The notes beneath the pieces were generated by a model that searched no databases, had not been told where the DNA came from, and saw only the letters and a program-made list of their open reading frames with translations. A DNA stretch of 64,000 nucleotides from Streptomyces sp. RPT161 (GTDB lineage: Bacteria; Actinomycetota; Actinomycetes; Streptomycetales; Streptomycetaceae), in assembly GCF_027533845.1 (NCBI RefSeq), contig NZ_JAPZVN010000002.1:310001-374000 (forward strand), in the 5' to 3' direction. The position numbers and the translations under genes are program-made. Shown here piece after piece: positions 1 through 64,000 of the stretch. Every line of letters begins with the position of its first letter. Positions within the stretch are counted from its first letter, which is position 1.

Positions 1-421
1 GATCCTGACCACCTTCGACCTCGACGAGTACGCCTTCGCCGGGCTGCGCGCGGGCGCCTCCGGCTTCCTGATCAAGAACGCGCTGCCGGAGGAACTGCTG
101 GCGGCGATCCGCACCGTCGCCGCCGGTGACGCGGTGGTCTCGCCCCGGGTGACCCGTCGGCTGCTGGAGACCTGCGCGCACCAACTGCCCACGCCGGACG
201 GCCCGGTGGACTCCCGTCTCGACCGACTGACCGCCCGCGAGCTGGAGATCCTCACCGAGGTGGCCAGGGGCAAGTCCAACGCGGAGATCGCCGCGGAGCT
301 CCACCTGGCGGAGGCCACCGTGAAGACCCACCTCAGCCGGGTCCTGGTCAAGCTCGAACTGCGCGACCGGGTGCAGGCGGTGGTCTTCGCCTACGAGACC
401 CGGCTGATCAAGCCGTCCTGA
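1..421 (+). CDS. NarL/FixJ-type response regulator, C-terminal part (cut by window start)
   Basis: Partial gene: reading starts at base 2 and runs open to the stop at 419-421. About 139 residues are visible. The first ~45 are the end of a receiver domain, with a beta-4 motif (ILTTFD) and the conserved lysine in GFLIKNALPEEL. The last ~65 residues are a LuxR-type helix-turn-helix (LTARELEILTEVARGKSNAEIA, then VKTHLSRVLVKL). The phosphoacceptor Asp lies outside the window. By family it binds DNA once phosphorylated by a partner histidine kinase, probably encoded just upstream. The family call is secure; the target is unknown. Confidence 0.93.
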   Translation, partial: ILTTFDLDEYAFAGLRAGASGFLIKNALPEELLAAIRTVAAGDAVVSPRVTRRLLETCAHQLPTPDGPVDSRLDRLTARELEILTEVARGKSNAEIAAELHLAEATVKTHLSRVLVKLELRDRVQAVVFAYETRLIKPS

Positions 422-534
422 AGCACTTGGACCGAACATCGGACACGCACGGCAGTTGACCCGCTACGGTGTGTGTGCGAAAAGTGTACGAAGCGCTCGG
501 CGGGGAATGGCGGAGCGAGGCGCGGGAGGGCCAC

Positions 535-1065
535 ATGGACAACACGCGATCGGGCGGCGACGCCGCGGGGCCGCACGACGACGATCCGGACAGTCATCTC
601 GACCGGCTGCTGGCCCGGGCGCACAACGTGGCCGAGTTGGACCCGGCGCTGCTGCGGCGGCTGCGCGGCGCGCTGATGCACTGCGTGGACCTGCACTCGA
701 TGCGCTTCTCCAAGGGGCCGACCCGCACCCGCGGCCACCGCACCGTCAAGCACGTCTTCCTGCTGCCGGACGGCGGCAGCGCGACGCTGTGGGAGGTCGA
801 GGACGACACCGGCGACGCCGACGCGGTGGTGCGCGAGTTGTTCACCAGCCAGGCGGCGGTGGAGCAGCGGCTGCGGGAGCGGTTCGCCGACTCCGTCTTC
901 CCCGAATTCGACTTCGGCCAGGGGTGGTTGATCGCGGAGGTCCACTTCGACGTGCGCCGCGAGGGCCCGTACGGCGGTGCGGGTTTCGCCGAGGCGCGCC
1001 ATGAGTACGCGCAGGACGACTTCCCCGATCCCGGGGGCAGGCCCGCGGATCCGGGGCCGTGGTGA
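535..1065 (+). CDS. DUF6227-type hypothetical protein
   Basis: A 176-residue soluble protein with no signal peptide or membrane segment. The ATG at 535 is chosen because GGGAGGG lies four bases upstream; a start at 469 would add 22 unlikely residues. The repeat-like core (SHLDRLLARA near residue 22, FLLPDGGSATLWEVE near 75) resembles Streptomyces proteins annotated DUF6227, which usually carry two such units, whereas this one has one. The function of the family is unknown. It runs convergently into the DedA-like gene, with stop codons a base apart. Confidence 0.75.
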   Translation: MDNTRSGGDAAGPHDDDPDSHLDRLLARAHNVAELDPALLRRLRGALMHCVDLHSMRFSKGPTRTRGHRTVKHVFLLPDGGSATLWEVEDDTGDADAVVRELFTSQAAVEQRLRERFADSVFPEFDFGQGWLIAEVHFDVRREGPYGGAGFAEARHEYAQDDFPDPGGRPADPGPW

Positions 1066-1066
1066 G

Positions 1067-1687
1067 CTAGGCCTCGATGGAGACCGGGTCCTGCTCGCGC
1101 TCCCGGCGGAAGACGTACGCCGCGACGGCGCCCGCCCCGAACAGGGCGATCAGTGAGACCACGGTGGCCAGCCAGGTGGCGCCAAACCACTTGCCGCCCA
1201 CGTAGCCGAGTCCCACGCCGTAGGCGGCCCAGGCCAGACCGGCCAGCGCGGACCAGGGGAGGAACTCGGCAGGGCGGCGGTGGGCCGCGCCCGCGCCCAG
1301 GCTCACCACGGAGCGCCCGGCGGGCGCGAACCGGGCCAGCACCACCAGTGCACCGCCGCCGCGCAGCAGTACCTGGCCCAGCCGCTCCTGCGCTGAGGAC
1401 AGCCGCCGGGACCGCTCAAGGCGCCGGTCCAGCCAGTCACCGCCGCGGTACGCGAGCCGGTACGCCGCGAGGTCGCCCAGGCAGGACGCGGCGGACGCGC
1501 ACAGCAGCAGTTCGACGACGTCCTGGAAGTCCTTGGCCCCGTTGGAGCCGGCCGTGCCCGCGGTGGCGGCGGATATCAGCAGCACGCCGCTGGGCAGCAC
1601 CGGAAGGAAGACATCGAGCAGCACGGAGAGCCCGACCAGCAGGAGCGCCCATGGCGAGTCGACAAGTGAACCCACTCGATCGAGCAC
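1067..1687 (-). CDS. DedA/VTT-domain membrane protein
   Basis: A 206-residue integral membrane protein with roughly four to five hydrophobic segments. It has the DedA (SNARE-associated, VTT) layout: an N-terminal reentrant hydrophobic stretch (DVFLPVLPSGVLLISAA), a central polar region with RFAPAGRSVVSLGAG (the conserved R-F-x-P-x-x-R motif), and two C-terminal helices. Family members are inner-membrane proteins linked to lipid flipping and membrane homeostasis. It appears monocistronic. Good family call, no specific substrate. Confidence 0.85.
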   Translation of the reverse strand: MLDRVGSLVDSPWALLLVGLSVLLDVFLPVLPSGVLLISAATAGTAGSNGAKDFQDVVELLLCASAASCLGDLAAYRLAYRGGDWLDRRLERSRRLSSAQERLGQVLLRGGGALVVLARFAPAGRSVVSLGAGAAHRRPAEFLPWSALAGLAWAAYGVGLGYVGGKWFGATWLATVVSLIALFGAGAVAAYVFRREREQDPVSIEA

Positions 1688-1807
1688 CGTCGTTTCTCCT
1701 GGTCCGCACGGACTGCCGGGGCGGGCGGTCTGCGCGCCACAGCCGTACAGCGTACGCGCGGGGCTCCGCGGTTGATCGCGCGGGGCGGCGTGACGTTGTT
1801 CTCATAA

Positions 1808-1843
1808 GGGACTCACAGCGACCGCCGGGTCGCCGTGAGTCCC
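1808..1843 (-). terminator. hairpin terminator after the DoxX gene
   Basis: Inverted repeat with arms GGGACTCACAGCGACC and GGTCGCCGTGAGTCCC around a four-base loop, one mismatch, immediately downstream of the minus-strand DoxX-like stop. There is no clear U-run, as is usual in Streptomyces. It could also serve transcription arriving on the plus strand. Confidence 0.7.
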
Positions 1844-1858
1844 ACGCGGTTCGCCCGA

Positions 1859-2293
1859 TCAGGCGGCGGCGACCCCGGCGGTACGCGTCCGCCGGGCGGT
1901 GAACAGCGACTCCAGCGCCCAGGCGCCCGGCCCGGTGAAGACGATCAGCAGGAACGCCCAGGAGTACAGCGCGGCGGGCTCGCCGCCGTTCTGCAGCGGC
2001 CACAGCGCCACCTTGGCGTGCACGGTGAAGTACGCGTACGCCATCGAGCCGGAGCTGATCAGCGCCGCCACCCGGGTGCCCAGGCCCAGCGCCACCAGCG
2101 CGCCGCCGACCAGCTGGATGACCGCGGCGTACCAGTACGGCCAGACGCCGGTGGCCACCGTGCCGCCGTGGGTGCCCGCGGCGCCGCCGAGTATGCCGAA
2201 CAGGGAGGCGGCGCCGTGGCTGGCGAATATCACGCCGACCACGACCCGGAACAGTGCTAGGACATGGGGCTTGGCGGTCTCGGTGAAGGGCAT
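1859..2293 (-). CDS. DoxX family membrane protein
   Basis: A 144-residue protein with four predicted membrane helices. It has the DoxX/YphA pattern: an N-terminal LFRVVVGVIFASHGAASLFG segment, then AVIQLVGGALVALGLGTRVAALI, and a short basic C-terminal tail. The family includes subunits of quinol oxidases and of mycobacterial detoxification complexes, but most stand-alone members are uncharacterised. The start is ATG at 2293 with GGAG upstream. The AT-rich region 2345-2380 upstream carries repeated TACT/AGTA half-sites (separate entry) and may be its control region. Confidence 0.88.
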   Translation of the reverse strand: MPFTETAKPHVLALFRVVVGVIFASHGAASLFGILGGAAGTHGGTVATGVWPYWYAAVIQLVGGALVALGLGTRVAALISSGSMAYAYFTVHAKVALWPLQNGGEPAALYSWAFLLIVFTGPGAWALESLFTARRTRTAGVAAA

Positions 2294-2349
2294 GGGTTCT
2301 CCTGCGGTCGGTGGGGGGACGGAACCGAACAGGGTTCGAGATTAGGCGC

Positions 2350-2378
2350 TACTAACTAAATACTGCAAGTTTCAAGTA
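2350..2378. promoter_or_regulatory. candidate operator with TACT/AGTA half-sites
   Basis: An unusually AT-rich patch lies between the divergent DoxX-like gene and the UPF0014 permease. It holds TACT at 2350 and 2361 and AGTA at 2375, so TACT-N10-AGTA forms an inverted repeat. Such spacing is typical of MarR- or HxlR-type operators. No such regulator is adjacent; this is inference from pattern only. Confidence 0.4.
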
Positions 2379-2413
2379 TGTTGCCAAGGGGTGATCCGCC
2401 ATACGGTGGGGCG

Positions 2414-3199
2414 GTGTTCGCCGCCGCCTCCTCCGCCACCCTGCTCCCCGTGAACAACACACTGGGCGTCGTCTTGGCCGCACTGCTCGTCGCGGCCACC
2501 ACGGTGGCGTTCTACGCCCGTTTCAGGGATGACCGGGAGAACTATGCGCGCGCCATCGCCCTCGCCGGGCTGCGCGCGGTGGTCCAACTCGCCGCCGTCG
2601 CCCTGGTGATCGGCTGGGTGGTCCGCTATCTGCCCGCGCTGCTCGGCTTCGTCCTCGTGATGTACGCGGTCGCGGCCCGCACCGCGGGGCGCCGCATCAC
2701 CCGCGACCGCACCTGGTGGTGGGCGGCCGCCCCGGTGGCCGCGGGCGCGCTGCCGGTGGTCGCCCTGCTGGTCGTGGTCGGCCTGGTGCCGCTCAAGGGC
2801 GTGGCGCTCATCCCCGTCGCCGGAATCCTCATCGGCGGCGCCCTGACCGCCACCGTGCTGGCCGGGCAGCGCGCGCTGGACGAGCTGCGCACCCGGCACG
2901 GGGAGGTGGAGGCCGGGTTGGCGATCGGACTGCTGGACCGGGAGGCGCGGCTGGAGATCGCCAGGCCGGCCGCCGCCACCGCGCTCGTCCCCGGACTGGA
3001 CCAGACCAGGACCGTGGGCTTGGTCACGCTGCCCGGCGCCTTCGTCGGCATGCTCATCGGCGGCGCGTCACCCCTGAAGGCGGGCGTGGTCCAGCTGTTC
3101 GTGCTGATCGCGCTGCTCGCCGTGCAGGCGGTGGCGGTGACGGTGGTACTGGAACTGGTGGCCCGCGGTCTGCTCACCCGGGACGGGACCGGCAGGTGA
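2414..3199 (+). CDS. UPF0014/FetB-type ABC transporter permease
   Basis: A 261-residue integral membrane protein with about seven hydrophobic segments. It matches the UPF0014 (FetB/YbbM) family: ALAGLRAVVQLAAVALVIGWV near the start, IPVAGILIGGALTATVLAGQRALDEL in the middle, and the hallmark LVPGLDQTRTVGLVTLPGAFVGMLIGGASPLKAGVVQ near the C-terminus. E. coli FetB pairs with the ATPase FetA in iron or metal export, but no ATPase gene is beside this one. The GTG at 2414 follows GGTGGGG; GTG 2450 is the alternative and fits the E. coli length better. Its downstream neighbour is a Mn riboswitch, so a metal-related role is plausible. Confidence 0.82.
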   Translation: MFAAASSATLLPVNNTLGVVLAALLVAATTVAFYARFRDDRENYARAIALAGLRAVVQLAAVALVIGWVVRYLPALLGFVLVMYAVAARTAGRRITRDRTWWWAAAPVAAGALPVVALLVVVGLVPLKGVALIPVAGILIGGALTATVLAGQRALDELRTRHGEVEAGLAIGLLDREARLEIARPAAATALVPGLDQTRTVGLVTLPGAFVGMLIGGASPLKAGVVQLFVLIALLAVQAVAVTVVLELVARGLLTRDGTGR

Positions 3200-3216
3200 C
3201 CGGTTAGGCTGGTCCC

Positions 3217-3338
3217 CAGCAGAAGGGGAGTAGCTCAACGCCGGACCGTCGACATACTGCCGAACCGCGAGGTTTCGGCCGGCGCCCGGAGGCGGGTACG
3301 TCAGGTACGTACCGCGCCAGCGAGACCTTCGGCCGCAG
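3217..3338 (+). promoter_or_regulatory. yybP-ykoY manganese riboswitch
   Basis: The 5' and 3' signature strands of the yybP-ykoY aptamer are readable: AAGGGGAGTAGCTC at 3223-3236, GTCGACATAC at 3248-3257, and the closing GCGAGACCTTCGGCCGC at 3320-3336. The last strand pairs back to the region of the first to form the two coaxial arms. The class senses Mn2+ directly, and here it sits just before a TMEM165/GDT1 gene, its most common client. The expression platform is probably the GC-rich segment 3339-3410. Confidence 0.9.
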
Positions 3339-3421
3339 TGTCCGACGCTGCCGTGCCGAAGCGACCCCTCTCCCCGAGGAAGCCCGGCGCGGCGCCTGAG
3401 TGCCCCAGGAGCCTCCACCCC

Positions 3422-4006
3422 GTGTTCAGCCTCACCGTCGCCGCGATCGTCTTCGGCGTTATCTTCGTGGCCGAGTTGCCCGACAAGACCGCGCTCGCCA
3501 GCCTGATGCTCGGCACCCGCTTCCGGGCGAGCCACGTCTTCTGCGGCATCGCCGCCGCCTTCGCGGTCCATGTGGTGATCGCCATCGCCGCCGGCAGCCT
3601 GCTGACGCTGCTGCCGCACCGCTGGGTGCAGGGCGTGGTGGGCCTGCTCTTCCTGGCGGGCGCGGCCATGATCCTCTGGCACAAGGACGAGGACGACGAC
3701 GAGAGCGTCAACGCGCCCAGGGAACAGGGCTTCTGGCGGGTCGCGGGCAGCGGCTTCATGCTCATCCTGGTCGCCGAGTTCGGCGATCTGACCCAGATCA
3801 TGACCGCCAACCTGGCCGCCCGCTACGGCAGTCCGCTCTCCGTCGGCGTGGGCGCGGTACTGGCGCTGTGGGCGGTCGCCGGGATCGGCATCGTCGGCGG
3901 CCGGGCGCTGATGCGGCGGGTGCCGCTGCCGCTGATCACCAAGGTCGCGGCGGCGGTGATGGTGGTGATGGCCGGGTTCAGCCTCTACGAGGCGATCGCC
4001 GGCTGA
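3422..4006 (+). CDS. TMEM165/GDT1 family manganese (or calcium) exporter
   Basis: A 194-residue membrane protein of the UPF0016/GDT1 family, with two inverted three-helix halves each carrying the signature motif. The first is ELPDKT (near residue 19) and the second EFGDLTQ (near residue 116); these acidic motifs form the cation site. An Asp/Glu-rich cytoplasmic linker (KDEDDDES) separates the halves. The GTG at 3422 is chosen because AGGAG lies ten bases upstream and the first helix begins at once; an ATG at 3338 would fall in the riboswitch. By family it exports Mn2+ in exchange for protons, and the upstream Mn riboswitch supports that substrate here. Confidence 0.92.
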   Translation: MFSLTVAAIVFGVIFVAELPDKTALASLMLGTRFRASHVFCGIAAAFAVHVVIAIAAGSLLTLLPHRWVQGVVGLLFLAGAAMILWHKDEDDDESVNAPREQGFWRVAGSGFMLILVAEFGDLTQIMTANLAARYGSPLSVGVGAVLALWAVAGIGIVGGRALMRRVPLPLITKVAAAVMVVMAGFSLYEAIAG

Positions 4007-4014
4007 CGTACGGG

Positions 4015-4046
4015 GGCGGCGGCACACGGACGGGTGTGCCGCCGCC
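4015..4046. terminator. bidirectional hairpin terminator
   Basis: Perfect 13-bp stem (GGCGGCGGCACAC and its complement) with a six-base loop, between the convergent Mn exporter gene and the HAD hydrolase gene. Confidence 0.8.
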
Positions 4047-4066
4047 GTTCGGCCGAGATGCGCCGC

Positions 4067-4723
4067 TCAGCCGATCCAGAGGGCGAAGCCGCCGTCCTCG
4101 GCGGCCTCCACCCGTATCTGGTCCAGGGTGTCGATGTGTGCGGTCACGTCCAGCGCGGCGGCCCGCGGCCCCACGCCGACCACCCGCATACCGGCGGCCA
4201 GGCCCGCGGTGACGCCCGCTTCCGAGTCCTCGAAGACCACGCAGTCCGCGGGGGCGAATCCCAGTTCGGCCGCGCCCTTGAGGAAGCCCTCGGGGTCGGG
4301 CTTGCTGGCGCTCACGCACTCCGCGGTGATCCGCACCCGGGGCATCGGCAGCCCCGCGGCCGTCATCCGGGCCCGGGCCAGGGCCGCGTCGGCGGAGGTC
4401 ACCAGGGCGTGCGGCAGGTCGCGGAGCGCGGCCAGGAACGCGGGCGCGCCTGCGATCGGCACCACGCCCTCCGTGTCGGCGGTCTCCTGGGCCAGCATCC
4501 GGGCGTTGTCCGCGTGGTTCTCGGCCATCGGCCGGTCCGGCAGCAGCACGGCCATCGTCGCGTAGCCCTGGCGGCCGTGCACGACCTTCATCACCTCGGC
4601 CGGGTCAAGCCCGTGTTCGTCCGCCCAGCTCCGCCAGCAACGCTCCACCACCGCATCGGAGTTGACCAGCGTGCCGTCCATGTCGAGCAGCGCGGCCTTG
4701 AACACACCGATCGTCGTGGACAT
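4067..4723 (-). CDS. HAD superfamily hydrolase (beta-phosphoglucomutase-like)
   Basis: A 218-residue cytosolic protein with all four HAD motifs: I LLDMDGTLVNSD near residue 12, II LVTSADAAL near 113, III the lysine in ASKPDPEGF near 147, and IV VVFEDSEAGVTAGLAAG near 167. An alpha-helical C1 cap follows motif I, as in the beta-phosphoglucomutase/phosphatase subgroup, so the likely reaction is removal of phosphate from a sugar or other small phosphomonoester. The ATG at 4723 has AGGAG six bases upstream. Its leader contains copy 1 of a repeated hairpin/palindrome element shared with the serine hydrolase gene at 4908-6053. Confidence 0.88.
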   Translation of the reverse strand: MSTTIGVFKAALLDMDGTLVNSDAVVERCWRSWADEHGLDPAEVMKVVHGRQGYATMAVLLPDRPMAENHADNARMLAQETADTEGVVPIAGAPAFLAALRDLPHALVTSADAALARARMTAAGLPMPRVRITAECVSASKPDPEGFLKGAAELGFAPADCVVFEDSEAGVTAGLAAGMRVVGVGPRAAALDVTAHIDTLDQIRVEAAEDGGFALWIG

Positions 4724-4756
4724 GCCGCACTCCTGGGGTCGGACGGGACGGGACAA

Positions 4757-4819
4757 GCGGCCCCGCCCGAAGGTCAGGGGTTGCGGGCGGGGCCACTTTG
4801 TTTTCCTACGATACAAAAC
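4757..4819 (-). repeat. repeated leader element, copy 1 (hairpin plus TTTGTATC palindrome)
   Basis: Read on the minus strand it starts with TTTGTATC-N5-RAAACAAA (4797-4817). A 13-bp stem follows (arms at 4784-4796 and 4757-4769, one G-U pair) whose 14-base loop contains CCCCTGACC. Copy 2 is at 6182-6242. It ends 33 bases before the HAD gene's ATG, so it lies in that gene's promoter or 5' leader. No known riboswitch class was recognised. Confidence 0.75.
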
Positions 4820-4907
4820 CAGGTCCGCACCGCCAAACGGCGCAACGCCCATCCCGCAGCAACGGCGGAATCCGTCTGCTGGGCGCGACCCCCGAGGCGC
4901 CCGGACG

Positions 4908-6053
4908 TCAGCCCCCCACACACTTGCGCAGCGCCGCGATCAGCCCGTTGGCCCGGGCGTCACCATGGCCGATCATCCGGTTGGCGACGTAGCCGAAGCC
5001 GACGCCGAACTCGTCGTCACCGAAGCCGAACTGGCCGCCGGCCCCGTCGTTGCCGAAGCTGCGCGGGCCGAGCAGCGGGCGGAAGCGTGCGGAGTCCAGC
5101 ATGAACCCGGTGCCCCAGCGCACCCCGAGGTCCGGGAACCCCGACCACGACACCCCGCCGGTCCGCTCCGCGAGGGCGTCGCTGAGGGTGTCCCGGGTGA
5201 GCAGCGGCGCCGCCCCGTCGAGCCCGGTGGCCGCCGCCGCGTACAGCCCGGCCAGGCCGCCGGCCGAGGAGACCGCGCCCGCCCCGGGGAACTCGGCGGT
5301 CAGCAGCGCGCGGGAGTTCCAGCCGTGCGGATGGTCGAGCCCGGGGAAGACCAGCGCGCCGTTCACCGTGACCGACCGGACGATCAGCGACTCGGCGTCC
5401 GGCATCGGAGGCCGCCCCTGCGCCTCGACGAGTCGGGCCAGCCGGTGCAACTCTCCCTCTGGCAGCCCGATCCAGGTGCGCAGACCCAGCTTGTCGCCGA
5501 CGGCCTCACGGAAGTACGTGCCGGGGGTGCGGCCGGTGATCCGGCGGATCACCTCGCCGATGATCCAGCCGAAGGCGTGCGCGTGGTACTCGTGGGCGGT
5601 GCCGGGCTCCCACAGCGGTTCCTGCTCCTCAAGGGCGCGGATCGCCGGGGTCCACTCGGTGAGTTCCTGGAATGTCAACTTCCGGTCGAACAGCGGGATT
5701 CCGGCGCGGTGTGTGAGCACCATGCGCGATGTGATCCGCTCCTTGCCCCCCTGGGCGAACTCCGGCCAGTAGCGGGCCACCGGCGCGTCGAGGTCCAACT
5801 TCCCCTGCTGGGCGAGCAGATGGGCGCAGACGCTCACCACACCCTTGGCGCAGGAGAAGACCGGAACCACGGTGTCCCGCTCCCAGGGGCGGCCGGTGCG
5901 GTGGTCGGCGGTGCCGCCCCACAGGTCCACCACCTTGCGCCCGCCCACGAACACCGTGACGGCTGCGCCGAGTTCACGCCCTTCGGCGAAGTTGCGGTGG
6001 AACTCCTCCGCGACGGCTCCGAAGCCCTCGTCGACCCACCCGTTGTGATCCAC
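4908..6053 (-). CDS. serine hydrolase, beta-lactamase/esterase (class C) family
   Basis: A 381-residue protein without a signal peptide. The SxxK catalytic motif is SCAK (FSCAKGVVS, near residue 71), and the Tyr motif is EYHAHAFGW (near 165). The third box is degenerate (FGNDGAGGQFGFGD, near 342), with DGA in place of the usual HTG or KTG. This pattern suits EstB-type carboxylesterases and related beta-lactamase-fold hydrolases rather than antibiotic-degrading enzymes. The GTG at 6053 is preferred, with AGGA upstream; GTG 6083 is possible. A copy of the repeated leader element lies 128 bases upstream, so the gene may be co-regulated with the HAD gene. Substrate unknown. Confidence 0.85.
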   Translation of the reverse strand: MDHNGWVDEGFGAVAEEFHRNFAEGRELGAAVTVFVGGRKVVDLWGGTADHRTGRPWERDTVVPVFSCAKGVVSVCAHLLAQQGKLDLDAPVARYWPEFAQGGKERITSRMVLTHRAGIPLFDRKLTFQELTEWTPAIRALEEQEPLWEPGTAHEYHAHAFGWIIGEVIRRITGRTPGTYFREAVGDKLGLRTWIGLPEGELHRLARLVEAQGRPPMPDAESLIVRSVTVNGALVFPGLDHPHGWNSRALLTAEFPGAGAVSSAGGLAGLYAAAATGLDGAAPLLTRDTLSDALAERTGGVSWSGFPDLGVRWGTGFMLDSARFRPLLGPRSFGNDGAGGQFGFGDDEFGVGFGYVANRMIGHGDARANGLIAALRKCVGG

Positions 6054-6181
6054 CTGACATCCTCTTCCTCGCGCGGGGCGCACAGGCCCTCATCGGCCGT
6101 CGGCCCGGCCACGATAGGGACTGCCTCTGCCTGCTTCGAGCGATTTTCCGCAGCTCGGTGGCGCCCTCGGCGAAAACGACA

Positions 6182-6242
6182 GTGGCCCCACCCGCCGGTC
6201 AGGGGAAACGGGTGGAGCCACTTTGTTTCTCAAAGATACAAA
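6182..6242 (-). repeat. repeated leader element, copy 2
   Basis: Same architecture as copy 1 at 4757-4819: TTTGTATC-N5-GAAACAAA (6222-6242 read on the minus strand), then a 13-bp stem (arms 6209-6221 and 6182-6194) around a 14-base loop with CCCCTGACC. One stem pair is A-U here where copy 1 has G-C. The mismatch seen on the plus strand becomes a G-U pair on the minus strand, which points to transcription toward the serine hydrolase gene. Confidence 0.75.
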
Positions 6243-6271
6243 AGAGTTCCGCGTCCCGCCAACGGCCCCGG

Positions 6272-6496
6272 TCAGCGTGGTCCGCTGCCGTTGCGGCCGG
6301 GTTCGGAAAGCGCGATCACCGCCGCGGGCGGTGACGGCCTGGGGCGGCGCGGCTCCCGCACGCCCGCGGGCGGTGGTCCGCCCGGTCCGCCGCGCAGTCC
6401 GGGCCGCGCCCGGCGGCGGGCCAGCAGCCGGGCCAGCACGAGCAGCGGGAGCACCGGCAGGAAGAGCAGCAGCCACGGCCTTCTGGTTCGGGTCAT
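6272..6496 (-). CDS. small membrane-anchored hypothetical protein
   Basis: A 74-residue frame beginning MTRTRRPWLLLFLPVLPLLV, which is one convincing membrane segment with positive residues on both sides. A Pro/Arg-rich tail without features follows. Small proteins of this make-up are common in Streptomyces. No clear ribosome binding site is visible, and the tail could simply be GC-rich open frame. Tentative gene. Confidence 0.35.
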   Translation of the reverse strand: MTRTRRPWLLLFLPVLPLLVLARLLARRRARPGLRGGPGGPPPAGVREPRRPRPSPPAAVIALSEPGRNGSGPR

Positions 6497-6535
6497 ACGC
6501 CCACGGTGTGCCCTGGACCGGCACGAGCGAAAGGG

Positions 6536-7105
6536 TTACGAGGCCGACTCGGCCAGGTACTGCAACAGCCCGTACGTAAAGTGCGCGACGTGGCGGACGC
6601 CGGTCGCCGGGTCGGTGAAGGCGAGCCGCCAGCGTGTGGGCGCGTCGCCCTCCAGCGGCTGGGCGGGCGGGAAGGCGCGCGCCACCTCGTCGACCGTGCA
6701 GCACCACGGCGTGAGGTCGGCCGCGGTGCGCGGTACGGGTGCCGGGGCGCCGGGCGCCCGCACCAGCCACTCGTTCCACACCCGGCCGCCCGGGGCCACC
6801 ATCACCTCGTACCGCAGGTCCGGCCACAGCGGCAGCGGCCACAGCAGCGCGCGGCAGCTCAGATCCCCGATCCGCCGCTCCTCGGCCGCCTCGGGGGCTC
6901 CGAGGACGGCCAGGTAGCGGCGCTCGCCGTGCGGGAAGGTACGCGAGCGGACCATCGCCTGCCAGCGGCGGTGCGCCTCACGCAGGTCGGCCCGGGTCGC
7001 GCCGAGGGTGCGCAGCGCGTCTTCCACCAGGCCGGGCTGGTGGTCCGCCATGCGCCGCAGCAGAACGAGTTGGAACTGGTCGGGGCCGAAGCCTGGGATT
7101 CCCAC
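6536..7105 (-). CDS. hypothetical protein, 189 aa
   Basis: A soluble, Trp- and Arg-rich protein with no recognised domain. The GTG at 7105 is chosen because GGGAGGG lies nine bases upstream, giving an N-terminus VGIPGFGPDQFQLVLLRRMA. A helical first half (VEDALRTLGATRADLREAHRRW) precedes a region rich in beta strands (LRYEVMVAPGGRVWNEWLVR). Codon use is like that of its neighbours. It is divergent from the DHA2 pump, sharing a 257-base intergenic region. I do not recognise the family. Confidence 0.6.
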   Translation of the reverse strand: MGIPGFGPDQFQLVLLRRMADHQPGLVEDALRTLGATRADLREAHRRWQAMVRSRTFPHGERRYLAVLGAPEAAEERRIGDLSCRALLWPLPLWPDLRYEVMVAPGGRVWNEWLVRAPGAPAPVPRTAADLTPWCCTVDEVARAFPPAQPLEGDAPTRWRLAFTDPATGVRHVAHFTYGLLQYLAESAS

Positions 7106-7362
7106 CCGCCCACCCTCCCACGCCCCGGGACCTCGCCCGGGGCCGCTGCCACGCCCAGCCGGGGGCGCCGCCCGGATCGCGGCGGCTTCGCGCCGCCGGG
7201 CTGCGGCGTGGGGGCGCCGCGGCGGGCTTCTCTTCGGGGCGAGCCTCCAAACCACCAGGGTGCCGGTGGCCGCCACGCCCCGGAGCGGCGCCCAACAGGC
7301 GGGGTGGGGCCAAGAGCGTGAGGATGGGCAAAGCGCCCGTAGCGATGTGCGAGGAGGCGTCC

Positions 7363-9435
7363 ATGGCGCAGGACGACGCGGCAACCTTCCACGAATCCGC
7401 TGCTCGCCCGGCCGAGGGGCCGGGCGAGGGCCAGTCGCGGCGGACCATCCTGGTGGCGATGAGCGCGCTGCTCATGGGCCTGCTGCTCGCCGCGCTCGAC
7501 CAGACCATCGTCTCCACCGCGCTGCCCACCATCGTCAGCGACCTGGGCGGAATGCGGCACCTGTCCTGGGTGGTCACCGCGTACCTGCTCGCCTCCACCG
7601 CCGCCACCCCGCTGTGGGGCAAGCTCGGCGACCAGTACGGGCGCAAGAAGCTGTTCCAGACCGCGATCGTCATCTTCCTGGCAGGGTCCGCGCTGTGCGG
7701 ACTCGCCCAGAACATGGGCCAGTTGATCAGTTTCCGGGCCCTACAGGGCCTGGGCGGCGGCGGACTGATAGTGCTGTCCATGGCGATCGTCGGCGACATC
7801 GTGCCGCCCCGCGACCGCGGTCGCTACCAGGGGCTGTTCGGCGCGGTGTTCGGTGCCAGCAGCGTGCTCGGACCGCTGCTCGGCGGCCTGTTCGTGGACC
7901 ACCTCACCTGGCGCTGGGTCTTCTACATCAACCTGCCGGTCGGCGTCGTCGCGCTCGCCGTCATCGCCGCCGTGCTGCACATCCCACGGCACCGCGCCAA
8001 GCACGTCATCGACTACGCGGGCACCGCCGTCATCGCCGCGGTGGCGACCTGCCTGGTACTGGTCGCCTCACTCGGCGGCACCACCTGGGCCTGGAGTTCG
8101 CCGCAGATCATCGGGCTCGCGGTGCTGGGTGCCGTACTGCTGGCGGTCTTCATCGCCATCGAGCGCAAGGCGGCGGAACCCGTACTTCCATTGCGGCTGT
8201 TCCGCAGCGGCACGTTCTCGTTGTGCTCGGTCATCGGTTTCGTCATCGGCTTCGCGATGTTCGGCGCCATGACCTTCCTGCCGACGTTCCTCCAGGTCGT
8301 GCACGGGGTCAGTCCCACGCTCTCCGGTGTGCACATGCTGCCGATGGTCCTCGGGCTGCTGATCGCGTCCACCGCCTCCGGCCAGATCGTCAGCCGTACC
8401 GGCCGGTACAAGGTGTTCCCGATCGCGGGCACCGCCGTGATCGTCGTCGGCCTGCTCCTGCTGCACCGGCTCACCGAGTTCAGCGGCACCCTGACGATGA
8501 GCGTGGACTTCTTCGTCTTCGGCTTCGGCCTCGGCCTGGTGATGCAGGTACTGGTGCTGGTGGTGCAGAACGCCGTCGGCTACGAGGACCTGGGCGTGGC
8601 CACCTCCGGGGCGACCTTCTTCCGGTCCATCGGCGCGTCGTTCGGCGTGGCGATCTTCGGCACCATCTTCGCCAACGAGCTTGCCAGCAAGCTGGGTTCG
8701 GCGCTGGTCGGAAAACCGGTGCCACCCGGCTTCGACCCCAAGCTGCTCCAGTCCGACCCGCACAGCATCGCCGCGCTGCCGCCGAGCACCAGGGCGGCGG
8801 TGCTGCACGCGTACTCCGGGGCGATCACCGATGTGTTCCTGTACGCGGTACCGGTGGCGGCGCTGGCCTTCGTACTGGCGTGGTTCCTGAAGGAGCAGCC
8901 GCTGCGCGGCTCGGTACGGGCTCCCGACGCCAGCGAGACCTACGCCTCCAACCCGGTCGAGCGGACCTCCCGCGAAGAGGTGGCCCGTGCCCTGTCCGCG
9001 CTGGGCACCAAGGAGGGCCGCCGCGACCTCTACCAGAAGATCACCGACCTGGCCGGACTCGATCTGCATCCCGCCTCCAGCTGGCTGCTGTTGCGGATCA
9101 ACCGCTACGGGTCGGCCGCGCCGCAACTGCTGGCGGAGCGGGCGAGCGTTCCGCCGCACATCGTCTACCAGGCCGCCGCCGAGACGGAGTTGCGGCGGTT
9201 CACCCGTCGCGAGGGCCTGGTGCTGGTGCTCACCTCCGAGGGTCGCCGCGCCACGGAACGGCTGGTGGAGGCCCGCACGAAGGTACTGGCCGAACTCCTC
9301 GGCGACTGGTGGGATCCCAAGCACACCACGGGTGATCTGCACGATCTGCTCAGTAAGTTGAGCGGGCAGCTGTGTGGCGACGACCGCGACCGGCCTTCGG
9401 GCGGCCGGTCGTGGTCGCAGGAACGGGCGTCGTGA
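7363..9435 (+). CDS. DHA2 (EmrB/QacA) MFS drug exporter with C-terminal winged-helix domain
   Basis: A 690-residue fusion. Residues ~27-520 are a 14-helix MFS exporter with motif A GKLGDQYGRKKLF, the D-Q-T-I-V-S-T-A-L-P start typical of EmrB/QacA, and motif C-like GASSVLGPLLGG. Residues ~545-660 form a soluble region resembling a MarR-type winged helix (LHPASSWLLLRINRYG, then RREGLVLVLTSEGRRATERL). This fused form is known among actinobacterial DHA2 pumps and may sense ligand or modulate transport. The ATG at 7363 follows GAGGAGG. The last ~20 residues overlap a terminator-like hairpin. The substrate is probably a hydrophobic drug or antibiotic. Confidence 0.9.
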   Translation: MAQDDAATFHESAARPAEGPGEGQSRRTILVAMSALLMGLLLAALDQTIVSTALPTIVSDLGGMRHLSWVVTAYLLASTAATPLWGKLGDQYGRKKLFQTAIVIFLAGSALCGLAQNMGQLISFRALQGLGGGGLIVLSMAIVGDIVPPRDRGRYQGLFGAVFGASSVLGPLLGGLFVDHLTWRWVFYINLPVGVVALAVIAAVLHIPRHRAKHVIDYAGTAVIAAVATCLVLVASLGGTTWAWSSPQIIGLAVLGAVLLAVFIAIERKAAEPVLPLRLFRSGTFSLCSVIGFVIGFAMFGAMTFLPTFLQVVHGVSPTLSGVHMLPMVLGLLIASTASGQIVSRTGRYKVFPIAGTAVIVVGLLLLHRLTEFSGTLTMSVDFFVFGFGLGLVMQVLVLVVQNAVGYEDLGVATSGATFFRSIGASFGVAIFGTIFANELASKLGSALVGKPVPPGFDPKLLQSDPHSIAALPPSTRAAVLHAYSGAITDVFLYAVPVAALAFVLAWFLKEQPLRGSVRAPDASETYASNPVERTSREEVARALSALGTKEGRRDLYQKITDLAGLDLHPASSWLLLRINRYGSAAPQLLAERASVPPHIVYQAAAETELRRFTRREGLVLVLTSEGRRATERLVEARTKVLAELLGDWWDPKHTTGDLHDLLSKLSGQLCGDDRDRPSGGRSWSQERAS
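9381..9417. terminator. terminator-like hairpin inside the end of the DHA2 gene
   Basis: A 15-bp stem with one mismatch: arms 9381-9395 and 9403-9417, loop TTCGGGC. It lies upstream of the stop at 9435, so the final ~18 codons are encoded within and after the hairpin. It serves the convergent pair of transporter genes. Confidence 0.65.
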
Positions 9436-9516
9436 TCCGAAGAGTTCAGACCGCGGCGGTGAGCAACCCTGACGGTGGAGAGCGACGGTGCCGGACCCAC
9501 CGCGGTCAGAACCGCC

Positions 9517-10935
9517 TTACCGCCGGGCGAGCGCCTCCGCCTCCGCCTGAGTGGCGACCGCCGGCGGCGAGCCCGGAAGGGGCTTGCGGGCAGTCTCCGG
9601 CATGCAGGCCACCGCGATACCGCCGATGACGGCGGCGGCCATCATGTAGTACGCGGGCATCATCGGGTTGCCGGTCGCACTGATCAGCGCCGTGACCACC
9701 AGCGGCGTCGTACCGCCGAACAGCGACACGGAGATGTTGAAGCCGATCGACAGCGCCCCGTACCGGATCCGGGTGGGGAACAACGCGGGCAGCGCCGACG
9801 GCATCGCACCGGTGAAGCACACCAGCAGCAGGCCGAGCGCGGCCATGCCGACGTACACCCCCGCCAGGCTGCCCTGCCGGATCAACAGCAGCGCCGGGAT
9901 GGACAGTACGAGGAAGCCCAGGCAGCCCAGTCCAATGACCGGCCGCCGCCCGAAGCGGTCGGAGAGCCTTCCGGCGAACGGCTGGACCGCCATCATCAGC
10001 ACCATCACGACCAGCACCACCACAAGCCCGTGGCTGGCGTCGTAGTGCAGCTGCCCGGAGAGGTAGCTGGGCATGTACGACAGCAGCATGTAGTCGGTGA
10101 CGTTGAACACCAGCACCAGCGCCACGCACAGCAGCATCGCGCGCCACTGGCCCACCAGGATCTCGCGCAACGTGCCCTTGCGCTTGGCTGACTGCTCGAC
10201 CTGCTTGGCGCGGGCCTGCTGCTCCAACTGCGCGAACGCGGGCGTCTCTTCGAGCCTCAGCCGCAGGTAGAGGCCGATCAGTCCCAGCGGACCGGCGATC
10301 AGGAACGGAATCCGCCAGCCCCAGGAGAGCAGTTGGCCATGGCTGAGCAGCCCGGTCAGCACGGCCACCATGCCCGCGCCCGCCACGTAGCCGACCAGCG
10401 TGCCGAACTCAAGCCAGCTGCCCAGGAACCCGCGCCGCTTGTCCGGCGAGTACTCGGCGATGAAGGTGGACGCGCCACCGTACTCACCGCCGGTGGAGAA
10501 GCCCTGCACCAGCCGGGCGGCGAGCAGCAGCAGCGGCGCGCCGACGCCGATGGTGGCGTAGGACGGGATCAGGCCGATGGCGAAGGTGCCCGCGGCCATC
10601 ATGATCATGGTGATGGCCAGCACCTTCTGCCGACCGATCCGGTCGCCGAGCGGGCCGAACACCATGCCGCCGACGGGGCGGACGAGGAAGGCCGCGGCGA
10701 ACGCGCCGAAGGTGGACAGCAACTGCGCCGTGGGACTGCTGGAGGGGAAGAAGACCTCACCGAGGGTGACCGCGATGTAGCTGTAGACACCGAAGTCGAA
10801 CCACTCCATGGCGTTGCCCAGCGCCGCGGCGCTGACCGCGCGCTTGACCATCCGCTGGTCGACGACGGTGACGTCCGGAGCGCTGCGGGGGCGTGTGGCC
10901 GCTTCCGTGCCGGTATATCGGGTGGCCGTGGTCAC
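9517..10935 (-). CDS. MHS-family MFS transporter (ProP-like)
   Basis: A 472-residue, 12-helix protein of the metabolite:H+ symporter subfamily. Signatures are ALGNAMEWFDFGVYSYIAV at the first helix, RPVGGMVFGPLGDRIGRQKVL (motif A), RLVQGFSTGGEYGGASTFIAEY, and GRLSDRFGRRPVIG between helices 8 and 9. The closest relatives are proline/glycine-betaine/ectoine importers (ProP) and alpha-ketoglutarate permeases, so the likely role is proton-coupled uptake of an osmolyte or organic acid. The start is GTG at 10935. It appears monocistronic. Confidence 0.9.
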   Translation of the reverse strand: MTTATRYTGTEAATRPRSAPDVTVVDQRMVKRAVSAAALGNAMEWFDFGVYSYIAVTLGEVFFPSSSPTAQLLSTFGAFAAAFLVRPVGGMVFGPLGDRIGRQKVLAITMIMMAAGTFAIGLIPSYATIGVGAPLLLLAARLVQGFSTGGEYGGASTFIAEYSPDKRRGFLGSWLEFGTLVGYVAGAGMVAVLTGLLSHGQLLSWGWRIPFLIAGPLGLIGLYLRLRLEETPAFAQLEQQARAKQVEQSAKRKGTLREILVGQWRAMLLCVALVLVFNVTDYMLLSYMPSYLSGQLHYDASHGLVVVLVVMVLMMAVQPFAGRLSDRFGRRPVIGLGCLGFLVLSIPALLLIRQGSLAGVYVGMAALGLLLVCFTGAMPSALPALFPTRIRYGALSIGFNISVSLFGGTTPLVVTALISATGNPMMPAYYMMAAAVIGGIAVACMPETARKPLPGSPPAVATQAEAEALARR

Positions 10936-11180
10936 GCTGACTGCCTGCTTCCTGTCTCGGGGTTCCGAGGCCGGGTGGGACCGCGTGTCTCGGAAATGGC
11001 CGGACTTCGACCTTAGACAGTGCTGACAGGACGGTGGGCGAGCCCGCGGACACGGTGATGTTTACGGAAACCCCGCTCCGAACTGCGGAAACACAGAGTC
11101 GGCGGACGACTGACTGGTGATCTTTCGGTGAGCTTTGTCACCTCTTTATGTCGGATATGACGGACCTGGGTAGCAGCCAG

Positions 11181-12413
11181 TTACGTGTACGTGACACGTA
11201 GCTCCTTCACCCCGTTGAGCCAGGCGGAGCGCAGCCGTCGCGGTTCGCCGACGAGCCGGATGCCGGGGGAGCTGTCGGCGATGGCGTTGAAGATCAGGTC
11301 GATCTCCAGCCGGGCGAGGTTGGCGCCCAGGCAGAAGTGCGGCCCCCCGCCGCCGAAGCCGAGGTGTGGATTGGGGTCGCGGGTGATGTCGAACCGCTCG
11401 GGGGTGTCGAACACCTCGGGGTCGTTGTTGGCGGACGAGTAGAAGATGCCCACGCGCTGGCCGCGTTTCACCTCCTGACCGCCGAGCACGGTGTCGTGGG
11501 TCGCGGTGCGCTGGAACGACACCACGGGCGTGGCCCAGCGCACGATCTCGTCGGCGGCGGTCTTCGGCCTCTCGCTCTTGTACAGCTCCCACTGCTCGGG
11601 GTGGGCCAGCAGGGCGTGCATGCCGTGGGTGATGGCGTTGCGGGTGGTCTCGTTTCCGGCCACCGCCAGCAGCAGTACGAAGAAGCCGAACTCGTCGGTG
11701 CCCAGGTTGCCCTCGTCCTCGGCGGCGACCAGTGCGCTGACGATGTCCTTGGCCGGGCACTCCTTGCGGGCGGCGGCCAGGTTCATCGAGTAGGAGATCA
11801 GCTCCAGTGCCGAGTCGCGGCCGATCTCCTCGGTGATGGCCAGCTCCGGATCGTCGTAGCCGATCATCTTGTTCGACCAGTCGAAGATCCTGGCCCGGTC
11901 CTCCTGCGGTACGCCGATGAGTTCGGCGATGGCCTGGAGCGGCAGCTCCACGGCGATGTCGGTGACGAAGTCGCCGCTGCCCGCCCGAGTGGCCCGGGCG
12001 ACGATCCGGCGGGCCCGCTCGCGCAGCGCGTCCTCCAGGGCGCGTATCGCGCGGGGGGTGAAGCCGCGCTGGACGATCTGGCGGACCCGGGTGTGCTCCG
12101 GCGGGTCCATGTTCAGCATGATCAGTTTCTGGACGTCTATCTGGTCGCGGGTCATCGACTCGTTGAACCGGATGATCGCGGTGTTGAGGTTGGAGGAGAA
12201 GGTCTCGGGCCTGGTGGAGACCTCCTTGACGTCCTGGTGCCGGGTGACGACCCAGTAGCCGTCGTCGTCGAAGCCCGCGATGTTGTGCCGCTGGGCGTTC
12301 CACCACACCGGTGCGGTGCCGCGCAGTGCGGCGAGTTCCGGCAGTGGAACCCGCTGGTGGTAGAGGTCGGGGTCGGTGAAGTCAAAGCCATCGGGCAGCG
12401 CGGGACAGGGCAT
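11181..12413 (-). CDS. cyp125: CYP125-like cytochrome P450 (steroid C26/C27 monooxygenase)
   Basis: A 410-residue P450. The I-helix motif is AGNETTRN (near residue 258), ERPKTAADEIVRW contains the ExxR region, and the heme loop is GFGGGGPHFCLGANLAR with Cys361 as thiolate ligand. Long stretches match my memory of actinobacterial CYP125, such as DVQKLIMLNMDPPEHTRVRQ and the C-terminal LRSAWLNGVKELRV. CYP125 oxidises the terminal side-chain carbon of cholest-4-en-3-one to start side-chain degradation. The ATG at 12413 has GGAG upstream. It is divergent from a FadA5-like thiolase with a KstR-type box between them, the arrangement of Rv3545c/Rv3546. The electron donor could be the ferredoxin at 25427. 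Confidence 0.88.
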   Translation of the reverse strand: MPCPALPDGFDFTDPDLYHQRVPLPELAALRGTAPVWWNAQRHNIAGFDDDGYWVVTRHQDVKEVSTRPETFSSNLNTAIIRFNESMTRDQIDVQKLIMLNMDPPEHTRVRQIVQRGFTPRAIRALEDALRERARRIVARATRAGSGDFVTDIAVELPLQAIAELIGVPQEDRARIFDWSNKMIGYDDPELAITEEIGRDSALELISYSMNLAAARKECPAKDIVSALVAAEDEGNLGTDEFGFFVLLLAVAGNETTRNAITHGMHALLAHPEQWELYKSERPKTAADEIVRWATPVVSFQRTATHDTVLGGQEVKRGQRVGIFYSSANNDPEVFDTPERFDITRDPNPHLGFGGGGPHFCLGANLARLEIDLIFNAIADSSPGIRLVGEPRRLRSAWLNGVKELRVTYT

Positions 12414-12427
12414 CGGCGACTCCGTAA

Positions 12428-12442
12428 CTGACGGCTCGTCAG
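12428..12442. promoter_or_regulatory. CTGACG-N3-CGTCAG palindrome upstream of cyp125
   Basis: Perfect six-base inverted repeat with a three-base spacer, 15 bases upstream of the cyp125-like start. The same palindrome, with longer arms, precedes the F420 oxidoreductase (34531-34549), and a half-degenerate version precedes the aldehyde dehydrogenase (23927-23941). The shape suggests a TetR-type dimer site distinct from the KstR box. Confidence 0.6.
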
Positions 12443-12460
12443 ATGGGCTGTAGAAGCTAG

Positions 12461-13819
<1,359 letters not shown>

Positions 13820-13861
13820 GGATTCGGGGCTCGCCCCAAACAAGCCCCTCGCGGCATCTGC

Positions 13862-13903
13862 CCGCCCCGGCCACCGGCTGTCCGCTCACGGTGACCGGGG
13901 CGG
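13862..13903 (+). terminator. hairpin terminator after fadA5
   Basis: A 15-bp stem with one mismatch (arms 13862-13876 and 13889-13903) around a 12-base loop, about 40 bases after the thiolase stop. Confidence 0.7.
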
Positions 13904-13940
13904 AGCCATCGCATGTTCGCGCCCCGCGTCGGCGGGGCTG

Positions 13941-13969
13941 CCCGGCCTGGGAAGCACGCCCAGGCCGGG
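13941..13969 (-). terminator. hairpin terminator after the DUF6247 remnant
   Basis: Perfect 11-bp stem (CCCGGCCTGGG and its complement) with a seven-base loop, touching the restored stop of the frameshifted DUF6247 gene. A smaller GCCCCGC/GGCGGGGC hairpin lies just beyond at 13921-13938. Confidence 0.7.
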
Positions 13970-14324
13970 TCACTCACCGGCGACCTGTGTCCGAGCGTGG
14001 TCCGTGATCTCCCGGATCTCACGCACGGCGCGATCGAGCGCCTCGCGGTCCTCCGCGCCCTGAGCGGCCTGCTCCGCCGCATGGAGCCGCTGGGACGCCC
14101 GGGAAGCGTTCGATTTCGATCACGGTCGCCCATTTGAGCTGGAACATGTCGATGGGGCCGAAGCTGTTGTGCTGCGTGGCCATCGTGAAGACCGTGTCAC
14201 GTTCGGCCGTCATCTCTGGCAGCCGGGAAGGCGCCACCTGGGCGAGGGCGGCTCGGAGGGCCGGGAACGTCTTCTCGGGTCTGGGGATGAGCGGCCCATC
14301 AGGCTCGGTAGGGTGCGCCGTCAT
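13970..14324 (-). pseudogene. DUF6247-type gene broken by a frameshift
   Basis: From ATG 14324 the protein reads as a typical Streptomyces DUF6247 N-terminus (FPALRAALAQVAPSRLPEM, FKLxWA-like FQLKWATVIEIERFP). It then shifts frame near 14100-14108 into a tail of no likely meaning. One base over, a perfect family-like C-terminus resumes: ASQRLHAAEQAAQGAEDREA, then a helix ending TDHARTQVAGE, stop at 13970-13972. A single extra G in CCCGGG explains the break. DUF6247 proteins are often beside small RelE/BrnT-like toxins or XRE genes; none is intact here. Either a true recent pseudogene or a sequencing error. Confidence 0.75.
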
Positions 14325-14362
14325 GCTGTTCTCCCTGGGGTGCCCCCGGGCACCGTGCCCGC

Positions 14363-15226
14363 TTAGGCGATCAACTGGTCGAGGATTCCCGCCACCTCGG
14401 CCGGTCGCAGGAGAAACCCGGCATGGCTGGTGTCCATGGTGTGCACGTCATACGGGTTGTCAGGCGTCATCGCGTCGGCCTCGGCGATCAAACGGTCCTG
14501 CATCGCCACCGGAAGTGAACGGTCGCCGGTGAGCCGGATGTACGTGCGGGCGACCCTTCCCCAGGTGTCAGCGTGCCCCCGGGCGTCCGCCATCATCACG
14601 GCAAGGGACTCATCGGGCTGCAGGATGTTGAGGAAGGCGCGGAACTGCTCGTCGGTGCCGTCCGCCATAACGGCTGCCTTGAGAGCGGCGAGCAGATCGG
14701 GGTCAGCCGTGCGGTAGTTGGCCCGCCCGACGCCGAGTCCGGCCGGGTCGCCCACGTTCAACGCGTAGAGCGGCGCCAACAGGTTGTCGGCGAACTCGGG
14801 TTCCTGCATGTACTCGACGGGACTGGACCGCTGTACGCACGACCACGCGGATATGTACACAAGCCTGTCCACCAACTCGGGCACCGTGTTGCCCACTCCC
14901 GTGATGGTGGTCCCGCCAAGACTGGCGCCGACCAACACCACGGGCCCGTGCTGGGCGACTCGGCGGACGACATCAACCACCATGTCGACGTTGTCCCGCA
15001 GGGTGACCTTGGCCAACGTCGAAGGCTCGGCCGCCCACGCGTCGAGATCCTGCGGGGCCTGGTAGGCCACCGGGTACTGCGCGTCGAAGCCATGGCCCGG
15101 CAGATCGACGGCGAAGCTGCGGTGGCCGAGCAACGTGAGCTCCCGCTGGACCGGAGCCCACATGAACGAACTGGAGCCAGACCCGTGGACCAGCACAAAC
15201 GTAGGACCGGCACGGTGAGTACTCAT
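14363..15226 (-). CDS. alpha/beta hydrolase (EstC-like)
   Basis: A 287-residue single-domain alpha/beta hydrolase. The oxyanion region is VLVHGSGSSSFMW near residue 12, the nucleophile Ser lies in VGASLGGTTI near residue 103, and the catalytic His is in the final DTSHAGFLLRPAEV. The Asp is probably in the segment before it. This architecture matches Abhydrolase_6 esterases and cyanohydrin-lyase-like enzymes; the substrate cannot be read. Start ATG 15226. Preceded on the same strand by a 62-residue CxxC protein. Confidence 0.85.
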   Translation of the reverse strand: MSTHRAGPTFVLVHGSGSSSFMWAPVQRELTLLGHRSFAVDLPGHGFDAQYPVAYQAPQDLDAWAAEPSTLAKVTLRDNVDMVVDVVRRVAQHGPVVLVGASLGGTTITGVGNTVPELVDRLVYISAWSCVQRSSPVEYMQEPEFADNLLAPLYALNVGDPAGLGVGRANYRTADPDLLAALKAAVMADGTDEQFRAFLNILQPDESLAVMMADARGHADTWGRVARTYIRLTGDRSLPVAMQDRLIAEADAMTPDNPYDVHTMDTSHAGFLLRPAEVAGILDQLIA

Positions 15227-15295
15227 GATCCGGATCGTAACGATCACGCCGCGCCCCGGCCTCCGATTATTTGGCGGTGACTTGGCCGGGTGACG

Positions 15296-15484
15296 TCATT
15301 GGCGCCCCACTGCCGCCCCAACGATCGACAGCACGCCGTGCACCTCGCGTAGGTGGCGGCGGGCCAGGACCCGGTAGTCCACCTCCTTGCTCGGGTTCCG
15401 GTCCGATCGCGCTGTCCGCTCCGCGGTCTTCAGCCGCGTGCACTCCTCGCACGTCTCCTGGTACGGCAGGGCCGGAGTGGTCAT
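15296..15484 (-). CDS. small CxxC hypothetical protein
   Basis: A 62-residue protein, start ATG 15484. It opens with TPALPYQETCEECTRLKTAE, where CEEC could bind metal or form a disulfide. A charged helix (RVLARRHLREVHG) follows, resembling a reduced zinc-finger-like unit with Cys, Cys, His and His. Such small proteins are often beside XRE/DUF397 pairs in Streptomyces, as here. No function is assigned. Confidence 0.6.
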   Translation of the reverse strand: MTTPALPYQETCEECTRLKTAERTARSDRNPSKEVDYRVLARRHLREVHGVLSIVGAAVGRQ

Positions 15485-15721
15485 CGTGCGACCTCCGCAC
15501 CGCGCGCCCGGACACCGGCGAACCAACCGGGGATAGGCTCAAGCATGTTGACGCTCCTATGCGGCGTTGCCCACGCCCCGGGACCGTGACGGCGGTCGCC
15601 GGGGTCTTCGCGGCTGATGTGCGTTCCGTGATCGGATGCTTCCACAGCGTTTCCCTGTGCGCGTACGCTGAACAGGGGTTAGCTGGTGCCACAGATCAGC
15701 TGTCACCAAAGGGAGTTGCCC

Positions 15722-16675
15722 ATGGGCCGTCGTAACGGTGCGGGCGGACCAGCTGCCACGTCCGGCGCCCTCTTCGGGGAAGTGCTGCGGGACGCCCGCG
15801 AACGGGCGGGTTGGAGCCAGGGCGATCTGGCCGCGAAGATCCCGTGCGACCGTTCGCTGATCACGCGCGTGGAGGCGGGCACACGCGTACCGCAGGAGGA
15901 TTTCGCCAAGACGTGTGACGAACTGCTGGGCACCGAGGGTCTGTTACTTCGGCTGTGGCGCCGCATCGACTGGTATCCAACGGTGGAACACCCCGACTGG
16001 TTCAAGCGTCGCGCGTCGATGGACGCGGTGGCGGTGGCGCTGCGGGAGTACCAGACCCAGGTCATGCCTGGCTTGTTGCAGACCGATGCCTACGCGCGAG
16101 CCCTCTTCGCGCGCGTCGAGCCTGACGAAGAAGTCGTACAGGAACGGGTTACCGCCCGCCTGAGTCGACAGCAGCGCTTCCTCAGCGATGACGGACCGCT
16201 TTTCGTGGCGGTGCTCGACGAAAGCTCCATCCGGCGGGAGGTCGGGGGGCCAGCAGTGATGCGAGAGCAGTGCGAACACCTGCTGGCAGTCGGCAAGCGG
16301 TCGAACATTCGGATCCAGGTGGCGCCGTTCGGCCTCTTACACCTGCGCCCACCCAACACTTCCATGTCCCTGATCACGCTGCCGGACGGCCATGAGTGGG
16401 TGTACTCCGAGTCGTTGGACCGTGGGCACTTCAGTGATGATCCAGCTGTGATCGCCAAGCACGCCCGCACTTACGATCTACTGCGGGCCGACGCACTGTC
16501 GGCCCGTGACTCCGCCGCCATGATCAGCGAAGTGATGGAAGGGTATGGCAGGGATGACCAACTACGACCTGACCGCGGCGACTTGGCGCAAGTCCAGCTA
16601 CAGCGGCGACAACGGCGGCAACTGCATAGAAATAGCCCCCGGTATCCCCGGCGTCGTCCCCGTGCGGGACAGTAA
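15722..16675 (+). CDS. XRE-family regulator of the Scr1/DUF5753 type
   Basis: A 317-residue protein, ATG 15722 with AAAGGGAG upstream. Residues ~15-75 form an XRE helix-turn-helix (LRDARERAGWSQGDLAAKI, DRSLITRVEAGTRVPQ). Residues ~85-270 match the DUF5753 (Scr1 antitoxin-like) domain, with YQTQVMPGLLQTDAYARALF and RIQVAPFGLLHLRPPNTSMS. The last ~44 residues (from about 16545) are Arg/Gln-rich and are the out-of-frame reading of the DUF397 gene, a 122-base overlap. Relatives normally stop near 16550, so the natural stop may have been lost. It probably pairs functionally with the DUF397 protein. Confidence 0.85.
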   Translation: MGRRNGAGGPAATSGALFGEVLRDARERAGWSQGDLAAKIPCDRSLITRVEAGTRVPQEDFAKTCDELLGTEGLLLRLWRRIDWYPTVEHPDWFKRRASMDAVAVALREYQTQVMPGLLQTDAYARALFARVEPDEEVVQERVTARLSRQQRFLSDDGPLFVAVLDESSIRREVGGPAVMREQCEHLLAVGKRSNIRIQVAPFGLLHLRPPNTSMSLITLPDGHEWVYSESLDRGHFSDDPAVIAKHARTYDLLRADALSARDSAAMISEVMEGYGRDDQLRPDRGDLAQVQLQRRQRRQLHRNSPRYPRRRPRAGQ

Positions 16676-16769
16676 GGATCCGGGCGGTCCGGCCCTGATA
16701 TTCGGCCTCGACGCATGGTCGGCGTTCGTGGCGGGGCTCAAGGCGGGGGACTTCCGGCCCGCCCGCTGA
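16554..16769 (+). CDS. DUF397 domain protein
   Basis: A 71-residue protein with the whole DUF397 signature: WRKSSYSGDNGGNCIEIAPG, then VPVRDSKDPGGPALIF and AWSAFVAGLKAGDF. DUF397 proteins are encoded beside Scr1-type XRE regulators and with them regulate development or act in toxin-antitoxin-like modules. The ATG at 16554 is preferred, with GGAAGG 11 bases upstream; ATG 16545 is possible. It overlaps the preceding XRE gene in another frame. Confidence 0.9.
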   Translation: MTNYDLTAATWRKSSYSGDNGGNCIEIAPGIPGVVPVRDSKDPGGPALIFGLDAWSAFVAGLKAGDFRPAR

Positions 16770-16930
16770 GGGGTTTTCCCCACCCACCCGCCCCTTTCGC
16801 AGGGCACCACAGGAGGGGGTGTGCCGGGGTGTCCCCGCAGGGTGGCGATCGAACTTCCCTGAAAGCCGCGTTACGGGTGCAGGGAGCCACCCGAGGAGTC
16901 ACCCCGGCGCGCCCCCGACCCCACGCAAAC

Positions 16931-16980
16931 CGTGCGCAACGGCAAGCAAAGGCCGAGGGCAATCGGGTGGGCGGGTGGGA
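16931..16980 (+). repeat. 50-bp intergenic repeat, copy A
   Basis: Begins CGTGCGCAACGGCAAGCAAA, continues GGCCGAGGGCAATCGGG and ends in a GGGTGGGCGGG-type run. Three more copies lie at 58189-58481. The wider gap 16770-17006 has related ends (CCCCACCCACCCGCCC on the left, the reverse complement of GGGTGGGCGGGTGGG on the right), so copy A may belong to a ~210-bp element with imperfect terminal inverted repeats. No coding frame is credible in this gap. Confidence 0.8.
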
Positions 16981-17006
16981 AAAACGCTGAACCCCAAGGG
17001 GAGCGA

Positions 17007-17831
17007 TCACCGCCCCGCCCGCCCAGCATCGCTGAACGCCACCGGAGCCTCGAACGCCGCCCGGCGAGTAGCACGCCGCAGCGCCTTCAGTACGGGCGCG
17101 CCCAGGGCGAGGGTGAGTACGGCGGTCACCGCCGCCCGTGGCAGGTCCCAACCCATGGACGTCGCAAGGCAGTAGGCGACGAAGTGCGCGAGGTTCTCCG
17201 CCAGCGGCGCGCCCGGCAGATAGCCGACCCCCGAGGACAGGCCGCCGATGTACGGCCAGCCCTGGAGGTTCATCACCGTGCCGTAGAGCAGCGAGGACAC
17301 CACCCCGTACCCCGCCAGCATCACCAACTCGGCTCTCCCGCGCGGACGTTGCCACAGCAGTCCGGAACCCATGCCCACCCAGCCCATGCTGAGCATCTGG
17401 AACGGCATCCACGGTCCCACACCGCCGGTCAGCAGCGCGGAGGCGAACATCGACACCGCGCCCAGCACGAAGCCGAAGCCCGGACCGAGAACCCGGCCCG
17501 CCAGCACGATCAGGAAGAACATCGGCTCTATGCCCGCCGTCCCCGCGCCCAGCGGGCGCAGCGCCGCGCCCGCCGCCGCGAGCACCCCGAGCATCGCGAT
17601 CGCCTTGGCGTCCAGCCCGGTGTCGGCGATCGACGCCACCACCACCGCCAGCAGCAGCGGCAGCAGCCCGGCGAACAGCCACGGCGCGTCAGCGCTGTGC
17701 GCCAGCCCGGAGCCGGGGTCGGCCAACAGCGGCCAGCCGAACGCCGCGAGACCGACCAGCGACAGCAGTGCGAGCGCCACCGCCGACCGCGGCCCGAGCC
17801 GAACCGGCCTGATGTGCTCCGCGCGCCTCAT
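17007..17831 (-). CDS. ECF transporter S component (probable cobalamin-binding subunit)
   Basis: A 274-residue membrane protein with about six to seven helices. It has the S-component layout: an N-terminal basic stretch, GIEPMFFLIVLAGRVLGPGFG and LGAVSMFASALLTGGVGPWMP, then FQMLSMGWVGMGSGLLW. By family it captures substrate for the ECF energy-coupling module. It is the last gene of a minus-strand operon that begins behind a cobalamin riboswitch, so vitamin B12 or a precursor is the inferred substrate. Its ATG (17831) overlaps the ATPase stop by four bases. Confidence 0.85.
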   Translation of the reverse strand: MRRAEHIRPVRLGPRSAVALALLSLVGLAAFGWPLLADPGSGLAHSADAPWLFAGLLPLLLAVVVASIADTGLDAKAIAMLGVLAAAGAALRPLGAGTAGIEPMFFLIVLAGRVLGPGFGFVLGAVSMFASALLTGGVGPWMPFQMLSMGWVGMGSGLLWQRPRGRAELVMLAGYGVVSSLLYGTVMNLQGWPYIGGLSSGVGYLPGAPLAENLAHFVAYCLATSMGWDLPRAAVTAVLTLALGAPVLKALRRATRRAAFEAPVAFSDAGRAGR

Positions 17832-19447
17832 GCCCGCGCCTCGTCCGCCAGCGCCGCCGCGACCTGCGGAACCGTCAGCCACGGTCCCGGCTGGAGGATC
17901 TTCGCCACCTGCGGGGCGAAGGCGGGCGAGGAGACCACCACCTGCTCGGTACGGCCGTCGGCGACGACCTCACCGTCGGCGAGGATCACCACCCGGTGCG
18001 CCAGCTCCGCCGCCAACTCCACGTCATGCGTGGCCAGTACGATCGCGTGGCCGTCCGCCGCCAGCGCCCGCAGCCGGGTCACCAGCCGGGACTTGGCCGC
18101 GTAGTCGAGGCCCCGGGTCGGCTCGTCGAGCAGCAGCAGCGGTGGCCGGGCGGCCAGCACGACGGCCAGCGCCAGCGCCAGCCGCTGGCCCTCGGACAGG
18201 TCACGCGGATGCGTCTCGTCCGGTACGCCCGGAAGCAACTCCGTCACCAGCGCCCGGCAGGTGCCCGGCGCGGCGCCCGCGTCCTCGTCGGCGGCCGAGC
18301 ACTCGGCCGCGACCGTGTCCGCGTACAGCAGATCGCGCGGCTCCTGCGGCACCAGCCCGACCCGCCGCACCAGTTCACGCGGCGCCGTGCGGTGCGGGAC
18401 CACCCCGCCGACCCGTACCCCGCCGGAGGCGGGCTCGTGCAGACCGGTGAGCGTACCCAACAGGGTGGACTTCCCAGCGCCGTTGCGGCCCATCAGCGCC
18501 ACCGTCTCACCCGGCCGAACCGTCAGGTCGATCCCGCGCAGCGCCTCGGCCCGGCCGCGCCGCACCGAAAGCCCGGACACCTCGGCGACCGGTGCCGTCT
18601 TCTGCGGCGGAACCACCGGCGTCGGCCCGCGGTCCGCCAACCGCTCGCGCAGCGGACGCGCCGCCCGCCGGGCGTCCCGTACCGACAGCGGCAGCGGTGA
18701 CCAGCCCGCCAGCCTGCCCAAGCCGACGACCGGCGGGAACACCGGAGACGCCGCCATGATCTCGGCCGGATCCCCGATCACCGGGGGCATGCCCGGCTCG
18801 GCCAGCAGCACCACCTGGTCCGCGTACTGCACCACCCGCTCCAGCCGGTGCTCGGCGAGCAGCACCGTGGTGCCCAGGTCGTGCACCAGCCGCTGGAGCA
18901 CGGCCAGCACCTCCTCGGCCGCCGCCGGGTCAAGGGCCGACGTGGGCTCGTCCAGCACCAGCACCTTCGGATGCACGGTGAGCACCGATCCGATCGCCAC
19001 CCGCTGCCGCTGTCCGCCGGAGAGCGTGGCGATCGGCCGGTCCCGCAGCTCCGCCAGGCCCAGCAGGTCCAGCGTCTCCTCCACCCGCCGCCGCATCACG
19101 TCGGACGGCAGCCCCAACGACTCCATCCCGTAGGCGAGTTCGTACTCCACGGTGTCGGTGACGAAGTGCGCCACCGGGTCCTGGCCCACCGTGCCCACCA
19201 CGTCGGCGAGTTCACGCGGCCGATGGGTGCGGGTGTCCCGGTCCGCCACGGTGACCCGGCCGTGCAGTGTCCCGCCGGTGAAGTGCGGCACCAGGCCGCT
19301 GACCGCGCCCAGCAACGTGGACTTGCCCACCCCGGACGGGCCGACCAGCAGGCACAGCTCGCCCTCCGGGACGGTCAGCTCGACGTCCCGCAGCGCGGGC
19401 CGCGGCGCGCCCGGATAGCTGACGGAGACGTTGTCGAAGCGGATCAC
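17828..19447 (-). CDS. ECF transporter ATPase, two fused ABC domains (EcfA1-EcfA2)
   Basis: A 539-residue protein with two complete nucleotide-binding domains. Domain 1 has Walker A GPSGVGKST, signature LSGGQRQRV and Walker B VLVLDEPTS; domain 2 has GRNGAGKST, LSEGQRLALA and LLLLDEPTR. Each H-loop is present (LLAEHRLE, LATHDVEL). Fusion replaces the usual EcfA/EcfA' heterodimer. The GTG at 19447 forms a GTGA overlap with the T-component stop, indicating translational coupling. It powers uptake together with the T and S components on either side. Confidence 0.93.
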   Translation of the reverse strand: MIRFDNVSVSYPGAPRPALRDVELTVPEGELCLLVGPSGVGKSTLLGAVSGLVPHFTGGTLHGRVTVADRDTRTHRPRELADVVGTVGQDPVAHFVTDTVEYELAYGMESLGLPSDVMRRRVEETLDLLGLAELRDRPIATLSGGQRQRVAIGSVLTVHPKVLVLDEPTSALDPAAAEEVLAVLQRLVHDLGTTVLLAEHRLERVVQYADQVVLLAEPGMPPVIGDPAEIMAASPVFPPVVGLGRLAGWSPLPLSVRDARRAARPLRERLADRGPTPVVPPQKTAPVAEVSGLSVRRGRAEALRGIDLTVRPGETVALMGRNGAGKSTLLGTLTGLHEPASGGVRVGGVVPHRTAPRELVRRVGLVPQEPRDLLYADTVAAECSAADEDAGAAPGTCRALVTELLPGVPDETHPRDLSEGQRLALALAVVLAARPPLLLLDEPTRGLDYAAKSRLVTRLRALAADGHAIVLATHDVELAAELAHRVVILADGEVVADGRTEQVVVSSPAFAPQVAKILQPGPWLTVPQVAAALADEARA

Positions 19448-20580
19448 CGCTCGGCTCCCTTCGAGTCGGGCCGCGGGTCGCGGCGCGGCGCCGGTGCCAC
19501 GACCGCGGGCAGCAGCCCGAGCAACACCGCCGCCGCGGGCCACAACGGCAACGTCGGCGCACTCAGCGGTACCACCGGCGGGTTCAGCGCGGCCGGTTCA
19601 CTGGCCGCGGCGTGGATCAGCAGTGCGGCGACGGCCACCCCGGAGGCGGTGACCAGCCAGGCCCGGGCGCCCCAGTGGTCCGGCCGGTACCGGGTGCGTA
19701 CGCTGCGCCGGCCGCCCAGCCACAGCCCGGCCAGCGCCGCCGCGAGGCCCAGCACCAGCACCGGCAGGCCGAAGCCCGCGCCCTGCGCCGCCAGCAGCCC
19801 GTACGTTCCCGCGCACACCCCGAGCAGTCCGCCCAGCGTCAGCGCGGCGGTCAACCGCCTTACCCGGGGCGGGACTTCGGCGGTACGACCGTAGCCGCGA
19901 GCGTCCATCGCCGCCGCCAGCGCCACCGAGCGCTCCAACGCCCCCTCCAGCACCGGCAGTCCCACCTGGAGCAGCGCCTTGAAGCCCCGGTCGGCGCGAC
20001 CACGCATCCGCCGTGCGGCGCGCAGCCGTTGCACATCGGCCACCAGGTTCGGGGCGAACGTCATCGCCACCACCACCGCGACCCCCGCCTCGTACAGCGC
20101 CGCGGGCAGCGACTTGAGCAGCCGCGCCGGATTGGCCAGCGCGTTCGCCGCGCCCACGCACACCAGCAGGGTGGCCAGCTTCAACCCGTCGCACAGTGCG
20201 AACACCACCTGCTCGGCCCGCACCGGACCGCCGAGCCGCACCCCTTGCGCCCAGTGCGGCAACGGGACCTCCGGCAGCCGGAACAGCACATGGGTGCCCG
20301 GGATCGGCGAGCCCAGCAGGACCGCGAAAACGACCCGCAACGTCAGCACCAGCAGCCCGAGCTTGAGGAACGCACCGTACGAGCGGGCCCACGGCGCGTC
20401 GGTCCGGCGGACCGCCACCACATAGCCCGCCACCGCGACCAGAAGCAGGAGCAGCAGTGGATTGCTGGTGCGCGACGCGGCCGTCGCCAGGCCCAGCGCC
20501 CACAGCCACCAGGCGCCCGCGTGCAGCGCGTTGGAGCGGGTCGCCGCGGGCTGCCGCAACCAGCCGCGCGGCCCCGTCAC
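19444..20580 (-). CDS. ECF transporter T component (CbiQ/EcfT-like)
   Basis: A 378-residue membrane protein. It has N-terminal helices, then a long cytoplasmic coupling region with RRMRGRADRGF and the second conserved motif AMDARGYGRT, the Ala-Arg-Gly pair that contacts the ATPase. Further hydrophobic segments follow. It is longer at the C-terminus than typical EcfT (~260 residues), adding about three more helices. The GTG at 20580 overlaps the upstream stop as GTGA. It transmits ATPase movement to the S component. Confidence 0.88.
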   Translation of the reverse strand: MTGPRGWLRQPAATRSNALHAGAWWLWALGLATAASRTSNPLLLLLLVAVAGYVVAVRRTDAPWARSYGAFLKLGLLVLTLRVVFAVLLGSPIPGTHVLFRLPEVPLPHWAQGVRLGGPVRAEQVVFALCDGLKLATLLVCVGAANALANPARLLKSLPAALYEAGVAVVVAMTFAPNLVADVQRLRAARRMRGRADRGFKALLQVGLPVLEGALERSVALAAAMDARGYGRTAEVPPRVRRLTAALTLGGLLGVCAGTYGLLAAQGAGFGLPVLVLGLAAALAGLWLGGRRSVRTRYRPDHWGARAWLVTASGVAVAALLIHAAASEPAALNPPVVPLSAPTLPLWPAAAVLLGLLPAVVAPAPRRDPRPDSKGAER

Positions 20581-21221
20581 CCGGACCGCCGCCTACGGGA
20601 CTGCCAGACGGCGCCCGCGCCCAGCGCGACGACCACGGCGACGCCCGCGAACAGGCCGAGTGAGGGGCCGCCGCCCGACGCCTTGGGCCGCGCGGCGGCG
20701 GACGGCTCCGGACCGCGCCGCGGACTGGAGCCGACCTGCTCCCCGCAACCCGACTGCGGATAACCGGCGATCGCGCACACCAGCCCCGCCGAGCTGTAGC
20801 GCAGCGGCTTGGCCACCGCCGCCAACGCGTCGGCGGCACTGGCGTCCTGCGGCACCTGGGCGCACGCGGTGTGCGCGGGCGGTGGGGTGGCGCCGTTCGG
20901 GGCGTCGGCCGCAGTGCCGAAGTCCAGTACCAGCGCGACCCGCTTCATGCCGGGCCTGGTCTCGGTGTGGGCGCAGATCGTGCCGAACTCCGCACCGCCC
21001 CGCGGCTTCGCCGCGCTCGCCGAGTCCGCGCTGACCGCGAACCGCCAGCCCTCGACGTCGCCGTCGGACGGCCTGGCCATAGCGGGCCCGGTCCGCGCGT
21101 ACGACCAGGAGCCGCCGTCACGCTCCCAGAACGACCAGTAACGGTAGCCCTCGGCCTGCGCCGGGGGCGCGGCGAACAGCACCGTCGCCGCCAGCAGCGG
21201 CACGGCCAGCACTCTTCGCAT
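20577..21221 (-). CDS. SCO2322-family secreted, membrane-anchored protein
   Basis: A 214-residue protein with a signal peptide (MRRVLAVPLLAATVLFAAPPAQA) and a mature N-terminus starting EGYRYWSFWERDGGSWSYA. A Pro/Ala/Ser-rich linker precedes a C-terminal membrane helix and RRRR tail, so it is probably exposed on the outer face and anchored. Streptomyces homologues are annotated as SCO2322 family; the function is unknown. It has several paired Cys (GTICAHT, HTACAQV, GLVCAIAGYPQSGC). Start and stop overlap the flanking genes, so it belongs to the ECF operon and may help present the substrate. Confidence 0.85.
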   Translation of the reverse strand: MRRVLAVPLLAATVLFAAPPAQAEGYRYWSFWERDGGSWSYARTGPAMARPSDGDVEGWRFAVSADSASAAKPRGGAEFGTICAHTETRPGMKRVALVLDFGTAADAPNGATPPPAHTACAQVPQDASAADALAAVAKPLRYSSAGLVCAIAGYPQSGCGEQVGSSPRRGPEPSAAARPKASGGGPSLGLFAGVAVVVALGAGAVWQSRRRRSG

Positions 21222-22468
21222 CAGACCTGCTTCTTGTTGCGCATGCTGAACGCCCAGCCGATGCCGATGCCCGCGACCAGACCGGCGCCCACGATCCACC
21301 ACGCCGACGCGCCGCCGCCACCGCTGTCCTTGTGGTCCTCGGAAGCCGAGGGCGACGTGGACTCCTCGGGCCGCGGGCCGGTGTTGACCAGCTGCTGCAC
21401 GAGGTCGTTGCCCGCGAAGTCGTGCGGGCTGGCGCCGGTCGCGGCGGACGCCAGGATCAGCGAGCCCAGAGCGGCCGGGTCGCCCTTGGCCCACCCGGCG
21501 GCGTTCTTCGTCAGCCAGGTGTACGGCTTCTTCGCCGCTTCCAGGTGGTTGCCCGAGGCCAGCGCCAGTACCGCGTCGGCCGTGGTGCCGTAGTCCGGGG
21601 TCTTCTGGGTGGAGCCCGGCTGGGCGGTGGTCAGGTGGTCGCCGTTCGCGGAGAGCGTGGTGGCGAGGTACGCGGAGGCGGCGTCGGCGGCGGTGGCCGG
21701 ATCGTTCGCCTTCTGCGCCGCAGAGCAGTCGAACCCCTTCGGGTCGGTGTTCTTCGCGGGCGCGCCGATCACATACCCCTTGCCGAGCGCCGCGAAGGCC
21801 GCGTCCGCGGTCGCCTTGTCGTTGGGGGCGAGCGTGCCGGACTTGTCCGGCTGGTAGGCGAACGCTCCGCGCTGCGCGTCCTGCGCGCCCTTGGTGCCGC
21901 AGCCGATCTGGAACGACAACAGCGCGTCGTAGGGCGACTTGCCGCCCCTGGTCACGCTCGCCACGTCCTCGCCGGGGGCGGTCAGCGCACCGATCACCAC
22001 GGCCGTGGAGTTGGCGTCGCTGGGCGTGCCCGGCTGGTAGCCCCAGCCGCCGTCGCTGTTCTGCATCGACTTCAGCCAGTGCACGGCCTTGCTCACGGTG
22101 GTCCCGTGCCCGCCGACCGCCGCCAGCGCCTGGACGGCGACCGCGGTCGAGTTGGTGTCCTCGGTCTTCGGGGCGCACGACGTGTCCGGGTTGGCCCGGT
22201 AGGTGGCGAAGCCGCCGTCGGCGCACTGCTGCCCGACCAGCCAGTCCACGGCCTCCTTGGCCGGGGTGACCTTCACCGTGCTCAGCGCCAGCAGCGCGGT
22301 GGACTGCCGCCACACCCCGTTGTACGTGGGGTCCGCGCCGCCGTACAGGCCGACGGGCAGGCTGGACGTCGACGGGGACGGCGCCGCCGCGCCGAGGAGC
22401 GCGACGGCGGCCAGTGCGGCGGCGCACCGCGCGAGCGCGGCCGGACGCGGCCTGCGTGAGGGGGCCAT
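21221..22468 (-). CDS. surface alpha/alpha-barrel protein of the prenyltransferase/squalene-oxidase-repeat type
   Basis: A 415-residue protein with a signal peptide (residues 1-30), then repeated toroid units (WLVGQQCADGGFATYRAN, WLKSMQNSDGGWGYQPG, TWLTKNAAGWAKGDPAA) like those of terpene cyclases and of eukaryotic intrinsic factor/transcobalamin. A Ser/Glu/Gly-rich linker, one membrane helix and a basic tail (RNKKQV) follow. No DxDD or other cyclase catalytic motif is visible, so binding rather than catalysis is likely. First gene of the operon under a cobalamin riboswitch. The inference is a cell-surface cobalamin-binding protein feeding the ECF transporter. The start is ATG 22468. Confidence 0.85.
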   Translation of the reverse strand: MAPSRRPRPAALARCAAALAAVALLGAAAPSPSTSSLPVGLYGGADPTYNGVWRQSTALLALSTVKVTPAKEAVDWLVGQQCADGGFATYRANPDTSCAPKTEDTNSTAVAVQALAAVGGHGTTVSKAVHWLKSMQNSDGGWGYQPGTPSDANSTAVVIGALTAPGEDVASVTRGGKSPYDALLSFQIGCGTKGAQDAQRGAFAYQPDKSGTLAPNDKATADAAFAALGKGYVIGAPAKNTDPKGFDCSAAQKANDPATAADAASAYLATTLSANGDHLTTAQPGSTQKTPDYGTTADAVLALASGNHLEAAKKPYTWLTKNAAGWAKGDPAALGSLILASAATGASPHDFAGNDLVQQLVNTGPRPEESTSPSASEDHKDSGGGGASAWWIVGAGLVAGIGIGWAFSMRNKKQV

Positions 22469-22499
22469 GAGTCGGTTGCCTTTCGATGAGCGGAGCGCA

Positions 22500-22539
22500 G
22501 CCGGAGCCCGGCGCCGCGCGGGCGGCGCCGGGCTCCGGC
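22500..22539 (-). terminator. 17-bp hairpin between the cobalamin aptamer and the first operon gene
   Basis: Perfect 17-bp GC-rich stem (arms 22500-22516 and 22523-22539) with a six-base loop, 32 bases upstream of the ATG at 22468. It is probably the terminator or sequestering hairpin of the riboswitch expression platform. It lacks a U-run, so control could also be translational. Confidence 0.65.
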
Positions 22540-22596
22540 TCCGTATACCTCGACGGTGCCGGGGGTCGCGCGCAGCCGCGCCACCACCGGGAGCCG

Positions 22597-22703
22597 CTCG
22601 CGTACGCACGGGCACTCCGGCTGAGCGGACACTCCGTGAGCGTCCGCGTCACGGTTGCGGGTCAGCGCCGGAATTGCACCGGCTTTCCCCGTTCGTACGC
22701 GGA
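22597..22703 (-). promoter_or_regulatory. cobalamin (B12) riboswitch, compact form
   Basis: Read on the minus strand, the conserved core GGGGAAAGCCGGTGCAATTC continues as CGGCGCTGACCCGCAACCGTGA, and the B12 box AGCCGGAGTGCC follows. The ends pair perfectly over eight bases (CGCGTACG with CGTACGCG, 22694-22701 and 22599-22606), giving P1. At ~105 nt it is a short variant. It lies upstream of the five-gene ECF operon and should repress it when B12 is plentiful. Confidence 0.92.
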
Positions 22704-22765
22704 TGAAATTGTCCCGCCTACTTTACGCGGACCCGAGAGGGGCTCCTCGCCTGGCCGTGGGCTCG

Positions 22766-23776
22766 CTACGCCGCCGCGTACCTCACCGGGTGGGAACCGG
22801 CCACCGGCTCCGCCAAGCCCAACTTGACCAGCCGCCGCAGGTGGGCTTCGGCCTCGGCCACCGCGATGTTGCGCGAGCGGTGCGGAAGCTCGTCCCAGGC
22901 GCGGTTCCAGCGCATGCTCTCCGCGAGCTGCCACGGGGTCGACGGCCGAACCGCGAGCAGCGCCCGCAGATCGGCCAGCCGCTCCGCGTGGTGCGCCAGC
23001 AACTCCCGTACCCGGTCCGGCGCACCGGCGAAGGCGTGCTGGTGTGCCGGGAGCACCTCGGCCGGGTCAAGCCGTGCGATCCGCTCCAGCGAGTCCAGGT
23101 AGTCCCCCAGGGGATCGCTGGCCGTCCCGTCCTCGGGGTCCTCGTACAGTCCGATGTGCGGGGTGATGCCGGGCAGCAGATGGTCGCCGGAGAACAGCCG
23201 CCGCCCCTCCTCCAGATGCAGGCAGACGTGGCCGGGCGTGTGCCCCGGCGTCCAGATCGCCCGCAGCCGCCGCCCGGGCGCGTCCACCAGCTCACCGGGC
23301 ACGATCTGCCGGTCCGGAAGCGCGGGACGCTCCCCGGGCGGTACTCGCCCCCGCCCGGCGGCGCGCGCGGTGCGCAGCGGTACGAGGTGCTCGTCGGGTG
23401 CGCCCGCCGCGGCGAGCTTGTCGAGCAGGTAGTCCAGCCACAGTCGCGCCGGGGCCTCGCGGGTCCGCCGTACGACGGCGGTGTCCGCCGGATGCATCGC
23501 CAGCCACGCCCCCGACGCCTCCCGCACCCGCCCGGACAGCCCGTGGTGATCGGGATGATGATGGGTGAGCAGCACGCCGTACACCTCGCCGACCGAAGTC
23601 CCGCACTCCGCGAGCCCGTTCACCAACGCGTCCCAGGAATCCGGGTCATCCCACCCGGTGTCCACGAGCACCGGCCCGCGATCGGTGTCAAGAAGGTGAA
23701 CGAGGGTGTACCCCAGCGGATTGTCCGGTATGGGCACCTGGACGCTCCACACCCCACCGCCGTGGTCGGTCACCAT
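22766..23776 (-). CDS. MBL-fold metallo-hydrolase
   Basis: A 336-residue metallo-beta-lactamase-fold enzyme. The metal motif is LLTHHHPDHHG near residue 80, with further ligands in TPGHTPGHVCLH and LFSGDHLLPG. A ~100-residue C-terminal region holds a probable winged helix (RNIAVAEAEAHLRRLVKLG), as in the LACTB2/ribonuclease-Z-like hydrolase group. Possible reactions are thioester or lactone hydrolysis. The ATG at 23776 is preferred, with a GGGGGG run upstream; ATG 23800 is possible. A KstR-type box lies 37 bases upstream, shared with the divergent aldehyde dehydrogenase, so a role in acyl-CoA or steroid metabolism is suggested. Confidence 0.85.
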   Translation of the reverse strand: MVTDHGGGVWSVQVPIPDNPLGYTLVHLLDTDRGPVLVDTGWDDPDSWDALVNGLAECGTSVGEVYGVLLTHHHPDHHGLSGRVREASGAWLAMHPADTAVVRRTREAPARLWLDYLLDKLAAAGAPDEHLVPLRTARAAGRGRVPPGERPALPDRQIVPGELVDAPGRRLRAIWTPGHTPGHVCLHLEEGRRLFSGDHLLPGITPHIGLYEDPEDGTASDPLGDYLDSLERIARLDPAEVLPAHQHAFAGAPDRVRELLAHHAERLADLRALLAVRPSTPWQLAESMRWNRAWDELPHRSRNIAVAEAEAHLRRLVKLGLAEPVAGSHPVRYAAA

Positions 23777-23813
23777 GGGTCCCCCCGAGGTCGTCCGCAT
23801 GGCCCACTATAAC

Positions 23814-23827
23814 TAGAACGGGTTTCA
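23814..23827. promoter_or_regulatory. KstR-type operator between the MBL gene and the aldehyde dehydrogenase
   Basis: TAGAACGGGTTTCA fits TnnAACnnGTTnnA exactly. It sits 37 bases from the metallo-hydrolase start and 135 bases from the aldehyde dehydrogenase start on the other strand. Confidence 0.75.
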
Positions 23828-23926
23828 GGGTTCCTCTTCAAGCTCCCCCATTCCCCGGGAAGTTGCAGGGGGGACCTCCCGACCGCGCTCGCCGTGGACT
23901 CCTCCGCCCGCAGCTGGTACCAGTAC

Positions 23927-23941
23927 CTGAAAGGCCGTCAG
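23927..23941 (+). promoter_or_regulatory. degenerate CTGAC-type palindrome before the aldehyde dehydrogenase
   Basis: CTGAAAGGCCGTCAG keeps one arm (CGTCAG) and half of the other, with the same 15-base span as the perfect sites at 12428 and 34533. It lies 21 bases upstream of the ALDH ATG. A weak match taken alone. Confidence 0.35.
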
Positions 23942-23962
23942 AAAACGCGGAGGCTTCCGGTC

Positions 23963-25420
23963 ATGACCGAGCTGATCGAGCACGGGCAGCTGTTCGTCGG
24001 TGGCGAGTTGGTCGAGCCGTTGGGCGCGGGGGTCATCGAAGTGGTCTCGCCGCACAGCGAGCGGATCATCGGGCGGGTGCCGCATGCCTCGCGGGGAGAT
24101 GTGGATCGCGCGGTGGGCGTGGCGCGGCGGGCGTTCGACGAGGGGGAGTGGCCGCGTACGCCGTTGGCGGAGCGGATCGCGGTGGTGACCCGGATCAAGG
24201 ACGCGATCACCGCGCGGCACGAGGAGTTCGCCCGGCTCATCAGCGCGCAGAACGGCTCACCGTACTCATGGAGCGTCCTGGCGCAGGCGCTCGGTGCGGT
24301 GATGGTGTGGGACGCGGCGATCACCGTCGCCCGTGACTTCCGTTACGAGGAGCGCCGGGCGGGCGTCCTCGGCCCGCTGCTGGTGCGGCGGGAACCCGTC
24401 GGCGTGGTCGCCGCCGTCGTACCGTGGAACGTGCCGCAGTTCGTGGCCGCCGCCAAGCTCGGCCCCGCGCTGCTCAGCGGCTGTACGGCGATCCTCAAGC
24501 CGTCCCCCGAGTCCCCGCTGGACGCCTACCTGCTGGCGGAGATCGCCGCCGAGGCGGGACTGCCCGAGGGGGTGTTGTCCGTACTTCCGGCCGACCGCGA
24601 GGTCAGCGAGTACCTCGTCGGGCACCCCGGCGTCGACAAGGTCTCCTTCACCGGATCCGTCGCCGCGGGCAAGCGGGTGATGGAGGTCGCCGCACGCCAT
24701 CTCACCCGCGTCACCCTGGAGTTGGGCGGCAAGTCCGCCGCCGTCATCCTGCCCGACGCGGACCTGGAGGCGGCCGTCGCCGGGATCGTGCCCAACGCCT
24801 GGATGAACAACGGCCAGGCGTGCGTGGCGCAGACCCGGATCCTGGCGCCCCGAGAGCACTACGACGAGATCGCCGAGCGGCTCGCGGCGGCGGCCGGTGC
24901 GCTCGTCGTCGGCGATCCGCTCGACCCGGCCACCCAGGTCGGCCCGCTCGTCGCCCGCCGCCAGCAGCAGCGCTCCTTCGAATACATCGCCCTCGGCCAG
25001 CGGGAAGGCGCCAAGGTGCTGACCGGCGGCGGCCGTCCGGCGTCCCAGCAGCACGGCTGGTACGTCGAGCCGACGCTGTTCGGCGAGGTCGGCAACGGCA
25101 TGCGGATCGCCCGCGAGGAGATCTTCGGGCCGGTCGTCTGCCTGCTGCCGTACACGGACGAGGAAGAGGCGGTACGGATCGCCAACGACTCCGACTACGG
25201 CCTGTCCGGCAGCGTCTGGACCTCCGACGTGGCACACGGCATCGACATCGCCCGCCGGGTGCGCACCGGTACGTACTCGGTGAACACGTTCAGCCTCGAC
25301 ATGCTGGGTCCGTTCGGCGGCTACAAGAACTCGGGAGTCGGGCGGGAGTTCGGACCGGAGGGGTACTCGGAGTACCTGGAGCACAAGACGATCCACCTTC
25401 CGGCCGGATGGGAGGGGTGA
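23963..25420 (+). CDS. NAD(P)-dependent aldehyde dehydrogenase
   Basis: A 485-residue ALDH. The Rossmann/active-site motifs are VVPWNVPQFVAAAKLGPALLSG near residue 153, the general base Glu in VTLELGGKSAAV near 257, the nucleophile Cys in NNGQACVAQTR near 291, and EEIFGPVVCLLPY near 386. It is of the broad acyl/aromatic aldehyde group. The ATG at 23963 follows GGAGG. A ferredoxin gene starts six bases after the stop, forming a two-gene operon. The upstream KstR-type box suggests it oxidises an aldehyde released during sterol side-chain shortening. Confidence 0.9.
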   Translation: MTELIEHGQLFVGGELVEPLGAGVIEVVSPHSERIIGRVPHASRGDVDRAVGVARRAFDEGEWPRTPLAERIAVVTRIKDAITARHEEFARLISAQNGSPYSWSVLAQALGAVMVWDAAITVARDFRYEERRAGVLGPLLVRREPVGVVAAVVPWNVPQFVAAAKLGPALLSGCTAILKPSPESPLDAYLLAEIAAEAGLPEGVLSVLPADREVSEYLVGHPGVDKVSFTGSVAAGKRVMEVAARHLTRVTLELGGKSAAVILPDADLEAAVAGIVPNAWMNNGQACVAQTRILAPREHYDEIAERLAAAAGALVVGDPLDPATQVGPLVARRQQQRSFEYIALGQREGAKVLTGGGRPASQQHGWYVEPTLFGEVGNGMRIAREEIFGPVVCLLPYTDEEEAVRIANDSDYGLSGSVWTSDVAHGIDIARRVRTGTYSVNTFSLDMLGPFGGYKNSGVGREFGPEGYSEYLEHKTIHLPAGWEG

Positions 25421-25426
25421 GCGCCG

Positions 25427-25660
25427 ATGGGCGAGCGCTGGCACGTGGCGGTGGACCGCTCGGTGTGCATCGGCTCCGGCCTGTGCGCGGGCACGGCGCC
25501 CACCGCGTTCACCCTTGACTCGGCCCGGCAGTCCCATCCGACGGCGACCGAGACCGACGCCGGCGACTCGCTGCTGGCGGCGGCCGAGGGCTGCCCGGTG
25601 GAGGCGATCACCGTCACCCGCGCCGGGACGGGGGAGCCGGTCTTCCCGCCGGACGAGTAA
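25427..25660 (+). CDS. [3Fe-4S]-type ferredoxin (P450 partner type)
   Basis: A 77-residue ferredoxin. Three cluster Cys are visible: Cys14 and Cys20 in SVCIGSGLCAGTAP and Cys56 in EGCPVEAI. The position of the usual fourth ligand is not Cys, which is typical of single-cluster ferredoxins that serve bacterial P450s and Rieske oxygenases. It is cotranscribed with the aldehyde dehydrogenase under a KstR-type operator, so it is a good candidate electron donor for the CYP125-like P450 13 kb away. Confidence 0.92.
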   Translation: MGERWHVAVDRSVCIGSGLCAGTAPTAFTLDSARQSHPTATETDAGDSLLAAAEGCPVEAITVTRAGTGEPVFPPDE

Positions 25661-25663
25661 CCC

Positions 25664-25684
25664 TGTGTGGGCAGGCCCCACACC
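25664..25684 (+). terminator. hairpin terminator after the ferredoxin
   Basis: GTGTGGG and CCCACAC arms around a short loop, directly after the ferredoxin stop and before the ram-like remnant. Confidence 0.6.
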
Positions 25685-25777
25685 GTGCATTCCTCACGGC
25701 CGCTTCGTGACAGACGTGACTGTTCCGGCCCTTGGTTCGCATGGAAATCTCAACCCCACGCGGACCAAGGGGGAGCG

Positions 25778-25887
25778 ATGGACAAGCGGTACGAGGTCTT
25801 CTGTTCTGGCTGACAGACACTTCTACGAGACCACCGCCCGCCCTGCCACCTCCGGCGCCCGGACCGCCGCCCGCTTCGAGCACCTCA
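25778..25887 (+). pseudogene. class III lanthipeptide synthetase (RamC/AmfT, LanKC) N-terminal remnant
   Basis: ATG 25778, after a GGGGGAG ribosome site, starts MDKRYEVFC, the characteristic N-terminus of RamC/AmfT-type synthetases. An extra T at about 25805 then gives a stop (25811-25813). Removing it continues as LADRHFYETTARPATSGA, again synthetase-like. Homology ends near 25885, where the sequence passes straight into the C-terminus of an ABC transporter ATPase. About 95% of the synthetase, any RamS precursor and most of the first transporter are missing. The call rests on remembered RamC/AmfT N-termini, not on a search. Confidence 0.65.
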
Positions 25888-26127
25888 AGCCTGGACTCGG
25901 TCACCGAACTCCAGATCAGCCAGGCGCTGGCACACGACGTGCCCGCCCGCACCCGGATGCTGATCGCCCACCGCGCCTCCACCGCGGCCCGCGCGGACCT
26001 CGTCGCCTGGCTGGAAGGCGGCAGGCTGCGGGCACTGGCGCCACACCGCGAGCTGTGGCAACTGGCCGAGTACCGGGCCGTGTTCGACGGCTCACCGGCG
26101 GAGGGGACGGCCGATGCCGACGGATGA
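25885..26127 (+). pseudogene. C-terminal fragment of an ABC exporter ATPase (RamA/AmfB-like)
   Basis: Only the last ~80 residues of an exporter nucleotide-binding domain remain: LDSVTELQISQALAHD, then the H-loop RMLIAHRASTAARADLVAWL and the end PHRELWQLAEYRAVF. Walker A, the signature motif and the whole membrane domain are absent. The fragment is fused by deletion to the synthetase remnant upstream and overlaps the next ABC gene by 14 bases, the normal ramA/ramB spacing. Confidence 0.75.
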
Positions 26128-27830
26128 ACTGGCCCTGCACGGCCTGCGCTTCCTCCGCGCGCGCTGGCGGGTACTGCTGGCGCTCGCCGGATGGTCGCTG
26201 CTGGAGGCGGGCCAGACGTTCCTCGGCGGCTACGCCCTCGCCCGGGCCCTGGACGACGGGTTCCTCGCCCACCGCACGGCGGTCGGGCTGTACTGGCTGG
26301 CCGCCGCCGCGGTGGGTATCGCCTTCGGCGCGATCGGCACCGGGCGGTCCTTCCTGGGCGTCGCCGGACTCGCCGAGCCGCTGCGGGACGCCCTGGTGAC
26401 CCGGGTGGTGAGGGGCAGCCTCCGGGACGCGGCGGCCCAACCGCACCGGGCGGACACCTCGGTGGTCTCCCGGCTCACCCAGCAGGTGGAGATCGCCAGG
26501 GACAGCTTCGCGGGACTGGTGATGGTCGCGCGGTCCTTCTTCTTCACGGCACTTGGCGCGCTGATCGGACTGCTCTCCCTCTCCGGCGCGCTGCTGCTCG
26601 TGGTGGCCCCGCCGCTGGTGCTGGGGCTGGCGGTGTTCGCGCTGTCGTTGCGCCCGATGGCACGCGGGCAGCGGGCGTTCCTCACCGCCGACGAGGCCCT
26701 CGCGGACGCGGTGGGGGAGACCGCGGCAGGACTGCGGGACGTGGTCGCCTGCGGAGCCGAGGACCACGCGGAACAACGGATCCGGTCCCGCGTCGACGCC
26801 GAGTACGCGGCGGCCCGGGTACTGGCCCGATGGGGCATGGTGCGGGTCGCGGCACTCGGCGTGGGCGGGCGGCTGCCGGTCCTGCTGTTGCTGGTGGCGG
26901 CGCCGTGGCTGCTCGGCCACGGGGTGACCGCGGGCGCGCTGGTCGGCGCTATGACCTATGTGACGCAGTCACTGCTGCCCGCGCTGCAGAGCCTGGTACA
27001 GGGCTTTGGCGGCGCGGGGGGCCCGGGTGACGGTGGTGCTGCGGGCGTTGCTCCGGGGCGGTGACGGGCCGGTGCCGGAGGCCCGCCCCGCCGCTGCCAG
27101 CGGCGAGGCCCCGGGTGCGGCCGTGGAGTTGAGGGGGGTCAGCTTCGGGTACGGCGCGCCCGGCGGGACGGCTCGTCTCGTCCTCGACGACCTCGACCTC
27201 GTCCTTCCGGCGGGATCCCACACTGGCCGTCGTCGGCCCGAGCGGCATCGGCAGGTCGACGCTGGCCGGCCTGATCTCGGGCCTGCTGGAGCCGTGCACC
27301 GGTGAGGTGCTGGTGAACGGTGAGGCCGCTGGAGCGAAGGAGTCGCGCGTCCTCATCCCGCAGGAGGCGTACGTCTTCTCCGGCACCGTGCGCGACAACC
27401 TCCGCTATCTCTGCCCGGATCCGGTGCCCGACGACACGCTGCCGCAGGCGGCCGAGGCGGTCGGTGCCGCCCAACTCATGAGCCAACTCGGCGGTTTGGA
27501 CGCACCGCCGACCGCGCTGTCCGCCGGTGAGCGGCAACTGCTGGCGCTGGCCCGCGCGTACGCGTCCCCGGCGCGCCTGATCCTGTTGGACGAGCGACCT
27601 GCCACACCTGGACGCGGCGGCCGAGGCGCGCGCCGAGCGGGCCTTCGCGGCACGGCCCGGCGGCACACTGATCGTGATCGCACACCGCATCAGTTCGGCC
27701 CGCCGTGCGGACCTGGTGCTGGTGATGGACGGTGCGCGGGCGATGTGCGGCAGCCACCGGGAACTGCTGGACCGCTCGGGGCTCTACCGCGACCTGGTGG
27801 GGCACTGGGACGCCGCGGGCGCGCGGTCAC
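26114..27830 (+). pseudogene. ABC exporter (RamB/AmfA-like) with multiple frameshifts
   Basis: ATG 26114 begins a normal six-helix exporter domain (residues 1-300). The frame then breaks at about 27020 (an extra G in a G run), again near 27215 (an extra C before TLAVVGPSGIGRST), and near 27592-27606 (a lost G and an added AC in LDE-A-T-x-H-L-D-A). The pieces add up to one ATPase domain with Q-loop IPQEAYVF, signature ALSAGERQLLALA and H-loop IAHRISSARRADL. The Walker A lysine is arginine (GIGRST), itself inactivating. Four separate lesions argue for a true pseudogene. It formerly exported a SapB-like lanthipeptide. Confidence 0.85.
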
Positions 27831-28450
27831 AGCCACCCCGCGCCCTGGGATATCCGGATGGCGTCAACGCGGTTGCGGGCACCGGTCTTGCGGTTGATGG
27901 CGGCCATGTAGTTCCGCACCGTGCCGTGGCACAGGTGCAGCCTGCGGGCGATCTCGGACACCGAGGCGCCCTCGGCGGCGAGTGACAGCACGCTCAACTC
28001 CCGTTTGGTCAACGGGGTGTCGGCGGCGTGGAGCAGGTCGAGGGCGAGTGCGCTGTCGACGAATCGTTCCCCCTGGGCAACCTGCCGGATCGCCCGCAAC
28101 AGGCTCTCGGGAGCCGCCCTTGTTGACGAACCCCAGGGCGCGGGCCGGTGATGCCCGGCGCAGCAGGCCCGGTCTGCTGGCGGTGGCGAGCACCACTAAC
28201 GCGGACAGGTCCGGCAGGCCGGGCAGGGTACACGAGCGGGTGGTACCGCTGGTCGTGGTGAGCGCCGTGGAGCCGGGACACTCCACGTCGACCACGCACA
28301 CATGTGGCGACGACGAGCGGGCCGCGGCTCTGAAGTCCCGCCAGCTGGTCGTGGATACGTCTAGGTCGCCGTCCCGGGCGAGCAGGGCGGCCAGCGCCGA
28401 CCGCAACAGGTGGGTGTCGGCTGAGACCTTGGGTATGGGATTCGGTCAAG
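27827..28450 (-). pseudogene. RamR/AmfR-like response regulator, frameshifted
   Basis: Convergent with the ABC remnant. Receiver-like residues (LLRSALAALLARDGDLDVST, VCVVDVECPGS, ALGFVNKGGS) run to about 28115. The frame then shifts by one base into an intact LuxR-type domain: LLRAIRQVAQGERFVDSALA, LTKRELSVLSLAAEGASVSE and the end RVDAIRISQGAGWL. There is also no usable start in the receiver frame. This domain order and the C-terminal IRISQGAGWL match RamR/AmfR as I remember them. RamR activates the ramCSAB operon for aerial mycelium formation. Confidence 0.8.
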
Positions 28451-28531
28451 GCGAAGCGCCACCGGCGCGCGCCGTTACCGCACCGTAAGCTCCCCCCCTG
28501 GGGTCCACCGCGCGGCCGGAAAGGTGTTCCG

Positions 28532-29146
28532 TCACTCGCTGGCGGTCAGGTCGATCAGCCGGCACACCGTCTCGATGTCGATCTTCACCTGAGCGATGGA
28601 CGCCCGCCCGGACAACCAGGTGACCAGCGCCGAGTGCCAGGTGTGCTCGATGACCCGCACGGCGGAGAGCTGTTCGGCGGTCGGCGGACCGGGCAGCCGC
28701 ATCGCGTCCAGGATGATCGCCGTGGTGAGTCGGGAGACGGTGTCCACCTCGGGGCTGACCGAGCGATCGGCGAAGGTCAGCGCCCTGAGCATGGCGTCGG
28801 CCAACTGCGGCTCGCGCTGCAACGCGCGGAACGCCCGCATCAACGTCTCGGCCACCCGTGCGGACGGGGCCTGCGCGGCGGGTGGGCGCTTGCGCAGCGT
28901 CTCGTGCATCTGCTGCAACTGGTCCTGCATGGTGGCGACCAGCAGGTGCACCTTGGACGGGAAGTAGCGGTACAGCGTGCCCAGGGCGACCTGGGAGTTC
29001 TCGGCGACCTCCCGCATCTGCACGGCGTCGAAGCCGCCACGGCTGGCGAGTTGGGCACTGGCGTGCAGGATGCGGCGACGGCGGGCTTCCTGACGTTCGG
29101 TCAGGGGCGGAGAGGCCGGTTTCTGTTCTGTGGCCATTTGTCCCAT
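28532..29146 (-). CDS. kstR: KstR-like TetR-family repressor of steroid catabolism
   Basis: A 204-residue TetR protein (ATG 29146 or 29137). The helix-turn-helix is RRRILHASAQLASRGGFDAV, then QMREVAENSQVALGTLYRYFPSKVHLLV, nearly the same as mycobacterial KstR as I remember it. The ligand domain includes EVDTVSRLTTAIILDAMRLP and a Trp-containing helix (EHTWHSALVTWLSGRAS), also KstR-like. KstR represses cholesterol side-chain and ring genes and is released by 3-oxo-steroid-CoA thioesters. An exact KstR-type box lies 147 bases upstream (autoregulation), and three further boxes are elsewhere in this window. Confidence 0.87.
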   Translation of the reverse strand: MGQMATEQKPASPPLTERQEARRRRILHASAQLASRGGFDAVQMREVAENSQVALGTLYRYFPSKVHLLVATMQDQLQQMHETLRKRPPAAQAPSARVAETLMRAFRALQREPQLADAMLRALTFADRSVSPEVDTVSRLTTAIILDAMRLPGPPTAEQLSAVRVIEHTWHSALVTWLSGRASIAQVKIDIETVCRLIDLTASE

Positions 29147-29292
29147 TCCGTGGAGTCCGTTCGCGAGGCGCGGCGCACTGGGGCGGTGTGCGCATGATGG
29201 CAGGATGCCGAGCCGTGGCGCGAATCACCTGATGCGCCCCTGGCGGTCGCACTGGCTGCCGGTAGATTCGGGGTTCGTTGGACGAGCGAGTC

Positions 29293-29306
29293 TGAAACTT
29301 GTTCTA
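29293..29306. promoter_or_regulatory. KstR-type operator between kstR and the GT4 operon
   Basis: TGAAACTTGTTCTA fits TnnAACnnGTTnnA exactly. It is 147 bases from the kstR start and only 55 bases before the GTG of the glycosyltransferase operon, so it may control both. Confidence 0.72.
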
Positions 29307-29360
29307 GATTAGCGCGACCGGTTACGCTCCGGCTGAACTGCAGTGAGAAGGGGGCCGTGA

Positions 29361-30722
29361 GTGACGACTGAGGCCGCTCCGGTGGTCGGGCCTGCATCGC
29401 TCGCACCCCCCGCGCGGGACGCTGGCGAAAGGCCGCTGCGCATCGCGCTGCTGACCTACAAGGGCAACCCCTTCTGCGGCGGCCAGGGCGTCTACGTGCG
29501 CCATCTCTCCCGTGAGCTGGCCCGCCTCGGCCACACCGTCGAAGTCATCGGCGCCCAGCCGTACCCGGTGCTCGACCAGGCACCGGAACCGGGTCGGCTG
29601 ACCCTCACCGAACTGCCCAGCCTGGACCTCTACCGGCAGCCCGACCCGTTCCGCACCCCCAGGCGCGACGAGATCCGGGACTGGATCGACGCCCTTGAGG
29701 TCGGCACCATGTGGACCGGCGGATTCCCCGAGCCGCTGACCTTCTCGCTGCGCGTACGCCGCCATCTGGCCGGGCGTTGCGGTGAGTTCGACGTCGTACA
29801 CGACAACCAGACGCTGGGCTACGGCCTGTTGGGCATGGAGCGGATCGGCCTGCCGCTGGTGACCACCATCCACCACCCGATCACCGTCGACCGCCGACTG
29901 GAACTGGACGCCGCGCCGAACTGGAAGCGGCGGCTTTCGGTCCGGCGCTGGTACGGGTTCACCCAGATGCAGAAACGTGTCGCCAGGCGGCTGCCGTCGG
30001 TGCTGACCGTCTCCGGCTCATCCCGCCACGAGATCATCGAGGACCTCGGGGTCCACGCGGACCGCATCCACGTGGTCCCCATCGGCGCCGACACCCGCCT
30101 GTTCTCCCCGGATCCGTCGGTACCGGAGATCCCCGGCCGGATCGTCACCACCTCAAGCGCCGACGTGCCGCTCAAGGGCCTGGTCCATCTGATCGAGGCA
30201 CTGGCCGTGGTCCGCCGAGAGCACCCGCACGCCCACCTCGTCGTGGTCGGCAAGCGCCCGGAGAAGGGTCCGGTCGCCACCGCCATCGAACGGCACCGGC
30301 TGGGCGGCGCCGTGGAGTTCGTCAAGGGCATCAGCGACGCCGAACTGGTGGATCTGGTGCGCGGGGCGCAGATCTCCTGCGTGCCCTCGCTCTACGAGGG
30401 CTTCTCACTGCCCGCCGCCGAGGCGATGGCCACCGGCACCCCGCTGGTCGCCACCACCGGCGGTGCCATCCCCGAGGTGGCCGGTCCGGACGGAGAGACC
30501 TGCCTCGCCGTACCGCCCGGCGACCCGGAGGCGCTGGCCGGTGCGCTGGCCAGACTGCTGGGCGACGCGCGGCTGCGCGTCCGGCTCGGCGCCGCGGGGC
30601 GGGACCGGGTACTGGCCCGGTTCACCTGGGAACAGGCGGCGCGCGGAACCGTGGAGCGCTACCGCGCGGCGATCTCCCAGAGCAGGAGTTCTTCCGGGGC
30701 AAGTCCCCGTACGCCCAAGTGA
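29361..30722 (+). CDS. GT4-family glycosyltransferase
   Basis: A 453-residue GT-B enzyme. The N-terminal domain has the glycine-rich acceptor loop CGGQGVYVRHLSRELARLGH near residue 38. The C-terminal domain has the GT4 donor motif E-x7-E in YEGFSLPAAEAMATGTPLV near residue 344. By family it transfers a sugar from a nucleotide donor with retention. The GTG at 29361 follows AGAAGGGGG. It heads an operon with a methyltransferase and an alpha/alpha-barrel protein. The acceptor is unknown; a glycolipid or sterol-like acceptor is only a guess from context. Confidence 0.88.
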   Translation: MTTEAAPVVGPASLAPPARDAGERPLRIALLTYKGNPFCGGQGVYVRHLSRELARLGHTVEVIGAQPYPVLDQAPEPGRLTLTELPSLDLYRQPDPFRTPRRDEIRDWIDALEVGTMWTGGFPEPLTFSLRVRRHLAGRCGEFDVVHDNQTLGYGLLGMERIGLPLVTTIHHPITVDRRLELDAAPNWKRRLSVRRWYGFTQMQKRVARRLPSVLTVSGSSRHEIIEDLGVHADRIHVVPIGADTRLFSPDPSVPEIPGRIVTTSSADVPLKGLVHLIEALAVVRREHPHAHLVVVGKRPEKGPVATAIERHRLGGAVEFVKGISDAELVDLVRGAQISCVPSLYEGFSLPAAEAMATGTPLVATTGGAIPEVAGPDGETCLAVPPGDPEALAGALARLLGDARLRVRLGAAGRDRVLARFTWEQAARGTVERYRAAISQSRSSSGASPRTPK

Positions 30723-30735
30723 AAGCAGAGTCCTC

Positions 30736-31560
30736 GTGCTGACCGTCGACTTCTCCCGCTTCCCGCTCGCCCCCGGCGACCGGGTCCTCGACCTCGGATG
30801 CGGCGCGGGGCGCCACGCCTTCGAGTGCTACCGGCGCGGCGCCAACGTCGTGGCCCTCGACCGCAACGGTGAGGAGATCCGCGAGGTCGCCAAGTGGTTC
30901 GCGGCCATGAAGGAGGCCGGGGAGGCACCGGCGGGCGCCTCGGCCGTCGCCATGGAGGGCGACGCGCTCCAACTGCCTTTCCCCGACGACAGTTTCGATG
31001 TCGTCATCATCTCCGAGGTCATGGAGCACATCCCGGACGACAAGGGCGTACTCGCCGAGATGGTACGGGTGCTGCGGCCCGGCGGCCGGATAGCCGTCAC
31101 CGTGCCGCGCTGGCTGCCGGAGAAGATCTGCTGGGCGCTGTCGGACGCCTACCACGAGGTGGAGGGCGGTCACATCCGCATCTACCGCGGCGACGAACTG
31201 CTGGCCAAGATGCGCGAGGCGGGACTGAAACCGTACGGCACCCACCACGCGCACGGACTGCACAGCCCGTACTGGTGGCTCAAGTGCGCGTTCGGCGTGG
31301 ACAACGACCAGGCACTGCCGGTCAAGGCGTACCACAAGCTGCTTGTCTGGGACATCATGAAGAAACCGCTGGCCACCCGGGTCGCCGAGCAGGCGCTCAA
31401 CCCGCTGATCGGCAAGAGCTTCGTGGCGTACGCGACCAAGCCGCACGAGCCCGGCGGGGCGACTGTCCGCGACGCGCGCGCGGCTGCCGGTCGGCAGTCG
31501 GAGGACGACGGGAACCTTCGCCGCGCGGGCGGAGAAGCGGACGCAAAGGCGCGCGCGTGA
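30736..31560 (+). CDS. class I SAM-dependent methyltransferase
   Basis: A 274-residue methyltransferase with motif I RVLDLGCGAGRHAFECYRRG near residue 19, acidic loop VVALDRNGEEI, and post-I VVIISEVMEHIPDD followed by EMVRVLRPGGRIAVTVPRW. The region after (WALSDAYHEVEGGHIRIYRG) is conserved in actinobacterial homologues found beside GT4 genes. The GTG at 30736 follows the glycosyltransferase stop by 13 bases, and its stop overlaps the next start as GTGA. Probable O- or C-methylation of a product intermediate. Confidence 0.87.
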   Translation: MLTVDFSRFPLAPGDRVLDLGCGAGRHAFECYRRGANVVALDRNGEEIREVAKWFAAMKEAGEAPAGASAVAMEGDALQLPFPDDSFDVVIISEVMEHIPDDKGVLAEMVRVLRPGGRIAVTVPRWLPEKICWALSDAYHEVEGGHIRIYRGDELLAKMREAGLKPYGTHHAHGLHSPYWWLKCAFGVDNDQALPVKAYHKLLVWDIMKKPLATRVAEQALNPLIGKSFVAYATKPHEPGGATVRDARAAAGRQSEDDGNLRRAGGEADAKARA

Positions 31561-32624
31561 CGAGTCCCGGGCGCACCGAGCACCTGGTCCTGCCAGGCGT
31601 GCTCTCGGCCGAGCAGGCGGCGCAGACGGTGGCCGGGATCCTGGCGGTGCAAAGGCCGGACGGCGCCATACCCTGGTTCACCGGCGGGCACCTGGACCCC
31701 TGGGACCACGTCGAGGCCGCCATGGCCCTGGACGCGGCCGGGGAACACGCCAGCGCCGCCGCCGCGTACCGCTGGCTGGCCGACAACCAGAACCCGGACG
31801 GCTCCTGGTACGCCGCCTATGTGGACGGCGTACCGACGGACCGCGGCCGGGAGACCAACTTCTGCGCCTACATCGCGGTGGGCGTCTGGCACCACTATCT
31901 GACCACCGGCGACGAGGCGTTCGTCGACCAGATGTGGCCGCACCTGTTCGCGGCCGTCGAGTTCGTGCTGGCGCTGCAACTGCCCGGCGGCCAGATAGCG
32001 TGGCGGCGCGACGAGGACGGCGGCCACCCCGGCGAGGCGCTGCTCACCGGCTGCTCGTCCGTCTACCAGGCGCTGCGCTGCGCCCTGGCGGTGGCCGAGC
32101 TACGCGAAGATCCGCAGCCCGACTGGGAGTTGGCGACCGGGCGGCTGGCGCACGCGATCCGGCACCATCCCGAGCGGTTCTTGGACAAGAGCCACTACTC
32201 GATGGACTGGTACTACCCGGTGCTGGGCGGCGCGTTGCGCGGTCCGGCGGCCAAGGAGCGGATAGAGGCCCGCTGGGACGAGTTCGTGGTCCCCGGTCTC
32301 GGGGTGCGCTGCGTACTGCCCAACCCCTGGGTGACCGGCGGCGAGAGCGCCGAACTCGCTTTGGCGCTGTGGGCGATGGGGGAGTCCGACCGGGCGGTGG
32401 AGATCCTCAGGTCCATCCAGCACCTGCGGGCCGAGGACGGCATGTACTGGACCGGCTACGTCTTCGAGGACTCGGCGGTCTGGCCCGAGGAGAAGACCGC
32501 CTGGACCGCGGGGGCGCTGCTGCTGGCTGTCGCCGCGCTCGGCGGGGACGAGGCCACCACCGCCGTCTTCGACGGCGAACGGCTGCCGCTCGGCTTCACC
32601 GAGCCCTCGGACGGCTGCTGTTGA
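31557..32624 (+). CDS. prenyltransferase-type alpha/alpha-barrel protein
   Basis: A 355-residue cytosolic protein of toroid (alpha6/alpha6) repeats: WLADNQNPDGSWYAAYVDG near residue 78, LALQLPGGQIAWRRDEDGG near 140, and EVFEDSAVWPEEKTAWTAGA near the C-terminus. It lacks a signal peptide and the DxDD/DCTAE cyclase motifs, and resembles proteins annotated as prenyltransferase or glycosyl hydrolase-like. It is translationally coupled to the methyltransferase (GTGA). The GT4, methyltransferase and this gene recur as a trio in actinobacteria as I recall; no product is known to me. Confidence 0.78.
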   Translation: MTSPGRTEHLVLPGVLSAEQAAQTVAGILAVQRPDGAIPWFTGGHLDPWDHVEAAMALDAAGEHASAAAAYRWLADNQNPDGSWYAAYVDGVPTDRGRETNFCAYIAVGVWHHYLTTGDEAFVDQMWPHLFAAVEFVLALQLPGGQIAWRRDEDGGHPGEALLTGCSSVYQALRCALAVAELREDPQPDWELATGRLAHAIRHHPERFLDKSHYSMDWYYPVLGGALRGPAAKERIEARWDEFVVPGLGVRCVLPNPWVTGGESAELALALWAMGESDRAVEILRSIQHLRAEDGMYWTGYVFEDSAVWPEEKTAWTAGALLLAVAALGGDEATTAVFDGERLPLGFTEPSDGCC

Positions 32625-32684
32625 CGGGTCGGTAGGCTGGCCGCGTACTCGCCTTCCGAGGGCCTTCGAGAACGGGGTAGCGGC

Positions 32685-33470
32685 ATGGCCGAACTGGACC
32701 ACGACACCTACTGTTCGCACATCGTCGACGAGACCGACCGGCTGCGGGAGGCGCTGCGCGGCGCCGACCTGAGCACCACGGTGCCCACCTGCCCGGAGTG
32801 GGACCTGCGCGAGCTGGCCACGCACCTCAGCGGTGCGCACCGGCTCGCGGAGGAGGTGGTGCGCACCCGGGCACTTGAGTACGACATCAAGGAGGCGATC
32901 GCCCGCCGGGAGCAGGCACCGGAGGACCCGGCCGAGCTGGACCGCTGGCTCGGCGAGGGCGCCGAGGCACTGGCGAAGGCGCTGCGCGCGGCGGGCCCGG
33001 ACGTCGAGGTGTGGAGCTGGAGTCCCGTCCAGCGGACCTCCTTCTACGCCCGGCGGATGGCGCTGGAGACGCTGATCCACCGCGCGGACGCCTTCCTCAC
33101 CGTCGGCCGCCCGTACCAGGCGGACGGCGAGCTGGCGGCCGACGCCGTCGACGAGTTGCTCCAGCTCCTCACCTGGCCGCAAGCCCTGGCGTTCCGGCCG
33201 AAGCTGGCCGAACTGCGTGGCGCCGGGGAGACGATCCATCTGCACGCCACCGACACCCCGGCCGAGTTGGCCGCCGAGTGGCTGATCGAGCGGCAGCCGG
33301 ACGGCGTCGCCTGGCGGCGCGAGCACGGCAAGGGCGACGTGGCACTGCGCGGCCCGCTCACCGAGGTGCTGCTGGCCTTCTACCGGCGGCTGCCGCTGGA
33401 CGACGAACGTCTCGAAGTACTGGGCGACCAGGCGCTGTTGGAGCACTGGTTGCAACTCACCGCCCTGTGA
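32685..33470 (+). CDS. maleylpyruvate isomerase family mycothiol-dependent enzyme
   Basis: A 261-residue protein with the DinB-like MDMPI N-terminal domain: VPTCPEWDLRELATHLSGAHR near residue 33 supplies the metal-binding His, and SFYARRMALETLIHRADAF near residue 115 supplies further ligands. A sterol-carrier-like C-terminal domain follows (ETIHLHATDTPAEL, GDVALRGPLTEVLLAFYRRL). Family members use mycothiol in isomerisation or conjugation, consistent with an actinobacterium. ATG 32685. Confidence 0.88.
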   Translation: MAELDHDTYCSHIVDETDRLREALRGADLSTTVPTCPEWDLRELATHLSGAHRLAEEVVRTRALEYDIKEAIARREQAPEDPAELDRWLGEGAEALAKALRAAGPDVEVWSWSPVQRTSFYARRMALETLIHRADAFLTVGRPYQADGELAADAVDELLQLLTWPQALAFRPKLAELRGAGETIHLHATDTPAELAAEWLIERQPDGVAWRREHGKGDVALRGPLTEVLLAFYRRLPLDDERLEVLGDQALLEHWLQLTAL

Positions 33471-33501
33471 CGCCGTCAGGTGCTCGCGGGACTGGGAGGG
33501 T

Positions 33502-34512
33502 CTAGGAGTTCAGTTCCGCGAGCACCCTCAGCGTCGTCGGATCAGGCGCCGTCACCAGGAGGTCGGTGACCGGACCGCGGCGCCACAACTCCAGGCGCTC
33601 GGCGATCCGTTGCCGTGGCCCGACGAGCGAGATCTCGTCGGCGAACGTGTCCGGCACGGCGGCCACCGCCTCTTCGCGCCGCCCGGCGAGGAACAGCTCC
33701 TGGATCCGCCGGGCCTGCTCCTCGAACCCCATACGGGCCATCAGATCGGCGTGGAAGTTGCGGGACCTGGCGCCCATGCCGCCGATGTAGAAGCCGAGCG
33801 TCAGCTTCACCGCGGCCAGCGCCTCCGCCGGATCGTCGCAGACCTGGGCCCGTACCATCGGCGCCACCATGAACCCCTCGGGCGCCTTCGCCAGCGAGGG
33901 CTGGTAGACGTCGGTGCGCAGCGGCGACCAGTACAACGGAAGCCAACCGTCCGCGATCCGCGTGGTCTGTGCGATGTTCTTCGGCCCCTCCGCGCCGAGC
34001 AGCACCGGCAGATCGGCGCGGAGCGGATGGGTGACCGACTTCAGCGCCCTGCCGAGTCCCGTACCGTCCGGGCCCTGGTACGGCAGGCCGTGGTAGTCGC
34101 CGCGCAGCCGCACGGGCGCGGTGCGGCGCAGCGCTTGGCGGACGACGTCGACGTACTCGCGGGTGGCGGTCAGCGGACTGCGCGGGAACGGGCGGCCGTA
34201 CCAGCCCTCGACGACCTGCGGCCCGGACAGTCCGAGGCCCAGCATCATCCGGCCGCCGGAGAGGTGGTCCAGGGTGAGCGCGTGCATCGCGGTCGCGGTG
34301 GGGGAGCGGGCGGCCATCTGCGCCACCGCCGTGCCCAGTCGGATGCGGGAGGTGTGGGCGGCGATCCAGGTCAGCGGCGTGAAGGCGTCCGAGCCCCAGG
34401 ACTCGGCGGTCCACACCGAGTGGTAGCCCAGCCGTTCGGCCTCGACGGCGAGGTCGAGATGCCGGGGGTCGGGGCCGCGCCCCCAGTAGCCGAGTGCCAG
34501 GCCTAGCCGCAT
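33502..34512 (-). CDS. LLM-class F420-dependent oxidoreductase
   Basis: A 336-residue TIM-barrel flavin/F420 enzyme of the luciferase-like group. The N-terminus is MRLGLALGYWGRGPDPRHLD, with AVEAERLGYHSVWTAESWG and TSRIRLGTAVAQMAARSP, then HLSGGRMMLGLGLSGPQVVEGW. It is of the MSMEG_3544/Rv3520c-like subgroup; Rv3520c belongs to the mycobacterial KstR regulon as I recall. The ATG at 34512 has GGGGGAAGG upstream. A 19-base perfect palindrome at 34531-34549, matching that before cyp125, suggests shared control. Likely reduces a C=C or C=O bond with F420H2. Confidence 0.87.
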   Translation of the reverse strand: MRLGLALGYWGRGPDPRHLDLAVEAERLGYHSVWTAESWGSDAFTPLTWIAAHTSRIRLGTAVAQMAARSPTATAMHALTLDHLSGGRMMLGLGLSGPQVVEGWYGRPFPRSPLTATREYVDVVRQALRRTAPVRLRGDYHGLPYQGPDGTGLGRALKSVTHPLRADLPVLLGAEGPKNIAQTTRIADGWLPLYWSPLRTDVYQPSLAKAPEGFMVAPMVRAQVCDDPAEALAAVKLTLGFYIGGMGARSRNFHADLMARMGFEEQARRIQELFLAGRREEAVAAVPDTFADEISLVGPRQRIAERLELWRRGPVTDLLVTAPDPTTLRVLAELNS

Positions 34513-34530
34513 CGCCTTCCCCCTCACCAC

Positions 34531-34549
34531 TTCTGACGCCCCGTCAGAA
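34531..34549. promoter_or_regulatory. TTCTGACG-N3-CGTCAGAA palindrome before the F420 oxidoreductase
   Basis: Perfect eight-base arms with a three-base spacer (CCC), 18 bases before the ATG. The core equals the site at 12428-12442 before cyp125. Probable TetR-type operator; the cognate regulator is not identified. Confidence 0.68.
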
Positions 34550-34578
34550 ACGGTACGGTCGGTGCCCGCGCGACGCAA

Positions 34579-34613
34579 CGGCCCCCGCCGAACCGGAAGT
34601 TCGACAGGGGCCG
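34579..34613 (-). terminator. hairpin terminator after the DUF5336 gene
   Basis: Outer arms CGGCCCC and GGGGCCG enclose an inner GAAC/GTTC pairing, just downstream of the minus-strand stop at 34639. Confidence 0.6.
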
Positions 34614-34638
34614 CTCTGCGCTGTTCGGCGGAAGCGTT

Positions 34639-35472
34639 TCAGCCGCGCTGGATGCCCGTGGTGTCCTGGAGCACCCCGCGCCGTCCGTCCTGGGTCTGCG
34701 CGACCAGCGCGGCACCGCGCTGGTCCACCGCGAGGTACCAGGTGCCCGGCGTCAGTTCGGCGACCGGGGTCGGCGAACCGTCCTCCGGGTAGATCGGCCG
34801 CGGCACCGGCACCGCGAACCAGAACGGTGCGAACTCCACGCCGCCGCCGGACGGTGCCTGAGCGGCCGCCGCGGGCTGACCGCCGCCGAGCGGGGCACCC
34901 GGCTGCTGCGACTGGTCGGCGTACGGCTGCTGCCCAGCGGGGTAGCCGTAACCGTGGGACTGCTCCGTACCGTAAGGCTGGCCACCGAAGGGCTGGCCGC
35001 CGTAGGGCTGGGCCGGGGCCGGCTTGGGGGCGCTGACCAGGGCGGCCTTCAGCGCCGGGACGCGCGGCGTGACGATGGCGACGGCGGCCATCGCCGCGGT
35101 GGCCACGAAGCCGAGGATGGCGCCGATGCCCGGGCTCACGCCCTGGCCGCCGCCCATCAGGGCCCACAGCGCGCTCCACGCGGCGAACACCGCCAGTGCG
35201 GTGCCCCACTGGTCCAGGGTGAGCCCCGCGGGCTTGCGGCCCTCGGGCAGGAAGCGGGCGCCGACGATCAGGGCCGCGGCGATTATCCCGGCCAGGAAGA
35301 TCGACGGAAGCACGGGGAACAGCGACGACTTCCACGCGTTCGGCATCGTGACCTGGCCACACAGGTTGCCGCAGTCGCTTACCGAGAAGAAGTCCAGGAA
35401 TGACGCGATGAGCAGCAGCGCCGCTGCACCGATCACCGCGCCGTCGCCTCGGGTGAGGGAGCGGATGTTCAC
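34639..35472 (-). CDS. DUF5336-type membrane protein with a Gly/Gln-rich tail
   Basis: A 277-residue protein. Four membrane helices occupy residues ~12-145 (DGAVIGAAALLLIASFLDFF first, GIGAILGFVATAAMAAVAIV last). A low-complexity stretch follows with repeats PYGGQPFGGQPYGTEQSHGY and QQP motifs. A ~65-residue C-terminal unit (FAPFWFAVPVPRPIYPEDGS, then VDQRGAALVAQTQDG) may be a small beta domain. The GTG at 35472 follows AAAGGA and is preferred over an upstream start. Common in Streptomyces, function unknown; the tail may mediate interaction at the membrane. Confidence 0.78.
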   Translation of the reverse strand: MNIRSLTRGDGAVIGAAALLLIASFLDFFSVSDCGNLCGQVTMPNAWKSSLFPVLPSIFLAGIIAAALIVGARFLPEGRKPAGLTLDQWGTALAVFAAWSALWALMGGGQGVSPGIGAILGFVATAAMAAVAIVTPRVPALKAALVSAPKPAPAQPYGGQPFGGQPYGTEQSHGYGYPAGQQPYADQSQQPGAPLGGGQPAAAAQAPSGGGVEFAPFWFAVPVPRPIYPEDGSPTPVAELTPGTWYLAVDQRGAALVAQTQDGRRGVLQDTTGIQRG

Positions 35473-35609
35473 GTAGTGGTCCTTTGTCAGTTCGGTGTCG
35501 TCGCTGTCGCCGGTACGCGCAGCGCGCTCCGCTCGGCAAGGCGGAGTGCGGGGGGCACCCATGGTACGGGTGTGGCGGCCCGCTGGTCAGCGGGGACGGT
35601 TGGCGGACC

Positions 35610-36362
<753 letters not shown>

Positions 36363-36992
36363 TTACAGCCAACCGTTGGTGCGCGCGGCGCGTACCGCTT
36401 CCATGCGGTTGCGCGTCGAGGTCTTCCCGATCGCCGACGACAGGTAGTTGCGGACGGTGGACGTCGACAGATGGAGCCTGGCCGCGATGTCGGTGACCGT
36501 CGCGCCGTCCGCTGCCGCGTTCAGGGCGTCGCGCTCACGGGTGGTGAGCGGGTTGGGGCCCGCGCTGAGCGCGACGGCGGCCAGGGTGGGGTCGACCACC
36601 CGTTCTCCGGCGAGCACCCGCCGGATCGCGGCCGCCAGTTCCTCGACAGGGCCGTCCTTGACCAGGAAGCCGCTCGCCCCGGCCTCCATCGCGCGCCGCA
36701 GATACCCGGGGCGGCCGAACGTGGTGAGGATCAGCACCTGGCACCGCGGCAGCGCCAGCCGCAGGTCCGCCGCCGCGTCCAGACCGCTGCGGCCCGGCAA
36801 CTCGATGTCGAGCAGTGCCACGTCGGGGCGCACCTCCCTGGCGGTGGGCACGATGGCGTCCCCGTCCGAGACCTGCGCGACGACCTCGATGTCGTCCTCA
36901 AGCCCCAGCAGCAGCGCCAGCGCGCCACGCATCATGCGCTGGTCCTCGGCCAGGAGGACCTTGATGGACTTCGCGGGATGCTGCTCGGTCAT
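36363..36992 (-). CDS. NarL/DesR-type response regulator
   Basis: A 209-residue regulator. Receiver residues are AEDQRMMRGALALLLGLEDD, phosphoacceptor Asp in DVALLDIELPGRSG near residue 59, and GFLVKDGPVEEL with the conserved Lys. The LuxR-type helix-turn-helix is LTTRERDALNAAADGATVTD, then STSTVRNYLSSAIGKTSTRN. It is encoded 24 bases after the histidine kinase, so they form a cognate pair of the DesK/DesR type. The target could be membrane lipid or transporter genes, but none is adjacent. Confidence 0.92.
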   Translation of the reverse strand: MTEQHPAKSIKVLLAEDQRMMRGALALLLGLEDDIEVVAQVSDGDAIVPTAREVRPDVALLDIELPGRSGLDAAADLRLALPRCQVLILTTFGRPGYLRRAMEAGASGFLVKDGPVEELAAAIRRVLAGERVVDPTLAAVALSAGPNPLTTRERDALNAAADGATVTDIAARLHLSTSTVRNYLSSAIGKTSTRNRMEAVRAARTNGWL

Positions 36993-37016
36993 GGGCAGAT
37001 CGTATGGCGGCGGTGC

Positions 37017-38327
37017 TCATGGCCTCGCGAAGTGGTCCTCCTCCACGGGCAGTTCGGCTGTCAGCTGGAAGCCGCGGCGGGGCGCCGGGCCCGCGCTCAG
37101 GGAGCCACCCGCCATGGTGAGGCGCTCGGTCAGGCCCTTCAGGCCGTTGCCCCCGGTCGAGGCGCCGGCGGCCTCGCCGCTGCCGTCGCCGTCGTCGCTG
37201 ATGCGCAGGACCGCGCGGTCGCCGCCGGTGTCCAGCTCTATCCGGCAGGACGACGCCCGGCTGTGCCGTACGACGTTCGTCACGCCTTCCCGCACCACCC
37301 AGCCCATCAGCGCCTCGGTCTGCGGAGGCAGCGGTGGGCCCGACTCATGGACGGTGGCCTGTATGCCGGAGGCGTCCAACGCGGAGCGGGCGCGGTCGAG
37401 TTCGGTCGCCAGGCTGCCGTCGCGGTAGCCGGATACCGCCTCCCGTATCTCGGTGAGCGCCTGGCGGCTCACCGACTCGATGTCGGACGCGTGGCTGAGC
37501 GCGGCGTCCAGGTCGCGCGGCGCCAGACGGCGCACCGCCTCCGCCTTCACCGCCACCACCGACATGGTGTGACCGAGCAGATCGTGCAGGTCCCGGGAGA
37601 AGCGCAGCCGCTCCTGGCTGACCGCGGTCCGGGCCAACTCCTGCCTGGTGGTGCGCAGTTGGGCGATGACCTGGTGGAGTGAGAGGACCGCGGCGGTCAC
37701 CAGTCCGGACAGGAGGGTTCCGTACGCGGTGCCGGCGGAGTCCCAGAAGTCGCCACTGTGGAACCCGGATATCACCCCGTCGGAGGCGGACAGAGCGACC
37801 AGCGCCATGCCCAGTTGTCTGCCGCCCAGCGCCGCCCCGCAGGCCAGCGAGAGCATGATGAACAGCAGAAGCCAGCTGTGCCCGAACGGGATGGCGGTCG
37901 CATAGGTGAGCGCGGCGAGCACCAGCAGCAGACAGCGCGATCGCCGCCCGTCCTTGAGGCTCTCGTCGAACGCCGCCCTGACCGCCATCACATAGACCAC
38001 GGCGAACAGGGCGAGCGCGGGGTAGGCCAGCCAAGCCGGTCCGACCCGGCCGTGCGCCACATCGGCGCCCGGTGCGATCAGCATCGTCAGCCAGGGGACC
38101 ATAGCGGCGGCGGTGGGCGCCTTGAGCTTCTCTATGTACCTGTCCAGTTCGGCGCCCCGCAGGTGCCGCATCTCATGCGCGTCGAGCAGTCCCTGTTGGC
38201 GGTGCTCCCTGCGGCAACGCCATCGCTCCCGGGCGGCCCGAAACCCTTCGCCGGCCCATGTCCACTCATTCCCCCGTGTCCCCGTCATCGTCCTTCGTCC
38301 GTTCTGGTCGTGCTGGTCGAATTCCAT
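37017..38327 (-). CDS. sensor histidine kinase (DesK-like, HisKA_3)
   Basis: A 436-residue kinase. Residues ~75-210 hold about five membrane helices. The dimerisation box with phosphoacceptor His is RFSRDLHDLLGHTMSVVAVK near residue 245. The HATPase part has WVVREGVTNVVRHSRA (N box), ISDDGDGSG (G1) and GGNGLKGLTERLTMAGG (G2). The start at 38327 is uncertain; ATG 38288 would remove 13 residues. The multi-helix sensor suggests detection of a membrane property or a lipophilic compound, as in DesK. Confidence 0.9.
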   Translation of the reverse strand: MEFDQHDQNGRRTMTGTRGNEWTWAGEGFRAARERWRCRREHRQQGLLDAHEMRHLRGAELDRYIEKLKAPTAAAMVPWLTMLIAPGADVAHGRVGPAWLAYPALALFAVVYVMAVRAAFDESLKDGRRSRCLLLVLAALTYATAIPFGHSWLLLFIMLSLACGAALGGRQLGMALVALSASDGVISGFHSGDFWDSAGTAYGTLLSGLVTAAVLSLHQVIAQLRTTRQELARTAVSQERLRFSRDLHDLLGHTMSVVAVKAEAVRRLAPRDLDAALSHASDIESVSRQALTEIREAVSGYRDGSLATELDRARSALDASGIQATVHESGPPLPPQTEALMGWVVREGVTNVVRHSRASSCRIELDTGGDRAVLRISDDGDGSGEAAGASTGGNGLKGLTERLTMAGGSLSAGPAPRRGFQLTAELPVEEDHFARP

Positions 38328-38634
38328 GATGGAGGTGCGCCGGGCCGCGCGTCATCGGGGGATCGGTTGCCGATCGGCGCCGGAAGGCTGATTGGCGCCT
38401 CATCCTCCGGGGCGCCGAAGATCCGCCCATCGGCTGACTGTGCGTCAAGTATTCCCTGTGAAACCGTGATGCGTTATACAGACCCCATCGACTAGAACGC
38501 GTTCTACGTGTTGCCAGGCGATGGCCCTGAACGACCCCGGCGCGGCCGACGGTGCGGACGGTCGCGCCGGGGTCCCGACCGACCGTCCGTTTCTCCGGGG
38601 CCGCCGCCCCGGACCGCCGTGAGGAGCCGCGCAG
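38328..38634. other. intergenic region upstream of the hsd4B-like operon
   Basis: A 307-base gap between a divergent kinase gene and the hydratase gene. It contains one perfect KstR-type palindrome (38493-38506) and a modest hairpin-forming region around 38525-38620 (CGGCCGACGGTGCGGACGG). No coding frame or RNA gene is recognised. Confidence 0.5.
38493..38506. promoter_or_regulatory. perfect KstR-type operator upstream of the hsd4B-like operon
   Basis: TAGAACGCGTTCTA is a perfect 14-base palindrome and an exact match to TnnAACnnGTTnnA. It is the best KstR site in the window, 128 bases upstream of the ATG at 38635. Confidence 0.85.
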
Positions 38635-39489
38635 ATGCCGATCGACGTCGCCCGGGCCACCGCCGCCGAGGCCCGCAGCACCGAACTCACCTGGGGACAC
38701 AAGGACGTCCAGCTCTACCACCTGGGCATCGGCGCGGGCGTCCCCGCCACGGACGCCGACGAACTGCGGTACACGCTGGAGAGCAGACTGCACGTACTGC
38801 CCAGCTTCGCCACCGTCGCGGGCGGCGGTATGGCCGTCGCCGGCGGCATGGCCGCACCCGGCATCGACGTCGACCTGGCCGCCGTGCTGCACGGCGGGCA
38901 GAGCGTCGAACTGCACCGGCCGATCCCGGTCAGCGGCAGGGCGGTTCAGCAGTCCAGGGTCGCCGCGGTGTACGACAAGGGGAAGGCCGCCGTCATCGTG
39001 CTGCGCTCCGACGCGGCGGACGCGGACGGACCGTTGTGGACCTGCGACACCCAGATCTACGTCCGAGGCGAGGGCGGCTTCGGCGGCGAGCGCGGCCCAT
39101 CCGTCCGCCTCGACCCGCCGCGACGTGAACCCGACCGGATCGTGGAGCGCACCACCAGGCCGGACCAGGCGCTGCTCTACCGGCTCTCCGGCGACTGGAA
39201 CCCGCTGCACGCCGACCCGGAGTTCGCCAAGCTGGCGGGATTCGACCGGCCGATCCTGCACGGGCTGTGCTCCTACGGCATCGTGCTCAAGGCCGTGGTG
39301 GACACCGTGCTCGGCGGAGAGGTCGCCCGGGTGACCTCCTACGCCACCCGGTTCGCCGGGATCTTCTTCCCCGGCGAGACGCTGCGCATCCGGATGTGGG
39401 CTGAGGAGGGGCGCGTCCAGGTGTCGGCCACCGCCGTGGAACGGGAGGACGCCCCGGTGCTCACCGACACCGTCATCCAGCACTCGTAG
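38635..39489 (+). CDS. hsd4B: MaoC-type enoyl-CoA hydratase (Hsd4B/Rv3538-like)
   Basis: A 284-residue double hot-dog hydratase. The N-terminal non-catalytic half contains YHLGIGAGVPATDADELRYT and IYVRGEGGFGG. The catalytic half has the hydratase motif SGDWNPLHADPEFAKLAGFD near residue 186, with the Asp/His pair, and RPILHGLCSYGIVLKAVVD. It resembles Rv3538/Hsd4B as I remember it, which hydrates enoyl-CoA intermediates of the sterol side chain. The ATG at 38635 follows GAGGAGC. First gene of an operon with an alcohol dehydrogenase and a ChsB1-like dehydrogenase, under a perfect KstR box. Confidence 0.88.
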   Translation: MPIDVARATAAEARSTELTWGHKDVQLYHLGIGAGVPATDADELRYTLESRLHVLPSFATVAGGGMAVAGGMAAPGIDVDLAAVLHGGQSVELHRPIPVSGRAVQQSRVAAVYDKGKAAVIVLRSDAADADGPLWTCDTQIYVRGEGGFGGERGPSVRLDPPRREPDRIVERTTRPDQALLYRLSGDWNPLHADPEFAKLAGFDRPILHGLCSYGIVLKAVVDTVLGGEVARVTSYATRFAGIFFPGETLRIRMWAEEGRVQVSATAVEREDAPVLTDTVIQHS

Positions 39490-39503
39490 CGAAGGGACGC
39501 GTC

Positions 39504-40580
39504 ATGCGTGCGGCCGTACAACGGGAGATCGGACAGGACAAGCTCGAAGTCGTGGACGACGCCGAGGCGGTGGGATTCGGCCCCGGCAAGGTACGTCTGC
39601 GGATCAAGGCCACCGGACTGTGTCACTCCGACCTGTCGGCGATGAACGGCGTGCTGCCGCAGCCCGCCCCGTTCATCCCGGGGCACGAGGGCGCGGGCGA
39701 GATCGTGGAGGTCGGCGAGGGCGTCGACCGACTCAAGGCGGGAGACCGGGTGCTTGTCTGCTGGCTGCCCGCCTGCGGCCAGTGCCCGTCGTGCCAGCGC
39801 GGCCAGACCCATCTGTGCCTCACCGGGTTCCTCAACGCGGCCACTCCCAACTACCGCTGCGCCTCCGGGGATGTGTTCGGCTTCGCCGGAACCGGCACGT
39901 TCGCCGAGGAACTTGTGGTGGACGCCGCGTGCGCGGTACCGATCCCGGACGATGTGCCCTACGAGATCGCCGCGCTCATCGGCTGCGGGGTCACCACCGG
40001 AATCGGCGCCGCGCTCAACACCGCGAAGGTGCGGGCCGGTTCGTCGGTCGCCGTGCTCGGCTGCGGTGGCGTCGGCATCTCCGTCATCCAGGGTGCGCGG
40101 GCCGCCGGTGCCGCCGAGATCGTCGCCGTCGACCCGGTCGCGGCGCGCCGCGAGGGCGCGGTGCGGTTCGGGGCCACCGAGGCGGTCGGCCCGGAGGAGT
40201 TGGCCGACGCCAGGAACCGGCTCACCAGTGGTGAGGGCTTCGACTACGTCTTCGAGGTCGTCGGCCGCTCCGACACCGCCCGTACCGCGTACGAGACCAC
40301 CCGGCGCGGCGGCACGCTCTGCGTCGTGGGGGCGGGCGCGATGGACGACTTCCTCAAGATCAACATGTTTGAGCTGTTCTTCGACGAGAAGCGCATCCTG
40401 CCGTCGCTCTACGGAGGCGGCGATGTGCTGCGCTCCTACCAGCGGGTGATCAGGCTGTGGCGCGCCGGGCGGATCGATCTGGCCGGGTTGATCACCCACC
40501 GGGTGCGGTTGGAAGAGGTCAATGAGGCGGTGCGGCAGATGCGCAGCGGTGAGGCGCTCAGGACATCCATCACTGTGTGA
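39504..40580 (+). CDS. zinc-dependent medium-chain alcohol dehydrogenase
   Basis: A 358-residue MDR enzyme. Catalytic zinc ligands are in GLCHSDLSAMN (Cys38) and GHEGAGEIVEVG (His60/Glu61), and structural zinc Cys in ACGQCPSCQRGQTHLC. The cofactor fold is SSVAVLGCGGVGISVIQGAR, with Asp in IVAVDPVAAR favouring NAD+. The length and the GxGxxG fingerprint match class III-like alcohol dehydrogenases. It is 14 bases after the hydratase. In the operon it may oxidise the alcohol made by the P450 or a hydroxyacyl intermediate. Confidence 0.9.
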   Translation: MRAAVQREIGQDKLEVVDDAEAVGFGPGKVRLRIKATGLCHSDLSAMNGVLPQPAPFIPGHEGAGEIVEVGEGVDRLKAGDRVLVCWLPACGQCPSCQRGQTHLCLTGFLNAATPNYRCASGDVFGFAGTGTFAEELVVDAACAVPIPDDVPYEIAALIGCGVTTGIGAALNTAKVRAGSSVAVLGCGGVGISVIQGARAAGAAEIVAVDPVAARREGAVRFGATEAVGPEELADARNRLTSGEGFDYVFEVVGRSDTARTAYETTRRGGTLCVVGAGAMDDFLKINMFELFFDEKRILPSLYGGGDVLRSYQRVIRLWRAGRIDLAGLITHRVRLEEVNEAVRQMRSGEALRTSITV

Positions 40581-40622
40581 GCCGCCCGCCCTGTTCGTCC
40601 CGCGCACATCGGAGGTGGAGGT

Positions 40623-41567
40623 ATGGCCGTGTTGAACGGCAGGACCGCGATCGTCACCGGCGCGGGACGCGGTCTCGGCCGCGCCGAGGCACTGGAACTG
40701 GCCAGACTGGGCGCGAGGGTCGTGGTCAACGACTTCGGACAGCCCGGCCGGGACGGCACGGGGGAGGCGTCGGCCGCCCCCGCCGACCAGGTCGTGGCCG
40801 AGATCGTCGCGGCGGGCGGCGAGGCGGTGGCCCACCACGGCGACGTGGCGGACTTCGAGCAGGCCCGGGAGCTGGTCCAAATAGCCCTGGACACCTACGG
40901 ATCGCTGGACATCCTGGTCAACAACGCGGGCATCCTGCGCGACCGGATGGTCTTCTCGATGTCCGAGGACGAGTGGGACTCGGTGATCCGGGTCCATCTC
41001 AAGGGCCACTTCAACATGGTCCGCTTCGTGGCGGCGCACTGGCGGGAACGCGCCAAGGCCTCCGGTGGCGCGGTGTACGGGCGAATCGTCAACACCTCGT
41101 CCGAGGCGTTCGTCGCCGGGTCGGCGGGGCAGCCCAACTACGCCGCCGCGAAGGGCGGGATCATCGGGCTGACGACGTCGAGCGCGCTGGCGCTGCGCAA
41201 GTACGGGGTGACGGTCAACGCGATCTGCCCGCGGGCCCGCACGCGGATGACGCGGGACGTGTTCGAGGGGTTCGCGGCTCCAGCGGAAGGGGTGGATCCG
41301 CTGGCGCCCGAGCATGTCGCTCCGCTGGTCGGCTATCTGGCCGGGCCCGCCGCGCAGCGGGTCAACGGGCAGGTGCTGGTGGTGCACGGCGGCATGGTCG
41401 CCGTACTGGACCGACCGCGCGTCGCCGCGCGGTTCGACACGGGCAAGGAGGTCTTCTCCTACGAGGAACTGGAGGATCTGCTCACGCCGTACTTTGCCGG
41501 GAGGGATCCGGAGGAGACGTTCGCGGCCCCCGAGATCTTGGGCCTCAAGCACTCGGTGCGGGGCTAG
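40623..41567 (+). CDS. SDR-family hydroxyacyl-CoA dehydrogenase (ChsB1/Rv3502c-like)
   Basis: A 314-residue short-chain dehydrogenase. The cofactor motif is VTGAGRGLGRAEALELARLG, NNAGILRDRM follows, and the catalytic Ser-Tyr-Lys lie in IVNTSSEAFVAGSAGQPNYAAAKGG. The C-terminal extension (EVFSYEELEDLLTPYFAGRDPEETFAA) is unusual for SDRs but is present in Rv3502c-type enzymes as I recall. ChsB1 oxidises the 3-hydroxyacyl-CoA of the C8 cholesterol side chain, the step before FadA5 thiolysis. Third gene of the operon, 42 bases after the alcohol dehydrogenase, ATG with GGAGGTGGAG upstream. Confidence 0.87.
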   Translation: MAVLNGRTAIVTGAGRGLGRAEALELARLGARVVVNDFGQPGRDGTGEASAAPADQVVAEIVAAGGEAVAHHGDVADFEQARELVQIALDTYGSLDILVNNAGILRDRMVFSMSEDEWDSVIRVHLKGHFNMVRFVAAHWRERAKASGGAVYGRIVNTSSEAFVAGSAGQPNYAAAKGGIIGLTTSSALALRKYGVTVNAICPRARTRMTRDVFEGFAAPAEGVDPLAPEHVAPLVGYLAGPAAQRVNGQVLVVHGGMVAVLDRPRVAARFDTGKEVFSYEELEDLLTPYFAGRDPEETFAAPEILGLKHSVRG

Positions 41568-41568
41568 G

Positions 41569-41622
41569 CGCTTTTGGGGCGAGCCCCCCGACCCTCAAGG
41601 GGCTGAGGGCCCGCCCCAAGCG
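41569..41622. terminator. bidirectional terminator hairpin
   Basis: An outer stem (CGCTTTTGGGGCG with CGCCCCAAGCG, a two-base bulge) encloses an inner AGCCCC/GGGGCT hairpin. It sits between the convergent SDR gene and a small minus-strand gene. The TTTTGGGGCG string gives a short T-run. Confidence 0.65.
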
Positions 41623-41778
41623 TCACGCGTCGTGGTCCGGGCGTCGGTGCTTGCCATGAGCCGGGACGGAGTCCTCTTCCACGGGGGCGGCGGAGCCGCG
41701 GTGCCGTCCCCCCTCGGCCCCCAGGGCGGCCGCCTGTTGGGCGCGGTCGTCGGTGCTTTCGGTACGGGCTTCGGGCAT
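41623..41778 (-). CDS. small hypothetical protein, 51 aa
   Basis: ATG 41778 with GGAG 11 bases upstream encodes a 51-residue, very hydrophilic protein: MPEARTESTDDRAQQAAALG, then a Gly/His/Arg-rich middle and the basic end HGKHRRPDHDA. It is probably disordered, with no Cys or membrane segment. Codon positions show the GC bias of a real gene and the ribosome site is good. Function unknown. Confidence 0.6.
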   Translation of the reverse strand: MPEARTESTDDRAQQAAALGAEGGRHRGSAAPVEEDSVPAHGKHRRPDHDA

Positions 41779-41953
41779 CAGAACTTTCTCCGTCGGGATC
41801 GCTTAAGGAGATGGCGAATTGGGGCGGAAGCGTACACAACACGCTTATCACGGCCGCCCGTTAACCTCGCGCTACCCACCGGTGGCCGGGTCGACACGGC
41901 CGTACGGCCCCTGATCAAGTCTAACGGCGGACAAGATCCATCGGCCAAGCCCC

Positions 41954-43063
41954 CTACCGTACCGCGGCGAGCGGCGCCTGCTGCAGCGGAAGTACCCGGC
42001 TGACCGGAGCCGTGGGTGGTGGCTCGCTCGGCTCCGGCCGCGGCGGCCGCGGCAACGGGCTCACCAGTGCCTCGGAGATGATGTCCCGCACCCCGTAGGG
42101 CTGATCCGGGCGCGCGAACGGCAGCCGCAGCGTGCCGTTCGCCGACCACCACGCGCACCCGACCAGCCAGCCCGGCGGTGTGGGCAGCGGCCACAGAGTC
42201 CGAGCCGACGGCCGCCACAGCACGGCGCGGTTGAGGATCCGCAGCACCACCGCACACGCCTCGGGCATCAGCAACTGCCCCGGCTGGATGGCGAGCGGCT
42301 CGATGGCCGCGGTGCGGTCCGGCTCCCGCAGGCAGTCGGGGAACCGCACCGGCCGTCTGCTGTCCAGCACGCCCCAGCCCAACCGGTCGGTGCCCGGCGC
42401 GTTGCTGCGGACCAGCAGTAGTTTGCTGTCCGGATCGGCGAGCAGCAGCCGGTCGTCGCTCTCCTCGGTGATCTGCAGCAGCGGACTGACCGTCCCGGTG
42501 TCCAGGTCGACCGCGATGGTCTTGGTGCGCCCCTGGTGGGTGCGGTCCAGGGCGAGCATCCGGCCGGTGCGGTCCAGCCAGACCCCGCCGGTGCACCGGC
42601 CGTCGATCTCCGCGCGCTGCTCCAGACCCGGCCCGCCGTGCACCAGCCACACGGTGGACCTGCCGTCCGCGTGCACCAGCGCGTAGACGGTGCCGCAGGG
42701 CAGCGCGGGCAGCAGCCGTACCGACTCGCCGTGCAGGAAGCCCACCGGCAGCTCACCGGTGCCCGGGCCGGTGGGGTAGATCAGTGCCAGATCGTGCCGG
42801 TCGGCGCCGCGGCGGCGGATCAGCACCCGGCCGTCGGGCAGCGGCAGCACCTGGGAGTCCGCCGCCTCCGGCCGCTGCCCGGGCAGTGGCACCGTGTACG
42901 GCTCGGGGCCGCTCAGCGTCCAGCGTTCCGGAAACCAGCCGGTGCCGTCCGGGTCCCCGCCCTGGGCGAGGCAGGCGGCGTAAGAGCCGTCCGCCGCGAT
43001 GTTGAATCCCGAGCGCCGTGTGGTAGCGGACGCCGCTGAGGTCTCTGTGGCGCAGGCCGTCAT
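41954..43063 (-). CDS. hypothetical beta-propeller-like protein
   Basis: A 369-residue protein without a signal peptide. Repeats of a strand-rich unit (SQVLPLPDGRVLIRRRGADR, GGVWLDRTGRMLALDRTHQG, DDRLLLADPDSKLLLVRSNA) suggest a WD40/TolB-type propeller. The C-terminus is Pro-rich (PLPRPPRPEPSEPPPTAPVS). The ATG at 43063 is chosen because GGAGG lies nine bases upstream. Conserved in Streptomyces as I recall, but without a known role. A candidate iron box lies about 145 bases upstream, shared with the Nif3-type gene. Confidence 0.7.
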   Translation of the reverse strand: MTACATETSAASATTRRSGFNIAADGSYAACLAQGGDPDGTGWFPERWTLSGPEPYTVPLPGQRPEAADSQVLPLPDGRVLIRRRGADRHDLALIYPTGPGTGELPVGFLHGESVRLLPALPCGTVYALVHADGRSTVWLVHGGPGLEQRAEIDGRCTGGVWLDRTGRMLALDRTHQGRTKTIAVDLDTGTVSPLLQITEESDDRLLLADPDSKLLLVRSNAPGTDRLGWGVLDSRRPVRFPDCLREPDRTAAIEPLAIQPGQLLMPEACAVVLRILNRAVLWRPSARTLWPLPTPPGWLVGCAWWSANGTLRLPFARPDQPYGVRDIISEALVSPLPRPPRPEPSEPPPTAPVSRVLPLQQAPLAAVR

Positions 43064-43207
43064 GTTCCGCGTCACCTCCGGCTCAGAAGCTAGTTTTCGT
43101 ACTTCCAGCCGAACAACGCGAGTTGAAATGCTTCACACATAAGGGTGGCTGTCTCCCGGTTCGCCGTGGATCGGAAACCGTCGTGTGCTGTGCCCCGTGA
43201 CCGAGTC

Positions 43208-43229
43208 CAGGTAAGGTTCCCCTTACCTG
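43208..43229. promoter_or_regulatory. 22-bp palindrome, possible iron (DmdR/IdeR) box
   Basis: Perfect nine-base arms CAGGTAAGG and CCTTACCTG with a four-base spacer. TAAGGTTCCCCTTACCT within it matches 13 of 17 positions of the TTAGGTTAGGCTTACCT-type iron box. It lies between the divergent propeller-like gene and the Nif3-like gene. Confidence 0.5.
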
Positions 43230-43334
43230 CCCGCCGCGCGGTCCGGCGGGCTCGCCGCTCGGCCCGGCGAAGCAGCAGATGAACGGACCCCTCGGGGGAT
43301 CCGGGGAGCACGGGCGGGAGGTAACCTTCCACCC

Positions 43335-44201
43335 GTGCCCAAACTGTCCGATGTGATCGACGCCCTCGAAACCCTCTGGCCCCCGCAACGGGCTGAGCAG
43401 TGGGACGCCGTGGGCCTGGTCTGCGGGGATCCGGACGCCGAGGTGCGCCGGGTGCTGTTCGCCGTCGACCCGGTCCAGGAGGTCGCCGACGAGGCGGTAC
43501 GCATGGGAGCCGACCTGCTGGTCACCCACCATCCGCTCTATCTGCGCGGCACCACGACGGTCGCCGCCAGCGGGTTCAAGGGCCGGGTGGTGCACGGTCT
43601 GATCAAGAACGATATCGCCCTGCACGTCGCGCACACCAACGCCGACCGGGCCGACCCCGGCGTCTCGGACGCGCTCGCCGCGGCCGTCGGGCTGCGCATC
43701 AGCGGGCCGCTGGTGCCCGACCCGGAGGACCCCGCGGGCCGCCGCGGCCTCGGCCGGATCGGCGAGCTGCCGGCGCCGCTGCCGCTGGCCGAGTTCGCCG
43801 CCCGGGCCGCCCGTGCGCTCCCTGCCACCGCCACCGGGCTGCGGGTGGCCGGTGACCCGGAACGGCAGATCCGTACCGTCGCGGTGTGCGGCGGCTCCGG
43901 TGACAGCCTCTTCGAAGAGGTGCGGCGCGCCGGAGTCGACGCCTACCTCACCGCCGACCTGCGCCACCACCCCGCCTCCGAGGCCCAACAGCACGGCGGG
44001 CCCGCGCTGTTGGACGCCGCGCACTGGGCCACCGAGTGGCCCTGGTGCGAGCAGGCCGCCGCGGAGCTGGACGAGATCTCCGACCGGCACGGCTGGGCGC
44101 TGCGTACGCATGTGTCGCGCCAGGTCACCGACCCGTGGACGCTCCACGCGCCGAGCACAGACCAACCGTCCCCCATCACTAGCCCAGGAGCTTCCGCTTG
44201 A
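43335..44201 (+). CDS. Nif3-like dinuclear metal center protein
   Basis: A 288-residue NIF3/YqfO-type protein. Metal ligands are in DLLVTHHPLYLRG near residue 63 and IALHVAHTNADRA near residue 96, then DAYLTADLRHHPASEAQ and LLDAAHWATEW near the C-terminus. By family it forms a hexameric ring with a two-metal site; a GTP cyclohydrolase-like role has been proposed. Start GTG 43335. It begins a three-gene operon (zinc ribbon, then RNase H/phosphatase), the same order as Rv2230c-Rv2228c. Confidence 0.92.
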   Translation: MPKLSDVIDALETLWPPQRAEQWDAVGLVCGDPDAEVRRVLFAVDPVQEVADEAVRMGADLLVTHHPLYLRGTTTVAASGFKGRVVHGLIKNDIALHVAHTNADRADPGVSDALAAAVGLRISGPLVPDPEDPAGRRGLGRIGELPAPLPLAEFAARAARALPATATGLRVAGDPERQIRTVAVCGGSGDSLFEEVRRAGVDAYLTADLRHHPASEAQQHGGPALLDAAHWATEWPWCEQAAAELDEISDRHGWALRTHVSRQVTDPWTLHAPSTDQPSPITSPGASA

Positions 44202-44941
44202 AAGCCGCGCCCGCCGACCAGATCCGACTTCTCGAAGTCCAGGCCCTCGACTCGCGTCTCGGGCAGCTGGACCACAAGCGCAAGAACCTCCCGGAGCACG
44301 CCGAGATCGAGCGGCTGAGCGCCGACGCCGCGCAGGTGCGCGACCTGCTGGTGGCCGCCAGGACCGAGGAGAGCGACACCGCTCGCGAGCAGACCAAGGC
44401 CGAGCAGGACGTGGACCAGGTGCGCCAGCGCGCCGCCCGCGACCAGCAGCGCCTGGACTCCGGTGCGGTCGCCTCGCCCAAGGATCTGGAGAACCTCCAG
44501 CGCGAGATCGCCTCGCTCGCCAAGCGCCAGGGGGACCTGGAGGACGTGGTGCTCGAGGTCATGGAGCGCCGCGAGGCCGCCCAGGCCCGCGCCGCCGAGC
44601 TGGAGCAGCGGCTGGCCGCCGTGCAGTCCAAGGTCACCGAGGCGGAGGCGCGCCGCAACAGCACCCTGGAGGAGCTCGACGCCGAGGGCTTCACCGCCGC
44701 CAAGGAGCGCGAGGTGATCGCCGGTTCGGTCCCCGACGAGCTGCTCAAGCTCTACGACAAGCTGCGCGGCCAGTTCGGCGGCGTGGGCGCGGCCAAGCTC
44801 TACCAGAAGCGCTGCGAGGGCTGCCGACTAGAGCTGAACATCACCGAGTTGAACGAGGTGCGCGCCGCCCCCGCCGACGAGGTCGTACGGTGCGAGAACT
44901 GCCGCCGGATCCTGGTCCGTACCCCCGACTCCGGTCTGTGA
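44198..44941 (+). CDS. C4 zinc-ribbon coiled-coil protein
   Basis: A 247-residue protein. Residues ~8-175 are a long coiled coil (IERLSADAAQVRDLLVAART, ELEQRLAAVQSKVTEAEARR). The C-terminal zinc ribbon has four Cys in KRCEGCRLELNI and VRCENCRRIL. It starts with TTG at 44198: AGGAG precedes it and its TTGA overlaps the Nif3 stop. The related Rv2229c/HP0958-type proteins bind RNA or link to flagellar/transcript control; the function in actinobacteria is unclear. Confidence 0.9.
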   Translation: MKAAPADQIRLLEVQALDSRLGQLDHKRKNLPEHAEIERLSADAAQVRDLLVAARTEESDTAREQTKAEQDVDQVRQRAARDQQRLDSGAVASPKDLENLQREIASLAKRQGDLEDVVLEVMERREAAQARAAELEQRLAAVQSKVTEAEARRNSTLEELDAEGFTAAKEREVIAGSVPDELLKLYDKLRGQFGGVGAAKLYQKRCEGCRLELNITELNEVRAAPADEVVRCENCRRILVRTPDSGL

Positions 44942-46098
44942 CGGTCGAGATGGCGAAGTTCGTCGTAGAGGCGGACGGCGGGTCCCGGGGCAACCCGGGG
45001 CCCGCGGGCTACGGCGCGGTCGTCATCGACGCGGCCACCGGCGAGACGCTCGCCGAGCGTGCCGAGTACCTGGGCACCGCCACCAACAACGTCGCCGAGT
45101 ACAAGGGCCTGATCGCCGGGCTGCGCGCCGCACGGGAGTTGGACCCGGAGGCGACGGTTCATGTGCGGATGGACTCCAAGCTCGTCGTCGAGCAGATGAC
45201 GGGCCGCTGGAAGGTCAAGCACCCCGACATGCGGCCGCTCGCCGCGGAGGCGCAGACGATCTTCCCGCCCGGCCGGGTGACGTACGAGTGGATCCCCCGT
45301 TCCCGCAACAAGCAGGCGGACCGGCTCGCCAACGAGGCGATGGACGCGGGCAAGGCGGGCAGGCAGTGGGAGCCCAAGCCCTCGGCCGTGGGCACGCCCC
45401 CGTTGGACGGCGAGCGGACCGCCGAGGCCGCCGCCGCGGTCCCGCCGCCGGTCGGCTGGGCCGCGGACCTCGGCTCGCCCACCACGTTCGTCCTGCTACG
45501 GCACGGGGAGACGCCGCTCACGCCCGAGAAGCGGTTCTCCGGCAGTGGCGGCGCGGACCCCGAGCTGTCGGAGAAGGGCCACTGGCAGGCGCGGCGCTGC
45601 GCCGAGGTGCTGGCGGCACGAGGCAGCGTCCAGGCCGTCGTCAGCTCACCGCTGACCCGCTGCAGGCAGACCGCCGAGACGGTGGCGGCCCGGCTCGGAC
45701 TCGACGTACGGGTCGAAGAGGGCCTGCGCGAAGCGGACTTCGGGGCGTGGGAGGGACTGACCTTCGCCGAGGTCCAGGAGCGCTACCCGGACGACCTCAA
45801 CGCCTGGTTGGCGTCCGCGAAGGCCCAACCGACCGGTGGCGGCGAGAGTTTCGCGACGGTGGCCCGCAGGGTGGCGGTCACCCGCGACCGGCTGATCGCC
45901 CGCTACGCGGGCCGTACGGTGCTGCTGGTCACGCATGTCACGCCGGTCAAGTCCCTGGTGCGGCTGGCGCTGGGCGCCCCGCCCGAGTCGCTGTTCCGGA
46001 TGGAGATCTCGGCGGCCTCGCTGTCAGCGGTGGCGTACTACTCGGACGGCAACGCCTCACTGCGCCTGCTCAACGACACGGGGCATCTGCGCGGTTAG
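44938..46098 (+). CDS. bifunctional RNase H1 / histidine phosphatase (Rv2228c type)
   Basis: A 386-residue two-domain protein. Residues ~5-135 are RNase HI with the DEDD set in VVEADGGSRGNPGPAGYG, TNNVAEYKGLIAG, VRMDSKLVVEQM and NKQADRLANEAM. Residues ~185-385 are a histidine phosphatase (VLLRHGETPLTPEK nucleophile, VTHVTPVKSLV second His) of the CobC/acid phosphatase group. The two activities remove RNA from RNA:DNA hybrids and dephosphorylate, possibly alpha-ribazole phosphate in B12 synthesis. GTG 44938 gives a GTGA overlap; ATG 44950 is the alternative. Confidence 0.93.
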   Translation: MTVEMAKFVVEADGGSRGNPGPAGYGAVVIDAATGETLAERAEYLGTATNNVAEYKGLIAGLRAARELDPEATVHVRMDSKLVVEQMTGRWKVKHPDMRPLAAEAQTIFPPGRVTYEWIPRSRNKQADRLANEAMDAGKAGRQWEPKPSAVGTPPLDGERTAEAAAAVPPPVGWAADLGSPTTFVLLRHGETPLTPEKRFSGSGGADPELSEKGHWQARRCAEVLAARGSVQAVVSSPLTRCRQTAETVAARLGLDVRVEEGLREADFGAWEGLTFAEVQERYPDDLNAWLASAKAQPTGGGESFATVARRVAVTRDRLIARYAGRTVLLVTHVTPVKSLVRLALGAPPESLFRMEISAASLSAVAYYSDGNASLRLLNDTGHLRG

Positions 46099-46754
46099 GC
46101 GAGCAAGCCCCCGACGCCACCGGGGAGTCGGGGGCCGAAGCCCGCGGCCTGCCGGGCCAGCCGTTCGACGCGGCCCCAGTCCTTCGCGCGAAGGGCATCC
46201 TGCGGCAGCATCCAACTCCCGCCCACACAGCCCACATTGGGCAGTGCCAGATAGCGGGGGGCGCGCTCGGCGTCGATGCCTCCCGTCGGGCAGAAGCGTG
46301 CCCCGGGGAACGGCGATGCCAGTGACCTCAGATAGGCCGTGCCCCCGGCCGCCTCCGCGGGGAAGAACTTCATCTCCGTCACCCCGCGCTCCAGCAGCGC
46401 CACCACCTCCGACGTGGTGGACACCCCCGGCAGGTACGGCACCCCGGAGTCGCGCATCGCGGTCAGCAGCCGGTCGGTCCAGCCCGGGCTGACCAGGAAG
46501 CGTGCCCCGGCCGCCACCGCGGCCCCGACGTGCCCCGGGGTGAGCAGCGTCCCCGCGCCGACCGTGGCCCGCGGCACCTCGGCGGCGATGCGCCGGATGG
46601 CCCCCAGCGCGGCGGGCGTGCGCAGCGTGATCTCGATCGCCGACAGCCCGCCCGCCACCAGCGCGCGGGCCAGCGGTACCGCGTCGTCACCGTCCTCCAG
46701 GACCACGACCGGGATGACGGGGGCCAGGTCAAGCACGGATTCCATGGCCGTCAT
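46095..46754 (-). CDS. eda: KDPG/KHG aldolase (Eda type)
   Basis: A 219-residue class I aldolase. Motifs are VVVLEDGDDAVPLARALVAG with GLSAIEITLRTPAALGAIRR, GAGTLLTPGHVGAAVAAGAR, and the Schiff-base lysine in EMKFFPAEAAGG near residue 130. GGIDAERAPRYLALPNVGCV binds the substrate phosphate. It cleaves 2-keto-3-deoxy-6-phosphogluconate to pyruvate and glyceraldehyde 3-phosphate, or 4-hydroxy-2-oxoglutarate. Monocistronic, stop codons overlapping those of the convergent RNase H gene. ATG 46754; ATG 46745 is equally possible. Confidence 0.92.
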   Translation of the reverse strand: MTAMESVLDLAPVIPVVVLEDGDDAVPLARALVAGGLSAIEITLRTPAALGAIRRIAAEVPRATVGAGTLLTPGHVGAAVAAGARFLVSPGWTDRLLTAMRDSGVPYLPGVSTTSEVVALLERGVTEMKFFPAEAAGGTAYLRSLASPFPGARFCPTGGIDAERAPRYLALPNVGCVGGSWMLPQDALRAKDWGRVERLARQAAGFGPRLPGGVGGLLA

Positions 46755-46860
46755 CGTGCGGGCTGACTACGCAGAGCGCAACGATCGTTGCGGAGAATGC
46801 AACAGGTTCGCGCGGGGACGGGCTCCCGGCACTTCGCTCCACTGAAACGCGATATAGCGC

Positions 46861-46888
46861 TTGACGTCTGTCGCGATAGCCATAATAT
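46861..46888 (+). promoter_or_regulatory. vegetative-type promoter before the FAD monooxygenase
   Basis: TTGACG at 46861-46866 and TAATAT at 46883-46888 with a 16-base spacer: a textbook HrdB-type promoter, notably AT-rich for this genome. Repeated GCGATA half-sites (46849 and 46873) flank the -35 and could be operator sites. Confidence 0.7.
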
Positions 46889-46946
46889 GAATAGTGCGAC
46901 TGTGAATACAGCGCGTCTCCCATGCCGCGACCCCGAAGGACCCGCC

Positions 46947-48296
46947 ATGCCCACCTCGCCCCCGCGCGTCATCGTCATCGGAGCCGGATTCGGCGGGCTG
47001 TGCCTCGCGCACGGCCTGAAGCGGGCCGGAATCGCCGTGGACGTCTACGAGCGCGACCGCACCCGCGCCGACGGCCTGCACGGCTACCGCGTCGGCATCG
47101 ACCCCGACGGCGCCCGCGCGCTCAAGGCCAGCCTGCCGCCCGACCTGTTCGACACCTTCGCCGCCACCTGCGCCCGTCCGCCGCGCCGCCTCACGATGGT
47201 CAGCGAGAAGCTGCGCACCACCCTGGACATCCCGTTCGACCCCGGCAGCGATCCGGCCGAAAGCGAGCACTCAGTAAGCCGCATGACCCTGCGTCAGGTA
47301 CTGCTGACCGGACTTGAGGACACCGTGCACTTCGACAAGGCCTTCACCCACTACCAGCAGCACGACGACGGCACGGTCACCGCCCACTTCGCGGACGGCG
47401 GTTCGGCGACGGGCGACCTGCTGGTGGCCGCCGACGGCGCCAACTCCCGTGTGCGCAGGCAGTATCTGCCGCACGCCCAGGTGCTGGACTCCGGCATCAT
47501 CGGCCTGACCGCCAAGGTGCCGCTCACCGACGCGACGCGCGACCTCCTCCCGGAGCACGTCCGGATGGGCGTCGGCCTGGTCATGGCGCCCAGGGGCTTC
47601 GGCGGAATCCTGCACACCATGGAGTTCAAGTGGGACCGCGACGGCACCCTCAAACACGACGTCGGCGGCAACGACGCCGAGTTGATCTCCCGCTGGCCCG
47701 GCCTGCTCTACGACAACACCCGCGACTACATCAACTGGGCCATCTGGGCGGCCAAGGGCAAGTTCCCCGCGGACGTGCTGACCCGGCGCGGCCGGGACGT
47801 GGCCGACCTCGCGCTACGGCTCACCCCCGGCTGGCACCCCAACCTGCGGCGGCTGATGGACCTTTCCGACGACTCCTCCGCGTTCGCCATCAACATCCGC
47901 ACCTCGGTCCCCGTCGCCCCCTGGCGGCCCAGCCCGGTCACGCTGCTCGGTGACGCCATCCACACCATGACCCCCGGCCAGGGCGTCGGTGCCAACACCG
48001 CGCTGCGCGACGCCGTACTGCTGTGCCGCAAGCTCACCGCCCACCGCGACGGTCAACTGCCGCTGCTGGAGGCCGTCGGCGAGTACGAGACGCGGATGCG
48101 CGACTACGGGTACCGGGCGGTGCTCGCCTCCCGGGAACGGATGAACGCCGAAGCCCTCATCCACAAGCCGTACATCGGCCGTGCGGCGCTCGGGCTGCAG
48201 CGGACCATGCTGCGCACGGTGAACCACACACCGCCGCTGAAGCGGAAGTTCACGGCACAGATGGCGGGCACCCGGGGGAGCGGCCGCGAGGAGTGA
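46947..48296 (+). CDS. FAD-dependent aromatic-type monooxygenase
   Basis: A 449-residue class A flavoprotein monooxygenase. The Rossmann motif is VIVIGAGFGGLCLAHGLKRA near residue 8, the DG motif is LLVAADGANSRVRRQYL near residue 162, and the second FAD motif VTLLGDAIHTMTPGQGVGAN near residue 331. By family it hydroxylates an aromatic or polyketide substrate with NADPH and O2. The ATG at 46947 follows GAAGGA. A PadR regulator gene lies downstream on the same strand, and a strong promoter with possible operators upstream, so inducible detoxification or tailoring is likely. Confidence 0.9.
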   Translation: MPTSPPRVIVIGAGFGGLCLAHGLKRAGIAVDVYERDRTRADGLHGYRVGIDPDGARALKASLPPDLFDTFAATCARPPRRLTMVSEKLRTTLDIPFDPGSDPAESEHSVSRMTLRQVLLTGLEDTVHFDKAFTHYQQHDDGTVTAHFADGGSATGDLLVAADGANSRVRRQYLPHAQVLDSGIIGLTAKVPLTDATRDLLPEHVRMGVGLVMAPRGFGGILHTMEFKWDRDGTLKHDVGGNDAELISRWPGLLYDNTRDYINWAIWAAKGKFPADVLTRRGRDVADLALRLTPGWHPNLRRLMDLSDDSSAFAINIRTSVPVAPWRPSPVTLLGDAIHTMTPGQGVGANTALRDAVLLCRKLTAHRDGQLPLLEAVGEYETRMRDYGYRAVLASRERMNAEALIHKPYIGRAALGLQRTMLRTVNHTPPLKRKFTAQMAGTRGSGREE

Positions 48297-48384
48297 GGCC
48301 GCTACGGCGGGCGCGCCCGTTGCCGCATACGATGCGCACCAGGCGCCGCCCGCCACCGCCGTGCACGACGAGAGAAGCCCCCCG

Positions 48385-48948
48385 ATGCCCTCCGAACCCC
48401 GCCGCTCACCGCTGGCCATGGCCGTACTGCTGCTGCTCGGCATCGAGCCGCTGCACCCGTACGGGCTGCGGCAGCGCATCCACGAGTGGGACAAGGACCG
48501 GGTGGTCAACGTCAGCCAGCGCAACTCCGTCTACCAGACCGTCGACCGGCTGGAGCGCGCCGGACTGATCACCGCGGTGGAGACCGCCCAGCAGGACAAC
48601 CGCCCGGACAAGACCCTCTACCGCACCACCGAGGAGGGCGACGCGGTCGCCCGGCGCTGGCTGCTGGACCTGCTGGCCGAACCCGTGGACGAGTACCCCG
48701 CCTTCCCCGCGGCCCTGGCGTTCCTCGGCGCGCTGCCCCGGCAGACCGCGCTGGAGGCGTTGCGGGAGCGCGCCGAGACGCTGCGGCGGACCATCGAGCG
48801 CGAGGACGCCGAGGTCGAGGCGGGGATCGCGGCACTGCCCGGCGGGCTGGACCGCATCAACGTGGTCGAGTACGACTACCTGCGGACCATGCGGGCCGCG
48901 GAGCTGGCCTGGCTGCGGGACCTGATCGACGAACTCACACCTCGGTGA
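48385..48948 (+). CDS. PadR-family transcriptional regulator
   Basis: A 187-residue PadR protein. The winged helix is AVLLLLGIEPLHPYGLRQRI, then NVSQRNSVYQTVDRLERAGL and a wing with TEEGDAVARRWLLDLL. The C-terminal coiled-coil dimerisation helices are EALRERAETLRRTIEREDAE. The ATG at 48385 is preferred over a GTG at 48361. It follows the monooxygenase by 88 bases and probably controls it, as PadR regulators do for phenolic or drug responses. Confidence 0.9.
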   Translation: MPSEPRRSPLAMAVLLLLGIEPLHPYGLRQRIHEWDKDRVVNVSQRNSVYQTVDRLERAGLITAVETAQQDNRPDKTLYRTTEEGDAVARRWLLDLLAEPVDEYPAFPAALAFLGALPRQTALEALRERAETLRRTIEREDAEVEAGIAALPGGLDRINVVEYDYLRTMRAAELAWLRDLIDELTPR

Positions 48949-49714
48949 CCAGCACGTCCAGCCTGTCCGGCGCCGGGGTCTCCACGGTGAACCCCAAGTC
49001 CCTCAGCGCCACGGCGAGTTCGGCCGGGTCGCGGGGCGTCGCGCCGTCGGTCAGCAGCGCCCGTACCAGCCGCCCCTTGGTGGCCTTGTTGAAGTGGCTC
49101 ACCACACTGCGCTTCTCCACCCCGTCCACGGTGCGCACCTGGAGCACCCGGACCGTCGCCGTCCGCCTGGCCAGCTCGCCCTTCGGCTTCCACGCGGTGG
49201 CGTACGCGGCGGAGCGCAGGTCCAGCACCAGCCCGTCGCCCGCCACCTGCGGCAGCGCCTCGGCCATGGGCGCACGCCAGTAGCCGCCCAGCGCGCCGAG
49301 CCCAGGCAGCTTGACCCCCATGGAACAGCGGTACGAAGGGACCGGGTCGTCGATGCGCAGCGCGCCCCACAGCCCGGAGAAGACCAGCAGCGTGTCGCGC
49401 GCCCGGCGGGCGGCGCCCGCGTCCAGGGTGGACAGCCCCAGCGCGTCGTAGAGCACCCCGGTGTACAACTCCCCGGCGGGCATCGTCGGCGCGGACCGCA
49501 GCCCGGCGTTCTTGGCCACCTCGCCGCGCAGTTTCGCGCCGAGGCCCAGCACGTCCAGCGCCTTCTCCGGGTCCCCGGAGCAGAGCCCGACCAGCTCGTC
49601 CAGCACCGTGCGCCGGGCCTCGGTCAGCCCCGGCAGCGACAGCGACCCCAGCTCCAGCGCGGCCCCGGAGCCCTGCTGGGACTTCCCCTCGGACGGCGGC
49701 AGCAGGACGAGCAC
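48935..49714 (-). CDS. yaaA: YaaA-family peroxide stress protein
   Basis: A 259-residue YaaA/DUF328 protein with all the usual blocks: MLVLLPPSEGKSQQ at the N-terminus, APTMPAGELYTGVLYDALG near residue 75, VFSGLWGALRIDDPVPSYRC near 110, and VVSHFNKATKGRLVRALL near 205. E. coli YaaA limits intracellular iron under H2O2 stress and binds DNA. The GTG at 49714 has GGGAG upstream. It is convergent with the PadR gene (14-base overlap) and divergent from rnpB. Confidence 0.93.
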   Translation of the reverse strand: MLVLLPPSEGKSQQGSGAALELGSLSLPGLTEARRTVLDELVGLCSGDPEKALDVLGLGAKLRGEVAKNAGLRSAPTMPAGELYTGVLYDALGLSTLDAGAARRARDTLLVFSGLWGALRIDDPVPSYRCSMGVKLPGLGALGGYWRAPMAEALPQVAGDGLVLDLRSAAYATAWKPKGELARRTATVRVLQVRTVDGVEKRSVVSHFNKATKGRLVRALLTDGATPRDPAELAVALRDLGFTVETPAPDRLDVLVTEV

Positions 49715-49810
49715 GGCACATCTCCCTCGTACGTCACGACGTCACACCCTGGAGCAGCATAGGCGGCTCTGGTCGGCACCTCGTCCGGCCTCCACTACGA
49801 TGTAGGTACG

Positions 49811-50220
49811 GCAGACGAGCCGAGCGGGCGGTCGCGTCGGAACCCCTGGTTCCGCCGAGGAACGTCCGGGCTCCACAGGGCAAGGTGGTGGGTAACGCCC
49901 ACCCGGGGTGACCCGCGGGACAGTGCCACAGAAAACAGACCGCCGGGCGCCGAAAGGCACCCGGTAAGGGTGAAACGGTGGTGTAAGAGACCACCAGCGT
50001 CCAGGGTGACCTGGACGGCTAGGTAAACCCCACCTGGAGCAAGGTCAAGAAGGGGCCGTCGCGAGACGGCCCTGCGCGGATGTTCGAGGGCGGCCCGCCC
50101 GAGTCCGCGGGTAGACCGCACGAGGTCAGCGGCAACGCTGACCCTAGATGGATGACCGCCACCCGGCGGGCCGCGAGGCCCCCGGGCACAGAACCCGGCG
50201 TACAGCTCGGCTCGTCTGCC
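49811..50220 (+). ncRNA. rnpB: RNase P RNA, bacterial class A
   Basis: The conserved cores are readable: CGAGGAACGTCCGGGCTCCA at the 5' part, ACAGTGCCACAGAAAACAGA, AAGGGTGAAACGGTGGTGTA, and AGATGGATGACCGCCACCC near the 3' end. The ends pair as P1 (GCAGACGAGC with GCTCGTCTGC). This is the catalytic RNA that matures tRNA 5' ends. TACGAT at 49796-49801 is a likely -10. Ends are good to a few bases. Confidence 0.97.
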
Positions 50221-50454
50221 GCTCCTCGTCGGGCTGGTCGGGAGGCTGAACACCAGTGGCCGTTGAGTTCGGCCTCGCCGTGCCGATGGGGCCGCTCATC
50301 ACCCAGTCCCGGTGCGGCTGATGACCGCTCAGGACCCGAATGCGTTCCTGTTCCACCGGTCCGCTCCGTAGCCGGGCTTCGAGCGCGGCGAAGACGGCCG
50401 GGGCGGCACCGCTGATCCCGACGGCCGTCTCGCCTCACGTGGGCGGACCGCACG

Positions 50455-50616
50455 CTATCCGTGCTGTTCCCGCAGTTCCTGTTCGCCCTCCGCCGGGCCG
50501 GCGCCGCGCTCCTCCCGGGCCGCCCACGGGGGCGGGGTGCGATCGGCCTCGGCCATCAGCTGGTCGAAGGTCTTGGCTTCGGTTCCCGGTATTCGGGCTT
50601 TGTCCCCGGTGCGCAT
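50455..50616 (-). CDS. small hypothetical protein, 53 aa
   Basis: ATG 50616 with GGAGGAA eight bases upstream. The product is hydrophilic and probably helical and disordered: MRTGDKARIPGTEAKTFDQL, then an Ala/Glu/Gly-rich end. No Cys, no membrane segment, no recognised domain. Placed between rnpB and an SDR gene. The strong ribosome site supports translation. The rest of the gap after rnpB (50221-50454) shows nothing recognisable. Confidence 0.6.
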   Translation of the reverse strand: MRTGDKARIPGTEAKTFDQLMAEADRTPPPWAAREERGAGPAEGEQELREQHG

Positions 50617-50721
50617 CCTGTCGTTCCTCCATGGGCGTGAAGCGGAAGGCCGCTCCAAACATGCACCGCCCCACCATCCGGCGCTCGTTTGAGTGCTCCG
50701 AACGGGGGATCCCGGCGGGCG

Positions 50722-51477
50722 TCACCCCCGCCCGATGTACGGCATGGTGGTGGCCATCACCGTCGCGAACTGCACGTTCGCCGCCAGGGGCAGGGAGGCC
50801 ATGTGCAGCACGGTGCGCGCGACGTCGGCCGCGTCCATCACCGGCTCGGCCAGCACGCTGCCGTTGGCCTGCTCGATGCCGGTGGCCATCCGGGCGGTCA
50901 TCTCGGTGGCCGCGTTGCCGATGTCGATCTGCCCGCAGGCGATCCGGTAGGGGCGGCCGTCCAGGGACAGCGACCGGGTCAGGCCCGTGATGGCGTGCTT
51001 GGTGGCGGTGTACGCGATGCTCTTGGGGCGGGGTACGTGGGCCGAGATCGAGCCGTTGTTGATGATCCGTCCGCCCTGCGGCCGCTGGTGGCGCATCGTG
51101 CGGAAGGCGGCCTGGGCGCACAGGAACGCGCCGTTGAGGTTGACGTCGACCACCTCGCGCCACCGCTCGTACGGCAGCTCGTCCACCGGGATCGGCGGGG
51201 TGCCGCTCCCGGCGTTGTTGAACAGCAGGCCCAGCGGGCCGAACCGCTCCCGTACGGCCTCGAACAGCGCGTCCACCTGCTCGGGGACCGTCACGTCCGT
51301 CGGGAGCACCGCCAGCGGCGCGCCCTCGTCCGCCAGTCGCGCCGTCTCCCGCAGTGCCTCCTCGCGGCGTCCCGCCAGCGCCACCGACCAGCCCGCCCCG
51401 GCCAGCGCCAGCGCCACCGCACGGCCGATGCCGGACCCGGCGCCGGTCACCACGGCAACCTTCTGGATTTCGCTCAT
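50722..51477 (-). CDS. SDR-family oxidoreductase
   Basis: A 251-residue classical SDR. The cofactor motif is [20 protein letters not shown], the Arg in [10 protein letters not shown] suggests NADP(H), [13 protein letters not shown] is present, and the catalytic set lies in [24 protein letters not shown]. Substrate not evident. ATG 51477. Monocistronic, divergent from the pterin dehydratase gene. Confidence 0.9.
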
Positions 51478-51556
51478 GCCCCCGCAGGGTAGGGGGTGGG
51501 ACGATCGACCACGCACCCCTGCCCGTCACACATCCCAAACGGAGGGAGCAGGCCGA

Positions 51557-51868
51557 ATGCCGACCGCCGACCCGCTGTCGCACAAGGAGATCGAGGACCA
51601 GCTCGCGGAACTGCCCGGTTGGGAGGCGGCGCCGGACGACTCCCGGATCACGCGGACGTACCATCTCGCGCATCTGCCCGCCGCGATCTTCGCCGTGCAC
51701 ATCGCCCGTATCCAGGAGGAGTTGAACCACCACTCGGATCTGACACTGGGCTACAACACGCTCGCGGTGTCGATCGCCACTCATGAGGCGGGTGGACGGA
51801 TCACCGCAAAGGACTTCGAACTGGCCCGCCGCATCGCCCGGATCGCGCCGGAGCACGGGGCGGAGTGA
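51557..51868 (+). CDS. 4a-hydroxytetrahydrobiopterin dehydratase (PCD/DCoH)
   Basis: A 103-residue protein with the PCD active-site pattern: LPGWEAAPDDSRITRTYHLA, then AVHIARIQEELNHHSDLTLG with the catalytic His-His-x-x-x, and VSIATHEAGGRITAKDFELA. It regenerates quinonoid pterin after aromatic amino acid hydroxylases. Full length and intact. ATG 51557 with GGAGGGAG upstream. Confidence 0.94.
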   Translation: MPTADPLSHKEIEDQLAELPGWEAAPDDSRITRTYHLAHLPAAIFAVHIARIQEELNHHSDLTLGYNTLAVSIATHEAGGRITAKDFELARRIARIAPEHGAE

Positions 51869-51945
51869 CCGGAGTAACCAACGTCACGGGTTGAACCGGA
51901 ATCCCGGGCGGCCGACCGGTGTTGCAACCACCCATGGACCCCAGG

Positions 51946-53316
51946 ATGACGGAGCCCGGCGCGGCCGGGGACATGGAGCGTGACACCCCGCCCGACTCTC
52001 GAATACCGCGAAATGCCGGGCATTTCGCCTCGCCCGGGCGTGCTGAGGTCCTGACCGGCAATGCCGAGGCATCGCCCGGACACTCCGCGTCCCCCCGGGC
52101 CCAGCGCCGCACCGGCCTCCTCGTCACCCTCGTCCTCGGCGGCCTCACCGCGCTGCCCCCGCTGTCGATGGACATGTACCTGCCGTCGCTGCCCGCGGTC
52201 ACCACCGCGTTGCGCAGTCCGGCGGCGACGGTCCAGCTCACGCTCACCGCGTGCCTGCTCGGCATGGCTCTGGGCCAGCTGGCCGTCGGACCGATGAGCG
52301 ACAAGTGGGGGCGGCGGCGCCCGCTGCTCATCGGCATGGTGGTGTACGTGCTCGCCACCGCGGTCTGCGCCTTCGCGCCGAACGTTGAACTCCTCGTGGG
52401 CTTCAGGCTGTTGCAGGGGCTCGCCGGCGCCGCGGGCATCGTCATCGCCCGCGCCGTGGTGCGCGACCTGTACGACGGCGTGGCGATGGCGCGGTTCTTC
52501 TCCACCCTGATGCTGGTCTCCGGCGTCGCCCCGATCATCGCCCCCTTGATCGGCGGCCAGATCCTGCGCTTCACCGACTGGCGCGGGGTCTTCGTCGTGC
52601 TCACCGCCGTCGGCACGCTGCTCACCGTGCTGGTGCTGCGCCAGCTTCCCGAGACGCTGCCCGCCGAGCGGCGGCACGACGGCGGGCTGGGGCAGGCGCT
52701 GCGCACCATGCGCGGGCTGCTCGGTGACCGGGTGTTCACCGGCTACCTGCTGGCGGGCAGCTTCGCCTTCGCCGCGCTGTTCGCGTACATCTCCGCTTCG
52801 TCGTTCGTCATCCAGGACATCTACGGCGCCTCGCCGCAGACGTTCAGCCTGCTGTTCGGGCTGAACTCCGTCGGCCTGGTGGGGGTCGGCCAGTTCAACG
52901 GCAAGGTACTGGTCGGCCGGGTGCCGCTGGACCGGGCGCTGGGCGTGGGGCTCGCGGTGATCGTCGTGGCGGCGGTGGGGCTGCTGCTGATGACCTGCGG
53001 GGTCTTCGGCCCGGTGGGGCTGGTGCCGGTGGCGGTCGCGCTGTTCGTGCTGATGTCCGCGATGGGGCTGGCGATGCCGAACACCAACGCCCAGGCACTG
53101 ATGCGCACCCCGAACGCCGCGGGCTCGGCGTCCGCGCTGCTGGGTACCGGCCAGTTCCTCATCGGCGCGGTCGCCTCGCCGCTGGTCGGGATCGCGGGCG
53201 GGCACACGGCGGTGCCCATGGCGCTGGTCCAGGTGAGTTGCGCGGTGCTGGCGATCGGCTGCTTCCTGGCGCTGTGCCGCCCCTGGCGCGGGGCCGCGGC
53301 TACTGTCGCGGAGTGA
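51946..53316 (+). CDS. Bcr/CflA-family MFS drug exporter
   Basis: A ~456-residue, 12-helix drug:H+ antiporter. Signatures are LSMDMYLPSLPAVTTALRSP after the first helix, GQLAVGPMSDKWGRRRPLLI (motif A), and LQGLAGAAGIVIARAVVRDL (motif B). The start is uncertain: GTG 51919, ATG 51934, 51946 and 51973 are all in frame. All leave a 50-70 residue hydrophilic N-terminus that contains a 21-base perfect DNA palindrome (52008-52028). Such pumps export bicyclomycin, chloramphenicol or similar compounds. The stop overlaps the next gene by four bases. Confidence 0.88.
   Translation: MTEPGAAGDMERDTPPDSRIPRNAGHFASPGRAEVLTGNAEASPGHSASPRAQRRTGLLVTLVLGGLTALPPLSMDMYLPSLPAVTTALRSPAATVQLTLTACLLGMALGQLAVGPMSDKWGRRRPLLIGMVVYVLATAVCAFAPNVELLVGFRLLQGLAGAAGIVIARAVVRDLYDGVAMARFFSTLMLVSGVAPIIAPLIGGQILRFTDWRGVFVVLTAVGTLLTVLVLRQLPETLPAERRHDGGLGQALRTMRGLLGDRVFTGYLLAGSFAFAALFAYISASSFVIQDIYGASPQTFSLLFGLNSVGLVGVGQFNGKVLVGRVPLDRALGVGLAVIVVAAVGLLLMTCGVFGPVGLVPVAVALFVLMSAMGLAMPNTNAQALMRTPNAAGSASALLGTGQFLIGAVASPLVGIAGGHTAVPMALVQVSCAVLAIGCFLALCRPWRGAAATVAE
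52008..52028. promoter_or_regulatory. perfect 21-bp palindrome in the 5' end of the Bcr/CflA gene
   Basis: Arms GCGAAATGCC and GGCATTTCGC around one base. A shorter relative, ATGCCGAGGCAT, follows at 52061-52072. They look like regulator sites or an mRNA hairpin controlling the pump gene. Confidence 0.45.
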
Positions 53317-54503
53317 CCGAAGACGACGCGTCCGCCGGGCTGCTACGACAGCTGCGGGCGGCCACCGAGCCGGCGCCGGTGCACCCCTGGTGCGCGGGCG
53401 CCGTGGTGCTCGCGGGGTGCGGCCGGGACGTCGTGCTCCACGAGGCGGTCGGCTGGGCGCTGCGCTACTCCGGGTACGACGCACAGGCCGACCGGGGCGT
53501 GGAACTGCCGCGCGAGCGGTGGATCCCGATGCGCCGGGACACCGTCTTCGATCTGGCGTCGCTCACCAAGCCGTTCACCGCGATCGCGGCGCTCCAGGCG
53601 ATCGAGCGCGGCACCATCGCGCTGGACGGGCAACTGGGCGCCTACGTGCCGCGGTTGACCGCCGCCGCGGACCACCGGATCACCGTACGGCAGCTGCTCA
53701 CCCACACCTCGGGACTCCGTGCCGAACTGCCGCTGTACGAGTACCGCGGCCCCGAGCGGCGGTTGGCGCGGCTGGCCGAGGAGGAGCCGCTCACCGAGCC
53801 GGGCAGCACGTACCGCTACTCCGACCTCAACCCGCTGCTGCTGCAACACGTGCTGGAGCGCACCACCGGCCGCTCGCTGGCGCGGCTGGTACGGGACGGG
53901 ATCACCCGGCCGCTGGGCATGACCTCGACCCGCTACTGCCCGCCGCCGTCCTGGCGGCCACGGATCGCCGCCACCGAGGACCAGCGCCGCCCGTGGGGGA
54001 GGCTGGATCGCGGGCTGGTGCACGGTGTGGTGCACGACGAGAACGCGTACGCGATGGGCGGGGTCGCCGGTCACGCCGGACTGTTCTCCACCGCCGCCGA
54101 CCTCGGCGCGCTGTGCCGTGCGCTGCTGGACGGCGGCGCGGGCGTCCTCGCCCCGGCGTCGGTGCGGCTGATGCTGACGGACGCGGGGATCCCAGGGCGA
54201 TCGCAGGGGCTGGGGTTCGAGCTGGGACAGCCGTGGTTCATGGGGGAGTTGGCCGGGCCGCGTACCGCGGGGCACACCGGGTTCACCGGTACCAGCCTGG
54301 TGGTCGACTTCGACTCGGGCCGCTATGTGGTGCTGCTCGCCAACGCCGTCCACCCGGTCAGGACCTGGCGCCAGGGCAACGCGCCACGGGCTGATGCCGC
54401 GACGTGGCTGGCCCGATATGGACACGGCTCACCCCGGTCAAGAGTTGGCAACGATTGTCATAATGTCACTCAAGGGCTTGGTGGTGAAAATCGTTTCCAG
54501 TAA
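53313..54503 (+). CDS. serine hydrolase of the beta-lactamase (class C) family
   Basis: A 396-residue protein without a clear signal peptide. The SxxK motif is SLTK (FDLASLTKPFTAIAAL near residue 84), the YxN motif is YSDLN (near 170), and the third box is HTG in TAGHTGFTGTSLVVDF (near 322). So it has all the catalytic features of penicillin-binding-protein/esterase-type hydrolases. The GTG at 53313 overlaps the MFS stop. The last ~20 residues run over two Zur-type boxes of the following zinc operon. Likely a cytosolic peptidase or esterase of unknown substrate. Confidence 0.88.
   Translation: MTEDDASAGLLRQLRAATEPAPVHPWCAGAVVLAGCGRDVVLHEAVGWALRYSGYDAQADRGVELPRERWIPMRRDTVFDLASLTKPFTAIAALQAIERGTIALDGQLGAYVPRLTAAADHRITVRQLLTHTSGLRAELPLYEYRGPERRLARLAEEEPLTEPGSTYRYSDLNPLLLQHVLERTTGRSLARLVRDGITRPLGMTSTRYCPPPSWRPRIAATEDQRRPWGRLDRGLVHGVVHDENAYAMGGVAGHAGLFSTAADLGALCRALLDGGAGVLAPASVRLMLTDAGIPGRSQGLGFELGQPWFMGELAGPRTAGHTGFTGTSLVVDFDSGRYVVLLANAVHPVRTWRQGNAPRADAATWLARYGHGSPRSRVGNDCHNVTQGLGGENRFQ
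54446..54460. promoter_or_regulatory. Zur-type box 1
   Basis: TGGCAACGATTGTCA matches 11 of 15 positions of the Streptomyces Zur core TGAAAATGATTTTCA. It lies 25 bases from a better box and 82 bases before znuA. Confidence 0.6.
54485..54499. promoter_or_regulatory. Zur-type box 2
   Basis: TGAAAATCGTTTCCA matches 12 of 15 positions of TGAAAATGATTTTCA, 43 bases before the znuA ATG. Both boxes are inside the 3' end of the preceding hydrolase gene. Confidence 0.75.
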
Positions 54504-54541
54504 TCTGGGGGCCAGCCCAGTGTTGAGGAGCGTTCCGCGTC

Positions 54542-55507
54542 ATGACCCCTGCGATATCCCGTCCCGCCCGACTCGCCCGTATCGCCGCCGGCGGTCTAGT
54601 GGTCGCGGCCCTCGCCGCGACCAGTGCCTGCGCCACTTCCTCACCGAAGTCCAGCGGCGGCGGCGCCAGCGGCAACGCGTCGGGCGGCAAGGTGATCAAC
54701 GTCGTGGCGGCGGAGAACTTCTGGGGCAGCATCGCCACCCAGCTCGGCGGCAGCCACGTCAAGGTGACCAGCATCATCACCAACCCGGCCACCGACCCGC
54801 ACGACTACGAGCCGACCGCCGCCGACGCCCGTACCGTCAGCGGCGCCCAGTACGCGATCGTCAACGGCATCGGCTACGACTCCTGGGCCGACAAGCTGCT
54901 CGCCTCCAACCCCGGCACCGGCCGCACCGAACTCAAGGTCGGCGACCTGGTCGGCATCAAGCCCGGCGGCAACCCGCACCGCTGGTACTCGCCGGACAAC
55001 GTCCACCAGGTCATCGAGAAGATCACCGCCGACTACAAGAAGATCGACCCGGCCAACGCCGCCTACTTCGACCAGCAGAAGAACGACTTCGAGAACAAGT
55101 CCCTGGGCGAGTACAGCCAGTTGATCTCGCAGATCAAGTCCAAGTACGCGGGCACCCCGATCGGCGCCTCCGAGTCCATCGTCACCCCGCTCGCCGAGGG
55201 CCTCGGGCTGAAGATGCTCACCCCCGAGTCCTTCCTCGACGCGATCAGCGAGGGCACCGACCCCACCGCGCAGGACAAGGCCACCATCGACCAGCAGATC
55301 AAGAACAAGCAGATCAAGGTCTACGTCTACAACAGCCAGAACTCCACGCCTGACATCCAGGCCCAGGTCAACGCGGCCAAGGCGGCCGGGATACCGGTCA
55401 CCACCGTCACAGAGACGCTCGACCCCGCGGGTGACACCTTCCAGCAGTGGCAGGTCGGGGAGTTGAAGGGCATCGAGCAGGCGCTGGCCAAGGCAACCGG
55501 TAAGTGA
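54542..55507 (+). CDS. znuA: zinc ABC transporter substrate-binding lipoprotein
   Basis: A 321-residue cluster A-I binding protein. The lipobox ends ATSAC with Cys30 lipidated, followed by a Ser/Gly linker. Metal ligands are expected in NPATDPHDYEPTAAD near residue 82 and GGNPHRWYSPDNVHQVIEKI near residue 142, with Glu/Asp in the second lobe. It catches extracellular Zn2+ (or Mn2+) for the downstream permeases. Tandem Zur-type boxes upstream indicate zinc repression. Its stop overlaps the ATPase reading frame. Confidence 0.92.
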   Translation: MTPAISRPARLARIAAGGLVVAALAATSACATSSPKSSGGGASGNASGGKVINVVAAENFWGSIATQLGGSHVKVTSIITNPATDPHDYEPTAADARTVSGAQYAIVNGIGYDSWADKLLASNPGTGRTELKVGDLVGIKPGGNPHRWYSPDNVHQVIEKITADYKKIDPANAAYFDQQKNDFENKSLGEYSQLISQIKSKYAGTPIGASESIVTPLAEGLGLKMLTPESFLDAISEGTDPTAQDKATIDQQIKNKQIKVYVYNSQNSTPDIQAQVNAAKAAGIPVTTVTETLDPAGDTFQQWQVGELKGIEQALAKATGK

Positions 55508-55518
55508 GGGTGAGTGAG

Positions 55519-56442
55519 ATGACGGCGGTGACCTCCGGCATACCCGCGCAGACCCGTGCCGAGCCCACCACGGGGCCCGTGCTGCAGTTGCGTGACGCGG
55601 GCGTGCGGGTCGGCGGACGGACCCTGTGGTCAGGTGTCCAACTGTCCATCGGAGCAGGTGAGTTCACCGCCGTCCTCGGCCCCAACGGGGTCGGCAAGTC
55701 CACCCTGATCAAGGCCGTGCTCGGCCTGCAGCCGCTCGCCGAGGGCGAGATACGGGTGCTCGGCCAGGCGCCCGGCCAGGCCGGACGCCGGGTCGGCTAC
55801 CTGCCGCAGCGTCGCAACTTCGACGCCTCACTGCGCATCCGGGGCACCGACATCGTGGGCCTGGGACTGGACGGCGACCGCTGGGGCGTGCCGCTGCCGG
55901 TGCCGGAACGATTCAGCCCGCGGCGGCGCGCTGCCCGCGCCCGGATCGAAGAGGTCATCGAGCTCGTCGGAGCCACGAAGTACGCGCACCGGCCCATCGG
56001 CCAGTGCTCCGGTGGTGAACAGCAGCGGCTGCTGATCGCCCAGGCGCTGTGCCGCAGGCCGGAGATCCTGCTGCTGGACGAGCCGCTGGACAGTCTCGAC
56101 CTGCCCAACCAGGCGGCCGTGGCGGCCCTGATCGGCCGGATCTGCAGCGTGGAGGGCGTCTCGGTGATCATGGTGGCGCATGACGTCAACCCGATCCTGA
56201 GCTACCTCGACCGGGTCGTCTACCTCGCCGAGGGCGGCGCTGCCACCGGCACCCCGCAGGAGGTCATCACCTCCGAGACGCTGACCCGGCTGTACGGCAC
56301 GCCGGTCGAGGTGCTGCGCACCTCCGACGGACGGCTGGTGGTGGTCGGCCAGCCCGAGGCACCCGCGCGCCACAGCGACCGGCATGAGCCGACGGCCCCT
56401 GCGGAGTCGACGGGGGAGGGGTCGGGCCGTGCCGCTGGCTGA
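55519..56442 (+). CDS. znuC: zinc ABC transporter ATPase
   Basis: A 307-residue ATPase with Walker A GPNGVGKST near residue 56, Q-loop YLPQRRNFDASLRIRG, signature CSGGEQQRLLIAQAL, Walker B ILLLDEPLDSLDL and H-loop MVAHDVNPIL. A ~45-residue polar tail follows the domain. The ATG at 55519 with GAGGG eight bases upstream is preferred over the overlapping GTG 55504. Second gene of the zinc operon. Confidence 0.92.
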   Translation: MTAVTSGIPAQTRAEPTTGPVLQLRDAGVRVGGRTLWSGVQLSIGAGEFTAVLGPNGVGKSTLIKAVLGLQPLAEGEIRVLGQAPGQAGRRVGYLPQRRNFDASLRIRGTDIVGLGLDGDRWGVPLPVPERFSPRRRAARARIEEVIELVGATKYAHRPIGQCSGGEQQRLLIAQALCRRPEILLLDEPLDSLDLPNQAAVAALIGRICSVEGVSVIMVAHDVNPILSYLDRVVYLAEGGAATGTPQEVITSETLTRLYGTPVEVLRTSDGRLVVVGQPEAPARHSDRHEPTAPAESTGEGSGRAAG

Positions 56443-57334
56443 CGCGGTGACCACTTCCTGGTCATGGAACCTGCTCACCGACTTCCAGGTGATGTGGTCC
56501 TACCCGTTCATGGTCAACGCCTTCCGGGCCGGGGCCGTCATCGCCGTGCTCGCCGCCGCCGTCGGCTGGTTCGTGGTGCTGCGCAGGCAGACCTTCGCCG
56601 CGCACACCCTCTCGGTGGTCGGCTTCCCGGGTGCGTCCGGGGCGGTACTGGTCGGAGTCGCCGCCGGATACGGCTACTTCGCGTTCTGCGTGGGCGCCGC
56701 CGTCCTCATCGCGATGCTGCCCGGCTCGGGGAAGGGCCGGGGCGAGGAGTCGGCGCTCACCGGGACCATCCAGGCGTTCCTTCTCGCCTGCGGATTCCTC
56801 TTCGTCGCCCTGTACAAGGGATTCCTCAACGGGGTGAACTCGCTGCTGTTCGGCAGCTTCCTGGGCATCACCAGCAGCCAGGTGCTGCTGCTCACCGCGG
56901 TCGCGGCGGTCGTGCTGTGCGTACTGGCCGTCATCGGGCGGCCGTTGCTGTTCGCCTCCGTGGACGAGTCGGTGGCCGCGGCGCGCGGACTGCCGGTACG
57001 TGCGCTGTCCACCGTCTTCCTGGTGCTGCTCGGCGCGGCCACCGCCGAGGCCAGCCAGATCACCGGCTCGCTGCTGGTCTTCGCGCTGCTGGTGCTGCCC
57101 GCCGCGACCGCCCAGGTGCTCACGCCCCGCCCCGGGTTGAGCCTGGTGCTGGCCATGTTCATCGGTCTGGCGGTGACCTGGCTCGGGCTGGCCGTGGCGT
57201 ACTTCTCGCCGTACCCGGTCGGCTTCTACGTCACGACCTTCGCCTTCGGCGGTTACGTACTGGCCCGGCTGGTGGCCGTCGCCCGGCAGGCGTCGCTGGT
57301 GCGGCGCGGCCCGCTGTTGAGGAGTGCCGCATGA
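56429..57334 (+). CDS. znuB: zinc ABC transporter permease 1
   Basis: A 301-residue ABC-3 family permease with about eight helices: MVNAFRAGAVIAVLAAAVGW near the start, FAAHTLSVVGFPGASGAVLV, then the conserved RPLLFASVDESVAAARGLPV and ASQITGSLLVFALLVLPAAT. The GTG at 56429 follows GGGGGAGGG and overlaps the ATPase end. It forms the channel, with a second permease encoded just after it. Confidence 0.92.
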   Translation: MPLADAVTTSWSWNLLTDFQVMWSYPFMVNAFRAGAVIAVLAAAVGWFVVLRRQTFAAHTLSVVGFPGASGAVLVGVAAGYGYFAFCVGAAVLIAMLPGSGKGRGEESALTGTIQAFLLACGFLFVALYKGFLNGVNSLLFGSFLGITSSQVLLLTAVAAVVLCVLAVIGRPLLFASVDESVAAARGLPVRALSTVFLVLLGAATAEASQITGSLLVFALLVLPAATAQVLTPRPGLSLVLAMFIGLAVTWLGLAVAYFSPYPVGFYVTTFAFGGYVLARLVAVARQASLVRRGPLLRSAA

Positions 57335-58164
57335 GCGCCTTCGCGCACCCCTTCTTCCTGCACGCCCTGCTGGCCGGTACGGCGATCGCCGCCGCGGCCG
57401 GTCTCGCCGGGTACTTCCTGGTACTGCGGGCCCAGGTGTTCACCGGGGACGCGCTCAGCCACACGGCGTTCACCGGTGCGCTGGCGGCACTGGCGATCGG
57501 CTGGGACCTGCGGATCGGACTGTTCGCCACCACCATCGGGGTGGCGGTGCTGCTTGGGTTCCTCGGGCGCCGGGGACGGTCGGACGACGTGGCCATCGGC
57601 GGTGTCTTCTCGTGGATCCTCGGGCTCGGGGTCTTCTTCCTGACGCTCTACACCACGACCCGGTCGACGGCCAACGGCGGGGCCGGGGTGAGCGTGCTGT
57701 TCGGGTCGATCTTCGGGTTGTCCGCGTCGTCCGCGTGGACGGCGGTGGGGGTGGCCGCGGTGCTGTGCGTGGCGTTGCTGGCCGTCGCACGGCCGTTGCT
57801 GTTCGCCTCGGTCGACGAGTCGGTGGCCGCCGCGCGCGGGGTGCCGGTGCGGGCGCTTTCGCTGGTCTTCCTCGCCCTTGTCGGGGCGTGTGCGGCGGAG
57901 GCCACGCAGGCGGTGGGCTCGCTGCTGCTGCTCGGGCTGCTGGCGGCTCCGGCGGGGGCCGCGCAGCGGCTCACGGACTCGCCGTACCGGGCGCTGGGAC
58001 TTTCCGCCGCGCTGGCGGTGGCGGAGATGTGGGCGGGGCTCGCGGTCGGGTACGCGGTACCCAACGTCCCGCCCAGCTTCGGCGTCATCGCCGCCGGGGC
58101 GCTGGTCTACGGGCTGACGTTCGTACGGCTGCCCCGACCGACCCGCGCGCTGCCGGTGGGCTGA
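57331..58164 (+). CDS. zinc ABC transporter permease 2
   Basis: A 277-residue paralogue of the preceding permease, with the same ABC-3 blocks: GYFLVLRAQVFTGDALSHTA, RPLLFASVDESVAAARGVPV and ATQAVGSLLLLGLLAAPAGA. The start ATG forms an ATGA overlap with the upstream stop. Two tandem permeases suggest a heterodimeric channel or two alternative homodimers for different metals. Confidence 0.9.
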   Translation: MSAFAHPFFLHALLAGTAIAAAAGLAGYFLVLRAQVFTGDALSHTAFTGALAALAIGWDLRIGLFATTIGVAVLLGFLGRRGRSDDVAIGGVFSWILGLGVFFLTLYTTTRSTANGGAGVSVLFGSIFGLSASSAWTAVGVAAVLCVALLAVARPLLFASVDESVAAARGVPVRALSLVFLALVGACAAEATQAVGSLLLLGLLAAPAGAAQRLTDSPYRALGLSAALAVAEMWAGLAVGYAVPNVPPSFGVIAAGALVYGLTFVRLPRPTRALPVG

Positions 58165-58188
58165 GACGGCGCTGCTGTTTGGGGTTCG

Positions 58189-58238
58189 CCCGCCCGCCCA
58201 CCCGTTTGCCGTCGGCCTTCGCTTGCCGTTGCGCACGG
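58189..58238 (-). repeat. 50-bp intergenic repeat, copy B
   Basis: Minus-strand copy: read in reverse complement it starts CCGTGCGCAACGGCAAGCGA and ends in the GGGTGGGCGGG run. Differs from copy A at a few positions. Confidence 0.8.
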
Positions 58239-58337
58239 GCGGTGCGCGGTGCGCTCTCCGCTGCGCTGCGGGTGTTTTTGTACCCACCCCACCCGCCCTT
58301 CTCGCAGCTACCGGCGCGCCCCCGACCCACGACCAAC

Positions 58338-58388
58338 CGTGCGCAACGGCAGTCAAAGGCCGAGGGCAATCGGGTGGGCGGGTGGGTA
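58338..58388 (+). repeat. 50-bp intergenic repeat, copy C
   Basis: Begins CGTGCGCAACGGCAGTCAAA and ends in GGGTGGGCGGGTGGG. Upstream homology with copy A extends further (GGCGCGCCCCCGACCC precedes both). Confidence 0.85.
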
Positions 58389-58431
58389 GAAAAGACCCGC
58401 AGCGCAGCCACGCACCGCACCCCAAGCCCGC

Positions 58432-58481
58432 CGTGCGCAACGGCACGCAAAGGCCGACGGCGATCGGGCGGGTGGGCGGGG
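58432..58481 (+). repeat. 50-bp intergenic repeat, copy D
   Basis: Begins CGTGCGCAACGGCACGCAAA and ends in a GGGCGGGTGGGCGGGG run, 43 bases after copy C in the same orientation. Confidence 0.85.
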
Positions 58482-58526
58482 CACCGCCCGTGCCCGACCG
58501 GGCCAACCGGAACATAGGGTGGGGGC

Positions 58527-59549
58527 GTGAACGCCCCCGTCCCCGTACCCGCTGCGACCGAGAACGACCTGCGCGCCGCCCTGCGTGACCGCCTGCACGC
58601 GGTGCCCAGCGACGCCCCGCGCCAGACCGCCGCGGCCGTCGAGCGGCTGATCGCCCACTACCGTGGCCGTACGCCCACCGACAGCCCGGTACTGCGGGAC
58701 CGGGCCGACGTCGCCGCGTACGCCGCGTACCGGATGCCCGCCACGTTCGAGGCGGTGCGGTCGGCGCTCGCCGCCTTCCGCGCACGGGCGGGCGAGTGGT
58801 CGCCGAAGACCCATGTCGACATCGGCGGCGGCACCGGCGCCGCCACCTGGGCCGTGGCCGACGCCTGGCCGGCGGCCGGGCACTCCACGACCGTCCTGGA
58901 CTGGGCCCAGCCAGCCCTGGACCTCGGGCGCGCCCTGGCCGCCGAGGCCCCGCACCCGTCCCTGTGCCAGGCGCAGTGGCACCGCCAGCCGATCGGCGGC
59001 GCCCTCACGCTCCCGCCCAGCGACCTGGTCACCATCAGCTACGTGCTCGGCGAACTCACCGAGTCCGACCGGGAGTCGGTGGTCGCCACGGCCGCCCGCG
59101 CCGCCCGCGCCGTGCTCGTGGTGGAACCCGGCACCCCCGACGGCTACCGCCGGATCCTCCGCGCCCGCCAGCAACTCGTCGACGAGGGGCTGGGCGTCGT
59201 CGCACCCTGCCCGCACAACGGAGAGTGCCCGGTGCAGGACCCCGACTGGTGCCACTTCGCCGCCCGGGTCAACCGCTCCTCGCTGCACCGCCAGGTCAAG
59301 GGCGGCTCCCTGCCGTACGAGGACGAGAAGTTCAGCTACGTCGCCGCGATGCGCGACCCCGTGCTCCCGGCGGCCAGCCGGGTGGTGCGCCATCCGCAGA
59401 TCCGCAAGGGCCAGGTCCTGCTGGACCTGTGCACCCGCGACGAGGGGCTGCGCCGTACCACGGTCTCCAAGCGGCACGGCGACCTCTACCGCGCCGCCCG
59501 GGACGCGGAGTGGGGCGACGCCTGGCCGCCGCTAGCGGCCGAGGACTGA
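58527..59549 (+). CDS. Rsm22-family rRNA methyltransferase-like protein
   Basis: A 340-residue protein. The SAM fold is HVDIGGGTGAATWAVADAWP near residue 97, then VTISYVLGELTESDRESVVA. A Cys-rich motif, CPHNGECPVQDPDWCHFAAR near residue 230, gives four Cys that bind a metal or Fe-S cluster in this family, and KFSYVAAMRDP follows. Rsm22 proteins act in small-subunit ribosome assembly. Start GTG 58527 after GGTGGGGG. Directly follows the repeat cluster. Confidence 0.9.
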   Translation: MNAPVPVPAATENDLRAALRDRLHAVPSDAPRQTAAAVERLIAHYRGRTPTDSPVLRDRADVAAYAAYRMPATFEAVRSALAAFRARAGEWSPKTHVDIGGGTGAATWAVADAWPAAGHSTTVLDWAQPALDLGRALAAEAPHPSLCQAQWHRQPIGGALTLPPSDLVTISYVLGELTESDRESVVATAARAARAVLVVEPGTPDGYRRILRARQQLVDEGLGVVAPCPHNGECPVQDPDWCHFAARVNRSSLHRQVKGGSLPYEDEKFSYVAAMRDPVLPAASRVVRHPQIRKGQVLLDLCTRDEGLRRTTVSKRHGDLYRAARDAEWGDAWPPLAAED

Positions 59550-61073
59550 CATCGCCGCGTTGTGACCGGGTATCCCGCTCACGCCCCCGCCGCGCACCGC
59601 GCCCGCGCCGCACAGCAGGACGTTGCGGTGCGCGGTCTCCACACCCCAACGGCCTGTCTCCGGTGTGGCGTACGGCCAGGACAGGTCGCGGTGGAAGATG
59701 TGCCCGCCCGGAAGCGCGACCTCCCGTTCCAGGTCGAGCGGTGACTTGGCCTCGATGCACGGTTGTCCCTCGGCGTCCAGCGCCAGGCACTCCTCGATCG
59801 GCTCGGCGAGCACCGCGTCCAACTGCGCCAGCGTGGCCTTGAGTAGCGCCTCCTTGGTTCCGGTGGGGTCGGAGGCGAACAGCCGCCCGGGGGCCAGCAG
59901 TCCGAACAGGGTGAGCGTGTGCCAGCCGCGGGCGGCCAGTTCGGGGGAGAGGATGGACGGGTCGGTCAGCGAGTGGCAGTAGATCTCCGAGGGCGGCGCG
60001 GTGGGCAGCGCGCCACCGGCCGTCTGCCGGTACGCGTCCGCCAGGTTGCGGTAGCCCTCGGCGATGTGGAACGTGCCGGAGAACGCCGCACGGGGGTCAA
60101 CCGCCGTGTCCCGCAACCGCGGTAGTCGCCGCAGCAGCATGTTGACCTTGAGCTGCGACCCCTCCGGCTTCGCCGGAGCCGGCTCGTCCAGCAGTTCGGC
60201 GAGCGCGTGTGGGGAGACCGCGGCCAGTACGTGCCGGGTCTCCACCTGCCCTGTGGCGAAGCGGACTTCGGCCCGGGTGCCGTCGGTGGTGATGCCGGTC
60301 GCCGTACAGCCGGTGACGATCTCGGCCCCGGCCGCGCGGGCCGCGTCGGCGAGCGCGTCGGTCAACGCGCCCATGCCGCCCACCGGAACGTTCCAGTCCC
60401 CGGTGCCGCCGCCGATCACGTGGTACAGGAAACAGCGGTTCTGCACCAGCGACGGATCGTGGGCGTGGCTGTACGTGCCGATCAGGGCGTCGGTGAGGAC
60501 GACACCGCGTACCAGGTCGTCGGTGAAGGCCGACTCCACGGTCTCGCCCAGCGGGCGCTCGAACAGCGCCTGCCATGCGTCCGGTTCGTCCACCGCCCGG
60601 GCCAACTCGGCGCGCGACGGCAGCGGTTCGGTGAGCGTCGGGAAGACACGCTCGGCGACCCGGCTCGTCATTCCGTAGAACCGCTGCCACGCCGCGAAGT
60701 CGCGGTCGGATCCGGTGAGTTGGACGAAGCCCTCCCGGGTGGCCGCCGGATCGCCGCCGTCCACCAGCAGTCCGCCACCGCGCCGGTCCGGGGTGTACGA
60801 GGAGATCCGCCGCCGCCGTACCGTGAACCGCAGCCCCAGATCCCTGACGATCTTCTGGGGCAGCAGGCTGACCAGGTAGGAGTAGCGGGACAGCCGTGCC
60901 TCCACGCCCGGATAGGCCCGGGCGGACACGGCCGCCCCGCCGGTCACCGGCAGTCGCTCCAGCACCAGCACCGAGCGCCCGGCGCGCGCCAGGTACGCGG
61001 CGGCGGTCAGCCCGTTGTGGCCGCCGCCGACGATGACCGCGTCGTAGCAGGGGTGGTCCGGCACTCCGCTCAT
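59532..61073 (-). CDS. phytoene-desaturase-like NAD(P)/FAD oxidoreductase (PYROXD2-like)
   Basis: A 513-residue flavoprotein. The dinucleotide motif is AVIVGGGHNGLTAAAYLARA near residue 13 with VLVLERLPVTGGAAVS, and GGMGALTDALADAARAAGAE occurs in the middle. The C-terminal FAD block is NVLLCGAGAVRGGGVSGIPG. It resembles CrtI-type desaturases and the PYROXD2 group, but no carotenoid genes are near. Substrate unknown. ATG 61073; it overlaps the convergent Rsm22 gene by 18 bases at the 3' end. Confidence 0.88.
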   Translation of the reverse strand: MSGVPDHPCYDAVIVGGGHNGLTAAAYLARAGRSVLVLERLPVTGGAAVSARAYPGVEARLSRYSYLVSLLPQKIVRDLGLRFTVRRRRISSYTPDRRGGGLLVDGGDPAATREGFVQLTGSDRDFAAWQRFYGMTSRVAERVFPTLTEPLPSRAELARAVDEPDAWQALFERPLGETVESAFTDDLVRGVVLTDALIGTYSHAHDPSLVQNRCFLYHVIGGGTGDWNVPVGGMGALTDALADAARAAGAEIVTGCTATGITTDGTRAEVRFATGQVETRHVLAAVSPHALAELLDEPAPAKPEGSQLKVNMLLRRLPRLRDTAVDPRAAFSGTFHIAEGYRNLADAYRQTAGGALPTAPPSEIYCHSLTDPSILSPELAARGWHTLTLFGLLAPGRLFASDPTGTKEALLKATLAQLDAVLAEPIEECLALDAEGQPCIEAKSPLDLEREVALPGGHIFHRDLSWPYATPETGRWGVETAHRNVLLCGAGAVRGGGVSGIPGHNAAMSVLGR

Positions 61074-61134
61074 CCGCGCGGCTCCCTTGTTCGGGTCTCG
61101 ACCGTTCAGCCTCTCGACCCGAACGTACCTCCGC

Positions 61135-61950
61135 TCAGCAGCGCAGTTCCATGGTCGCGCACTTCACGCTGCCGCCCGCCTTGTGCAGTTCGGACACATC
61201 GACGCCGATGGGCTCGAAGCCGCGGTCGCGCAGCGGTTGGAACAGGCCGGTGGCGGCGAGCGGCAGCAGCACATGGCGTCCGTCGCTGACCGCGTTGAGG
61301 CCCAGCGCCGCCGCGTCCTCCTCGGTGGCGATCAGCGCGTCCGGGAACAGCCGGGCCAGCACCGCCTGGCTGCCGGGGGAGAACGCCTCCGGGTAGTACA
61401 TGATCTCGTCGCCGTCCAGCACGCCCAGCGCGGTGTCCAGGTGGTAGTAGCGCGGGTCCACCAGTTCCAGGCCGATCACCGGGCGGCCGAAGAACTCCTG
61501 CACCTCGGCCCTGACCTGCGGGCTGCTGCGGAATCCGGCGCCCGCCAGGATCCATGACGCGGTGGCGGTGAAGTCGCCCTCGCCCTCGTTGATGTGCTCG
61601 GGTTCGTGGATCTCGGTGAAGCCCTGATCCCGGAACCAGGCGAGGTGTGCGGGCGCTTCGCCTCTTCGTTCGGCGTTGGCGAACTTGGCGCCGAACACCC
61701 GACCGTCGATGACCGTGGCACCGTTGGCGGCGAACACCATGTCCGGCAGGCCGGGCACCGGTTCGAGCACCTCGACCCGGTGGCCCAGTGACAGATAGCG
61801 GTCCCGCAGGTCCTCCCACTGGAAGAGGGCGATCGCGGGGTCCACCGGCTTGTCCGGATCCATCCATGGATTGATGGAGTAGCTGACCCGGTAGTGGTTC
61901 GGTGGGCACATCAGATAACGCCGGGGCGTGGCGACACGTTCTGGGCGCAA
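61135..61950 (-). CDS. ddaH: dimethylarginine dimethylaminohydrolase
   Basis: A 271-residue amidinotransferase-fold enzyme. MCPPNHYRVSYSINPWMDPD is close to the N-terminus, substrate-binding residues are in DMVFAANGATVIDG and EGEGDFTATASW, the catalytic His is in YYHLDTALGVLDGD, and the nucleophile Cys is near residue 264 in GGSVKCATMEL. It hydrolyses N-dimethylarginine to citrulline and dimethylamine, or a related arginine derivative. The start is probably TTG 61950, with GAGGAG nine bases upstream; no ATG or GTG fits as well. Confidence 0.92.
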   Translation of the reverse strand: MRPERVATPRRYLMCPPNHYRVSYSINPWMDPDKPVDPAIALFQWEDLRDRYLSLGHRVEVLEPVPGLPDMVFAANGATVIDGRVFGAKFANAERRGEAPAHLAWFRDQGFTEIHEPEHINEGEGDFTATASWILAGAGFRSSPQVRAEVQEFFGRPVIGLELVDPRYYHLDTALGVLDGDEIMYYPEAFSPGSQAVLARLFPDALIATEEDAAALGLNAVSDGRHVLLPLAATGLFQPLRDRGFEPIGVDVSELHKAGGSVKCATMELRC

Positions 61951-62121
61951 GGCGGGCTCCTCGCCGTTGAGGCTCCGATGGGCGCTCGGCTGGGCCCCGG
62001 GGCGGCCCCCGGGAAACGCAGCCGCGCACAAATGGTCCACCCGGAGGGCGCGAAAAACACCGATCCGTTCGGGTGGTTCTTTTCGCGCCCCCGTGCGCAA
62101 TTGCCTTACCCGCGCGCCGGG

Positions 62122-62790
62122 TTACCCGGCGAAGGTCAAGGCGAGGTCCGCGAAGACCGCGCTGTTCAGGGTGAACGCGTGTCTGCACTCGTCGACCACC
62201 CGGTGCCGCTCCGGCTCGTCCACCGGCAGCGCGTCGAGTAGTTCGCGGTACTCCCGCTTGAAGGCGGCGGGGTTGCCGATGCCCTCGAAGACGTAGAACC
62301 GCACGCCGTCGCCCTTGCGTTGGAAGCCCCAGGTGCGTTCCGCGATGCCCCGGATGACCTGGCCGCCGGACAGGTCGCCGAGGTAGCGGGTGTAGTGGTG
62401 GGCGACGTAGCCCGCGGGCCAGGCCGCGGCGACCTCGGCGACGCGGTCGCAGTACGCGGCCGTGGCGGGCAGCGGCGAGGCCGCGGTGCGCCAGTCGGCT
62501 CCGCGCAGATGCTCCAGGTCCCGTTCGAGTTCGGCCACCCGCAGCAACTCGGGGCGTATGAACGGGCCGGCGACCGGGTCGGCGGCCAGCCGGTCGGCCG
62601 TCTGCTCCAACGCGCGGTAGACGAACCACAGTTGCTCGGTGTAGCGGACGTACGCCTCCACGCCCAGCCGCCCGCCGAGCAGGTCGGCCATGAACGCGGA
62701 CTCCTCGGCCTCGGTGTGCTGGGCGTGTGTCGCGGAGCGGATGAGATCGGAGAAGCGGGCGAACTGGGTGGCGGTCACACGGGCCTCCAT
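62122..62790 (-). CDS. heme oxygenase (biliverdin-producing)
   Basis: A 222-residue all-alpha heme oxygenase of the HmuO/HO-1 type. The proximal heme His is about residue 25 in SATHAQHTEAEESAF, and the distal helix is ARYLGDLSGGQ-like (YTRYLGDLSGGQVIRGIAER near residue 137). It opens heme to biliverdin, CO and Fe2+, giving iron release. ATG 62790. No heme transporter genes are adjacent, and I see no clear iron box upstream (62791-63028 shows nothing definite). Confidence 0.93.
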   Translation of the reverse strand: MEARVTATQFARFSDLIRSATHAQHTEAEESAFMADLLGGRLGVEAYVRYTEQLWFVYRALEQTADRLAADPVAGPFIRPELLRVAELERDLEHLRGADWRTAASPLPATAAYCDRVAEVAAAWPAGYVAHHYTRYLGDLSGGQVIRGIAERTWGFQRKGDGVRFYVFEGIGNPAAFKREYRELLDALPVDEPERHRVVDECRHAFTLNSAVFADLALTFAG

Positions 62791-63028
62791 CGGCTACGGC
62801 GCGGCTGCGGCGCGCTGGCGGCGCCGCGAGGACGGCGCCCACCGCACGACTTGCCGACATGCTGTCGGGAAAGGCTATACCCGCCCGTGATCCATTCGGA
62901 ATCGCTCATCCGGGGGACCTGAGAGGATTCGGCCATTTACCGCGCCGCGACCGCACGTCCGTCACACCACGCACATCGCCCCCGCTGACGCCACCCCGCG
63001 TTCACGCGGCCGACGCGCAGGGAGCAGG

Positions 63029-63802
63029 ATGGACAGTGCATCCGGCGAAACACCCACCGACGAGAGGGGTTCTATGGAACGCAGGGGCAGGATGTCCGAG
63101 TGGCTGCGCCGCCGCCCACGCTCCACGGGCGACAGGCCCCGTGCCTCCGCCCGCGCCGCCACCCCGGACCGGGACGCGCTCCTCCTCGGTGCCGCAGCGG
63201 CGTCGTTCCCGGTGGCACCGGCCGCCCACCCGTCCGGCTTCAGCTGTTCCTGCGACCGGATCGGCTGTCCCACGCCGGGCATGCACCCGGTCTCGTTCGC
63301 CTGGCAGACCCAGGCCACCACCGACCCCGAGCAGATCACCCGCTGGCTGGCCGCCCAGCCGCTGGCCAACTTCATCACCGCCACCGGCGCCAACCACGAC
63401 GTACTGGACGTACCCGCCGCCGCGGGCGGGATCGCGCTGCGCCGACTGGACGCGGAGGGTGTGCCGGCCGGCCCGGTGGCGCGCTACGGCGCCGACCGGA
63501 TGCTGTTCTTCACCGCCACCCGGGCCCCGGCGGACGAGGACGAGTGGTGGCCGTGCGAGCTCGACTGCCATCCGGAGACCCTCGACGAGCACCCCGGGCT
63601 GCGCTGGCACTGCCGCGGCAGCTATGTGCTGCTGCCGCCGTCCCGGCTGCCGGACGGCTCGGTGGTGGACTGGGTCCGCCCGCCGGACCTGCCGCTGCCG
63701 GACCCGCTGCCGCTGCTCGCGGTGCTGACCGACGCGTGCGCCCAGGTCGCCACCGAGGCGCGGCCGGAGGCGGCCGGCGGCTGGCTCTCGGGCGGCCGGT
63801 AG
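63029..63802 (+). CDS. primase-polymerase (Prim-Pol) domain protein
   Basis: A 257-residue protein with the N-terminal bifunctional primase/polymerase-type fold: a variable basic head, then LLLGAAAASFPVAPAAHPSG, CSCDRIGCPTPGMHPV (a Cys/His knuckle), and ITRWLAAQPLANFITATGAN. The tail (HCRGSYVLLPPSRLPDGSVV) matches the domain's end. It lacks a helicase domain, like many stand-alone Streptomyces members, whose catalytic competence is uncertain. The ATG at 63029 follows GGGAG; ATG 63074 is possible. Confidence 0.82.
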   Translation: MDSASGETPTDERGSMERRGRMSEWLRRRPRSTGDRPRASARAATPDRDALLLGAAAASFPVAPAAHPSGFSCSCDRIGCPTPGMHPVSFAWQTQATTDPEQITRWLAAQPLANFITATGANHDVLDVPAAAGGIALRRLDAEGVPAGPVARYGADRMLFFTATRAPADEDEWWPCELDCHPETLDEHPGLRWHCRGSYVLLPPSRLPDGSVVDWVRPPDLPLPDPLPLLAVLTDACAQVATEARPEAAGGWLSGGR

Positions 63803-63834
63803 GCGCCGTCCGTGCGCCCCGCCGAGGCGGCGTC

Positions 63835-64000
63835 CTAGGCGCCGCTGGCCGAAACCAGCCCCTCGATGCGGTTGAGGAAGACCACCTTCGCGCCCGCATC
63901 CGACCGCGCGGGCACCTTCACGACCTGCTCCGCCACCTTGTACAGCGTCACCGACCTGTTCGGGGTGCCGGTCAGCAGCGCGTTAACGTTCGGATCCTTG
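63835..64000 (-). CDS. C-terminal end of an unknown protein (cut by window end)
   Basis: Minus-strand open frame running out of the window, stop TAG at 63835-63837. The visible 54 residues (KDPNVNALLTGTPNRSVTLY, then KVAEQVVKVPARSDAGAK and VVFLNRIEGLVSASGA) look like a compact alpha/beta end with no recognised motif. It is convergent with the Prim-Pol gene, 32 bases apart. Family unknown. Confidence 0.6.
   Translation of the reverse strand, partial: KDPNVNALLTGTPNRSVTLYKVAEQVVKVPARSDAGAKVVFLNRIEGLVSASGA

Follow-up and report, generated by a model that had tools for sequence, protein, structure and literature searches.

Downstream of a cobalamin riboswitch, the window (the whole 64,000-nucleotide stretch of the Streptomyces sp. 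RPT161 genome that was analysed) carries five minus-strand genes encoding, in the order of transcription, an alpha/alpha-barrel protein of the SCO2321 family, an SCO2322-family protein, and the EcfT, EcfA-A' and EcfS subunits of an ECF importer (Table 1). Successive genes overlap by 1, 4, 4 and 4 bases according to their coordinates, which bears out the five-gene run of the initial annotation; RF00174, NCBIfam and Pfam matches over cut-off likewise confirm its description of an operon behind a B12 riboswitch that encodes an ECF importer and two surface proteins with membrane anchors. The span given there, 20577-22740, takes in only the leader and the genes for the two surface proteins, but the operon extends to 17007. 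The compact aptamer that it placed at 22597-22703 lies inside the RF00174 match, which exceeds the gathering threshold.

Table 1. Features of the riboswitch-controlled operon, in order of position within the window
Feature	Position	Strand	Evidence
EcfS substrate-specific membrane subunit	17007-17831	-	PF12822 (ECF_trnsprt) 41.4 bits, cut-off 30.7
EcfA-A', fused pair of ATPase domains, GTG start	17828-19447	-	PF00005, two stretches, 188.7 bits
EcfT (CbiQ-type) transmembrane subunit	19444-20580	-	PF02361 30.4 bits, cut-off 25
Secreted, GPS-CTERM-anchored SCO2322-family protein	20577-21221	-	NF040672 223 bits (cut-off 85); GPS-CTERM 34.7 bits (cut-off 28)
SCO2321-family alpha/alpha-barrel protein, secreted and anchored at its C terminus	21221-22468	-	NF053823 532 bits (cut-off 300); toroid Pfam models
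Leader hairpin in the aptamer-to-start-codon interval, 19 perfect pairs; possible expression platform	22499-22540	-	Pair count
Compact cobalamin riboswitch aptamer of the leader	22590-22745	-	RF00174 35.4 bits (gathering 31.5), E 2.5e-5

A conserved riboswitch core is shared by 22 aligned leaders, with compensatory changes at 6 of 20 predicted pairs. A covariance model (R1), trained on the leader of the window together with those of 21 loci from the window's family and given 57 loci, matches 30 of the 32 loci of that family (21 of these being the training set) and 21 of the 24 distinct loci outside it, the other three having no leader match. Within the phylum, the operon type recurs under cobalamin riboswitches. 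The leader stretch of the window has a folding energy of -89.9 kcal/mol (z -4.99), and the expression-platform hairpin of 17 bp that had been proposed is indeed present, but with 19 perfect pairs and kept at no other examined locus: of the window-family loci, 30 of 32 were usable for this comparison (L128 and L133 have no recognisable core), and the 29 besides the window show no stem above 11 pairs, or lack any that reaches 8. A role for this hairpin as a conserved expression platform is thus rejected, the window locus being its sole carrier among the 30 family loci examined.

The T subunit, two ATPase stretches and the S component of the importer are encoded together, each over the cut-off of its Pfam model; the best NCBIfam matches of EcfA-A' are ECF ATPase models, slightly below their cut-offs. 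EcfS has relatives at 11 other loci (38-72% identity) and no close solved relative: against solved S components it finds only those for folate, at E 2.6 and 2.8. Corrinoid uptake by the operon is well supported. The suggestion that the ECF importer serves instead of BtuFCD fails, as the genome encodes elsewhere two BtuFC(D)-like ABC systems, one with a strong cobalamin riboswitch and one with a sub-threshold match; because both fall short of the curated cut-offs of the NCBIfam Btu models, this naming rests on resemblance and the riboswitch. PF01497 is found at five places in the genome, none of them on the window's contig. Given these importers and a cobaltochelatase CobN, the window operon may be redundant. 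BtuFCD resembles it in ATP-driven B12 import, and differs in its PF01497-type binder and FecCD-type permease, both absent from the window operon.

Both surface proteins belong to gene neighbourhoods that recur. With the window proteins as queries, barrel and EcfT occur together at 24 of 40 loci; family profiles, partly trained on those same loci, find the barrel at all 40. At four of the 40 (L043, L048, L057 and L073) barrel and beta domain form one chain, with the barrel first and the beta domain behind. At locus L110 a riboswitch of 69.2 bits stands in one operon with genes for a DUF4430 protein, the barrel, an SCO2322-like protein, EcfT and EcfA-A. A second layout has the order DUF4430-EcfT-EcfAA-EcfS-barrel, and in 6 of 21 selected loci of this kind EcfS and barrel are fused. 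Only 6 of the 21 second-layout loci have a riboswitch match, and some of these importers may therefore carry something else.

The SCO2322-family protein provides the stronger connection to the vertebrate B12 binders. Aligned with hhalign, SCO2322-like beta domains match DUF4430 with a probability of 92% (P 5.8e-7); over occupied columns the score is 42.4, against a maximum of 21.3 over 200 column shuffles and 9.6 on reversal. The DUF4430 profile in turn matches the C-terminal beta domain of human haptocorrin (4kki) at E 4.4e-5; among its further PDB matches is an unrelated factor (E 0.02), so that haptocorrin alone stands clear. The window protein itself matches DUF4430 only through its second half (P 3.3e-4, probability 38%), and profile comparisons show it to be circularly permuted. 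The Pfam DUF4430 model (PF14478) is reached neither by this protein nor by 24 SCO2322-like members, and the SCO2322-like profile finds nothing credible among PDB sequences. A single-sequence structure model of the L110 beta domain has a mean pLDDT of 38. Matches of the beta profile to ORFs of L080 and L101 were set aside as likely low-complexity. The string GCGEQ of the window protein, which resembles the complement thioester motif, was dropped as such a motif, since L050 reads GCGDP instead and L111 lacks the string.

The barrel, by comparison of profiles and folds, appears when taken alone to be a generic toroid with no pointer to intrinsic factor. Pfam squalene-cyclase and TED models match it over cut-off, and squalene-hopene and other terpene cyclases are the closest PDB sequences to its profile (1e-39), transcobalamin and intrinsic factor being absent among the best 60 of 73 matches. 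Profile and fold searches together put terpene cyclases and prenyltransferases on top, with transcobalamin merely level with many other barrels. A structure model, built from the window barrel and two other rows, has a mean pLDDT of 60 and a pTM of 0.53; its fold matches are generic toroids, and on this weak model the comparison with transcobalamin, which had been put forward as a check, gives a Z of 10.6 at ranks 49-50 while terpene cyclases reach 16.8. Intrinsic factor is absent among the 50 best fold matches listed, which excludes nothing. PF01122 has no match in the window barrel at E up to 1, reaches at best 18.9 bits among 16 barrels (in one relative, below the cut-off of 25), and is found in none of 296 genomes, control genomes likewise giving none. 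With either surface protein as query, phmmer finds no direct route to transcobalamin, and the window barrel has no match in viral contigs. Like its partner, the barrel is circularly permuted in the lineage of the window, as profile comparison shows. Of five control cuts in the profile comparison, three score at the native level of about 295 and one falls to 198; the fifth (0.85) reproduces the outcome of the chosen cut, we think because the two coincide at one junction across a gap-filled stretch. The likeness to intrinsic factor seen in the initial annotation is thus upheld on other grounds, because the SCO2322-family protein is of the DUF4430/haptocorrin beta type and relatives carry fusions, whereas the barrel fold offered as its reason is weak.

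Human intrinsic factor, haptocorrin and transcobalamin contain an alpha/alpha barrel; they share with the window operon this barrel and probably the DUF4430-type beta domain, whereas the window halves are separate genes, both permuted and both membrane-anchored, and the window barrel has no match to PF01122, the model of the eukaryotic cobalamin-binding protein. Our preferred reading, to which we give a probability of about 0.6, is that the riboswitch-controlled operon encodes a split alpha/beta corrinoid clamp that feeds B12 to the ECF importer. The barrel as alpha half and the DUF4430-like beta domain, anchored at the external side of the membrane, would form a two-part clamp analogous in action to the paired alpha and beta domains in intrinsic factor, haptocorrin and transcobalamin; this clamp would capture B12 and deliver it to the S component, from which the T and A-A' subunits would drive it inward, and the operon would be repressed by its own product via the riboswitch. 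Within this scheme we infer from sequence comparison that B12 may be the ligand of the surface proteins, that the two may pair, and that they may hand it to the importer.

The riboswitch and the ECF parts hold independently of the surface proteins, and the module might import a corrinoid or precursor while these proteins serve as a scaffold or as a corrinoid-trimming or remodelling enzyme. By sequence, toroids of cyclases and prenyltransferases are indeed nearer to the barrel than transcobalamin is, and in the available excerpt of one report ECF-CbrT restores B12-dependent growth of an E. coli strain (PMC5997447), so an ECF importer can function without such surface partners. We nevertheless consider this explanation rather unlikely: haptocorrin pairs the same two domains, a DUF4430-type beta domain and an alpha/alpha barrel; the barrel/beta pair recurs in two ECF operon layouts; some lineages join the barrel in one chain with the beta domain or with EcfS; and the window barrel does not contain the string DxDD, the catalytic motif of class II terpene cyclases. 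The absence of this motif, together with secretion and conservation alongside ECF genes, also makes it highly improbable that the barrel is a secreted protein akin to terpene cyclases or thioester domains whose place in the operon is incidental, as its Pfam matches to squalene-cyclase and TED models and the GCGEQ string might suggest; that string belongs to the SCO2322-family protein, not to the barrel, and is not conserved.

Cobalt, or another substrate linked to B12 supply, is an improbable cargo for the ECF module and ligand for the surface proteins. EcfT matches CbiQ, a family that takes its name from cobalt transport, but CbiQ-type T subunits are common to many ECF transporters; none of the five genes matches CbiM or CbiN, and two large surface domains of the B12-binder type would be unexpected for a cobalt ion. 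The distant folate matches of EcfS leave room for such a substrate, and cobalt transport genes also lie behind cobalamin riboswitches in S. lividans, according to the section available of a study of that species (PMC8079986).

Among known systems, the ECF transporters CbrT of L. delbrueckii and CbrUVT share with the window operon an S and a T component, two ATPases and a link to B12, and differ in that the window operon is dedicated, has fused ATPases and adds two extracellular proteins; dedicated extracellular partners would be an addition, although the published CbrUVT set may contain the window transporter itself. The original prediction of CbrUVT reportedly dates from 2009. In the excerpts available, CbrUVT is named beside BtuBCDF among B12 transporters (PMC6593275), and CbrT is placed in TCDB ECF family 32, 'The Cobalamine Precursor (B12-P) Family' (PMC3654945). 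The B12-capture lipoproteins of Bacteroides, as described in the accessible part of their report, are similar in surface-exposed capture of B12 and differ in being a Gram-negative system (PMC6143338). The occurrence of two surface proteins resembling the halves of the human B12 binders in a B12-controlled cluster beside an importer suggests that bacteria catch B12 likewise. It is possible, at somewhat less than an even chance, that true relatives of the vertebrate B12 binders exist in the phylum, that the lineage of the window split and permuted an ancestral alpha-beta protein whose two parts load EcfS directly, and that intrinsic factor, haptocorrin and transcobalamin joined late what is an ancient family of bacterial uptake proteins. 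If the clamp reading is true, intrinsic factor and transcobalamin would gain a bacterial relative for their origin, the bacterial DUF4430 domain would be linked to B12, and two named, unexplained families would gain a function. Both surface proteins are members over cut-off of these NCBIfam families, SCO2321_fam and SCO2322_fam, whose entry names are silent on function; their assignment to domains, the fusions and the permutation come from the present analysis. In the literature covered, which included few subscription journals and in part only excerpts, no link to B12 is drawn for SCO2321, for SCO2322 or for a bacterial barrel combined with DUF4430, and earlier reports may exist; a paper on a skin-delivery peptide names SCO2321 (PMC9237094). 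The SCO2321 model scores over its cut-off in 115 of the 150 genomes sampled from the window's family.

The initial annotation had placed a cobalamin riboswitch ahead of a five-gene operon, and this was confirmed: the leader matches the Rfam cobalamin family (RF00174), and the genes downstream, with successive overlaps of 1, 4, 4 and 4 bases, encode in order an SCO2321-family barrel protein, an SCO2322-family protein, EcfT, the double ATPase EcfA-A' and EcfS. The SCO2322-family protein is secreted and has a GPS-CTERM anchor; the barrel protein is likewise secreted, and both sequences can be read as having an N-terminal signal-like stretch and a C-terminal membrane segment with a basic tail. LPxTG-like tails on some relatives (e.g., L061 and L111) fit with extracellular anchoring. 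Analysis of the operon suggests that scarcity of cobalamin would allow its expression, as expected of this riboswitch family; that the barrel and a second, beta-type protein would capture corrinoid at the cell surface and deliver it to EcfS; and that EcfT and EcfA-A' would power entry. We assign a probability of roughly 0.6 to this whole chain of riboswitch control, capture by a surface clamp, hand-off to EcfS and ECF-driven entry, and consider corrinoid uptake as such by the operon highly probable. The hand-off gains plausibility from fusions of EcfS to the barrel, which hold the binder next to the S component. ECF importers of B12 and cobalamin riboswitches are already known kinds; literature searches limited to open-access papers gave no description of the surface pair, its domain assignment, the fusions or the double permutation.

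Coordinates of features in the window and in loci from related genomes
Feature	Source	Coordinates	Strand	Detail
Cobalamin riboswitch (operon leader)	window	22590-22745	minus	RF00174, 35.4 bits, E 2.5e-5
CGGCACCGTCGAGG-ATACGGA-like box	window	~22540-22561	minus	between aptamer and start codon
SCO2322-family protein	window	20577-21221		contains GCGEQ
Class A bacterial RNase P RNA	window	49816-50218		289 bits
Barrel-beta fusion	L048	8129-10576		long C-terminal repeat region
Barrel-beta fusion	L057	8454-11282		long C-terminal repeat region
Barrel gene	L060	8226-9712		behind cobalamin riboswitch
Barrel gene	L064	9318-10513		behind cobalamin riboswitch
Two barrel genes adjoining one ECF set	L074	7084-10674		each with its own upstream R1 match

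The gene set recurs in relatives. From its gene families, the genome carrying the window probably belongs to the Streptomycetaceae. Of 150 genomes sampled from this family, 115 have an SCO2321 match above cut-off; of 296 genomes spread over the phylum, 9 do, and 97 have weaker matches. Among 40 loci chosen by SCO2321-profile match, EcfT is present in 31, and queries with the window proteins recover barrel and EcfT together in 24 (8 within the family, 16 outside); barrel profiles partly trained on the same loci find the barrel in all 40.

The riboswitch accompanies the barrel gene. In 22 leaders of the window's family the core is almost invariant and the stem variable, with compensatory changes at 6 of 20 predicted pairs. 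A covariance model trained on these leaders (R1) was run on 57 loci; those outside this run include L042, L045-L047, L063, L065, L068, L069 and L072. R1 matches 30 of 32 family loci, including 8 of the 10 that remain once the training loci and the window's own locus (L017) are set aside (L128 and L133 were missed), and 21 of 24 distinct loci outside the family (25 loci, L077 and L110 sharing one contig), with no match at L044, which lies at a contig end, L066 and L079. In these 21 the match precedes the barrel gene by no more than about 500 bases or lies at the 5' end of a long ORF call, except in L110, where a DUF4430 gene intervenes. Rfam alone recovers fewer riboswitches than R1 because compact forms often fall below its threshold. 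At L060 and L064 a barrel gene follows a riboswitch, but the sequence examined there lacks a full ECF set; another importer is a possible partner. In several streptomycete-type species, insertions break the conserved CCCGCAAC core (L117, with L010 as the comparison, and also L012, L014, L120 and L125). A CCCCAGTGCC...GGGCCTGGGAG-like repeat is common to some of these insertions, and control by the riboswitch may be locally lost. The box listed for the window, present in several family leaders, may act as the true expression platform or else as an internal promoter.

By sequence, squalene-hopene cyclases (1e-39) are the solved structures closest to the barrel; complement C3d ranks lower, and transcobalamin is not among the best 60 of 73 matches. 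The transcobalamin fold proposed initially came up as one toroid among many: the predicted barrel model (pLDDT 60) matched transcobalamin at Z 10.6 and drimenyl diphosphate synthase at Z 16.8. One barrel relative scores 18.9 bits against the intrinsic factor family model PF01122, below cut-off; because the window's barrel does not reach PF01122 and the operon, unlike that family, has the two domains on separate proteins, we do not class the system there.

On sequence evidence, the SCO2322-family protein is the key to the intrinsic-factor-type likeness. Outside the streptomycete lineage, the EcfT-adjacent gene often codes for a domain with conserved cysteines and a W-rich end, YWsYW...GsW.ys..Ga...GdVEGW (24 sequences). 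The SCO2322 model matches 23 of these 24 at E up to 0.01 (best 1.1e-7), none above its cut-off among the matches listed. Aligned by hhalign, this SCO2322-like domain matches DUF4430 with 92% probability (P 5.8e-7, 77 columns); on the same columns the real score was 42.4, against a maximum of 21.3 in 200 column shuffles of the DUF4430 alignment and 9.6 for the reversed control. Searched against the PDB, a 15-sequence DUF4430 profile in turn matches the beta domain of human haptocorrin (E 4.4e-5). The transcobalamin-2 beta-domain entry (0.08) ranks below both a functionally uncharacterised Ruminococcus protein (0.009) and a translation factor (0.02), so the haptocorrin match alone is clear. According to PMC4350170, DUF4430 lies towards the C-terminus of TCN proteins. 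A chain of sequence likeness thus leads from the window protein through the SCO2322-like domain and DUF4430 to the haptocorrin beta domain, and each of its links was tested. The GCGEQ string of the window protein, similar to the complement thioester motif, is not conserved in L050 and L111 and was judged a coincidence.

Sequence comparisons further indicate that both streptomycete surface proteins are circularly permuted relative to their relatives. In native order the SCO2322 domain matches the relatives' domain over 40 columns (score 68), and when rotated over 103 to 107 (score 103), nearly the full length of the relatives' domain, the optimal cut falling between its two halves; the barrel gives two crossed matches in native order (199 columns, score 295; 99 columns, score 111) and a single one when rotated (296 columns, score 374). 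By eye, the barrel of L061 and L063 seems permuted and the beta domain in usual order, which may mean that permutation of the barrel came first. Both are in streptomycete order in L111, a MAG labelled only Actinomycetota.

Barrel and beta domain occur in one chain, barrel first, in 4 of 40 loci (L043, L048, L057, L073), L057 having two consecutive beta domains; the beta domain of haptocorrin is likewise C-terminal. We take the C-terminal repeats of L048 and L057, judged by eye, to resemble cell-wall-binding repeats. L110 combines in one operon a 69.2-bit riboswitch, a DUF4430 protein, barrel, SCO2322-like protein, EcfT and EcfA-A. A second layout (DUF4430, EcfT, EcfA-A, EcfS, barrel) was examined at 21 loci (L042, L140-L159), of which 20 have the DUF4430 gene (L159 has none in the stretch examined), a count that is not independent since most were selected for barrel-DUF4430 proximity. 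EcfS is fused to the barrel in six (L042, L140, L141, L142, L143, L156), and both parts of the L042 fusion exceed their Pfam cut-offs (PF07155, 26.8 against 26.7; PF13243, 59.7 against 26.1). Rfam finds a riboswitch in 4 of 17 second-layout loci and R1 (E up to 0.1) in 5 of 21, six in all, five of them S-barrel fusions; in L042, L142, L143 and L156 it lies about 1 kb from the DUF4430 gene, with a weaker second DUF4430 match inside that interval in L142 and L143. The other 15 (L140, L144-L155, L158, L159) had no match, so some of these importers may transport another substrate. Among 20 further DUF4430 loci, taken with short flanking sequence, one has a cobalamin riboswitch.

The suggestion that the ECF system replaces BtuFCD was not upheld. 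Eight cobalamin riboswitches score above cut-off in the genome. At L113, one of 86.6 bits precedes genes for a PF01497 binder and a BtuC-like permease; at L112, a match of 28.9 bits, under the threshold, precedes those for a PF01497 binder, a BtuC-like permease and an ABC ATPase. The ECF system thus most likely works alongside other B12 importers. The transporter proteins of both loci score below the NCBIfam Btu cut-offs; for several of them, models of putative F420-0 transporters equal or exceed the Btu scores, again below cut-off. Further cobalamin riboswitches are located at CobN, B12-independent methionine synthase and ribonucleotide reductase alpha.
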